Shown here one piece after another: positions 1 through 35,635 of a DNA stretch of 35,635 nucleotides; position 1 is the stretch's first letter; each line of letters begins with the position of its first letter. The notes beneath the pieces are model-generated. The model saw only the letters and a list, made by a program, of their open reading frames with translations, was not told where the DNA came from and did not search any database. The stretch is from positions 1 to 35,635 of the IMG/VR virus record IMGVR_UViG_3300044993_000064; one strand, written 5' to 3'. The position numbers and the translations under genes were made by a program. This DNA is from a virus.

Positions 1-375
1 GACTGTGCGGAGCGGGTTGCGCACCTGCTCACGGACAAGCGCATCAGCAGGGCGTTGCGCGTGGCGAGGCGGCACGCCATGGGGCAGGCGACGGACAAGG
101 AATTGGCAGCCGCAAGGGCCGCCGCAAGGGCCGCCGCATGGGCCGCCGTAAGGGCCGCCGCATGGGCCGCAGCAAGGGACGCCGCAAGGGCCGCAGCAAT
201 GGCTGCCGCAATGGCTGCCGCAGGCGCAGCAAGGGACGCCGCAATGGCTGCCGCAATGGCTGCCGCAGGCGCAGCAAGGGACGCCGCAAAGGCCGCCGAA
301 GAGGCATGGCAAACGGCCCGCCTGCGCAAGCTACTCACTGACGGCGCATGGTCGCCGGTGGAGGGGCAGGTATGA
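1..375 (+). CDS. Ala-rich Imm-5-like phage protein, 5' end cut by window
   Basis: The frame is open from base 1, so the gene starts left of the window; the ATG at 55 is internal. The first visible residues are DCAERVAHLL, followed about 25 residues later by an Ala-rich tail. This order (DCAERV near the start, then long AAARAA runs) is what I know from small proteins annotated as putative immunity (Imm-5-like) domains in phages and bacterial toxin loci. The tail is about 70 residues of Ala broken by Arg, Trp, Met and Gly, probably one long helix, and is encoded by short tandem repeats including an exact 45-bp duplication. The stop overlaps the next start (ATGA). The family link is by pattern only; a role in immunity inside a phage is unproven. 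Confidence 0.6.
   Translation, partial: DCAERVAHLLTDKRISRALRVARRHAMGQATDKELAAARAAARAAAWAAVRAAAWAAARDAARAAAMAAAMAAAGAARDAAMAAAMAAAGAARDAAKAAEEAWQTARLRKLLTDGAWSPVEGQV
196..285 (+). repeat. Exact 45-bp tandem duplication in Ala-rich coding tail
   Basis: Bases 196-240 and 241-285 are identical. Each unit encodes AMAAAMAAAGAARDA. The surrounding 110-300 region is built of shorter GCAAGGGCC/GCAATGGCT-type units, which leaves several other frames open here on both strands; I treat those as by-products of low complexity. Confidence 0.9.
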
Positions 376-671
376 CAAAGCGCAAGAAAATGACGCACGT
401 TGCGCGTGCTGCGGGAAGTGGCGAAGGGGGAGAAGTGAGAGACGCAATCAAACGACTGCGCCAAGCCTCGCAGAACGAGCATACGACGGTTGCTCTCGCA
501 GACGCGCTGCGCTGGAGGGATGCCGAACTCAAAGCTCTCCGCACCCGCGTGAAGGAGTTGCAGCGCGAGAACAGCGACCTGCAATGGCGCATCGCCCGAC
601 TGGCGCAAACCGCAGAGGACTTGTATCACCAAGTCGATGAGTGGAAGCGAGCGGCGAAGGGGGAGAAATGA
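372..671 (+). CDS. Small coiled-coil phage protein (paralogue of next gene)
   Basis: I chose the ATG at 372 because it overlaps the preceding stop as ATGA and has GAGGGG upstream; an in-frame ATG at 348 would add eight residues. The 99-residue product begins MTKRKKMTHV and has a charged heptad-rich stretch (LRTRVKELQRENSDLQWRIARL) typical of a coiled coil. Its last third, AQTAEDLxHxVDEWKRAAKG, is repeated almost exactly in the next gene. No enzyme motif is visible. Small coiled-coil proteins of this kind occur in early regions of many phages without known function. Confidence 0.75.
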   Translation: MTKRKKMTHVARAAGSGEGGEVRDAIKRLRQASQNEHTTVALADALRWRDAELKALRTRVKELQRENSDLQWRIARLAQTAEDLYHQVDEWKRAAKGEK

Positions 672-886
672 CCAAACCAAAGGTCTATTTGAAAGATGTC
701 GTACGCGTGCAAAAAGACATCATCGAGCGCAAGGACTCCGAGATCGACAAACTGCTCGACCGCATCTTGGAGTTGTCGCGCGAGAACACCAACTTGCGAT
801 GGCGCATCACCGAACTGGCACAGACCGCAGAGGACTTGCGCCACGAAGTCGATGAGTGGAAGCGAGCGGCGAAGGGGAAGAAATGA
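668..886 (+). CDS. Small coiled-coil phage protein (paralogue of preceding gene)
   Basis: The start at 668 overlaps the previous stop (ATGA) with GGGGGAG just upstream; an in-frame ATG at 641 lies inside the preceding gene and is less likely. The 72-residue product is a single predicted coiled coil (KDSEIDKLLDRILEL, then RENTNLRWRITEL). Its C-terminal 22 residues differ from those of the upstream gene at only a few places, and the DNA identity runs through the stop codon into the ribosome-binding site and start of the following gene. This is a tandem gene duplication. Function is unknown. Confidence 0.75.
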   Translation: MTKPKVYLKDVVRVQKDIIERKDSEIDKLLDRILELSRENTNLRWRITELAQTAEDLRHEVDEWKRAAKGKK

Positions 887-1260
887 GCACTTGGCAGTGT
901 CCAGACTGTGGCAGCATCGGCACTCCGTATGTAGCGGAGATTGATGCTTTGCGCGCCCGCGTGGCCGAGCTGGAGCGCGAGAACGAAAACCTCAGACAAA
1001 TCCCGTGCTGGGTCGAATCGGAGGACGGCAATCCCGGCTGGGGCAAGACGGCGGACGCGGTCGAAATGCTGGGCAAGGCATACGCGCGGATTGAGAAGCT
1101 GAAGAAGATTGAGACGGCCCTGCGCGATCTGGTGGACAACATCAGCACGCCGACGCTGGACGACCCGAGGCTCGATTACGTCGAGGTGCAGGTGGACCGA
1201 AAAGCGCTGGCGCAGGCACGGCTAGCTTTGGTTGAAAAACAAAAGGCAAAAACATCGTGA
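883..1260 (+). CDS. Small CxxC and coiled-coil phage protein
   Basis: The start at 883 overlaps the preceding stop (ATGA) and uses the duplicated GAAGGGGAAG leader. The 125-residue product opens with WQCPDCGS, one CxxC knuckle, followed by a coiled-coil stretch (IDALRARVAELERENENL), a second Cys in IPCW, and a second helical region around residues 60-85. Only one clear Cys pair is present, so a complete zinc ribbon is not shown unless two molecules share a metal. It is the third gene in the ATGA-coupled string and overlaps the nuclease gene that follows by 4 bp. Function unknown. Confidence 0.7.
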   Translation: MSTWQCPDCGSIGTPYVAEIDALRARVAELERENENLRQIPCWVESEDGNPGWGKTADAVEMLGKAYARIEKLKKIETALRDLVDNISTPTLDDPRLDYVEVQVDRKALAQARLALVEKQKAKTS

Positions 1261-1913
1261 AACCGTTTGCATGGTCGTACTCTGCACTCACGCGTTTTGA
1301 GAATTGCCCGAAGCAATACTGGCATCTCAACGTCGAGAAAGACTTCAAAGACTCTGATTCTGAGTTTGCTGCCGAAGGCAAACTGATCCATGACGCAATG
1401 TACAAGCGCGTGGTGAAGAACTTCCCTCTGCCCCTTGAGCTGCGTCCCTACGAACCGATCGCAGCAAAGTTTGCAGAAGCAAAGGGCGAGAAGCGTGGGG
1501 AAATGAAGCTTGCGCTTAACGAAGCATTGGAACCTGTAGACTTCTTTGCACACGATACGTGGGTGCGCGCTATCGTAGATCTTCTTGTTATAGACGGCGA
1601 CACCGCGATCATCGTCGATTGGAAAACTGGCAAGCCTAAAGATGACCCTACGCAGATGGCTCTCACCGCTGCCGTCCTATCGCGCTGGATGCCGGAGATC
1701 AAGTTCTTCAAGACTGCGTTTGTATTCGTGAAACATCGAAAAATTATCCTGCACGTGTTTCAGCTAGAAGATATGCCTGATATATGGGCAGGGTTCTACA
1801 CTCGAGTAAACAAAATGGTTGTAGCGCGGAAGACCGCCAGCTTCCCGGCGAAGCCTTCTGGCCTGTGCCGGTATTGCCCTGTTACTGACTGCGTACACAA
1901 CACGAAAGAGTAA
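1257..1913 (+). CDS. Cas4/RecB-like PD-(D/E)XK nuclease
   Basis: GTG start coupled to the preceding stop (GTGA). The 218-residue protein has the PD-(D/E)XK exonuclease core: D108 in RAIVDLL, then D121 and K123 in IIVDWKTGK, with a Gln-containing helix after it (DPTQMALTA). Cys17 (NCPKQYW) near the N terminus and Cys204, Cys207 and Cys212 (CRYCPVTDC) near the C terminus match the Cas4/AddB arrangement, where four cysteines hold an Fe-S cluster around the nuclease fold. Such phage enzymes act as DNA exonucleases in recombination or replication. The setting next to a VRR-NUC and a SNF2 helicase fits this. Length is normal for the family. The cluster itself is inferred. Confidence 0.85.
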   Translation: MKPFAWSYSALTRFENCPKQYWHLNVEKDFKDSDSEFAAEGKLIHDAMYKRVVKNFPLPLELRPYEPIAAKFAEAKGEKRGEMKLALNEALEPVDFFAHDTWVRAIVDLLVIDGDTAIIVDWKTGKPKDDPTQMALTAAVLSRWMPEIKFFKTAFVFVKHRKIILHVFQLEDMPDIWAGFYTRVNKMVVARKTASFPAKPSGLCRYCPVTDCVHNTKE

Positions 1914-1915
1914 GT

Positions 1916-2170
1916 GTGACGATGGGAGACTTGAACTTTTCTCAGCCGCCATCTATTGCCGTGCGCAGTGAGATAGCTATGTGGCGTCTCAACAAATCGC
2001 TAGGCAAAAAAGTCAGAAAAGTAGAAGTTGACTACAGTTTTGAGTACAACGAGCACATCATTAGGGTTTCGTTTTTTAACGGACATATACTTACTTGCCG
2101 CGAAAGCGAACTCGACAGTGACGAGTTTCGTGCGCAATGTTTGATGGTCTACGACTTGCTAGGACCGTGA
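1916..2170 (+). CDS. Hypothetical small phage protein
   Basis: 84 residues from a GTG at 1916; an ATG two codons on (1922) is an equal choice, as the GAAAGAG upstream (1904-1910) serves either. The sequence shows no motif I recognise. It has a basic middle (NKSLGKKVRKVEVDYSF) followed by a strand-rich half ending in VYDLLGP. It sits between two nuclease genes with gaps of 2 and 3 bases, so it is co-translated with them. The gapless placement is the main reason to believe it is real. Confidence 0.6.
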   Translation: MTMGDLNFSQPPSIAVRSEIAMWRLNKSLGKKVRKVEVDYSFEYNEHIIRVSFFNGHILTCRESELDSDEFRAQCLMVYDLLGP

Positions 2171-2173
2171 TTC

Positions 2174-2521
2174 GTGACACCTGAAGGCAAAGTCAAAGCT
2201 GCTGTGAAAAAACTACTCAAGCAGTACCCGAACGTGTACAGTCACTGGCCTGTGCAAACTGGGTACGGCGCGCCGACGCTCGATTGTGTAGGCTCTATTG
2301 CGTCGAGTCTTTATCCTGGGCTCGGTGTCTCTTTTGCCATTGAAACAAAAGCGCCCGGTCAGCACCCGACACCCCGGCAGGAGCTGACCATGCAGAACAT
2401 GCGCGCCGGTGGCGTTAAAGTGTTCGTGATCGGCGAGGCACAGGATGTAGCTGGGAATTTCACAGGCATGATTGAGTTGGAGCGATGGCTGGATCGACAC
2501 TGCACGCGCGCGTCTCGCTAA
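2174..2521 (+). CDS. VRR-NUC domain nuclease
   Basis: 115 residues from a GTG three bases after the preceding stop. It opens TPEGKVKAAVKKLL, the usual N-terminal helix of small phage VRR-NUC proteins. D37 in TLDCVG and E57 with K59 in AIETKAP give the PD-(D/E)XK signature, followed by PTPRQELTMQNMRAGGVKVFVI, the VRR-NUC helix-strand end. Known small VRR-NUC proteins of phages are stand-alone nucleases, some shown to cut Holliday-like or flap structures. Here the gene overlaps the SNF2 helicase gene by 37 bp, a common pairing that suggests joint action on DNA. Confidence 0.85.
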   Translation: MTPEGKVKAAVKKLLKQYPNVYSHWPVQTGYGAPTLDCVGSIASSLYPGLGVSFAIETKAPGQHPTPRQELTMQNMRAGGVKVFVIGEAQDVAGNFTGMIELERWLDRHCTRASR

Positions 2522-4035
2522 AGCACCGCATGTTTGGCGTGCCGAAAGACCTTCGGCTTGCCAACGTAGTACCCGAAGCAAAGACGGTGGACGGCATGAC
2601 TGTCGTCCCGCATTCGCTCGACACTACAAGGCTTGCGCGCAACCTTGGCTATAAAGTCGGCGCGCCGATTCAGTACTACTACGACTGGCGCAACAGCACC
2701 CCGTTCCGAACGCAGCGGATCACGGCGGGCATGTTGACGATGAACCGCCGCGCATTCGTGCTTTCGGAGATGGGCACCGGCAAAACGCGCGCTACGCTTT
2801 TTGCACTCGACTACTTGATGCTGGAAGGCGAGATTCGCTCGGCGTTGATCGTAGCTCCGTTGTCCACACTCTCGATGGTTTGGGATCGGGAAATCTTTGA
2901 ACACTTTCCGGACCTCAAGACACGTGTTTTGCACGGGTCTCGTGCCAAGCGCCTTGAGCTGTTGTCCGAGCCTGCAAACATCTACATCATCAACCATGAC
3001 GGCGTTGGTGTGCTGCGAGATGCGCTGATCGCGCGCAAAGATATTGACTGCGTTGTGATTGACGAGATCGCCGCATACCGTAACGCCACGACTGAGCGCT
3101 GGAAAGCCATGAACGCGATTCTTGGCGGGCGCAAGTACGTGTGGGGGCTGACAGGGTCCCCAACCCCCAACGCGCCAACAGACGCATACGGGCAGGTGAA
3201 GCTGCTCATGCCAAACAACGTGCCGCGACATTTCTCGCATTTCCAGAAAGCTACGATGCGCAAGGTGTCGCAATTCACGTGGGTGCCGCGCCCTGATGCC
3301 AACAACACTGTGTTCGACCTCATGCAACCTGCAGTGCGTTTCCGCCGTGATGAATGCGTCGAGCTGCCTCCTGTATCGTTCACGAGCAGGGAAGTCCAGT
3401 TTTCGCGTCAACAGGAGGATACGTACACACGACTGATGAAATTGCTGCGACTGCGTTTTGCAGAGGGGGAGGTGACTGCCGCCAATGAGGGCGTGCTTTT
3501 CTCGAAGCTGCTGCAGATTTCGTCCGGGTGGGTCTATACATCCACTGGCGATGTGGTAGACCTCAATCCTACTCATCGACTGGCAGAGTTGGAGAGCATC
3601 CTCGATGAGTCGATTTCCAAAGTCATTGTGTTTGTCGATTTTGTGCACGCGGCTGAGAAAGTGTTTCAGCATTTGCTTGCCAAGAAGTACTCAGTCGGCT
3701 TTGTAACAGGCGAAACCCCTAAATCTCAGCGCGACATTGTTTTCAGAGATTTTCAGCACAGCGATTCTCCAAAGGTTATTGTTGCGCATCCCAAATGTAT
3801 GAGTCACGGTCTTACACTGACCGCAGCTTCTACAATTGTGTGGTATACGCCTACGACAAGTCTCGAGACTTACGAGCAAGCGTGTGCGCGAATCACACGA
3901 CCGGGGCAAAATAATAAACAGCTCATCGTACACTTGACAGGCTCTAAGATCGAGGCGAAGCTGTACAAGCGCCTGCAAGGCAAAGCGCAGTTGCAGGGGG
4001 CATTACTAGAAATGTTCGAGGAGGAATCACAATGA
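2485..4035 (+). CDS. SNF2-type superfamily II DNA helicase
   Basis: The ATG at 2485 is preceded by TTGGAGCG and lies inside the 3' end of the VRR-NUC gene. The 516-residue product has the SF2/SNF2 motifs in order: Walker A GTGKT at 97-101 (motif I), APLSTL around 124-129 (Ia), DEIA at 193-196 (motif II, DExx), TGSP at 223-226 (III), and in the second RecA domain the motif VI-like ARITRPGQ with R469 and R472. There is no extra DNA-binding domain, so this is a minimal phage enzyme. It should be an ATP-driven DNA translocase or remodeller used in replication or recombination. It ends by overlapping the next gene as ATGA. Confidence 0.9.
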   Translation: MAGSTLHARVSLKHRMFGVPKDLRLANVVPEAKTVDGMTVVPHSLDTTRLARNLGYKVGAPIQYYYDWRNSTPFRTQRITAGMLTMNRRAFVLSEMGTGKTRATLFALDYLMLEGEIRSALIVAPLSTLSMVWDREIFEHFPDLKTRVLHGSRAKRLELLSEPANIYIINHDGVGVLRDALIARKDIDCVVIDEIAAYRNATTERWKAMNAILGGRKYVWGLTGSPTPNAPTDAYGQVKLLMPNNVPRHFSHFQKATMRKVSQFTWVPRPDANNTVFDLMQPAVRFRRDECVELPPVSFTSREVQFSRQQEDTYTRLMKLLRLRFAEGEVTAANEGVLFSKLLQISSGWVYTSTGDVVDLNPTHRLAELESILDESISKVIVFVDFVHAAEKVFQHLLAKKYSVGFVTGETPKSQRDIVFRDFQHSDSPKVIVAHPKCMSHGLTLTAASTIVWYTPTTSLETYEQACARITRPGQNNKQLIVHLTGSKIEAKLYKRLQGKAQLQGALLEMFEEESQ

Positions 4036-4421
4036 GCGGAACAACTCCCGCCGAAAAAATCGCGCAGTACATCCGCTTGCGCGATCACATAAAGGCGGCG
4101 CAAGACGAGTTCGAAGCAAGTTTGGAGCGCCCAAAAGCGGCGATGAAAAAACTCGAGGCGGAGCTACTGGAATTCCTGAATGCCAACGGTAGCGATAACC
4201 TTGCTGTGAAAGGTGTCGGCACGGTCTATCGTACCAACCGTACGAGCGCCAGTGTCGAAGACCCTGCCGCGTTCATGGCGTGGGTGCGCGAACACGAGAT
4301 GTGGGACGCGCTCGATATCAAAGCAAACAAAACGTTTATCGCTGAGCAGGCAGAAGCTGGTGACCTGCCGCCCGGTGTGAAGTTCTCAGTCACGCAAGCA
4401 ATCAACATTCGGAGGTCTTGA
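4032..4421 (+). CDS. Conserved phage protein of replication region
   Basis: 129 residues with a strong GAGGAGG site before the ATG. The N-terminal half is a helical, charged segment (EKIAQYIRLRDHIKAAQ), the middle has NLAVKGVGTVYRTNRTSASVED, and the end is PPGVKFSVTQAINIRRS. I recognise this layout (long helix, a short beta motif with a TxxRTS-like turn, PPGV...INIRRS end) as a family found next to helicase and SSB-like genes in many podo- and siphoviruses, usually left as hypothetical. No catalytic motif is seen. The stop overlaps the next start (TGATG). Confidence 0.7.
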   Translation: MSGTTPAEKIAQYIRLRDHIKAAQDEFEASLERPKAAMKKLEAELLEFLNANGSDNLAVKGVGTVYRTNRTSASVEDPAAFMAWVREHEMWDALDIKANKTFIAEQAEAGDLPPGVKFSVTQAINIRRS

Positions 4422-5554
4422 TGTCTGTCCCTGCCACAACTAGCAAAGTGCAGCTGCCTGCTGTTTTTGCCAAGCTCAATCCCCGCGAAGTCATCACCGA
4501 GATTACCGGTGGTGTGAATGCTGGGTTTCCGGTCATCTCGTTTCGCGGCAAGGTCTGGCGTGTTCGCAAGAGCGGCGAAGAGCATAATTACGTGAACGCG
4601 GATGGCGATGCGATGCCGTCTATTGAAGTGGTTCTCGTGCGTTCGAACCCGCATCTGTCGAAGCTGTACTACGAAAAGGGTTACGAAGAGGGCACGAATG
4701 AAGCTCCTCGGTGCTGGTCCGCTGACAGCATCAAGCCCGACGCAGCTGTGCCGAATCCAATTTCAAAGGCTTGTGCTGTTTGCCCAAAGAACCAGTGGGG
4801 CAGTGGTAAGCCGACGCCGAGCGGCGGCAAGACTCGTGCTTGCGCTGACTCGCGCCGCATCGCTGTAGCATTCCGGCATGAGCTGGAGGAGCGCGGCAGC
4901 GATGCCACGCTGTTCCTGTTGCGTATCCCTGCGGGGTCTCTGATGAGCCTCAAAGAGTACGCCGAGCGCACGCTCGCGCCGCGTGGGATCTATCCGTTCG
5001 CAACGGGTACGAAGATCGGTTTCGATGCTCAGGTGGCGCATCCGAAGCTCACGTTCCGGGCAACTACGTTGCTCGACGAAGATGAAGCCGCCGCTGTATT
5101 GGCTCTCCGCGAGAGCGAGATTGCGCACCGCATTCTTGCGGAGGCTGATGAGCTTGCGGCGGCGGGAACTACCGAAGAGGACGGCTCCGGAGCTACGGAC
5201 GCTGAAACCGATTCGACTCCCGCTGCCGCAAGTGCTCCGAAGAAAGCCAAGCCGCGCCCTGCTGACGAGGAAGAGATCGAGGACGCGCCCCCGCCGCCCA
5301 AGCCGAAGAAGGTCATGGTCGAGGAAGAGGCTGAGGAAGCGCCTCCGGCACCGAAGGCCAAGCCGAAGAAGGTCATGGTCGAGGAAGAGGCTGAGGAAGC
5401 GCCTCCGGCACCGAAGGCCAAGCCGAAGAAGGTCATGGTCGAGGAAGAGGCTGAGGAAGCGCCTCCGGCACCGAAGGCCAAACCGAAGAAGGCGACTGCT
5501 GCACCCGCTACGGACTCTGACTTCGATGCCATGCTGGACTCGATCTTGAAGTAA
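4421..5554 (+). CDS. Zinc-site phage protein with acidic repeat tail, possible ssDNA-binding protein
   Basis: I start at the ATG at 4421 (GGAGG at 4411-4415); a TTG at 4418 would add one residue. Residues 1-240 are a folded-looking domain with four cysteines (C98, C118, C121, C141; ACAVCP and TRACADS) that could hold zinc. Residues 250-377 are low complexity: Ala/Pro/Lys/Glu repeats KPKKVMVEEEAEEAPPAPKA in about three copies, then DSDFDAMLDSILK. An acidic, flexible tail ending in a short hydrophobic peptide is typical of phage ssDNA-binding proteins, and the place between helicase and primase fits, but I see no definite OB-fold signature. The call is therefore inference from architecture and context. 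Confidence 0.55.
   Translation: MSVPATTSKVQLPAVFAKLNPREVITEITGGVNAGFPVISFRGKVWRVRKSGEEHNYVNADGDAMPSIEVVLVRSNPHLSKLYYEKGYEEGTNEAPRCWSADSIKPDAAVPNPISKACAVCPKNQWGSGKPTPSGGKTRACADSRRIAVAFRHELEERGSDATLFLLRIPAGSLMSLKEYAERTLAPRGIYPFATGTKIGFDAQVAHPKLTFRATTLLDEDEAAAVLALRESEIAHRILAEADELAAAGTTEEDGSGATDAETDSTPAAASAPKKAKPRPADEEEIEDAPPPPKPKKVMVEEEAEEAPPAPKAKPKKVMVEEEAEEAPPAPKAKPKKVMVEEEAEEAPPAPKAKPKKATAAPATDSDFDAMLDSILK
5298..5492 (+). repeat. 60-bp tandem repeat, about 3.25 copies, in coding tail
   Basis: Bases 5341-5400 and 5401-5460 are identical; the matching 3' part of a unit precedes them (5298-5340) and the 5' part follows (5461-5492, one change at 5481-5483). Each unit encodes 20 residues of KPKKVMVEEEAEEAPPAPKA type. 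Being a multiple of three, copy-number change would keep the frame. Confidence 0.95.
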
Positions 5555-5559
5555 CTGCC

Positions 5560-5620
5560 GGAGGCCGCGCGGGACTGTCAGGCGAGGCCAACGAATTCTC
5601 CTCGCTACCGCGCGGTCTCC
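5560..5620 (+). promoter_or_regulatory. Nested inverted repeat upstream of primase-helicase gene
   Basis: Arms 5560-5572 (GGAGGCCGCGCGG) and 5608-5620 (CCGCGCGGTCTCC) pair over 13 bases with one mismatch (G-T as RNA). Inside them 5582-5587 (GCGAGG) pairs with 5600-5605 (CCTCGC) around a 12-base AT-richer loop. There is no T run after it, so it is not a classical intrinsic terminator. It fills most of the only gap in the + strand block (5555-5640). It could be an mRNA processing or attenuation structure, a protein-binding site, or part of an origin; the sequence does not decide. Confidence 0.6.
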
Positions 5621-5640
5621 GACCTCCGGGGGTTGACGGA

Positions 5641-8535
5641 GTGACTTTGACTGAATTTTTCACGGCAGTCGTACCTGCCGGTCGGATGGTCGTCGCCAAA
5701 CCGGTACCGACTTCGACTGGCGGGTTTGCGTTTCAGCACGCCTGTGTACAATCAGTAGCAGACGCGGTCGAGCTGGTCGAGCGCTACGCTCGAGACGGGT
5801 ACAACGTCTACTTCGCGCTCGCGACTTACAAACAGGGCTTTCACAAGAACGCCGAGGGGAAGAAGGTCCTGCGGGTCCGGAGCAATGTGGCCCAGCTCAA
5901 GGCCCTGTGGCTCGATATCGACTTCAAAAGCGGCTACCCCACCGTCAAAGACGTGCTGATCGCCCTGCGGGCTTTCTGCAAGGCCACGAACATGCCCGCG
6001 CCAGCCATCCTCGTAGGCTCTGGGAACGGGGTGCACGTTTACTGGCCATTGACCGAGGCTGTGTCGCTGGACCGCTGGGCGAGGCTCTCCGAGGCGCTCA
6101 AAGCGGCAGCGAAGCAGCACCAGTTAGCCGCCGACCTGGCCTGTACCGCCGACGCCTGCCGGGTGCTGCGCCCTCCGGGCACTTTCAACTTCAAAGACCC
6201 CTCAAACCCCAAACCCGTCGAGATTCTGTACACGAGTGGCAAAACCTTTGAGTACGATGATTTAGACGGACCGCTAATGCCGTGGGTGCGGACGTCAAAG
6301 CTCGGATCTTCAGCCATCTCTCCAGACGCGATTGCTGAATTATCTGGGGGAGTCGAGCCTCGCAAGAGCGAGCCCAGCCGATTTGACGAGATCATCAAAC
6401 ACTGCGGCGTCGCCAAGCTTCACGCCGAGACTCACGGCAAGGACGCCACAGAGCCCGAGTGGACCGCCATGTTGCAGCTGCTGCGGCACTGCGAAGATGG
6501 AGACCTTTGGTTCCACGAAGTCAGCAACGGTCATCCGGGCTACAACCCTCGCAGCACCGAGCTGAAATGGCAGCAGCGCAAGCAGAACACGGCTGGCCCT
6601 ACCCTCTGCCAGACTTTCGAAGGGTACCAGCCTGCCATTTGTCAGGCGTGCCCGCACTACGGTTTCATCAAGACCCCCCTGCAAGTCGGAGTCGAGAAGG
6701 TTGAACCGATCGACGGTTTACCAATCGGGTGGCGCGCGATCGACAACAACGGCGGCATCGAGCGCATGATGATTGTCGATGCAGGTGATGGGAAAACGAC
6801 GAAGGAATGGGTGAAAGTGTTGCGGCACGTGCCTGTCGCACTGCGCGCAACGCGTTCCGTCGCCACAGGTAAGTACGACATTCAGTTTGACGTCAGTATC
6901 AAAAACTCAAGGCCGTGGTCGGTACATCTGCCCGGTTCGTCTCTCGGCAACCCCCGAAAGCTTACGGAACAGCTTGCCGACTGCGGCCTTGTCTTCAAAG
7001 GATCTGAATCCAAGAGCTTCCAAGACCTTATGAGCACATGGCTTGAAAAACTGCAAGCGGCCCGCCGCGTTGCCGATGTGACCGAGTATCTCGGATGGCT
7101 GGTCGCTGAAGAAGGCGGCGAGCAAAAGATCATCGGCTTCTCGTGCGGCTCTACAACGTTCTACGCTGACGGACGCGTGCGGAACGACGTTCGCGCTGCA
7201 CGTGAATTCCGTGAAATTGCCAAGATGTACGAACCGCGAGGGACTATAGAATCATGGAAGAAGGTGGCCAAGTTCATTGCCGAGCAGAACAATCCAGCGT
7301 TTACAGCAATTCTTGCAGCCGCTTTTGGTACGCCATTGCTCAGGTTTACAGGACAGTCGGGAGCGGTACTGTCAATCGTTTCTACTGCCAGTGGTGTAGG
7401 CAAGTCGTCAGTGTTGAAAGTCTCACAGGCCGTGTGGGGCGGGAAAGACGCGATCAATTCGGTGGATGACACACCGAAGTCTGTTGCGCGCAAGCTGGGA
7501 TTCCTGAAGAGCCTCCCTGCCTATTGGGATGAGCTTCGCGGCCGTCAGACGATCGAAGATTTTGCCAAGCTTGCGTTCCAAATCACGCAAGGCAAAGAAC
7601 GCATGCGGCTTGACTCGAACGCGTCTGTCCGTGAGACCGGTTCATGGGACACGATGATTATCGCGGCGTCCAATGAGTCCATATTCGATGCGATGGCACG
7701 TTATGCGCAAGGCACCGATGCTGGTGTGGTGCGTGCTTTCGAGATGACTGTCGAGCCGTTTGCTTCTGATCGCAATCGTGCCGAGATCGCGCTCATGTTC
7801 GATCAGATGAGTCACAACTACGGTCACGCTGGGCGCGTATATGCGCAGTACCTTGCGACACACATTGAAGAAATCGAACAGCAGGTCAACAGTACATTCG
7901 TTCAGCTCGCAAGGGTCGCCAACATGCAGGCGGCAGAGCGGTACTGGTTTGCAGCGATGACTGTGTTGATTGTCGGCGCGAAGCTTGCGAACAAGCTTGA
8001 GCTTACTTCGATCGACGTCCGGTCGATGACGTCGTTCTTGCTCAAGAATCTGAACAGGCTACGTGGACGTACGACGGGAGTGCGCGCGTTGCTCGAGTCG
8101 ACGGAAGTTCTGGCGGCGTTTTTGCAGACCTACCAAGACCGCGCGCTGCATGTCGACAAGTTTCCACGCTCGAAGCAGAAGATGGAGACGTACGTTCCGG
8201 ATATCACGGGCGGCGCGCCGAAGTCAGACAAACTGGCCTACGTGTTCAGTCGCGAAGACAAGCTGCTGCGGATACCGCAACAGGAAATCCGCCGTTGGCT
8301 CGATTTTCGCGGCATGCCGGTATACTCAACACTGCAGCGGATGAAAAGTGAGCTCGGGATGACCGAGGTGCGTGTACGACTCGGTGCCGGAACGAAGTGG
8401 GAGCTGCCCCCACAGCGTTGCTATGAGGTACCCACCGAGAAACTCGATGAGTACCTCAACGGCAGCGAAATCATATCGGACGATTTTTTGCGTCCCGACG
8501 ATAGCCCCGATTCTCAGCCCGAGACAGAACCCTGA
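5641..8535 (+). CDS. Primase-helicase: AEP-like primase with DUF927/SF6-like ATPase
   Basis: 964 residues from a GTG with GGGGG about eight bases upstream (an ATG at 5686 is the alternative). Residues 80-210 look like an archaeo-eukaryotic primase: ALWLDIDFKSG (D92, D94, the metal-binding DhD) and GSGNGVHVYW (H132, the sxH motif). A Cys/His cluster follows (C323, C334, C337, H339), probably a zinc knuckle. The C-terminal half resembles DUF927 replicative helicases: STASGVGKSS at 581-590 (Walker A, K588) and AYWDELRG (W629-D630-E631, Walker B-like). It should prime and unwind phage DNA. The N-terminal third reads more GC-rich than the rest, which could mark a domain join. Its last 65 bases overlap the HNH gene on the other strand. 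Confidence 0.85.
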   Translation: MTLTEFFTAVVPAGRMVVAKPVPTSTGGFAFQHACVQSVADAVELVERYARDGYNVYFALATYKQGFHKNAEGKKVLRVRSNVAQLKALWLDIDFKSGYPTVKDVLIALRAFCKATNMPAPAILVGSGNGVHVYWPLTEAVSLDRWARLSEALKAAAKQHQLAADLACTADACRVLRPPGTFNFKDPSNPKPVEILYTSGKTFEYDDLDGPLMPWVRTSKLGSSAISPDAIAELSGGVEPRKSEPSRFDEIIKHCGVAKLHAETHGKDATEPEWTAMLQLLRHCEDGDLWFHEVSNGHPGYNPRSTELKWQQRKQNTAGPTLCQTFEGYQPAICQACPHYGFIKTPLQVGVEKVEPIDGLPIGWRAIDNNGGIERMMIVDAGDGKTTKEWVKVLRHVPVALRATRSVATGKYDIQFDVSIKNSRPWSVHLPGSSLGNPRKLTEQLADCGLVFKGSESKSFQDLMSTWLEKLQAARRVADVTEYLGWLVAEEGGEQKIIGFSCGSTTFYADGRVRNDVRAAREFREIAKMYEPRGTIESWKKVAKFIAEQNNPAFTAILAAAFGTPLLRFTGQSGAVLSIVSTASGVGKSSVLKVSQAVWGGKDAINSVDDTPKSVARKLGFLKSLPAYWDELRGRQTIEDFAKLAFQITQGKERMRLDSNASVRETGSWDTMIIAASNESIFDAMARYAQGTDAGVVRAFEMTVEPFASDRNRAEIALMFDQMSHNYGHAGRVYAQYLATHIEEIEQQVNSTFVQLARVANMQAAERYWFAAMTVLIVGAKLANKLELTSIDVRSMTSFLLKNLNRLRGRTTGVRALLESTEVLAAFLQTYQDRALHVDKFPRSKQKMETYVPDITGGAPKSDKLAYVFSREDKLLRIPQQEIRRWLDFRGMPVYSTLQRMKSELGMTEVRVRLGAGTKWELPPQRCYEVPTEKLDEYLNGSEIISDDFLRPDDSPDSQPETEP

Positions 8536-8734
8536 GATTGTCTTTCGAGTTGTCGCCGCCACGGGATAACGGCTTCTTGTGGTCGACGTCTTTACCGTCG
8601 CCCTTGCGGACAAGCCCCTTCTTTTCCATCTCCCGCCGCGCCTGATTGCGCATCGAGCGCTCACGGCGGGCTTCGGGGCTTGCGTGGTAGCGCTCGTAGT
8701 ACTCGCGCGTCGACTCACGCGTTGGTTTTGCCAC
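8471..8734 (-). CDS. Small HNH endonuclease
   Basis: GTG start with AAGGAG nine bases upstream. The 87-residue product has a basic N-terminal helix (REYYERYHASPEARRERSMRNQARREM) and the HNH core DVDHKKPLSRGGDNSKDNLRVLSR, in which DH, the central Asn (KDN) and the downstream Asn of RAENRG match the DH-N-N/H pattern of phage HNH proteins; the usual CxxC knuckles are absent. Similar short HNH proteins accompany packaging or act as free-standing homing nucleases. It is the last gene of the leftward operon and runs 65 bp into the 3' end of the convergent primase-helicase gene. Confidence 0.8.
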   Translation of the reverse strand: MAKPTRESTREYYERYHASPEARRERSMRNQARREMEKKGLVRKGDGKDVDHKKPLSRGGDNSKDNLRVLSRAENRGYRRDAKNRPI

Positions 8735-8834
8735 TGACTTTCTCCTTCACGAGTGCGTAAATCTTCTGGATCAGCGGCAAGACGTAAGCGTGTCCGACCG
8801 CGCCAACAACAACACCCACTGCAAACTCAATCAT
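8715..8834 (-). CDS. 39-residue single-pass membrane protein
   Basis: An ATG at 8834 with AGGAG six bases upstream opens a 39-codon frame beginning MIEFAVGVVVGAVGHAYVLP and ending KVSGKTNA; it stops at 8715-8717 and overlaps the HNH start by 20 bp. Residues 2-25 are hydrophobic with a GxxxG-like pattern (VGVVVGAVGH), followed by a basic helix (QKIYALVKEKV). This is the shape of a tiny inner-membrane protein. It is too short to identify; a lysis helper or exclusion role is possible but not shown. The good ribosome-binding site and close packing support it. Confidence 0.6.
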   Translation of the reverse strand: MIEFAVGVVVGAVGHAYVLPLIQKIYALVKEKVSGKTNA

Positions 8835-8877
8835 AAAATGCTCCTAAGCCAGTTCCAAACACGTTTGAGGAAACGCC

Positions 8878-9204
8878 TTATTCGATTGCCCCATCCGTCG
8901 GCGCTTCCGGAGGGGACAGATCGAAAGTTTGATTGTCGATCTCCAGAAAGTCCGACTCGTTGCCACGTCCATCGACTGCCGTGACATGCACATCATACCG
9001 CCCTTCGAGCCCGTCGAATTGCGGAATGTTGGCAGTGGGGTAGCGGACATATCCGTCAGCGTCAGGAGCGCGGACGGCCACGTCATTGTATGGCGTGTCG
9101 TACGCCGCTACGGTGTTTGCCCCACGTACGCGGAACCGATACGCCACGACATCGGGGGATGTCGATGGGCGGAACCGCACCACAATTTCCTTTATTCGTG
9201 CCAT
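8878..9204 (-). CDS. Ig/FN3-like phage protein
   Basis: ATG start with AGGAGGTAG upstream, two bases after the previous stop. The 108-residue product reads as one beta-sandwich: VVRFRPSTSPDVVAYRFRVRG, then YDVHVTAVDGRGNESDF, the typical strand F-G turn of fibronectin type III domains. There is no signal peptide. It ends PPEAPTDGAIE, the same tail as its upstream neighbour. Phage FN3/Ig-like domains usually sit on virion surfaces or bind cell-surface sugars; here a stand-alone single domain is seen, so the role is open. Confidence 0.65.
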   Translation of the reverse strand: MARIKEIVVRFRPSTSPDVVAYRFRVRGANTVAAYDTPYNDVAVRAPDADGYVRYPTANIPQFDGLEGRYDVHVTAVDGRGNESDFLEIDNQTFDLSPPEAPTDGAIE

Positions 9205-9206
9205 AT

Positions 9207-9602
9207 CTACCTCCTATCTTCGATTGCACCATCACTTGGGGCCTCGATTGCACCGTCAGTAGGTGCCCTCGGACGGATAAACTTACACGCTTGATTACTT
9301 GGTGCAGATTCACCACGAATCGTGTTTGCCGTCACAAAATAGCACTGGTTACCACTGGGCTGCAGGACGAGTTTCGCACGCAAAGCCTGAGTTGTGAGCA
9401 GCAACGTTGGAGTGGTTCCAGCCCTGTACACACGATAAGTGATCGGGATGTCGATTGGCGAATTGTCGGTATTTTGCGTCGGCGCAGCCCACGACAAGCA
9501 AACTTCGTCAGACGCAGATACGCACGGTTGTTGCGCTAGTGCAAGGGGACCGTAGAGTGCAGCGGTAGCTGCAAGAACGCTTCCCACTCTGGAATAGTGC
9601 AT
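9207..9602 (-). CDS. Secreted FN3-like phage protein with signal peptide
   Basis: 131 residues. The N terminus MHYSRVGSVLAATAALYGPLALAQ is a clear Sec signal peptide with a cleavage site after ALA (about residue 23). The mature part has four Cys (PCV, EVCLSW, NQCYF, QACKF), likely two disulfides, and FN3-like strands (PITYRVYRAGT, CYFVTANTIRGESAPSN). It ends in two copies of a tag, APTDGAIE and APSDGAIE. A phage protein exported to the periplasm and far from the lysis genes suggests action on the host envelope or a virion, such as entry exclusion. This is inference only. It overlaps the next upstream gene by 67 bp. Confidence 0.65.
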   Translation of the reverse strand: MHYSRVGSVLAATAALYGPLALAQQPCVSASDEVCLSWAAPTQNTDNSPIDIPITYRVYRAGTTPTLLLTTQALRAKLVLQPSGNQCYFVTANTIRGESAPSNQACKFIRPRAPTDGAIEAPSDGAIEDRR

Positions 9603-9736
9603 TCGACTGTCTCTGGTTCGCTGTACTCTGGATTCGCTTCTACAAACATTCGCGCTTGCACATGCTCCACAAACACCACCACGTTACCTTCGTTATTTCG
9701 GCAGCGCCACAGCTGCACCGTAGCTGGTTTGGTCAC
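9536..9736 (-). CDS. Hypothetical small phage protein
   Basis: 66 residues from a GTG preceded by GGAG, two bases after the end of the giant gene. The protein (MTKPATVQLWRCRN..., then NVVVFVEHVQARMFVEAN) looks like a small alpha/beta fold without known motif. Its 3' end overlaps the signal-peptide gene by 67 bp. The ribosome-binding site and coupling to the giant gene support it, but no family is recognised. Confidence 0.55.
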   Translation of the reverse strand: MTKPATVQLWRCRNNEGNVVVFVEHVQARMFVEANPEYSEPETVECTIPEWEAFLQLPLHSTVPLH

Positions 9737-9738
9737 AG

Positions 9739-12700
9739 TTACTCCATTACGTAAGGTTCTGCTTCTTTGGCGTAGCGTACCTTAGATCCACGCAGGTCAG
9801 CACCATACCGCGCGATATTACGATCGCGAGTTATGGCATTAGCGCGGCTGCGCATTAAGTCAGCGTACGTGATCGGAATGCCGCCCGTGCGACGCATGCG
9901 CTGGTTATGCTCGAGTATCATCTCGCGCACTTCTTGACGCTCTTCTGGAGTCTTAGCTTTTACAAACATACGACGCAGCAAAGCGACAGCCTCTTCATCA
10001 GTCATCTTGCGAGTTTCGATCGCCGAGCGTGCAGCGTACATTTCGTCGATTGAAGTCGGCTGGAACCCCAGCGATTTGAGGAAAAGGGCTCCTGGACTGA
10101 TATCGCTCTCTTCGATAAGCGTGGCTCCATAGTTCGAAACCAGCCCTTCATCGGCAAACCGTTTGACTTGCATTAAGTCTTTCACCATTTTGGGCATGAT
10201 GCGCTCGACTCCGCGCCACCACTCGCCTTTACCGAAATCGCTGATAGCCGTATACGCATTCGACCCAATGCCCACCAACGGACCGCCGAAAGATATGGCA
10301 AGAGACCCAAGGAATGTATCTGCCGTCTCCGGTTTGAGGTCAATGAAATAAAGCGTGCCCAGAGACATGCGGTCTGATACATCAGCACCAAGCGCGGCAG
10401 GGATGCCTTTAGAGAGCAGCAGCCCACCATCCGTGCCGAACAACTCCGCTGCCATTTCACGGAACGTTTTGTCGTAAGTCTCACCCGAAAGCACATCCTG
10501 CCAGCGGTCGTCATCGTCGTTGAACGCAGCGAACATGAGCCCGAGCGCCCACTTGATCGGCTGCAGCGTGGCTCCGATAGCTCCTGCAACAGCTAAGTGC
10601 GTTATGAATAGGCCCGCCAATGTCTCTATGGCCATTTGACGAGACAGCCCACCAGTCCGTACCGCCCTCAAAAACTCGCTGACCATCAGCGCGTACATGT
10701 GCTGCGGGTACTGCATGAACTGGAACACCAGAGGTCCCAGTGAGCCGAGCGGCCCGGTCTGCTGGAACAGCCGCGGCTTGTTGGCACCTGAGTAGTTGAA
10801 TTGCGTGAGCGAAACGGCCTGCTTGGCAAACTCGACCGACTTTTTGTGATCGAGATTTGTCGTACGCGCGACATCGTAAGCCGCAATTGCTGAGACGATG
10901 CGGTTGTTGACCTCAGTCAAGTGCGCCATGATGCGAGAAGCGTCCATCACCCTAGACATGCGCTTGTTAGCTGTGCCTTTAGCCATTTGGCGTAGCTCAG
11001 CAACAAACGACAAGTCGATGATCGACTGCCGCTGCAGCTGTTGAAGCATGTCGAGGTAATCGGGGGCCATCTTGCCGCCGCGTTCCTTGATGTGCTTCTT
11101 GACTTGGTCAAGTACGCTGAACGCGTCTTCCGCAGCAACCTTGTTGATCAGCGCTTTTACACCACCCCACGAGTTCACAGCTTCAGTCAAGAGCGGCGAC
11201 GCGATCAGCTTTTGCGCGTTCGCAAGTGCCGCAGCAGCTTTTCCGTAACCGGCCCGAGCCCCCAACCACGGCAGAGTGACGAGGTACGGCTGTGACGCAT
11301 TGATGAGCCAGTAGGACGGCGAAGTCAGGAGCATGAAGTGCGCCAAAGACGTGCCGCGCTGAACGAACTTTGTGAACTCTGTAGGATCTGCCGTAGCGTC
11401 GTCGCGAAGACTGATCTCGCGGACGATCTGGCCCATGCGAACTGCTGAAATCTCGGATTCATCCGTGTGCTCACGGACCATCCGCTTCATTTGCGCGCGA
11501 GCTTCAGCCATCCGCCAGCCGTGTTTGAGCTGCGCCGTGTAGTACGCAGACGCTTTTGAGTAGCTTGCAAACGCGCGATGCTGATCCTGCGGATTAGTGC
11601 CACGGCGTTTTTTACGCTTGATCTCGTGCTTGCGGAAAGACCCCTCTGCAAGTGAACGAAGATAAAAATGCTTGATCGCAGCTTGCGCCGCTTTGTTACC
11701 TTGAAGCTTGCTCAACAGCGTCGCTAGGCTAGCGTCGCCAGAAATTACATCTTCGCGAGAGACAAAATCAGAGCGAAGACGGACGATTACAGGCACACCG
11801 TACCGTTCTTCCAACTCCTTTTTAGCCTGCTCGGCTGCAGTACGTGTCTCGTGGAGTTGGTACTCTTTCTCAGTAACGACTACCGTCGTATCGCCTTCGA
11901 TTACTGCTTCAAGGGTCGGATCGCTAGCCAGCACGCTATTACGGTATTCGCGCGCAGCTTTTTTGTCGGCAAAGCTGCGACGCGATATTTCGCGCTCTGC
12001 GTAAACTGAGTAATCTCCGAAACGCGACAACGGGAAGTACGGACCACGGTACTGCCCCGGAATCGCTGCAAGTTTTACGATCGTGCTGATCTCAGCGTCA
12101 GTCAGAATTTCTTCCGAAAACTCGTTACGTAGACCTTTCTTCGTATTCAGCTTGAGTTCTAGCACCGACTGTTCGTTGTACTTGGCGTCGAACTCTTTCT
12201 GTGACAGACCGCCTTCAGTGTTGACGACAATTGCACGAATAGCGTTGAGCGTCTGAAGCGCAATCTCACGCTTCAGCGACGTGCGGTAAAAGTCACGAAC
12301 CTTTTTGTACAACGTTTGCGCTTCAGGATCTAGCGCTTCGAACCGCCGCTTCAGCTCTGCATGCTTCGCTTTGGCTTCATCAAGCTCCAGATGCTCATTG
12401 TCGACATGATCGATCGGCAGGTCTGGATGTGCCTGCGCAATCGTCGACTCTTGCATGATGGAAGCCATCTCGGCAGCAGCTTCGGGTTTGGTCTCCGATA
12501 GCTTTGTCCAATCCCGAGAATACCGGTCAGCGTCTTCCATCAACTCAGAATTCATCGCATTGCGTTCAGAGAACGCACGGATGTACTCGTTGAGCGGGTT
12601 GCGGATTACCGGGGTATCACCGTCCCGCTGGAAGTACCGACCAAAGAAATCGCGGATTTGCTCCATAGTCATGACCGCCAACACACCTGTCGATGCGCTG

Positions 12701-15700
12701 TCAGCCGACTCACTTACGCGTGCGCGGAGCCGATCACGAACTTCTTTTGTCTGTTGCAGACGCGTAAAGACATCGTTAATTTTGTTCCGCGTGCCAGCGT
12801 CGAGCATCGGCAACTGCGGAATATCGCGGTTCGTGACGTCGACACCTTTGAAAAGCATGTCCGTAGTCATCAAGACCGCGTCCAGAAGGTTCTCGATCTT
12901 CGGCGTATCCGGCATTCCGATAATACGGCGAACAAAATCAATAAACCGCTGCCACATGGTCTTGGTGGCATCGATCTTGATTTCAGCAAGCTTCTGTTGA
13001 AACTCTGGGTTCGTAAACGCTTCTGAAACGAACTCGAACTCGTTCTCAAGACCGTACCACTTGCGGTCGCCCTGATTCCTAAGTTCTGCCCGCGCAGCCT
13101 GCAAGAGCCCGCGCATCAGGAACCTGACCTCACGGCTGTCAAGCATCGCGCCAGTCGTAGCGGCATGTACGGCTTCGTGAAGAACGACGTGTGCAATACG
13201 CTGGTTTGCGGCATCGAGTCCAGACTGAGTGCGCAGCGCGTCGAAGTAGGCACGGTTCAACACGATCCGCATCCGCTGCCCGGTGAGGAACTTGCCGAGC
13301 GGGACCTTCTCCAGCTTTGCCGGGTCGCCGAGCGGCTTGCCGTAATCCCACGACACGTCAACCTGCATGTTCAGGTCAAGTATCCGCTGGGCAACCTGAG
13401 CGAATCCCGAGTTGCTCGGAAGTCCGCGCCACAAAGCAATCAGCGCCGAGTTTAGGTCTGTAAGGCCTTCGGCTTCATCCATGAGCGTGGAAAAGTTGCG
13501 CCCTGCTTCGGCGTACTGTTCCCAAGTACCGCCTTCCTCAAGATAGAACAGCCCGTCGTTAGCGCGATTTTTCGCCCGCTCAAACTCAGCAATTAGCTTA
13601 TTTTGACGGCGAGTCTCAGCAGAACGGTTAGGCTTGTTTTCACGAACTTGCCGCCTCTTTGCTTCGACAAGATCCTTAAACGGCTTGTACTTTGCCAAAT
13701 CTTCACTGGGCAACATGCGCTCGCGGTACATCTCAAGCATGGCCTTGATGCCATCAGACCTGGAGATTTTCTTGGCGAGGATGCGCGGACCGATCGGACG
13801 GATTGTTTTCGTGCCGTCCGGCATGAAAACTTTCCAACGTTTGAGCGCGTCGTTAATCGGCATTGCAAGCCCAGCGTCTTCAAGCGCTGCAAAAAACCGC
13901 TCTTCGGCAACGACAATGTCTGCAACCGAAGCACCGTGACGAGTGATCTGCTCACGCAGTTTTGCAGCTGCGTCATTGCGCAACTGCATCGTGGCGATAC
14001 GTTCAAGTGCTGCGTCAGTGATCTGAAATTTGTCAAACTGATCACGGTACTTGATCGCAGACTTCATGTCCTTGAGGTACTGCGCCATTATCGCTTGCTT
14101 CGATCCTTCGCGCTCTTGCCGCAAAACGTCCGGAATATCCACATCTGTGTTGCGTTCGCCAAACCGGCGATTAAACCGACGAAGCAGCAGAACCTCAGTT
14201 GGAAGCGCTCCGTTTTCAGACAGGCTAAAACCACCTTCATCGGTGCGCTTGAACCCCATTTCACTGAACCACTGCGACAGCGACCTCCACGCAGCAGAGT
14301 CTCCAGAGGCTTTCATCTTTTCCAAAGCAAGACTGGCGCGCACTGCCATAGCCTTTGTCGGGCCGCCAACATATACCGCGCCACGCTTCACGCGTGACGT
14401 ACCGTCAGACATGACGTACTCGACAAGCGCCCGCATGAAAGGCGCGATCTCATTCTCGTACAGACTGTTGTTACGAAGTTGCTGATCGATAGTTGCTGCG
14501 CGCTTGACTTTTTGTATCTGCGCTTTGGTGATCTTGGCGCGAGTCTCAGGCACCCTGAGCGAGCCGAGAACTACCGGATCAGTACGCGCAGCAGAAATGG
14601 TAGCTTCACGTTCTTCAGTGCGACCAAGCGTTGCTAGCTCGCTGACCAGATTTTGCGGACTCAACTTGCCAAGATTTTCAGCAGTCTTGTTGGCAATTTT
14701 TAGTGCGTTACGAAAGTCGATAGATAGTCCTTGCAACTTCGACAAAGCACGAAGGTACTGCGTGAACGCGGCGAGATACCAACGAGCGTAAAGAAAATCT
14801 TTGGCAGTGTCAGTCAGCTTACCGTCTTTCGTTTCTGTGCGGATCGACTCAAACACCGGGTTTGTCCGATCTGACATACGCCTGTACAGCGCTTCAAGTT
14901 CGTCAGCTAGTGTGGCTGCACGTTGTTTTGCTTCTGCAATTTGCCGTGCAGTTTCTGCACGCGTTTCAACGCTGGACTCTGAAAGCCTCTGAGATTCCTT
15001 GACCGCCGACAAAACGTTCGTATCGAACACTGCGCCCTGAGCAAGCCCTTTGCCGCTACGACTACGCAAGCGGCGCAGCTTGAGCGCATCTGCCATACGA
15101 GTAAGCCCGATACCTTTTGCTGTCCCGTATTTGCGAGCTGCTAGCAATACGCGAAGGCGGTTAATCAGCTTGCGCTTCGAGGAGTCGTTTTTGCCCATCG
15201 CTTCGATGAGCTCATCTGCAGTACGGCCCTTGACTCGGAATACAGTGCCTTCATCTCCGTCAAAAGGAACTGCTTCGTCGCCGAGTGTATTGTCGTCTTT
15301 TTTAGGCCTCGCTTTGAACATGCCCGCCAGCTGGTTAGCGGCGCGCACGAACATGGCGTCCAGCTCATCACCTTCAAGCTTGGAGATGCTGTCAAACGTC
15401 AAGTCGTCCGGAATAGGCGGCAAGGCGCGAAACGGCTCTACGCGATCGCTCAATTCCCGTTGAGTGCGCTCGACGCGCGCAACAGTCTCGGGGCTGACAC
15501 GCCGCGCAACCCGCACGATTTTCTCTTCCGGCGTAGTGCTGGGGTTGAGCTTCATGAACGCAACGAGCTGCTGACGTGCAGCTTCAGCGGCATCATCGGC
15601 TTCCCGCTTTGCCTCAGCAGTTTGCGCCATAGCGGCACGGGTCTGCGCTGTGACGTACTTATCCCACAGATACGCGTAACGCTCGTTAAGCGTGTCGTTG

Positions 15701-18438
15701 GCGAACTTGCGGTTTTTCGGCAGATCGAATCCGTCGATTTGCGCTTCACGAGACTGCTTACGCCGAATCTCGGCATAGCTCAGCAACTTCGTGGCTGCGC
15801 CTTCCGGCGTCACCGTCGTCAAACGTCCGGCAATACGCTCTGCAGTATCGGCTTCAGTTCCATCGTCAAGTTCTTCTTCTTCTATCGCAGTACGCACCGC
15901 TTCAGTCGTCTGACGACGGCTTTTGGCCTCATCTGCTGCGCGCTTGTCGCGAGCGACCAAGGAAGCACGACGACGCATTGCGTCGCGAAGCGAGAGCACG
16001 ACACCGGTACGATCACCGGTCGTGAACTCTTTCCGAAGCCGCTCGGCTTGTTCAGGAGTGGCTACCAGCGACTCACGGACTACGCGATCTTTGGAGTCAC
16101 GCTGCTGAACGACAATATCGCTGCCGAGCGGTTTCTCGATACCTGCACCAGTGATATACCCGAGCAGCTGCTCCATACCTTCCGGAGGAAGAGATTTGCG
16201 CAGCTCAAGTAGCTCTTTAGCAGTCTCGGCATCCTTTGCGTAGACCACTCCGCCTTTGCCATCAAAATTAGGCAATGGCACGCCGACACCACGCACACGT
16301 TCAAACATGCCGGAACGGCGAAGCGACTCGATGTTGGCTCGCGAGAGGTACACGCCCTTGCGTTGGCTGTCGGGGCGCTGCATGTCTTCCAACTGCGCTT
16401 CGATATCAGCAACTGGCTCTGCAGACGGCTCTTCGCCGGCAAATGTCTGGCGAGTGATCGGAGTAAAAGACTCCTCCACGTCACGCTGGCCGTAGCGGCG
16501 CTCCACGCGAACAGAAGCTTCGGGGTACCGTTCTGCAAACTTGTCTGCAACGGCGTTGGCTTCTTCTGCCGAAGGATTCAGTACGCGCGCAATAGGCCGC
16601 CCATTTTCGTCGTACGCCACGGTCTCGAACCCGAGCAGCTCCCGCCGCCCGACTCCGCGCACGCCGGTGCGGATCATTTCGGTTGAAGAACCGACTCCGG
16701 GCTCAGGCTCGAACAGGTCGAGCTGCGCCTCATCCCGCACCATGCCCTTTGTGAGTTCTGCGCGTTCCTGCTGCTCGCCCAGAAGCTCGTTCTGACGCTT
16801 CTGCAGCGCGCGATACCGAAGCCGTTCCGCGCGATTTTTGGCGCGAGGACCGGGGACGGGGAGCATCATCGCCTCTTCCGTCGTAACCGGCACTTCCGCG
16901 CTATACGGATACCACTCTGCTTCGTTGGCTTTGGCCTGCTCCGAGGTCGGCTCAGGAAATGGAACCGCTTCTCCGAGAACGGATTCTTGTCCGGGGGCAG
17001 GGAACATCTCCCCCTGCCCGGTATAGGGGTTAAACCGGGTAGGCTGGACCTCGGACGGAGCCAGATCGAGAGTCCTTTGAAGCATGCCCGGAGGCGGCGG
17101 AGGTGGCGGGGGCGAGGGTTCCGGGAACCGGACCGCCTCGCCCAGAACGGACTCTTGCCCGGTCGGAGGGAACAGTTCCCCCTGTCCGGTGTAGGGGTCG
17201 AACCGGGTAGGCCGAAGCTCGGCCTCGGCTTTGGACGCCTCCTCACTGGCTTTCAGAGCCGCCCGGATGTCCTCTGGAACGTCCGCAGGCGGCTCTGGAG
17301 AGGCGCTGGGGGCGGGGGGTGGCATAGGTAGGGGGTCGCTCCCCCGTCGACCGAACGCAGCGCCCACGCCGCCACCGATCAGACCTCCGATCGCACCCCC
17401 CTGCACCATCGACTCCAGAACGCCTTCGTTCCAGACCCGGCCGTTGTCGTAGATCTGGGCGGCAATGTTCTGGGCGATCTGCTCGGCCCCTGACTGACTG
17501 CTTTCCTGCGGGGCTTCAGCGGCAAAGCCGGTCGCAAACCGCTTACCGATGCCGCCACCCTTCGTGAACACAGGCTCGAGGAACTTGCCAGTCGTGCGGC
17601 TGATCAGACCGACAACCGCGCCGCCTATCACCGGTGCGTAGCCCTGCGCTTCCCGAATAAGCTGCTGGCGAGCCGCAGCATCACCAAGCTGGGTACGCAG
17701 TTCACGGTAACGAGGGGCTTCCATAAGCTCCTGCTCAGGAGCCTTCTCGATCTCATCAGCGATGTTGGCGGCAATGCTGCCAAGCGACATCAACGCTTCT
17801 GACGCGCCGAGATAAACCAAGGCACCGGGTGCCATACCGGCACGGAAGGCAACAATTGCGGGAAGGAGTGTCGCAACTGACGGCGGAATCGCTTGCGCCG
17901 CCTGCAGAGAAAGCGAAGAAACGAATTCGCCTACATCCCCTTGCCAGATCGTTTTGTTTGGATCGAGAGTCGTCCATTCGCGCGCCATGCGGGCCTGCGC
18001 TTCGGGCGACATCGAAGACACAAATTTCTGCGCCGTCTCGGCAGAAGCACGACGACCGCGCGCAAACGTCTGCGCGAGGTCTGCAGCGCCTTGCTCGAAA
18101 GGTGTCTCGCCTTTCCCAGCCAGCCTACGCGCAATGTACTCACCCGCGCCCGAGACCATCGACCCGACGCCCGCAATGCCTGCACCTAGTGCGCGGCCAT
18201 AGTCAGCAAACTTGGGCGAGTCGCTTTCGGGGGGCTTGTATGCAAGCCCACGCACGCTGTTCAGCAAATCCGCAATATCGTCGGGCTGCTGAGCCGGATC
18301 CTCGCCAGTGCTGATCGCGCGACGCACGCGCGCACCAACCGTCGGACCGAATCCGGAAAGCGCGGACGGCCGGATAGGCGAGAAAGGCTCTTTCAGCCGA
18401 GGATCGGCGTTTGGAAACAGGTCTTCGTATTTCGCCAC
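9739..18438 (-). CDS. Giant 2,899-residue PLxRFG polyvalent / ejection protein with HEXXH motif
   Basis: GTG start with GAGGAG upstream, abutting the previous stop. Seen in order: hydrophobic glycine-rich segments at about 60-100, 175-230, 265-285 and 340-360; a proline-rich linker with a duplicated PTRFxPYTGQGE motif at about 409-496; a long charged helical region to about 1700; HEAVH at 1754-1758 with a Glu cluster about 45 residues on (E1802, E1806), a zinc-metallopeptidase pattern; PLSRFG at 2136-2141; and hydrophobic stretches in the last 550 residues. PLxRFG marks a class of very large phage proteins, often counted among polyvalent proteins that enter the cell with the DNA. Its place after the 344- and 585-residue genes fits an ejection protein. 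Host targets are unknown. Confidence 0.85.
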   Translation of the reverse strand: MAKYEDLFPNADPRLKEPFSPIRPSALSGFGPTVGARVRRAISTGEDPAQQPDDIADLLNSVRGLAYKPPESDSPKFADYGRALGAGIAGVGSMVSGAGEYIARRLAGKGETPFEQGAADLAQTFARGRRASAETAQKFVSSMSPEAQARMAREWTTLDPNKTIWQGDVGEFVSSLSLQAAQAIPPSVATLLPAIVAFRAGMAPGALVYLGASEALMSLGSIAANIADEIEKAPEQELMEAPRYRELRTQLGDAAARQQLIREAQGYAPVIGGAVVGLISRTTGKFLEPVFTKGGGIGKRFATGFAAEAPQESSQSGAEQIAQNIAAQIYDNGRVWNEGVLESMVQGGAIGGLIGGGVGAAFGRRGSDPLPMPPPAPSASPEPPADVPEDIRAALKASEEASKAEAELRPTRFDPYTGQGELFPPTGQESVLGEAVRFPEPSPPPPPPPPGMLQRTLDLAPSEVQPTRFNPYTGQGEMFPAPGQESVLGEAVPFPEPTSEQAKANEAEWYPYSAEVPVTTEEAMMLPVPGPRAKNRAERLRYRALQKRQNELLGEQQERAELTKGMVRDEAQLDLFEPEPGVGSSTEMIRTGVRGVGRRELLGFETVAYDENGRPIARVLNPSAEEANAVADKFAERYPEASVRVERRYGQRDVEESFTPITRQTFAGEEPSAEPVADIEAQLEDMQRPDSQRKGVYLSRANIESLRRSGMFERVRGVGVPLPNFDGKGGVVYAKDAETAKELLELRKSLPPEGMEQLLGYITGAGIEKPLGSDIVVQQRDSKDRVVRESLVATPEQAERLRKEFTTGDRTGVVLSLRDAMRRRASLVARDKRAADEAKSRRQTTEAVRTAIEEEELDDGTEADTAERIAGRLTTVTPEGAATKLLSYAEIRRKQSREAQIDGFDLPKNRKFANDTLNERYAYLWDKYVTAQTRAAMAQTAEAKREADDAAEAARQQLVAFMKLNPSTTPEEKIVRVARRVSPETVARVERTQRELSDRVEPFRALPPIPDDLTFDSISKLEGDELDAMFVRAANQLAGMFKARPKKDDNTLGDEAVPFDGDEGTVFRVKGRTADELIEAMGKNDSSKRKLINRLRVLLAARKYGTAKGIGLTRMADALKLRRLRSRSGKGLAQGAVFDTNVLSAVKESQRLSESSVETRAETARQIAEAKQRAATLADELEALYRRMSDRTNPVFESIRTETKDGKLTDTAKDFLYARWYLAAFTQYLRALSKLQGLSIDFRNALKIANKTAENLGKLSPQNLVSELATLGRTEEREATISAARTDPVVLGSLRVPETRAKITKAQIQKVKRAATIDQQLRNNSLYENEIAPFMRALVEYVMSDGTSRVKRGAVYVGGPTKAMAVRASLALEKMKASGDSAAWRSLSQWFSEMGFKRTDEGGFSLSENGALPTEVLLLRRFNRRFGERNTDVDIPDVLRQEREGSKQAIMAQYLKDMKSAIKYRDQFDKFQITDAALERIATMQLRNDAAAKLREQITRHGASVADIVVAEERFFAALEDAGLAMPINDALKRWKVFMPDGTKTIRPIGPRILAKKISRSDGIKAMLEMYRERMLPSEDLAKYKPFKDLVEAKRRQVRENKPNRSAETRRQNKLIAEFERAKNRANDGLFYLEEGGTWEQYAEAGRNFSTLMDEAEGLTDLNSALIALWRGLPSNSGFAQVAQRILDLNMQVDVSWDYGKPLGDPAKLEKVPLGKFLTGQRMRIVLNRAYFDALRTQSGLDAANQRIAHVVLHEAVHAATTGAMLDSREVRFLMRGLLQAARAELRNQGDRKWYGLENEFEFVSEAFTNPEFQQKLAEIKIDATKTMWQRFIDFVRRIIGMPDTPKIENLLDAVLMTTDMLFKGVDVTNRDIPQLPMLDAGTRNKINDVFTRLQQTKEVRDRLRARVSESADSASTGVLAVMTMEQIRDFFGRYFQRDGDTPVIRNPLNEYIRAFSERNAMNSELMEDADRYSRDWTKLSETKPEAAAEMASIMQESTIAQAHPDLPIDHVDNEHLELDEAKAKHAELKRRFEALDPEAQTLYKKVRDFYRTSLKREIALQTLNAIRAIVVNTEGGLSQKEFDAKYNEQSVLELKLNTKKGLRNEFSEEILTDAEISTIVKLAAIPGQYRGPYFPLSRFGDYSVYAEREISRRSFADKKAAREYRNSVLASDPTLEAVIEGDTTVVVTEKEYQLHETRTAAEQAKKELEERYGVPVIVRLRSDFVSREDVISGDASLATLLSKLQGNKAAQAAIKHFYLRSLAEGSFRKHEIKRKKRRGTNPQDQHRAFASYSKASAYYTAQLKHGWRMAEARAQMKRMVREHTDESEISAVRMGQIVREISLRDDATADPTEFTKFVQRGTSLAHFMLLTSPSYWLINASQPYLVTLPWLGARAGYGKAAAALANAQKLIASPLLTEAVNSWGGVKALINKVAAEDAFSVLDQVKKHIKERGGKMAPDYLDMLQQLQRQSIIDLSFVAELRQMAKGTANKRMSRVMDASRIMAHLTEVNNRIVSAIAAYDVARTTNLDHKKSVEFAKQAVSLTQFNYSGANKPRLFQQTGPLGSLGPLVFQFMQYPQHMYALMVSEFLRAVRTGGLSRQMAIETLAGLFITHLAVAGAIGATLQPIKWALGLMFAAFNDDDDRWQDVLSGETYDKTFREMAAELFGTDGGLLLSKGIPAALGADVSDRMSLGTLYFIDLKPETADTFLGSLAISFGGPLVGIGSNAYTAISDFGKGEWWRGVERIMPKMVKDLMQVKRFADEGLVSNYGATLIEESDISPGALFLKSLGFQPTSIDEMYAARSAIETRKMTDEEAVALLRRMFVKAKTPEERQEVREMILEHNQRMRRTGGIPITYADLMRSRANAITRDRNIARYGADLRGSKVRYAKEAEPYVME
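16950..17216 (-). repeat. Imperfect duplication in proline-rich linker of the giant gene
   Basis: Two copies of a segment coding PTRFxPYTGQGExFPxxGQESVLGEAV lie at residues about 409-446 and 465-496 of the giant protein, separated by an eight-proline run and LQRTLDLAPSEV. On the DNA the copies are near 17100-17216 and 16950-17046. The region is visibly richer in G and C than its surroundings. Confidence 0.8.
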
Positions 18439-20196
18439 TTACCGGCTCCTCGCGCTCTCCAGAACCCTCTGCACAATGACACGCGGGTCCATAGACGGAT
18501 TACGACGGTAGACTTCTGACATCACCGCTGCAAGCCGCTCTGCTGCCGCAGCATCGAGTCCGTTTTCGAACGAGAACTCCTCTGCTTTCGTTACGAAGTA
18601 GTTGCCAGCGCGATCGTAATCAGATGCTTTGAGTCCATCATCACGACCACCCGCAAGTGCTGCCTCAGCTTGCATCATGTCGGTTTGCGCACGTGTCGCA
18701 TTTGCCCGCGCGTTTGTCAGAGCGGCCGACGCGTTGGCTTCGGCAAGCGGCTTCTCGACTTCTTCGTACTTGCGAAGGTCCATCTGGAAGTCGCGCCGGT
18801 CTTTGGCGTACTGCTGCCACATGCCTTCCTTGCGCATATTGTCAGTGATCGCGTAAATCAGCTCTGGCTGGACTTCAAAAGGACTTCCAACCGGCTTACC
18901 TGTCGCCTCGTCAATCGTAAGCGCGTAGAGCTTGTTGTTTTTGACGCCGAACTTAGCGTCTTTACCGGTCGGCAAGTACTGGTACGCCGCGCGCAGCGCA
19001 GCAGCAGCGCCTTTCAAATTACCGCCCTGCAGCATCGCCATCGCTTGCTGTGCATAATTCGTAAAACCTTGCTGCTGCATCTGTATCACAGCGGAGTCGA
19101 CCGTCTGCATCACCTCGGCCGTTGACTTCCCACGAAGCAGCATCGAGACCGCCATCTCGCGGCGGTACTCTTCCCAGTCCTGTACACGAAAGTCCGGGAT
19201 TTCTTCCGGAGATACATCGCTCAGATCGACCGGCTCTGCCGACGAAGGGAGCGCTTTAGGAGAGCGCGCAGGGCCGCCACGCTGTGCAACTACCGTAACT
19301 TCATCCATAGTTACGGCTGAAGGGGCGTTACGAGTAGAGGACCCACGTGGACGAGTAGAAGGCCCACGTGCCGGTAACGCTTCATTGTCAGACGCCAGGG
19401 CAGGATCTTGTTGAAGCGCTTTACGCTGTTTATCGCGATACGGAAGGCTGTAGTTGCCTAGCGTAAGCGCACGCACCGCGTTGTTACCGAGGTCCGATGC
19501 AGCGCCGAGAGCACGTACGCCAATGTCGCCCATCAGAGATGGGTCGTTGGTCTGTAGACCAAAGCGTTCGCGATAGTCCTCAGTCGGAGTGTCGGCGACG
19601 TCCATAGCTGTAGCGCCAAGTGCACCAGCTGCGCCAGCACCTTTTAGCGCGCGCACAAACTTACCGCCTTCGCCTATTCCGCCAACACCTTTGTACTTCG
19701 CAGCCTCGCGAACACGCTCGACGCCAGAGTCTGCTAGGGCTTTTGTCTTGTCTACCGCCTTTGCGATTTTTGCGTCGAGAGGCAGCTCGCGACTGAAATT
19801 CTTCATGTCACGATTGACCCATTTAGTGTCGACACGCCCGCCGTCAGCAAACTCAGGCATCGCGTATTCGTCGACCGTGATCGACTCCATCTGCGGTTCC
19901 ATCGGCGTCATGTCTGCGCTCAAAGGCAGGCTGCGAGACAGCGCGCGCCTTGGCCTACCACGAGATTTTTTCCACTTCGCCAACCGCGCCCAGATCGGGT
20001 CCGGCGTCTCGTAGTCGCTCATCAGGCTTTCAGGGTCGTAGCCAAGCCTTTTGAAGCCGCGAGCGGTATCCGTCTCGTTGTTCTCCAACTGGCGGATGCC
20101 GGCGTCACGGATCTTCTCGAGCTGACGGCTAGCGCGCATCTGCTGTCCCGCCTCAAGCCCGCTCGTAAGCCCACCAAAGAAACTACCCAAGCTCAT
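18439..20196 (-). CDS. Putative internal virion / ejection protein
   Basis: 585 residues; ATG with AGGAGG five bases before it. The N terminus MSLGSFFGGLTSGLEAGQQMRASRQLEKIRDAG is a style I know from podovirus internal virion proteins. Glycine/alanine-rich segments follow at about 175-200, then long Ala/Gln-rich helices (residues 340-410: FTNYAQQAMAMLQGGNLKGAAAALRAAYQYLP) and a C-terminal helical region. No catalytic motif is seen. It lies between the 344-residue gene and the giant gene with gaps of one or no bases, so the three are probably made and packaged together. The role is inferred from position. Confidence 0.65.
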   Translation of the reverse strand: MSLGSFFGGLTSGLEAGQQMRASRQLEKIRDAGIRQLENNETDTARGFKRLGYDPESLMSDYETPDPIWARLAKWKKSRGRPRRALSRSLPLSADMTPMEPQMESITVDEYAMPEFADGGRVDTKWVNRDMKNFSRELPLDAKIAKAVDKTKALADSGVERVREAAKYKGVGGIGEGGKFVRALKGAGAAGALGATAMDVADTPTEDYRERFGLQTNDPSLMGDIGVRALGAASDLGNNAVRALTLGNYSLPYRDKQRKALQQDPALASDNEALPARGPSTRPRGSSTRNAPSAVTMDEVTVVAQRGGPARSPKALPSSAEPVDLSDVSPEEIPDFRVQDWEEYRREMAVSMLLRGKSTAEVMQTVDSAVIQMQQQGFTNYAQQAMAMLQGGNLKGAAAALRAAYQYLPTGKDAKFGVKNNKLYALTIDEATGKPVGSPFEVQPELIYAITDNMRKEGMWQQYAKDRRDFQMDLRKYEEVEKPLAEANASAALTNARANATRAQTDMMQAEAALAGGRDDGLKASDYDRAGNYFVTKAEEFSFENGLDAAAAERLAAVMSEVYRRNPSMDPRVIVQRVLESARSR

Positions 20197-20197
20197 A

Positions 20198-21232
20198 TCA
20201 GCCTCCTACCGGCAGGGCGCGACGGACCTGCTGCTCCTGCTGGGCTGCGGGGGTGTGATACTTCTGCAGCAGTTTGTCGAAAAACTCGCGGCCTTTTGCA
20301 GCCACCACATCAGCGGGAATTACGTACTCCCCGACCGACAGCTTCGCGTGCACCTGATCGTCGATACCAGAGCCGTCCGTAGGGCCTTGAGTGACAGGTC
20401 CAACTGGGTCGAGCGGCATGCCGCCGTCTGCAAGGTTAAGACCAAGTCCTACAAGGCCGCCAAGCCCGCTAGCAAGATTTGAATTGACCCTTTGTTGCGC
20501 GCCGAACCCGGCCAGTTGGTTCTGGTACCCCTGCGAGGCAATGTTTGCGGCCTGACCGACCCCCTGCAGAGCCTGACCGGAGAAACCGAGACTCGACGAG
20601 AGCGCACCAGTGCTGGTTCCCGTGGTCGCGTTCGCTCCGCCCACACCCGCCTGACCGGCCGCAATCGACTGCCCATAACTCTGGGCAACCTGCGACGGAA
20701 GACCGCGACCGATATTGAGTGCATCAGCACGAAGTGCGCGCGCCGTGTTGTCAACGCGCTGGTCGGCGGCGTTGGCTGCGGCAGCTTGCGCCTGCGCCTG
20801 CTGAGTACGCATGCTAAGGTCGAGCGCCCTATTCCGAGTCTGAGACGGGTCGATGCCGTAGCTTTCTAGACGCTGCAGAGCGTTACGGCGGGCTGCGTCG
20901 AACGACGTAGAGATGTCGGCGATCGCGCGTCCGCGCTCTTGTTGTCGCCGCTCAGGAGAGTCATAGCTTTGGAACTCGCCAATCAGGTTGTCTTCGAGCG
21001 GACGGTATACATCTACGTACCGCTGTCGATCTTCGCGCGCGTTGCGGAACTGATCTTCCATCGCCGGCAGCTGGACGTCGAGTACACGGTTCAACGTCTC
21101 ACGATTCATCCGATCCTGCTCGCGTGCCCAGTCAAACTGCTCACGAGAAAGTCCGAGCTGCTCGCGGGCAATCTCTTCGGAGACTCGCGTCAGTTCAGAT
21201 AGATCAGGCGGCTTCGGTGCTTTACAACACAT
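20198..21232 (-). CDS. Putative internal virion protein, MCCKAP type
   Basis: 344 residues starting MCCKAPKPPDL, an N terminus shared by a group of phage virion proteins. Residues 15-120 are strongly helical and charged; 120-260 are rich in Ala, Gly, Gln and Ser; the C-terminal part contains DDQVHAKLSVGEYVIPADVV followed by FFDKLLQKYH, a motif (KLSxGEYVIPxxVV) that recurs at the ends of phage internal and tail-associated proteins. The start overlaps the GNAT gene by 11 bp. It is expected to be a structural or DNA-ejection component. The motif is seen; the exact virion place is inferred. Confidence 0.7.
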   Translation of the reverse strand: MCCKAPKPPDLSELTRVSEEIAREQLGLSREQFDWAREQDRMNRETLNRVLDVQLPAMEDQFRNAREDRQRYVDVYRPLEDNLIGEFQSYDSPERRQQERGRAIADISTSFDAARRNALQRLESYGIDPSQTRNRALDLSMRTQQAQAQAAAANAADQRVDNTARALRADALNIGRGLPSQVAQSYGQSIAAGQAGVGGANATTGTSTGALSSSLGFSGQALQGVGQAANIASQGYQNQLAGFGAQQRVNSNLASGLGGLVGLGLNLADGGMPLDPVGPVTQGPTDGSGIDDQVHAKLSVGEYVIPADVVAAKGREFFDKLLQKYHTPAAQQEQQVRRALPVGG

Positions 21233-21743
21233 CGCGCAGCTCCTTCATCATCACGACCGCAGAAGGGGCGTAGCCCCTTTTAGTCAGCCACGGGACCAAA
21301 TCTGTGCCACCTGTCGGGTGACGACTAGACAACGCAAAGATCTTACACCCGAGTTTTTTCAAACTTGACTCGACGTAATCCAAAAACACGCTGGCCGCAC
21401 CCTTGCCACGACACTCTGGGGAGAGGAAAAAGGCGTCTTCCCGCCCAATGTACTCGCGTTTTGCATGACCGGACTGGTAGACGTAGCACGCCAAATACCC
21501 GACTAGTTTCCCGTCAGTGCGCGCCGTGAACATTGCAAACTGCCCATTCTTTTCAGACACAAAATAACTGGCGTAGTCAACGTCCATTTCGAGAGGCGTA
21601 CCTTTTTCAACCTCGTTCCAGTGCAAAGCAAAAAGCGGAGCGATTTCGTCTTTAATGTCGGAGAGTTTCTCGACACCAAACGTGAACGTCGTCTCTTGCA
21701 AGGTCACTGTCTTTGTCGGAAAAGCGTAGTACTGCACTGTCAT
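21222..21743 (-). CDS. GNAT family N-acetyltransferase
   Basis: 173 residues. The GNAT core is readable: strand GKLVGYLACYVY, then EDAFFLSPECRGKGAASVFLDYVESSLKKLGC, where RGKGAA is the acetyl-CoA pyrophosphate-binding R/QxxGxG/A loop of motif A, and a final strand with ALSSRHPTGG and RGYAPSAVVMMKEL. GNAT proteins move an acetyl group to an amine. In podoviruses a GNAT of this length is often found next to virion and lysis genes; its target is not known. It overlaps its neighbours on both sides, so it is made with the late genes. Confidence 0.85.
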   Translation of the reverse strand: MTVQYYAFPTKTVTLQETTFTFGVEKLSDIKDEIAPLFALHWNEVEKGTPLEMDVDYASYFVSEKNGQFAMFTARTDGKLVGYLACYVYQSGHAKREYIGREDAFFLSPECRGKGAASVFLDYVESSLKKLGCKIFALSSRHPTGGTDLVPWLTKRGYAPSAVVMMKELRDVL

Positions 21744-22135
21744 GTAAGGTCACTGCATGACGGAAGCGGGTATTGTCGGCCAGAAATTTTGTGATATTGA
21801 ATCAGCAGTTTTTGCAGCGAATCGCTGTACAGATGTTTGACAGTAGTGTTCGCAGTACACTGCTTGGTGCGCGTGTCTAGTATCCGGCTCTCGAGGTCAG
21901 TCTCGCGCGCTTCTCGCCACTCACTTTTCAGTTGAGCGAGGTCGCTAGCGCTTGCAAAACCGGAATACACGGCACTTACATATCCAGACGAGAGCGCTAT
22001 GTAAATTACAAGAGCTATGGCGGTGCTGAGCGACACAATAGTTACGCTCCACCTCCACCGATGATGTTCATCTGGATGCGCGGAATCGAGAGGCGGAAAC
22101 AGCATCGCCGCCATAATTTTTACGAATGACTTCAT
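21740..22135 (-). CDS. Single-pass membrane protein, candidate inner-membrane spanin
   Basis: 131 residues with one transmembrane helix at about 29-51 (WSVTIVSLSTAIALVIYIALSSGYV), preceded by a short His/Arg-rich cytoplasmic part, and followed by a helical charged segment (SDLAQLKSEWREARETDLESRIL) and a C-terminal domain with two Cys. One N-terminal TM plus a periplasmic coiled coil is the shape of an i-spanin (Rz-like), and the gene directly follows holin and endolysin with overlaps. No outer-membrane lipoprotein partner is visible, nested or adjacent, which weakens this. An alternative is a holin-class membrane helper. Confidence 0.55.
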   Translation of the reverse strand: MKSFVKIMAAMLFPPLDSAHPDEHHRWRWSVTIVSLSTAIALVIYIALSSGYVSAVYSGFASASDLAQLKSEWREARETDLESRILDTRTKQCTANTTVKHLYSDSLQKLLIQYHKISGRQYPLPSCSDLT

Positions 22136-22659
22136 TTTTCACGATCCATCTTGGAGATGATCTGGTTCTTCTCCCTAGAACCAGCCGAAGACCCGAAGTA
22201 GTAGCCGAGCACCATGCCTACGGCAAGATCGAGCGTGCCAAGCCCACGCATGACGATCTCGCGGTTCTCCTGCGGCACAAGATACTGTAAGAGATACCAC
22301 TGCACAGTAAACCATCCAACAATCACGATTGCGGCAATGATCCGCGGAGTCCAGTTGTCGCCGGTTTTGATCTCGCGCTCACGCGCACTTGCGCGATCTC
22401 CATAGGCGAGGCGGTCGCGCTCAACTTCAAGCTCTTCCATTGCCTTTCTGAAGTCGTACTCAGCCTGCTTGAGCTTCATGAGCGTTTCAGGATCTGCGCC
22501 AGAGATCACGGCAGCGACTTCCGACTCGTCTGCTTGCGCGTTACCAAGCACCTTATCGGCAATCGTCTTGACCGCAACACCGGCCAACGGGCCGCCCAGA
22601 GCCGTAGCCAAAGTCGGGGCAACGGTACCGACAATCTTTTTCCAGTCTGGCTTTGGCAT
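22132..22659 (-). CDS. Holin, GTA-holin / 3-TM family
   Basis: 175 residues. The N-terminal part WKKIVGTVAPTLATALGGPLAGVAVKTIADKVLG is the amphipathic segment of this holin family; a charged coiled coil follows (LMKLKQAEYDFRKAMEELEVERDRLAYGDRASAR), then two clear transmembrane helices at about 108-128 (PRIIAAIVIVGWFTVQWYLL) and 142-160 (LDLAVGMVLGYYFGSS), and a basic end. This layout is that of the 3TM holins of gene transfer agents and related phages. It forms the membrane lesion for lysis. It shares one base with the endolysin gene upstream. Confidence 0.85.
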   Translation of the reverse strand: MPKPDWKKIVGTVAPTLATALGGPLAGVAVKTIADKVLGNAQADESEVAAVISGADPETLMKLKQAEYDFRKAMEELEVERDRLAYGDRASAREREIKTGDNWTPRIIAAIVIVGWFTVQWYLLQYLVPQENREIVMRGLGTLDLAVGMVLGYYFGSSAGSREKNQIISKMDREK

Positions 22660-23207
22660 TAGATCACCACACGTGTACGGAACCAGCCATAGATGAAATC
22701 TTCGTCTTTCTCGCGGCGCTCAGCGAGTTCGACGTAGAACGCTCCCTGAAGAGAATTCAGCATCCGAAGGAGGACAGTTTCCCCTTCGCTCTTGCGCTTC
22801 GTCAGGTACGCCCGAAGTGCGGCGAGCGTGACCCGCCCAACACGCCCGTCCACAACGACGTCGCCAAAGTCCACCTGCTGCCGGTTGAGCACGTTCAGGC
22901 TGCGTTGCAGCCAGCGGCTTGCAGTAGGTACGCCGACGTTCACCGCAGAGTCGAACAGCTCCATCGCAAGCGGCAAAGAAAGCGACGAAACTTCGTCAAG
23001 CAGTAGCGAGTCCCAGTACTGCTCCTTGTAGATCCGTGCCGCCAGATCGAACGGCAACTCGGTCATTAGACCGTCGTAACCGAACGCGCGGGCCACCTTT
23101 TCGGTGATGCCGTATCGGGTCTGTCCACCGCTGTCGGAAGGATGATTCGAATACCCCCCTTCGAGGCCGGTGGTGTGCGCAAGAGCGCGCTCGAACGCAG
23201 TTGGCAT
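22659..23207 (-). CDS. GH108 endolysin (muramidase)
   Basis: 182 residues. It opens FERALAHTTGLEGGYSNHPSDSGGQTRYGIT; the EGGY with E16 as catalytic acid and the DSGGxTxxGIT motif define glycoside hydrolase family 108, which cuts the glycan strand of peptidoglycan. The C-terminal half (FDSAVNVGVPTASRWLQRSLN, then DGRVGRVTLAALRAYL) is the peptidoglycan-binding region usual in this family. No signal peptide is seen, so release depends on the holin. The ATG at 23207 has GGGGG upstream and a promoter-like sequence lies about 30 bp before it. Confidence 0.92.
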   Translation of the reverse strand: MPTAFERALAHTTGLEGGYSNHPSDSGGQTRYGITEKVARAFGYDGLMTELPFDLAARIYKEQYWDSLLLDEVSSLSLPLAMELFDSAVNVGVPTASRWLQRSLNVLNRQQVDFGDVVVDGRVGRVTLAALRAYLTKRKSEGETVLLRMLNSLQGAFYVELAERREKDEDFIYGWFRTRVVI

Positions 23208-23232
23208 TGCTGCCCCCTAATTGGCTGGTGCT

Positions 23233-23261
23233 TCTATACCATTTCCAACAGATGTGAGCAA
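23233..23261 (-). promoter_or_regulatory. Candidate sigma70-type promoter for lysis cassette
   Basis: On the minus strand TTGCTC (23261-23256) and TATAGA (23238-23233) stand 17 bases apart, with TGG just before the -10 as an extended -10 element. The -35 is a weak match. It lies in the 69-base gap between the 76-residue gene and the endolysin gene, where a lysis-specific promoter would make sense. Confidence 0.35.
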
Positions 23262-23276
23262 CCTAACTGATAAGCC

Positions 23277-23507
23277 CTACGAGCCGTACCCCTGCGTACC
23301 GCCTCCTCCCCCCGTGGCGGATGGCCACGGTTTTTTAAGTATGAGGGTCGGCATGATCTGCGGCGTATTCAAATCCCTACCTCCTACAAGCCGAGAAACC
23401 ACTTGCACAGGGCGCCTTAACGTCAGCGTCGGCATCAACTGTGGCGTGTTTAGGTACGCACCATTTGTGTGTTTCGCCGGTTTAGCGATACCTAAAAGAA
23501 CGGCCAC
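23277..23507 (-). CDS. Small repeat protein LNTPQxMPTL
   Basis: 76 residues from a GTG with GGGAG upstream, three bases after the preceding gene. The protein carries two copies of LNTPQxMPTLxLxxP (about residues 19-33 and 46-60), then a Trp/Pro/Gly end (PWPSATGGGGG). The residues kept between copies while DNA differs suggest selection on protein. I do not recognise the family; its place after the fibre genes hints at a small virion or fibre-associated protein. Confidence 0.6.
   Translation of the reverse strand: MAVLLGIAKPAKHTNGAYLNTPQLMPTLTLRRPVQVVSRLVGGRDLNTPQIMPTLILKKPWPSATGGGGGTQGYGS
23312..23336 (+). terminator. Intrinsic terminator-like hairpin pointing along the + strand
   Basis: CCGTGGC (23312-23318), a five-base loop and GCCACGG (23324-23330) are followed at once by six T. 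The structure works only for rightward transcription, antisense to the small gene in which it is embedded; on the minus strand it is followed by G, not T. It may stop antisense transcripts, or may be chance. Confidence 0.5.
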
Positions 23508-23510
23508 GGC

Positions 23511-24452
23511 TTACTCCCAAAGCATGAAGAGACCAACGTTAGAAGTTGCGCCGCCCGCTACGGGCATGGCAACGGACGTAGCACCGGGATGACCGATACT
23601 GATGAACGTACGGGCCGTAGACCCCTTCGTCGCTAGTGAGAACGTATTACCCACAGGTACTTCGTTCCGTAGCACCAGTCCGCAGTGTAGATGCGTATCG
23701 ATCGCGGGCGTTGCGTAGAAGAACGGCACAACGTACGTGTCTGAGCCGACCTGCGTGCTCGTTAAGTTGTGCGGCCAAAATCCAAAGTGCGGCGCATTGT
23801 TTGCGAAACTAGTATTAACAGGATATCGTGTTGCTGAGCTGACGTCCCACACCTGCTGATATAGCGCTCCGTTGCCTCCACCACCACCAGTGGCAGAGAT
23901 CGTACCTCCCATAGATATGTTATATACGCCTGCGTCAGTAGGCGCACCACTAGAATTAGTGGTGCGACCGATGAATAGCACGCCGTTATTAGCGTCAGTG
24001 CCCTGCGCACCCGTCTTCCACGCTACACCAAGAAAACCTAGATTTGCGTTGTAGCAGAACCGCGAAACGTAAGACGTAGACGTCGAGTTCGGAGAACTAC
24101 TATGAGTCATCGCCCGCTGGCCGAGCATCGCCCCGGTAATTACGCCTGCACCGTCAGTCCCAGAGCCAATTGCTACCTGAATTCGCGGAATTGTTGCGCT
24201 GGCGTCGGTGCCAAAGTCGAAACGGATGAAGATCGGCGTCGTGTTGTGCAGTGTGTCGTTGAAACGGAAAATCGCATATCCGGCATTGGTGCTAACACCA
24301 GGCCGCGTCACCGTTGTAGTGTCGATCTGCCCCGTATCCGAAGTCTGTGTCAAGCCAACCGCATTAAGCTGAGCAATGAACTCCGCGACCCACGCACGGA
24401 AACCAGTGGTACTGCTGTGGTCTAATACGGTAGTAGTCGATGCAGTAGCCAT
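23511..24452 (-). CDS. Phage tail / virion surface protein
   Basis: 313 residues with GAGG before the ATG. It begins MATASTTTVLDHSSTTGFRAWVAEFIAQLNAVGL, an N terminus common in phage proteins of the distal tail or baseplate that handle a per-sample layout of beta strands. The rest is Thr/Ser/Gly-rich beta sequence (TDTTTVTRPGV-like strands, FIGRTTNSSGAPTDAG, SMGGTISATGGGGGNG) without enzyme motifs. It follows the fibre genes and precedes lysis genes, so a receptor-contact or decoration role is plausible. No precise family name is claimed. Confidence 0.6.
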   Translation of the reverse strand: MATASTTTVLDHSSTTGFRAWVAEFIAQLNAVGLTQTSDTGQIDTTTVTRPGVSTNAGYAIFRFNDTLHNTTPIFIRFDFGTDASATIPRIQVAIGSGTDGAGVITGAMLGQRAMTHSSSPNSTSTSYVSRFCYNANLGFLGVAWKTGAQGTDANNGVLFIGRTTNSSGAPTDAGVYNISMGGTISATGGGGGNGALYQQVWDVSSATRYPVNTSFANNAPHFGFWPHNLTSTQVGSDTYVVPFFYATPAIDTHLHCGLVLRNEVPVGNTFSLATKGSTARTFISIGHPGATSVAMPVAGGATSNVGLFMLWE

Positions 24453-24455
24453 GCT

Positions 24456-25289
24456 TTACCTCAATGTTAGCGACACATGAATGTAATTAAAATTCGAAGT
24501 CGAAACAAGCTCAAACAGCAATACATCGTCAGCGGCGAGTGAGGTCGTCCAGCCTGTAAGCGTCGTGTCGTTCGTTGCACTTTGCGACGAGAGCCCTAGG
24601 TTGTTACTGATAAGCGTGCCCGCACCATACGCTCCAAGCGTCGTGCGACGAACCTCTACTACGCAGTTTCCCGGACCACCGCGCGTGACAATCACTGCTT
24701 GGTGTATCGTACACGCTACAGGAACGTGAACAGCCACGACCGGAGCATCGCCTGCAACGATGGGGTTTACGCCATTGACCCACGTTGCAGTCTTTTGAAC
24801 CGTCTGTTCTTTGTACGTAGCCCACTGTCCGTCACCGCGTAGATACTTCGTCGTGTCTGGAACGCCTGAACCGAGACGCGTAGCCGCGATAATGCCTGAT
24901 GTAATTTGCGACGCCGCGATAACAAGTAGCGCTTGATGCTGAGTAACAAACGTTGACGGGATGTCCGTCGGGTAAAGGGTATCGTTGTTCCAGTTACCCG
25001 ACCGTAAACGCAGAAAATCACCTTCAGCTGCGTCAGTAAGATCGGCGACATTTGAGATCTGCGAAAGGTCAGCACCGACAAACGAATTGGAGTTACCCTC
25101 CAGTGTGATCAGCCCAAGATCGATTAGTTCTTTTACACGAACAAACGAATTTAAAAGATCGTTTGTACGGCGCTGACCGATCTCCAATGCTTCTTTTATC
25201 GCTTGAAGTACCCGAGTATGGTTATCCACATCCCCGGTAATAGCGGGGATGCTTGGGTAATTGCGGTTAGCGGTAAACTTGACGGCCAT
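24456..25289 (-). CDS. Tail fibre protein
   Basis: I start at the ATG at 25289, which overlaps the preceding stop (ATGA); a TTG one codon earlier also fits. The 277-residue product has an N-terminal helical part (HTRVLQAIKEALEIGQRRTNDLLNSF, possible trimer coiled coil), then the fibre segment SGIIAATRLGSGVPDTTKYLRGDGQWA, which is a widespread phage tail-fibre sequence, and a C-terminal beta domain with CTIHQAVIVTRGGPGNCVVEVRR. It is probably part of the receptor-binding apparatus, with the C-terminal sandwich as the tip. Confidence 0.75.
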   Translation of the reverse strand: MAVKFTANRNYPSIPAITGDVDNHTRVLQAIKEALEIGQRRTNDLLNSFVRVKELIDLGLITLEGNSNSFVGADLSQISNVADLTDAAEGDFLRLRSGNWNNDTLYPTDIPSTFVTQHQALLVIAASQITSGIIAATRLGSGVPDTTKYLRGDGQWATYKEQTVQKTATWVNGVNPIVAGDAPVVAVHVPVACTIHQAVIVTRGGPGNCVVEVRRTTLGAYGAGTLISNNLGLSSQSATNDTTLTGWTTSLAADDVLLFELVSTSNFNYIHVSLTLR

Positions 25290-27124
25290 CAAATAGCCCC
25301 AAGTTCTTTACCAGTACCTGCAATGCTTACTGAGTACACGTTCGTGTTTGAAACCATCTCAAACTGGTAGACGTCACGTTTGAACCCAGTAGGCAGCCTG
25401 ACCATATCCTGAGTCGTCACAATGGTATCGAACACAATCTCGTCGTTCGCATACATGGTGAACCGAACTGCTGAAGTTTGCAGCAACATGAAATTTATCG
25501 GGTAAAGCGGCGACCCACCGAGCGGCATGCGGTTTTCAGGCTCAGTCCAGCTCGGTACAAGCCCTTTTTTCTCTACACCATGCAGCACATGCCCATTCAA
25601 CGTATTCAACCGAGCCGCGTTAAATCGCGCTTGGTTGTACGGCAAGTAGTAATCCAAAATGTCGTCTTCGACATTGTCCGGAGCGTCATCGAATTTGATC
25701 TTCAGCGCGCCAAAATTCACAGGCGACGGTAAATGGAACTGCTTAGACTTCCATCGCCAGTACAAACGCTCAGAACTTTTTGGGTCCCATTCCCACACAC
25801 GGTCGTTGTAGATCAGATAGACGTCTCCGTTGTACCGGTCGGTCTCAATACCTTCGACGTCGTTAAACCGATCAATCTCAACAAGACGCGCAGTAGGTTC
25901 AGTCGGATCAAAAATGAACCCAAACGACGGGCCGGTAAACGCAATGTACTGCATACCATAAGTAGCAGCAAAAATAGTGTCTGGCGAATACCTATTGAGC
26001 CACTCTTCTTTTGTCATGAGTGGCTGAGTGACGATTTGTGGTGTACCGCCATTTGTAAACGCAAGTCCGTTGACCGTCGGGTAATACACCCCATTTGGGG
26101 TCGAGACAATACCGCGCCTCGAAAGGCAGGGCATGATCGCATCGAGCTTTTGCACAGTGAACGAAGATGGCGTTACGCCAGCTCCGATGTAAGGGTTCGA
26201 CTCCGTGCCTATGATCAACGTCGAGCCGACTACGGCAAGCCCGACAATCTCAAACTCGGTAGACAGCTCGTACTCTACAGGCCATGCGTGCGGACGGTAC
26301 GGCTCAGAAAACAACAGTCGCCTACCAACCCACCCGACGAGAAAGCCATTGGGCATCACCACGAAGCCTTCCATATCTGCGGGGGGAGGCTGCCACGTCG
26401 TCGACTCGAGCAGCGAGTTAAGCGCTGCGTCGTCGTCTGACAAGGTGTCGTTGTACGTAGTGGTCGCAATAGGTACTTCGGCGACGAAAAAGAATGACGA
26501 GCTGCTATTACCCGGCACAGTCCGATAGATGCGCTTTTTAGTGATCAGACGGTGCGACGCGTCTGGCACAGACGTTGGCAGATTGCTAATTACCCACGTG
26601 CCTGTTGCGGCTGTTTGTACGGGAGTAGGTTCGCTGTTAGGCCCTTCTTCGCCAAAATCACTGACGAAGGTCACAACGTACGAACGAGTAGTGGCAGTAC
26701 CGGCATCGGGTGGGGTTACTGTAGGCTGCGTAGCGGGTGCAGGCACGCCAAGATAAAGCTCCGGAACGTTGCTTACAATCCGCTGTAGCGTGTTGTATTT
26801 GGGCCGGCCATCTCCCGCCCAATAGTACCGGTTATGAAGGTCGTTGATGATTGGCGATCGAATAATGTCGACTTCACGACGGTCAAAAGCAAGCCACTCG
26901 TCGCTGCCGTAGTAGTAGTCGTTCGCTTTAGGGATTCGAAACGCCCGCCGCACCGTAAAATTGTTATCTGACAAATCTACAACTTCACGAGGTGCGCGAA
27001 ATCCACGAGCTTCACCAGACAAAAGTTTTGTGTTACTGGCTGTTGTTGCCGCCGAGTTAGGCAGCAATCGCGCAGATACACGAGGAATCATCCCCATGAA
27101 ATTCTCTAGCTTGATTGCTGGCAT
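25289..27124 (-). CDS. Large tail protein, tubular/nozzle-like
   Basis: 611 residues, ATG with GAGG upstream. It starts MPAIKLENFMGMIPRVSARLLPNSAATTASNTKLLSGEARGF, the usual opening of podovirus tail-tube proteins (pinning 'ARLLP...A..A.N..L..G' next to the N terminus). A Pro-rich segment at about 128-175 leads to an FN3-like stretch, and then repeated strand blocks (GFLVGWVGRRLLFSEPYRPHAWP, GVYYPTVNGLAFTNGGTPQIVTQ, GDVYLIYNDRVWEWDP) that read like a beta propeller. The RLLFSEPxxPHAWP motif is typical of T7 gp12-type and related nozzle proteins. The family is fairly clear; exact role is inferred. Confidence 0.7.
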   Translation of the reverse strand: MPAIKLENFMGMIPRVSARLLPNSAATTASNTKLLSGEARGFRAPREVVDLSDNNFTVRRAFRIPKANDYYYGSDEWLAFDRREVDIIRSPIINDLHNRYYWAGDGRPKYNTLQRIVSNVPELYLGVPAPATQPTVTPPDAGTATTRSYVVTFVSDFGEEGPNSEPTPVQTAATGTWVISNLPTSVPDASHRLITKKRIYRTVPGNSSSSFFFVAEVPIATTTYNDTLSDDDAALNSLLESTTWQPPPADMEGFVVMPNGFLVGWVGRRLLFSEPYRPHAWPVEYELSTEFEIVGLAVVGSTLIIGTESNPYIGAGVTPSSFTVQKLDAIMPCLSRRGIVSTPNGVYYPTVNGLAFTNGGTPQIVTQPLMTKEEWLNRYSPDTIFAATYGMQYIAFTGPSFGFIFDPTEPTARLVEIDRFNDVEGIETDRYNGDVYLIYNDRVWEWDPKSSERLYWRWKSKQFHLPSPVNFGALKIKFDDAPDNVEDDILDYYLPYNQARFNAARLNTLNGHVLHGVEKKGLVPSWTEPENRMPLGGSPLYPINFMLLQTSAVRFTMYANDEIVFDTIVTTQDMVRLPTGFKRDVYQFEMVSNTNVYSVSIAGTGKELGAI

Positions 27125-27135
27125 AAAACTACCTC

Positions 27136-27717
27136 TTACGGCTTGTACTTGAACTGAAACCGATACCCACGGTTCATGCCAATTCGGTCAAGTTTCTTTG
27201 TGCCGATTCCAGACTCCAACAACCGCTCAGTCTCGAAACGATCGCGCTGCTGAACGTAATACAACGCGCTATTGCGTACATACGCCAAAATGATGTCGCT
27301 GGCAGACGACTGCGACGCACGTTTATCGTCAAGTGAAGCGCGAGGTGTAATTGACCCGCTCGGCAACGTTGAGATCACGTAATTTGAAACAAGCGTGTCA
27401 TACCACCGGTACTTCGCTACTCCGTTTGTTTGATACCACGTAACGAACGGCCGCATGGACTGGTCAAACGTAAACGATACCTCTTGCACCATCGGCTGAG
27501 TGAATACGAGCGTCGGAGAAACGCCCGGAGCTTCAAGGTAAAAGCCGTCTCCGTCCATATAGCCATGCCAAACTTTTGCCATTAGTCCGCCTGACGTATC
27601 AGACAACGCAACACCACCCATCTCATAGTCCTCGAGATCCACTTTGTAAATATCACGTGGAGCCAAGAACTCGATGTAAACTTGGGAGGTAGACAGTGTG
27701 TTACCTGGCAGTGCCAT
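27136..27717 (-). CDS. Conserved tail-region protein
   Basis: 193 residues. The text ALSDTSGGLMAKVWHGYMDGDGFYLEAPG, VQEVSFTFDQSMRPFVTWYQTNGVAKYRWYDTLVSNYV and a run ending GYRFQFKYKP is all beta sequence. It has the flavour of phage proteins that accompany the nozzle gene downstream of it. The start has no strong Shine-Dalgarno and lies one base after the previous stop, so translation is likely coupled. Function unknown, virion location expected. Confidence 0.6.
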   Translation of the reverse strand: MALPGNTLSTSQVYIEFLAPRDIYKVDLEDYEMGGVALSDTSGGLMAKVWHGYMDGDGFYLEAPGVSPTLVFTQPMVQEVSFTFDQSMRPFVTWYQTNGVAKYRWYDTLVSNYVISTLPSGSITPRASLDDKRASQSSASDIILAYVRNSALYYVQQRDRFETERLLESGIGTKKLDRIGMNRGYRFQFKYKP

Positions 27718-27718
27718 A

Positions 27719-28666
27719 TTACGGTTTGCGAGCCCACGAATACCTGAACGTCATCGACAGCGTTTGAGAGTTAGTTTTCATGATGTTCGGTGACATGCCG
27801 ATTTGTAACTTGCCGCCTGCAAATTCGACATAAAACGCACCAATGCCGCCACCGAAATTTGCATTGCTAAGCCCCCACTCTGCCGTACGATCGCGATACA
27901 AACTTGACTGCGAATACGAAAGAGCTGAAGTCGTTGGAGCAGATGAAGCAGTACCAGTCGGAGAAGATGTAATTGCACCTAAAGTACCAGAATATGCAGT
28001 GACATTTCCGCCAGTGCGTAGCGCAGCAGCAGTAAACCCCCATGTATCCGAATAAACTACTGAGTTTGCTTGCCCTGCACGTACAGTGTACGTGTGTGTA
28101 ACACCGTTAATAACCACTGTACCAGTCGTATCTGACGGCGGCGCGTAGTTCCTGATTCGATACGTAACATCAAGAAATTCGTCAGACAGGACAGTAATGG
28201 TCGTAGGATTATCTGAACTGTCTAAGATGCGTGCACGACTGAACAGGTTGGAACCAGAACCACTGCTCCATCCAACGCCAACTTCTGAAAGGTTGCCTGC
28301 AGCAACACCAGCAGCAAATCGGTACGTACGCGTATTCTGAGTATAGTACGGAGCGTTTGCTTGAGCAGTCGTTGCAGAGCTGACCGACAAAGTAGTCGTA
28401 CCTGCAAGATAAGTCTGCAATCCAGTGTCATTTACAGTAGCTGCATTAGTACCAGTACCGACTTGACACGCATTAAGCCAGTCGCTGTTCGTACCAATAC
28501 GGTTAAGCCCTGAATCAAGAATCAGGTTGTCAAAATCGGCCAGCTTGCGGCGGCGGCCGTCAGGGCGTACTGCTTCCATAGTGAAATGCCCGCAAATGCG
28601 GGGCTTCGCAACAAGCAGTTCGCTTTTAGGCTCAACGATTTTAAACTTCGGCACCCAAATGTTCAT
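27719..28666 (-). CDS. Phage tail / virion protein
   Basis: 315 residues; start overlaps the previous stop (ATGA). The N-terminal part carries HFTMEAVRPDGRRRKLADFDNLILDSGLNRIG, a motif (a strand, then xFxNLILDxGLNRI) that I know from phage tail proteins. The rest is a Ser/Thr/Gly-rich beta region (NAATVNDTGLQTYLAGTTTLSV, YRFAAGVAAGNLSEVGVGW, FLDVTYRIRNY). It belongs to the run of tail genes between adaptor and nozzle. No catalytic residues are seen. Confidence 0.65.
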   Translation of the reverse strand: MNIWVPKFKIVEPKSELLVAKPRICGHFTMEAVRPDGRRRKLADFDNLILDSGLNRIGTNSDWLNACQVGTGTNAATVNDTGLQTYLAGTTTLSVSSATTAQANAPYYTQNTRTYRFAAGVAAGNLSEVGVGWSSGSGSNLFSRARILDSSDNPTTITVLSDEFLDVTYRIRNYAPPSDTTGTVVINGVTHTYTVRAGQANSVVYSDTWGFTAAALRTGGNVTAYSGTLGAITSSPTGTASSAPTTSALSYSQSSLYRDRTAEWGLSNANFGGGIGAFYVEFAGGKLQIGMSPNIMKTNSQTLSMTFRYSWARKP

Positions 28667-29388
28667 TCTAGTTCCCCAGACACGAGAGATCCGCTCGAGT
28701 CAATTGCTTCTGTCTGATACCTAGTGTAGTCAATCAAAGCGTCGTCAAGGACACCTGAAATTACACTACCGGACGCTTCAATGGCCTCCTTATTAGCGTC
28801 AGTCAATCCCCAATTCGAGTACGTCTTATACGAAGCAGTCGTAGTCAACGATCCTTCGACAAGAATGCCGCTAGAATCGATTGCTTCAGCAGCGTATCTG
28901 GTGTAACTGACCAGCAATGTAGGAAGCTGGCCTGCAATCACAGAGCCGCTGACGTCGAGCGCGTCGCCAAGAAATGCGTAATTTGGGAAAGACGGCGCTA
29001 CATCGCCACTTGAATCGATACTCTCCTGAAGATCGTATGGATAAAGCTTTGACGTACGAAACAGCAGTATGCTTCCGATCGCAAGCTTAGTGAAAAACTC
29101 TGCTGTAGCAGCATTTCTGACTTTTACTCCGTTAGTCCACGAAAACGCAGTCGTGTTTTCCGCACCACGTTCGACTGTTAAAGTGTTTCCAGATCGCGCA
29201 GTGACATTCATGATCTCCAATTTGTTCTGCGCATCATCGCGCAGCACAATTGTTGCAATCTCACCAGTACCCGGCGAAGGCAAAACTGCGCCATTTTCTA
29301 CAGTAATGGTAGTAGCCGAAGCCGAAATGTCTCCCACCAGCGTTGTGACGCCGAAGTTTTTAAACACGAATGTACGTGTTTCAGGCAT
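28663..29388 (-). CDS. Fibre-like protein with shared N-terminal domain and SSG repeats
   Basis: 241 residues. Residues 1-100 hold the same domain as the next two upstream genes: TTLVGDISASATTITVENG, PSPGTGEIATIVL, LEIMNVTARSGNTLTVERG, ENTTAFSWTNG. After residue 115 come about five diverged units with a DSSG or ASGS core and VxGxL end (for example YTRYQTEAIDSSGSLVSGEL). Repeats of this sort are expected to form a fibrous stack. It has no tip domain, so it may be a shaft or a part that binds another fibre. Start overlaps the upstream stop (ATGA). Confidence 0.65.
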   Translation of the reverse strand: MPETRTFVFKNFGVTTLVGDISASATTITVENGAVLPSPGTGEIATIVLRDDAQNKLEIMNVTARSGNTLTVERGAENTTAFSWTNGVKVRNAATAEFFTKLAIGSILLFRTSKLYPYDLQESIDSSGDVAPSFPNYAFLGDALDVSGSVIAGQLPTLLVSYTRYAAEAIDSSGILVEGSLTTTASYKTYSNWGLTDANKEAIEASGSVISGVLDDALIDYTRYQTEAIDSSGSLVSGELE

Positions 29389-29729
29389 CAGCTACCCAAC
29401 AAGTATTGCAAATAGTGAAGTGTTCCAGACGTCATCCTAAGCTGCACAGACGCGCCTGCTGGAAATGCTTGCGCCGTAGTATCTTCACGGCCACGTTCAA
29501 CTGTTAACACGTCTCCTGTACGAGCAGTACAGTGCATGATCTCCCGTATGCCCTGCGCGTAGTCAACAACCGTAATTTTAAAAATCTCGTTAATGCCCGG
29601 ACTCGGAAACGCCGCACCACCACCAGCCGAAACAGTGATTTGAGTTTGTGAAACACCGATATTAGTCGCAAGCGTCGTCGACGCATTGTTTGCAAACAGG
29701 TGTTTCCTAGAATCAATATACTCAGGCAT
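29388..29729 (-). CDS. Stand-alone copy of the fibre N-terminal domain
   Basis: 113 residues made almost entirely of the shared domain: HLFANNASTTLATNIGVSQTQITVSAGGGAAFPSP, then EIMHCTARTGDVLTVERGREDTTAQAFPAG and QLRMTSGTLHYLQ. It matches the first 110 residues of the collar-domain gene just upstream. Single-domain proteins of this sort may cap or attach a fibre to the tail. It overlaps the downstream gene by one base and lies nine bases after the upstream one. Confidence 0.7.
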   Translation of the reverse strand: MPEYIDSRKHLFANNASTTLATNIGVSQTQITVSAGGGAAFPSPGINEIFKITVVDYAQGIREIMHCTARTGDVLTVERGREDTTAQAFPAGASVQLRMTSGTLHYLQYLLGS

Positions 29730-29738
29730 GTCGAGTTC

Positions 29739-30812
29739 TTACCCTGTGTACATGATGTAGTACAGCGCGCGGTACGGCGGCACAGTGGCGATATTAGACA
29801 ACGTGTGAGTATGCGCGCCATCCGACGAGATCGAGTGCGTGTGCGCGTTAGAGCCAGTACCGGCATTCTGTACAAGCTGCTGACCCGAGGCGCCGGTGTT
29901 GATGTAGCTGTAACCAGTGCCTTCCTCATTACCTGCAATACCTTTAGCGCCGCCAGCGCCAAAATTCTCAGCGTTGCCTTGCGACCCGCTAGTCCAGCAA
30001 TACAGCTGGTGATTGTGTGCTGGGAGATCGTTAATAGTAAGCGTCGTACCACCAGTGCTGCCGGTATGTGTGTGCGCGCCGTTTGAGCTTGTCGTACCGC
30101 TAGCCGTAGCAGAGCCGCCAGTGGAGTTATAGGCATAGTCGTTACTGACGCCAATCACGAAACGACCACGAAGATCTGGCGTACCGTTAGTACCATCGCA
30201 AATTGACCAGCCAGCGGGGACGTTATTGATAGAGCCGTACCATAGCGTGATCATACCGACCACATACGCAATGCTACGAATCGTAGTAGTGTCGGCCTGA
30301 GTCAAAATCGGCGACCCAGAAGCAGTAGCACGGGTACCGTTAGTCGGCACAACAATCTGATTCGACGTATCGTTAGCTACTCCGCGTATCGGTACGTTGA
30401 CTATCTGCCCGCCGTTGATCCTTGTAGACGAGCCAGTAAGAACGGCATCTATGATGTCGTTACCGTCCATGTCCAGATCGCCAGACATGGTGTCGCCACT
30501 ACGTTGGACAAACTGTTCCATCGAGCCTTTTGTAAGCCTAAGCTCGACACGCGTCTGACCGGCCGTCCACGACTGCGCTGTTGTGCCTTCCTGCCCGCGC
30601 TGAACGGTCAAAAGATCGCTAGTACGGGACGTGCACTTTACAACCTCGATATCGCCAGATGAGTTTTCCAGCGTGGCCATAAACCAATCGCCACCACTCG
30701 GTGACGGAAACAACGCACCGTACCCAGCACTCACCTGAATAGTTGTAGATGCATTAGTTATGCTTGCAGCAAGAAGCGCACTGGCGTTGTTTGAAAAAAT
30801 TTGTTTAGCCAT
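29739..30812 (-). CDS. Tail fibre with phage tail collar domain
   Basis: I use the ATG at 30812 (GAGG upstream); a TTG at 30818 would add two residues. Residues 1-105 are the shared domain (QIFSNNASALLAASITNASTTIQVSAG, CTSRTSDLLTVQRGQEGTTAQSW). Then SGDTMSGDLDMDGNDI, a common fibre link, and from about 185 a tail collar domain: GMITLWYGSINNVPAGWSICDGTNGTPDLRGRFVIG. The end has several HxH motifs (AHTHTGS, AHTHSIS, AHTHTLS), known in fibre tips that bind metal, and ends RALYYIMYTG. It should be a receptor-binding fibre. Confidence 0.88.
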   Translation of the reverse strand: MAKQIFSNNASALLAASITNASTTIQVSAGYGALFPSPSGGDWFMATLENSSGDIEVVKCTSRTSDLLTVQRGQEGTTAQSWTAGQTRVELRLTKGSMEQFVQRSGDTMSGDLDMDGNDIIDAVLTGSSTRINGGQIVNVPIRGVANDTSNQIVVPTNGTRATASGSPILTQADTTTIRSIAYVVGMITLWYGSINNVPAGWSICDGTNGTPDLRGRFVIGVSNDYAYNSTGGSATASGTTSSNGAHTHTGSTGGTTLTINDLPAHNHQLYCWTSGSQGNAENFGAGGAKGIAGNEEGTGYSYINTGASGQQLVQNAGTGSNAHTHSISSDGAHTHTLSNIATVPPYRALYYIMYTG

Positions 30813-30814
30813 TG

Positions 30815-31105
30815 TCAATCCTCAACTGAAAACTCGATGACATCTTTTTTCCTCTGAGTATTGTTAGTAGTCACAGTGAACGTGACTTTATACTCAGTAT
30901 CAGCGAGTCCGTTTTCAGCGAAAAACGCAAATTTCTTCTTCGCCGCGTCAATGACGATGCCGTTTATCAGAAAGGCTGGTGTCGTAGTCGGGGTAACCAC
31001 AGCGGTAACTGTAGAAATCTCTTCGCCTACTTCGAGAAAACGGGTGTAGTCAACACCGCGCTTGCGTTTTTCACCTGGGCGTTGCTTGTAGCGACCTAAA
31101 ATCAT
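30815..31105 (-). CDS. Putative fibre-tail adaptor, Ig-like
   Basis: 96 residues; ATGA overlap with the upstream gene. MILGRYKQRPGEKRKRGVDYTRFLEVGEEISTV, then VTFTVTTNNTQRKKDVIEFSVED: a basic start followed by an Ig-like sandwich whose last strands match small phage proteins that join fibres to tails. I base this on resemblance in outline (LGRYxQxPxEKxxYxxDYxxxL, TNNxxRKxxDxIEFxV) and on its place before the fibres. The identification is moderate. Confidence 0.55.
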   Translation of the reverse strand: MILGRYKQRPGEKRKRGVDYTRFLEVGEEISTVTAVVTPTTTPAFLINGIVIDAAKKKFAFFAENGLADTEYKVTFTVTTNNTQRKKDVIEFSVED

Positions 31106-31356
31106 GGCTTTATCCGTGTTGAAATAGCCGGCAAACGTACGCCGGGCGGCACCTTCGGGTAATTTGTACGAACCTCAGCACACAACTGATCTTTCGTATT
31201 CAACTTTCCACTAACAGTCAGCGAAAACACGGTACTGTCCGGTTCAGCGTCGATATAAAGCGCTGCCTCACCATCACCGCTGTTGACCATCAACAGGTTT
31301 ACTTCCGATCCGGCAAGGATGTCTCCAGACAGAGTAAGAAGAACTGGGCCGCTCAT
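31102..31356 (-). CDS. Hypothetical small virion-region protein
   Basis: 84 residues, beta-rich (VLLTLSGDILAGSEVNLLMVNSGDGEAALYIDAEPDSTVFSLTV is spread over residues 5-50), ends in VPPGVRLPAISTRIKP. It overlaps both neighbours by four bases. No family is recognised. Its place between adaptor genes and fibre genes suggests a small tail component. Confidence 0.6.
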   Translation of the reverse strand: MSGPVLLTLSGDILAGSEVNLLMVNSGDGEAALYIDAEPDSTVFSLTVSGKLNTKDQLCAEVRTNYPKVPPGVRLPAISTRIKP

Positions 31357-31760
31357 ATGCGGAAAAACCCCCCTTCTTCCGTGTTTGGGTAAATGTAGTA
31401 CTTAATCCCCACCGGTTTAAACGGAGTGGTCACCAACGTATCCCTATCTATGTACGCAACAAGTATCGACGTAGCTTCAACGGTTGTGTGCTTGTAAATG
31501 ATCGCTTGCGACACAAATCGATCGTCAGCCAGCAACGGAAACTCGATAGGATTGCCTCCGCAAATACCGTTTGTCGCCGTACGGCCAGTAATATCAAACG
31601 ACGTTGCAACGCGCGTACCCAAAGGGATGCTGATCAAATACTGATTCGTAAAATCTGGGAGATACGCATCTGGAAGAAGTATTGCGCGGTACACCCCTGC
31701 CAGCCACGAGAGCTGTCCAGTCGCAAAAAGCTCACGTGCGTATGGGTATAACTGGCTCAC
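31353..31760 (-). CDS. Conserved phage virion-region protein
   Basis: 135 residues from a GTG at 31760. It begins MSQLYPYARELFATGQLSWLAGVYRAILLPDAYLPDF, then VATSFDITGRTATNGICGGNPIEFP and a tail of strands ending YYIYPNTEEGGFFRI. I have seen this opening (a helix, then WxxxxYRAILLPxxYxP) in phage genomes between adaptor and fibre genes. Function is not known; a baseplate or head-tail joining role is likely by position. Confidence 0.65.
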   Translation of the reverse strand: MSQLYPYARELFATGQLSWLAGVYRAILLPDAYLPDFTNQYLISIPLGTRVATSFDITGRTATNGICGGNPIEFPLLADDRFVSQAIIYKHTTVEATSILVAYIDRDTLVTTPFKPVGIKYYIYPNTEEGGFFRI

Positions 31761-31763
31761 GGC

Positions 31764-32420
31764 TCATTTCCCAAACCGCGGATAAGACCATGACTGCGCA
31801 CCTGCCATGCCTTGTTTTGCAAGCCCAGCGTATTTCCCTATTGCTGAGCGGAAACGCTTGAGGTGGTACTGCGCACGAATTAAATCAGAGTACGCCTTTG
31901 CTGGATGACTGTAGAGCCTTCCAAGCGTTCCATCGAGCAACGCGTCATAGTGATGACTCGCCGCAATTTGGGGTAGTGTGGTTACGGTCTGCTTTGGCGT
32001 TAGCGCCACGTAAAATGTAAGAGCATCCTCGACCGTCGTTTTCGGCACCGGCCATAGGCATACATGATCAGCACCATCAAGCCAGTAACCGAGTACAGAA
32101 GTTGAGTCGTCTTTTGGCGGCTTACGATAAATCGCAGGAAGCGGGTTTCCGCTAAGCTCTACACCAAGAACTCGTACGATATTTGCGTACGCATCGTACG
32201 GAGACATGACGTACCGCTTTTTATCAGCCGTCAAGTCTCGTGGCCCTATCACTACGCGCCACGCAGTGCTTTGTTCGTAAAACTCACGCGCTGCGAGTAT
32301 AAGTTCGCGCTTTACAACCTTCTGATTAGCGCCGGGAATCCGGGGCAATAGATCTTTCAGCCACGTCGACAGCGTGACATTACATTCATGCCCAGAAGCT
32401 TCAACGAGGATATCTTCCAC
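31764..32420 (-). CDS. Putative head-tail adaptor / tail protein
   Basis: 218 residues from a GTG with AGGAGC upstream. The text WLKDLLPRIPGANQKVVKRELILAAREFYEQSTAWRVVIGP resembles the helical start of podovirus adaptor-type tail proteins, followed by beta segments (YANIVRVLGVELSGNPLP, LTFYVALTPKQ) and the end QMLLDGTLGRLYSHPAKAYSD-like helix-turn (HHYDALLDGTLGRLYSHP). T7 gp11-like adaptors show the same layout: helix bundle, barrel, helix bundle. It belongs to the head-to-tail set of genes after the terminator. The call rests on layout and context. Confidence 0.6.
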   Translation of the reverse strand: MEDILVEASGHECNVTLSTWLKDLLPRIPGANQKVVKRELILAAREFYEQSTAWRVVIGPRDLTADKKRYVMSPYDAYANIVRVLGVELSGNPLPAIYRKPPKDDSTSVLGYWLDGADHVCLWPVPKTTVEDALTFYVALTPKQTVTTLPQIAASHHYDALLDGTLGRLYSHPAKAYSDLIRAQYHLKRFRSAIGKYAGLAKQGMAGAQSWSYPRFGK

Positions 32421-32429
32421 GTGCGCTCC

Positions 32430-32846
32430 TTACAAACCCACGAGCATGCGCCTAAACTCGCCCATCAAAGTTATGGCGCGCCCATCATTCGTAAATTCGT
32501 CCTCGACAAGCTCGCCGCTTGCAGCAACGAAATACACGAGAGGTAGATAGAACTGCATCGGCAAGTCGAACTCTGCTGAAAGAGCTACCTGCCCATCCTC
32601 GATCTCGTCTATTTCGTCAGGATCGTCGTCTGGATCAGGATCAGTCGTGACGATTTCCGGGACAATGATCTTGTCCGTGTCGTCATCAAACCGGTCCCAA
32701 AAAGCATCGGGCCGCAAGCGCGCAAGCTCTTGCAACCCTCGATTCAACTTTGCCAGTAACGCGGTATTCGTGTACCGGTAGGGGGTGTCACTGTCTTGAA
32801 GAAGAACTCGCGCCTCATCAAGAATGTTTTGGTAAGTCTTAGCCAT
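32430..32846 (-). CDS. Putative phage adaptor protein (DUF6682-like)
   Basis: I start at 32846 (MAKTYQNILDEARVLLQD; GGGGG eight bases upstream). The longer frame from 32891 would begin in the terminator stem. 138 residues: RVLLQDSDTPYRYTNTALLAKLNRGLQELARLRPDAFWDRF, then an acidic run (DPDPDDDPDEIDEIED, about residues 68-83), then FDLPMQFYLPLVYFVAASGELVEDEF and a final helix. This matches the layout of a small family of phage adaptor proteins (LLxDxxxxRYTxxxLLxxxNxGLxExxRxRPD). It is the first gene after the capsid terminator. Confidence 0.7.
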   Translation of the reverse strand: MAKTYQNILDEARVLLQDSDTPYRYTNTALLAKLNRGLQELARLRPDAFWDRFDDDTDKIIVPEIVTTDPDPDDDPDEIDEIEDGQVALSAEFDLPMQFYLPLVYFVAASGELVEDEFTNDGRAITLMGEFRRMLVGL

Positions 32847-32856
32847 CCAGACCCCC

Positions 32857-32889
32857 AAAAGCCCCCGAGACCATACAGGTCTCGGGGGC
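32857..32889 (-). terminator. Strong intrinsic terminator after capsid gene
   Basis: A perfect 12-bp inverted repeat, GCCCCCGAGACC at 32861-32872 and GGTCTCGGGGGC at 32878-32889, with a five-base loop. On the minus strand the stem is followed by TTTT and then a G run. It lies 26 bases past the capsid stop and ends 11 bases before the next gene's start. Four T only suggests partial read-through. Confidence 0.85.
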
Positions 32890-32915
32890 ATCAGGCCAAC
32901 TCAGAAGTCAGGCGA

Positions 32916-33905
32916 TTACTCGCCCTTCTTCACGATCGCACGGCCCATCGCAACGCCGTTCACAACCTTGCGACCATAGACCTGAAGGCCACGGAGCAGG
33001 TTCGAGAACGAGCGCTCAGAGCGCACCGTCTCCAGCTTGGTGAACTGCGACGCAAACGTCAGAGCGGCCGGTACACCGAAGAACACCGGGTACTCGTCGC
33101 TGTAGACGCCCAGCTGCGGCAGGTTGTTGGACAGGTAGAGCGTGAAGCGATCCACCATGCCCAGACGCCCGTTGCGCAGCATCGAGGTGCCGTCGCCAGC
33201 GAGCGAGGCATCGCGCAGCTCAGACTTCTTGATCATCGACGCCATCCACGCCGGGATCACGACGTAGCGGCCCGTCTCCGGCAGGTTCTGCTCGTCGAGC
33301 ACCTGACCCAGATTGACGAGGAAGTCGACGACAGCCTGCGAAGTAGAGTCCGACACACCAGTACCGGCGCCCTCTTTGGCCGCAGCGATAAACTGCGGTG
33401 AGCCAACAACGCCAAGACGGATGTCGCCCGAGATCGCACCAGCGGCCAAACCGCGGTTTGCTGAGTTGATGTCGGTCGTGGACGACAGATAGGTCAGAAC
33501 CTCACTGTCGATCGCGATCTTCATCTGCTCAGTTGCGTCCTCCGCCCAGATATCCATAAGCTGGATATCCGACTGGATCTCCATCACGTCGTCGAGCGCA
33601 AGGTTAAAGTACTTCGCCCTGTCAATCTGCAGCTCGACGATGTTGCTCGACGGACGCTGAACCGCAAGGTCCATGTTCGCCTGATAATCAGCAATCGTGA
33701 TCGTCGGACGCGTACGAATCTTTACCGTGTCGCCCTGATTGCGGATCTCGCCTTCGTAGTCCGTATTGGCAATGGCCGAAAAGACCGTCGCCTTGTAGAA
33801 CTTCTCAATGAGTTTGCCTGACCAAATCTCAGGGATGAACGTACCAGCATAAGCCGGTGATGGGTTACTACCAGCCCACGGTGTACCTACAATAGGAAAT
33901 GGCAT
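32916..33905 (-). CDS. Major capsid protein
   Basis: 329 residues; ATG with CAGGAG upstream. The typical podovirus coat pattern is readable: FIPEIWSGKLIEKFYKATVFSAIANTDYEGEI, GDTVKIRTRPTITIADYQ, then LQIDRAKYFNLALDDVMEIQSDI and MKIAIDSEVLTYL (the spine helix region), and a C-terminal part with RSERSFSNLLRGLQVYGRKVV. This is an HK97-fold coat family. Position after the scaffold gene, and its own terminator, agree. Codon use looks even and GC-rich compared with the fibre genes, as in highly expressed genes. Confidence 0.93.
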   Translation of the reverse strand: MPFPIVGTPWAGSNPSPAYAGTFIPEIWSGKLIEKFYKATVFSAIANTDYEGEIRNQGDTVKIRTRPTITIADYQANMDLAVQRPSSNIVELQIDRAKYFNLALDDVMEIQSDIQLMDIWAEDATEQMKIAIDSEVLTYLSSTTDINSANRGLAAGAISGDIRLGVVGSPQFIAAAKEGAGTGVSDSTSQAVVDFLVNLGQVLDEQNLPETGRYVVIPAWMASMIKKSELRDASLAGDGTSMLRNGRLGMVDRFTLYLSNNLPQLGVYSDEYPVFFGVPAALTFASQFTKLETVRSERSFSNLLRGLQVYGRKVVNGVAMGRAIVKKGE

Positions 33906-33937
33906 GTTTGATTACTCCTGAAAAAGTACGGTTCGCG

Positions 33938-34996
33938 TTAGCGAATACGCCCTTCGACCTGCGCTTTGAAGATGTCCTGTTCGATCTTCTTGGCATCATC
34001 TGGACGCTTCGCGTATTTCCCCGCACTGAGATCAGAATAAAATTTCTGAATCTCGGGGCGGGTCCAAATCCGCTTACCGGCTCCTTCCTGAGCGCCTGCT
34101 GTCCCCTGCTTCGGAGCACCGGGGGCCGTCAGCGAGCTTAGCGAAACTTGTGGTGCAGACTGATCTGCAGCAAGTGGCGTGGTCGCAGACGGGGTCACAG
34201 CCGCGTTTTCCCTTAGATAGCCTTCAAAAAACGCAACAACGCGCGGTCCGTCATTGCGCTGATATGCAATGTTGAGAAGAGTGCCGCGCTTCTGTCCAGA
34301 AAACGGATCGACTTGATCCAGCCACTCGATAAAATTCGGATCGACATCGAGCTGCTGCCAAGTCGGTACACGTTCCGTAAGAAGCCGGTGTACTTTCTCG
34401 CGCTCAGTCTCTTCGACCTTGCGCGCTGCAGTCGAGACTTGCGCCTCAACTTCCTGAACCTTTTTTGCGACCGGCGTAATTGTGTTTGCAATACGCTGGT
34501 CGACATCTGGCACGACAGCTTCACGAGCTGCGCGCTTCACAAAATCGTAAAGGTCCGCGCCAAACTCGGCGACTTCTTCGTCGCGTACAAGCTTAGATAC
34601 GGACGGCTTTTGCTGCGGCTCCTGCTGCGGTGGCATAGTCGATAGCAAACGCTGTGTAGCCGCCAACTGATCAGCAAGCTGCCGAATCTGAAGCGACTGC
34701 TCTTTGATTTGATCTTGAAGCCGAGGAACCTCCGCGTTGTACTTGCCCTGAAGCACCCGGTACCGCTGCTCCCAATCAGTTGGTGCGGTAGGTGCGGTAG
34801 GTGCGGTAGGTGCGGTAGGTGCGGTAGGTGCGGCAGTGGGCTCAGTAGAAGCGGCAGTAGGCTCGGCAGAAGCGGTGGGTGCGGTCGTGTTTTCAGTAGA
34901 CGACTCCGCAGCAGCTTTCTGCGCTTTGGCGTATTCCTCAGCGATCTGATTTGCGCGGTCGATCTGTTTGCGAACGGAGCTTGGGAGAGCACTCAT
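33938..34996 (-). CDS. Scaffold protein
   Basis: 352 residues. Residues 30-75 are a Thr/Ala/Pro linker with an APT tandem repeat, 76-130 form a coiled coil (YRVLQGKYNAEVPRLQDQIKEQSLQIRQLADQL), 170-200 another helix pair, and the C terminus is basic (KRPDDAKKIEQDIFKAQVEGRIR). A helical, low-complexity protein directly before the major capsid gene with a basic end is the standard form of a phage scaffold: it guides procapsid building and leaves. No protease domain is seen. A short inverted repeat (33932-33945) covers its stop codon. Confidence 0.85.
   Translation of the reverse strand: MSALPSSVRKQIDRANQIAEEYAKAQKAAAESSTENTTAPTASAEPTAASTEPTAAPTAPTAPTAPTAPTAPTDWEQRYRVLQGKYNAEVPRLQDQIKEQSLQIRQLADQLAATQRLLSTMPPQQEPQQKPSVSKLVRDEEVAEFGADLYDFVKRAAREAVVPDVDQRIANTITPVAKKVQEVEAQVSTAARKVEETEREKVHRLLTERVPTWQQLDVDPNFIEWLDQVDPFSGQKRGTLLNIAYQRNDGPRVVAFFEGYLRENAAVTPSATTPLAADQSAPQVSLSSLTAPGAPKQGTAGAQEGAGKRIWTRPEIQKFYSDLSAGKYAKRPDDAKKIEQDIFKAQVEGRIR
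34782..34835 (-). repeat. 9-bp tandem repeat (six units) in scaffold gene
   Basis: Five exact units GGTGCGGTA (plus strand) from 34782 to 34826 and a sixth with one change (34827-34835). On the coding strand each unit gives Ala-Pro-Thr. It codes the flexible linker before the coiled coil. Being a multiple of three, slippage would not shift the frame. Confidence 0.95.
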
Positions 34997-35011
34997 GTGT
35001 ATTCTCGCGGG

Positions 35012-35236
35012 TTACTTGAATTTGATAAGCGTGTCAGGAGCCGTACGAATCGTCTCAAGCACCGCTTCGCAGTAAAGGGCCTCGCCCTGCGCCCTATGGC
35101 ACGGAGCCCCTTCTGACCGCAACGAGAGCTTGACCGCGTTCAGCATGTCTTCCTGTATCGCCTCGACGAAAACCTTGAAGTCCGAGTTACCGCGCAGGTT
35201 CGTCAGCGCCTGCGTGAGTTCCTTAGTCGGTTTCAC
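35012..35236 (-). CDS. Small conserved phage protein of capsid region
   Basis: 74 residues from a GTG that directly follows the stop of the upstream gene. KELTQALTNLRGNSDFKVFVEAIQEDMLNAVKLSL is helical; the second half has two Cys and AVLETIRTAPDTLIKF. It lies between the partial edge gene and the scaffold, where podoviruses often carry one or two tiny genes of unknown role. No known motif. Confidence 0.65.
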   Translation of the reverse strand: MKPTKELTQALTNLRGNSDFKVFVEAIQEDMLNAVKLSLRSEGAPCHRAQGEALYCEAVLETIRTAPDTLIKFK

Positions 35237-35452
35237 TCAGCCACCGGCTTTGTGCTTACCGCCACCGTGTCCCATCGAAACGCCAGACGTCCGATCGATC
35301 GGCAGATCGCGGTTGCCCTTCGTATCGCCGATGAACTTGCTGCTGGGGCGACCGGCATGGCCTTCACCGGAACCGCCGTGGTTCATCTGGGTGAGGTTGT
35401 GATTCATGTCACGATTGCCCTTTGTGTCGCCAATGAACTTACTGCCCTTCAT
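35237..35452 (-). CDS. Small basic phage protein with KFIGDTKGNRD repeats
   Basis: I start at the ATG at 35452 (MKGSKFIGD; AGGAGAG about eight bases upstream); the frame could begin 13 codons earlier at 35491. 71 residues: two copies of SKFIGDTKGNRD separated by a Gly/His/Asn-rich segment (MNHNLTQMNHGGSGEGHAG), and a Gly/His end (SMGHGGGKHKAGG). Composition points to a disordered, polar protein. No family is recognised. It sits between the edge gene and the 74-residue gene without a gap. Confidence 0.6.
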   Translation of the reverse strand: MKGSKFIGDTKGNRDMNHNLTQMNHGGSGEGHAGRPSSKFIGDTKGNRDLPIDRTSGVSMGHGGGKHKAGG

Positions 35453-35530
35453 GTATGAAACTCTCCTAGCACGTGTGTGGAGGGGAACCATGTAATTCGG
35501 AGCGTACCCGAATCGGAGACTATTGACAAA

Positions 35531-35635
35531 TCAGCACTTGTGGTTCTTGACCAGCTTCGACGCCTTGCCACGGGAGACATACCCCCCGTCCTTGTAGCCG
35601 CGCACAGCCTTACGCTCGATATCGTCGATCTGCTT
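35531..35635 (-). CDS. C-terminal end of a phage gene cut by window edge
   Basis: Reading leftwards from base 35635 the frame gives 34 residues, starting KQIDDIERKAVRGYKDGG and ending VKNHKC, then TGA at 35533-35531. Basic end with a YKDGGYVSRGKASKLVK motif seen in small phage proteins near portal genes. The gene starts outside the window. The 78 bases between it and the next gene hold only a weak inverted repeat (35495-35513). Confidence 0.6.
   Translation of the reverse strand, partial: KQIDDIERKAVRGYKDGGYVSRGKASKLVKNHKC

Follow-up and report, generated by a model that had tools for sequence, protein, structure and literature searches.

What is the role of a single viral protein of 2,899 amino acids? 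The question is raised by the window analysed here, a virus record of 35,635 bases that may be a fragment, in which the original prediction had placed an open reading frame of that length at positions 9739-18438. The frame is present, on the minus strand however, as a single ORF of 2,899 codons with a GTG start; read on the plus strand, the same stretch contains stop codons throughout. A scan of IMG/VR with five stretches of the giant as baits yielded about 14 distinct relatives with the same layout, along with one 99% copy. A relative of 2,896 amino acids is 51% identical to the giant from end to end. The GTG start assigned here, giving VAKYEDLFPNAD, is in keeping with a relative that begins MARFEDLFPNAD. 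For a record that is possibly a fragment, an artefact could be entertained, whether from a fusion during assembly or from a long, spurious wrong-strand frame, but the same full-length gene lies on other contigs, at 51% identity and as the 99% copy, and its neighbours are syntenic in relatives. The relatives refute the artefact, whose probability we regard as negligible.

In the relative L130 (genome of 61.6 kb) the major capsid protein is 91% identical and the primase-helicase 75%, compared with 51% for the giant. The giant gene is among the less conserved genes, diverging faster than the capsid and primase of the same phage pair. In the window, the major capsid gene is preceded by that of a scaffold-like protein with PTAPTAPTAPT repeats (33938-34996, minus strand).

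The giant is, by sequence, a formal PLxRFG/LPD39 protein. Its mostly helical C-terminal domain, hereafter tail-700 (residues 2192-2875; 9814-11865, minus strand as for all the features of the giant), scores 305.9 bits against NCBIfam NF032893, where the curated cut-off is 100 (E 6.1e-91), while residues 1909-2057 (12268-12714) match LPD39, Pfam PF18858, with 77.1 bits against a cut-off of 27 (E 1.9e-21). LPD38 (PF18857) gave no match to the giant, nor to the control sequences. The predicted PLSRFG motif was found at residues 2136-2141 (12016-12033), aligned with PLMRFG, PLMRYG and similar sequences; most relatives have G-x-Y-F-P-L-x-R-x-G, with variations. Hydrophobic regions had also been foreseen near both termini and occur at residues 187-213 and, within tail-700, 2601-2629. 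The class, among the longest of phage products, had been described as barely studied. Its members are mostly annotated just 'DarB-like' or 'hypothetical', but LPD39 proteins have already been placed in the polyvalent class, predicted to be injected with the phage DNA (Iyer et al. 2017, PMC5512222). PHROG matches of the giant cover its C-terminal third only and include 10089, 'DarB-like antirestriction'. Similarly, matches in 50,697 phage records are confined to residues 1775-2890, at 22-27% identity, and the first 1,879 residues alone produced a best E of 1e-3, within the zincin domain described below.

The N-terminal module (residues 1-365; 17344-18438), which includes the first hydrophobic stretch, was explored with a profile of 14 family sequences in a six-frame search of 19 whole phage genomes. 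All of its confident matches are to giant ORFs, near their N-termini. They include the virion RNA polymerases (vRNAPs) of N4 (gp50, 4e-12), FSL SP-076 (2e-14) and Vibrio phage D301 (6e-14), and the giants of Parlo (2e-29), Mwe-JY07 (8e-26), Atu_ph08 (8e-24), RHph_TM27A (5e-17), 1F273 (1e-8) and F116 (2e-7). One weak second match in N4 fell in a different ORF (E 0.002), and there were no matches in eight of the 11 vRNAP genomes searched, in LASTA or in LUZ19. A search of PDB sequences with the N-terminal-module profile returned chance matches only. An hhalign comparison of the full-length family profile with 11 vRNAPs yielded just two confident matches, and these are collinear: residues 80-365 with N4 107-446 (probability 98, E 1.8e-13), and residues 1751-1863 with N4 2225-2371, in the zincin (probability 91, E 1.2e-6). 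For comparison, reversed and column-shuffled controls gave E values of 0.06 or more. By these profile matches, the N-terminal module of the giant and the corresponding domain of N4 vRNAP are homologues. The N4 domain inserts into nanodiscs, and its putative membrane helices lie at 224-278 (PMC12633501).

The second region in common with N4 is a zincin-like metallopeptidase domain (residues 1645-1880; 12799-13506), which hhalign matched to the C1 domain of N4 vRNAP. The peptidase-like motif of the original prediction lies here, as the HExxH signature HEAVHA (residues 1754-1759; 13162-13179). Searched against the PDB, the C-terminal profile matched two entries, both at the zincin: 9sfn_G, named 'Internal virion protein' (E 1e-22), and 23sg_S, gp10 (E 3e-11). 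Searching back identified the former as LUZ19 gp37 (100%) and the latter as the internal core protein of KP34-like Klebsiella phages. His1754, Glu1755 and His1758 are present together with a downstream Glu1802, and no relative covering the domain has lost the HExxH or Glu1802. The residue equivalent to Glu1802 is found within EFMAW in N4-like vRNAPs and KELVAW in LUZ19, whereas a second glutamate, Glu1806, is absent from both. Since Glu1806 is not kept in these proteins, Glu1802 is the better candidate and likely the third zinc ligand. The sequence HEAVHAAT was itself the bait in one of the IMG/VR scans and its invariance in the family alignment was therefore discounted as evidence, although several relatives were found by other baits, without the motif. 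The zincin may cut the giant chain or a partner. Precedent exists both ways: P1 DdrB is processed, while N4 gp50, with the same HExxH domain, is packaged uncut (Iyer et al. 2017, PMC5512222).

Relationships of tail-700 are harder to trace. Against the C2 domain of N4 it reached a probability of 19 at best, and the candidate identification of tail-700 as a C2 homologue was rejected; homology of N4 C2 with the helical C-terminal part of the giant is unsupported. When compared with a ten-member profile of the LUZ19 gp37 C-terminus it aligned over 430 columns (probability 68, E 5e-5; reversed control 0.42), a result obtained solely with the larger, 43-sequence profile. This weak collinear match is only suggestive of a relationship between the two. 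An AF2 model of residues 1640-2838 (mean pLDDT 76.5) had no fold match in the PDB below E 0.001.

As had been predicted, the giant gene is the last of the ejection genes. The late operon, all on the minus strand, reads GNAT acetyltransferase (21222-21743; Pfam PF00583, E 1.9e-10), a 344-residue internal virion protein (20198-21232; PHROG 8003, virion structural protein, E 4e-67), a 585-residue partner in a gp15/gp51-like position (18439-20196; synteny and homologues in relatives) and the giant. The order of the last three is conserved, and the ejection genes stay together in relatives. The 344-residue protein also has homologues next to other giants, in RHph_TM27A (E 8e-75), Parlo (2e-29) and 1F273 (1e-7). 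RHph_TM27A and Parlo both have an annotated acetyltransferase at the equivalent place, and comparison of these with the GNAT sequence of the window gave no significant match. The L130 genome contains a head-tail adaptor/portal (PHROG 332), a terminase and a DNA polymerase; in the present phage the genes for portal, terminase and DNA polymerase fall beyond the window. A gene for a T7-type RNA polymerase was found in none of nine relatives; the LUZ19 and N4 controls were matched. The arrangement can be compared with that of JC1, a Bcep22-like podovirus in which an acetyltransferase and virion proteins of 332 and 510 residues are followed by a DarB-like giant of 4,515 residues, this last detected in CsCl-purified virions by 51 unique peptides (PMC9144972). 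JC1 and Bcep22 are tied to the present giant through the name of PHROG 10089 and gene order alone, and the phage-collection matches of the Parlo tail include no record with Burkholderia in its name.

Other genes of the window show features of their own. Just after the giant gene are two adjoining small ORFs (8878-9602, minus strand) which by eye are fibronectin-III/Ig-like and have a common PTDGAIE end. On the plus strand, an alanine-rich, low-complexity ORF with AARAAAMAAAGAARDAA repeats (1-375) is open at the left end of the window. Three adjoining small ORFs (348-671, 641-886 and 856-1260) have a coiled-coil-like stretch in common, as if tandem duplicates, and the first two have in common WRI..LAQTAEDL...VDEWKRAAKG.K. 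The ORF at 4418-5554 ends in tandem KPKKVMVEEEAEEAPPAPKA-like units, at about 5250-5530.

Taken together, the homologies and gene order make it very probable that the giant is a large ejection (internal virion) protein of a short-tailed phage, of the T7 gp16, LUZ19 gp37 and N4 gp50 kind, with a PLxRFG tail. Its gene closes the late operon, next to those of further internal virion proteins, and it has homology to proven ejection or internal virion proteins. Support is strong for the original suggestion that it enters the host together with the DNA. Its N-terminal module and zincin match N4 gp50 and LUZ19 gp37, which have been shown to be ejected or internal to the virion, and its genes are ordered much as in a phage type in which the giant has been found in virions. 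The giant would be packed in the head with its 344- and 585-residue partners, as suggested by homology, gene order and the proteomics of the related phage type. On infection it would be ejected by way of the tail, together with the DNA or before it. By homology with the N-terminal domain of N4, the N-terminal module would insert in the inner membrane, which the giant would span following ejection. The zincin and the helical C-terminal part (LPD39 and tail-700) would form a conserved unit for packaging and delivery, leaving the middle third (residues 640-1640) as the lineage's own cargo, with module B as its putative conserved core. The equivalent slot is occupied in N4 by RNA polymerase and, in other giants, by methylase/helicase, pyrophosphatase or ADP-ribosyltransferase.

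Between the N-terminal module and the zincin lie a proline-rich linker, variable in sequence and low in conservation and occupancy (residues 366-660; 16459-17343), module B (residues 660-860; 15859-16461) and module C (residues 1010-1440, approximately; 14119-15411), the last weakly conserved and discerned from BLAST segments with 23-27% identity in relatives. Module B is present in an AF2 model of residues 640-1000 (mean pLDDT 84) as a small alpha/beta domain that leads into helices. It is conserved in all relatives but one (L108), an alignment of 13 sequences having 22 invariant columns, and is represented in bacterial genomes by one short contig of a Hyphomicrobiales MAG. It has no Pfam match and no clear match in the other giants compared, its profile found chance matches only among PDB sequences, and the 640-1000 model found nothing in the PDB below E 0.001. 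In BFVD, a single neighbour of module B was obtained, the nameless viral A0A516KWL9_1 (E 2.5e-5, query TM 0.38), which is uninterpretable. By comparison, residues 850-1640 are weakly conserved, with mean identities of 16-27% per 50 residues. In neither the giant nor six relatives did Pfam recognise an enzyme family beyond the HExxH domain, and this confirms that, as had been claimed, no methylase or helicase is readable within the chain. The pairing that marks DarB-like antirestriction, adenine methylase plus SNF2 helicase, is therefore missing by Pfam from all seven chains, whereas Parlo and LASTA have it. Of the other giants, these two carry SLT and ResIII/SNF2 plus methylase, 1F273 has a methyltransferase-like domain, RHph_TM27A InPase and F116 ART. 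The window does contain a free-standing SNF2-type helicase gene in its early region (2485-4035, plus strand; Pfam PF00176, E 4e-20), with no methylase seen alongside; a helicase of this type is inside the giant in Parlo and LASTA and a separate gene here. Module B is the best candidate for a lineage-specific cargo, and the middle region may hold an activity that is new.

How much the chain does after entry is where the remaining explanations differ. Rather unlikely, in our estimation, is a multi-effector weapon whose zincin frees several enzyme domains to act on host defences once the chain is inside. This has been proposed in general for polyvalent proteins, a class in which one chain combines domains of differing biochemical activity; such a role would be compatible with ejection. 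It gains from the giant's membership of the LPD39/PLxRFG class, from the SLT, SNF2/ResIII, methylase, InPase or ART domains of related chains, and from the suspicion that LPD39 is enzymatic (Iyer et al. 2017, PMC5512222). The lack of any enzyme family but the HExxH domain in the giant and six relatives argues against it, as does a middle in which only module B is well conserved. The idea that several anti-host activities reside in one chain, part of the original prediction, is unsupported, the HExxH peptidase being the sole recognisable enzyme signature and LPD39 a suspected enzyme. More doubtful still is a purely structural ejection protein, with a relic for a zincin and a flexible spacer for a middle. 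The poor conservation of residues 860-1640 and the uncut packaging of N4 gp50 would suit such a protein, but not the 22 invariant columns of module B, nor the retention of HExxH and Glu1802 in every covering relative, which holds also for those that other baits had found.

The N4 gp50-like layout, with its homologous N-terminal and zincin parts, and the nine relatives without a T7-type RNA polymerase gene where the LUZ19 and N4 controls were positive, could also point to a virion RNA polymerase diverged beyond recognition. However, hhalign comparison of the middle with the vRNAP polymerase domain gave a probability of 0.1 (E 0.4), the 640-1000 model matches no polymerase, and the space available is about 960 residues in one relative and poorly conserved. 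A hidden polymerase was consequently rejected, and we hold it to be highly improbable.

The ejection protein thus being the preferred reading, a broader proposal can be made, albeit tentatively and with somewhat less than even confidence. N4-like giants, DarB-like giants and the present lineage may have a common chassis, consisting of membrane N-module, zincin and helical tail, and an exchangeable cargo bay, which here (modules B and C, residues 640-1640) would hold a new injected activity, of a fold unseen in the PDB, acting in the first minutes of infection. The novelty lies in an N-terminal profile whose confident matches are all to ejection-protein giants, N4 vRNAP included, a zincin that matches LUZ19 gp37 and N4 C1, the position of module B in the polymerase slot of N4, and the conserved gene order. 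The ties of N-module to N4 and of zincin to virion proteins put PLxRFG giants in the ejection machinery and predict which parts serve delivery and which part is cargo. Cargo swapping on a common delivery chassis becomes testable, with module B as a compact, conserved first target.

Among known systems, P1 DarB and DdrB, compared here by description only, are virion-packaged defence proteins and the source of the 'DarB-like' name; DdrB has a zincin (Iyer et al. 2017, PMC5512222) and the giant differs in being without methylase-helicase. The PLxRFG/LPD39 'DarB-like' giants of 55-65-kb podoviruses (Parlo, LASTA, PEp14, Atu_ph08, RHph_TM27A) have tail-700 (profile E < 1e-130) and LPD39 in common with it. 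Gene order is likewise in common, as are the N-terminal module (Parlo, Atu_ph08, Mwe-JY07, RHph_TM27A, 1F273) and the zincin (Parlo, RHph_TM27A). They differ in that SLT, SNF2 and methylase are missing here, module B is not found in them and C-terminal identity is only 22-27%. LUZ19 gp37 and the KP34-like core protein, of T7 gp16 type, have the same zincin, HEAVHAAT...E. Gp37, a virion protein of solved structure (PDB 9sfn), is, unlike the giant, 1,337 residues long, with no match to the N-terminal module and without module B. N4 gp50 (Schitoviridae) is laid out as membrane N-terminal domain, RNA polymerase, C1 with HExxH and helical C2. In the N-terminal module and the zincin (C1) it is homologous to, and collinear with, the giant, and its gene, like that of the giant, is the last in a three-gene ejection operon (N4 order gp50-gp51-gp52). 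Where gp50 has its RNA polymerase, the giant has none, and the slot holds module B instead.
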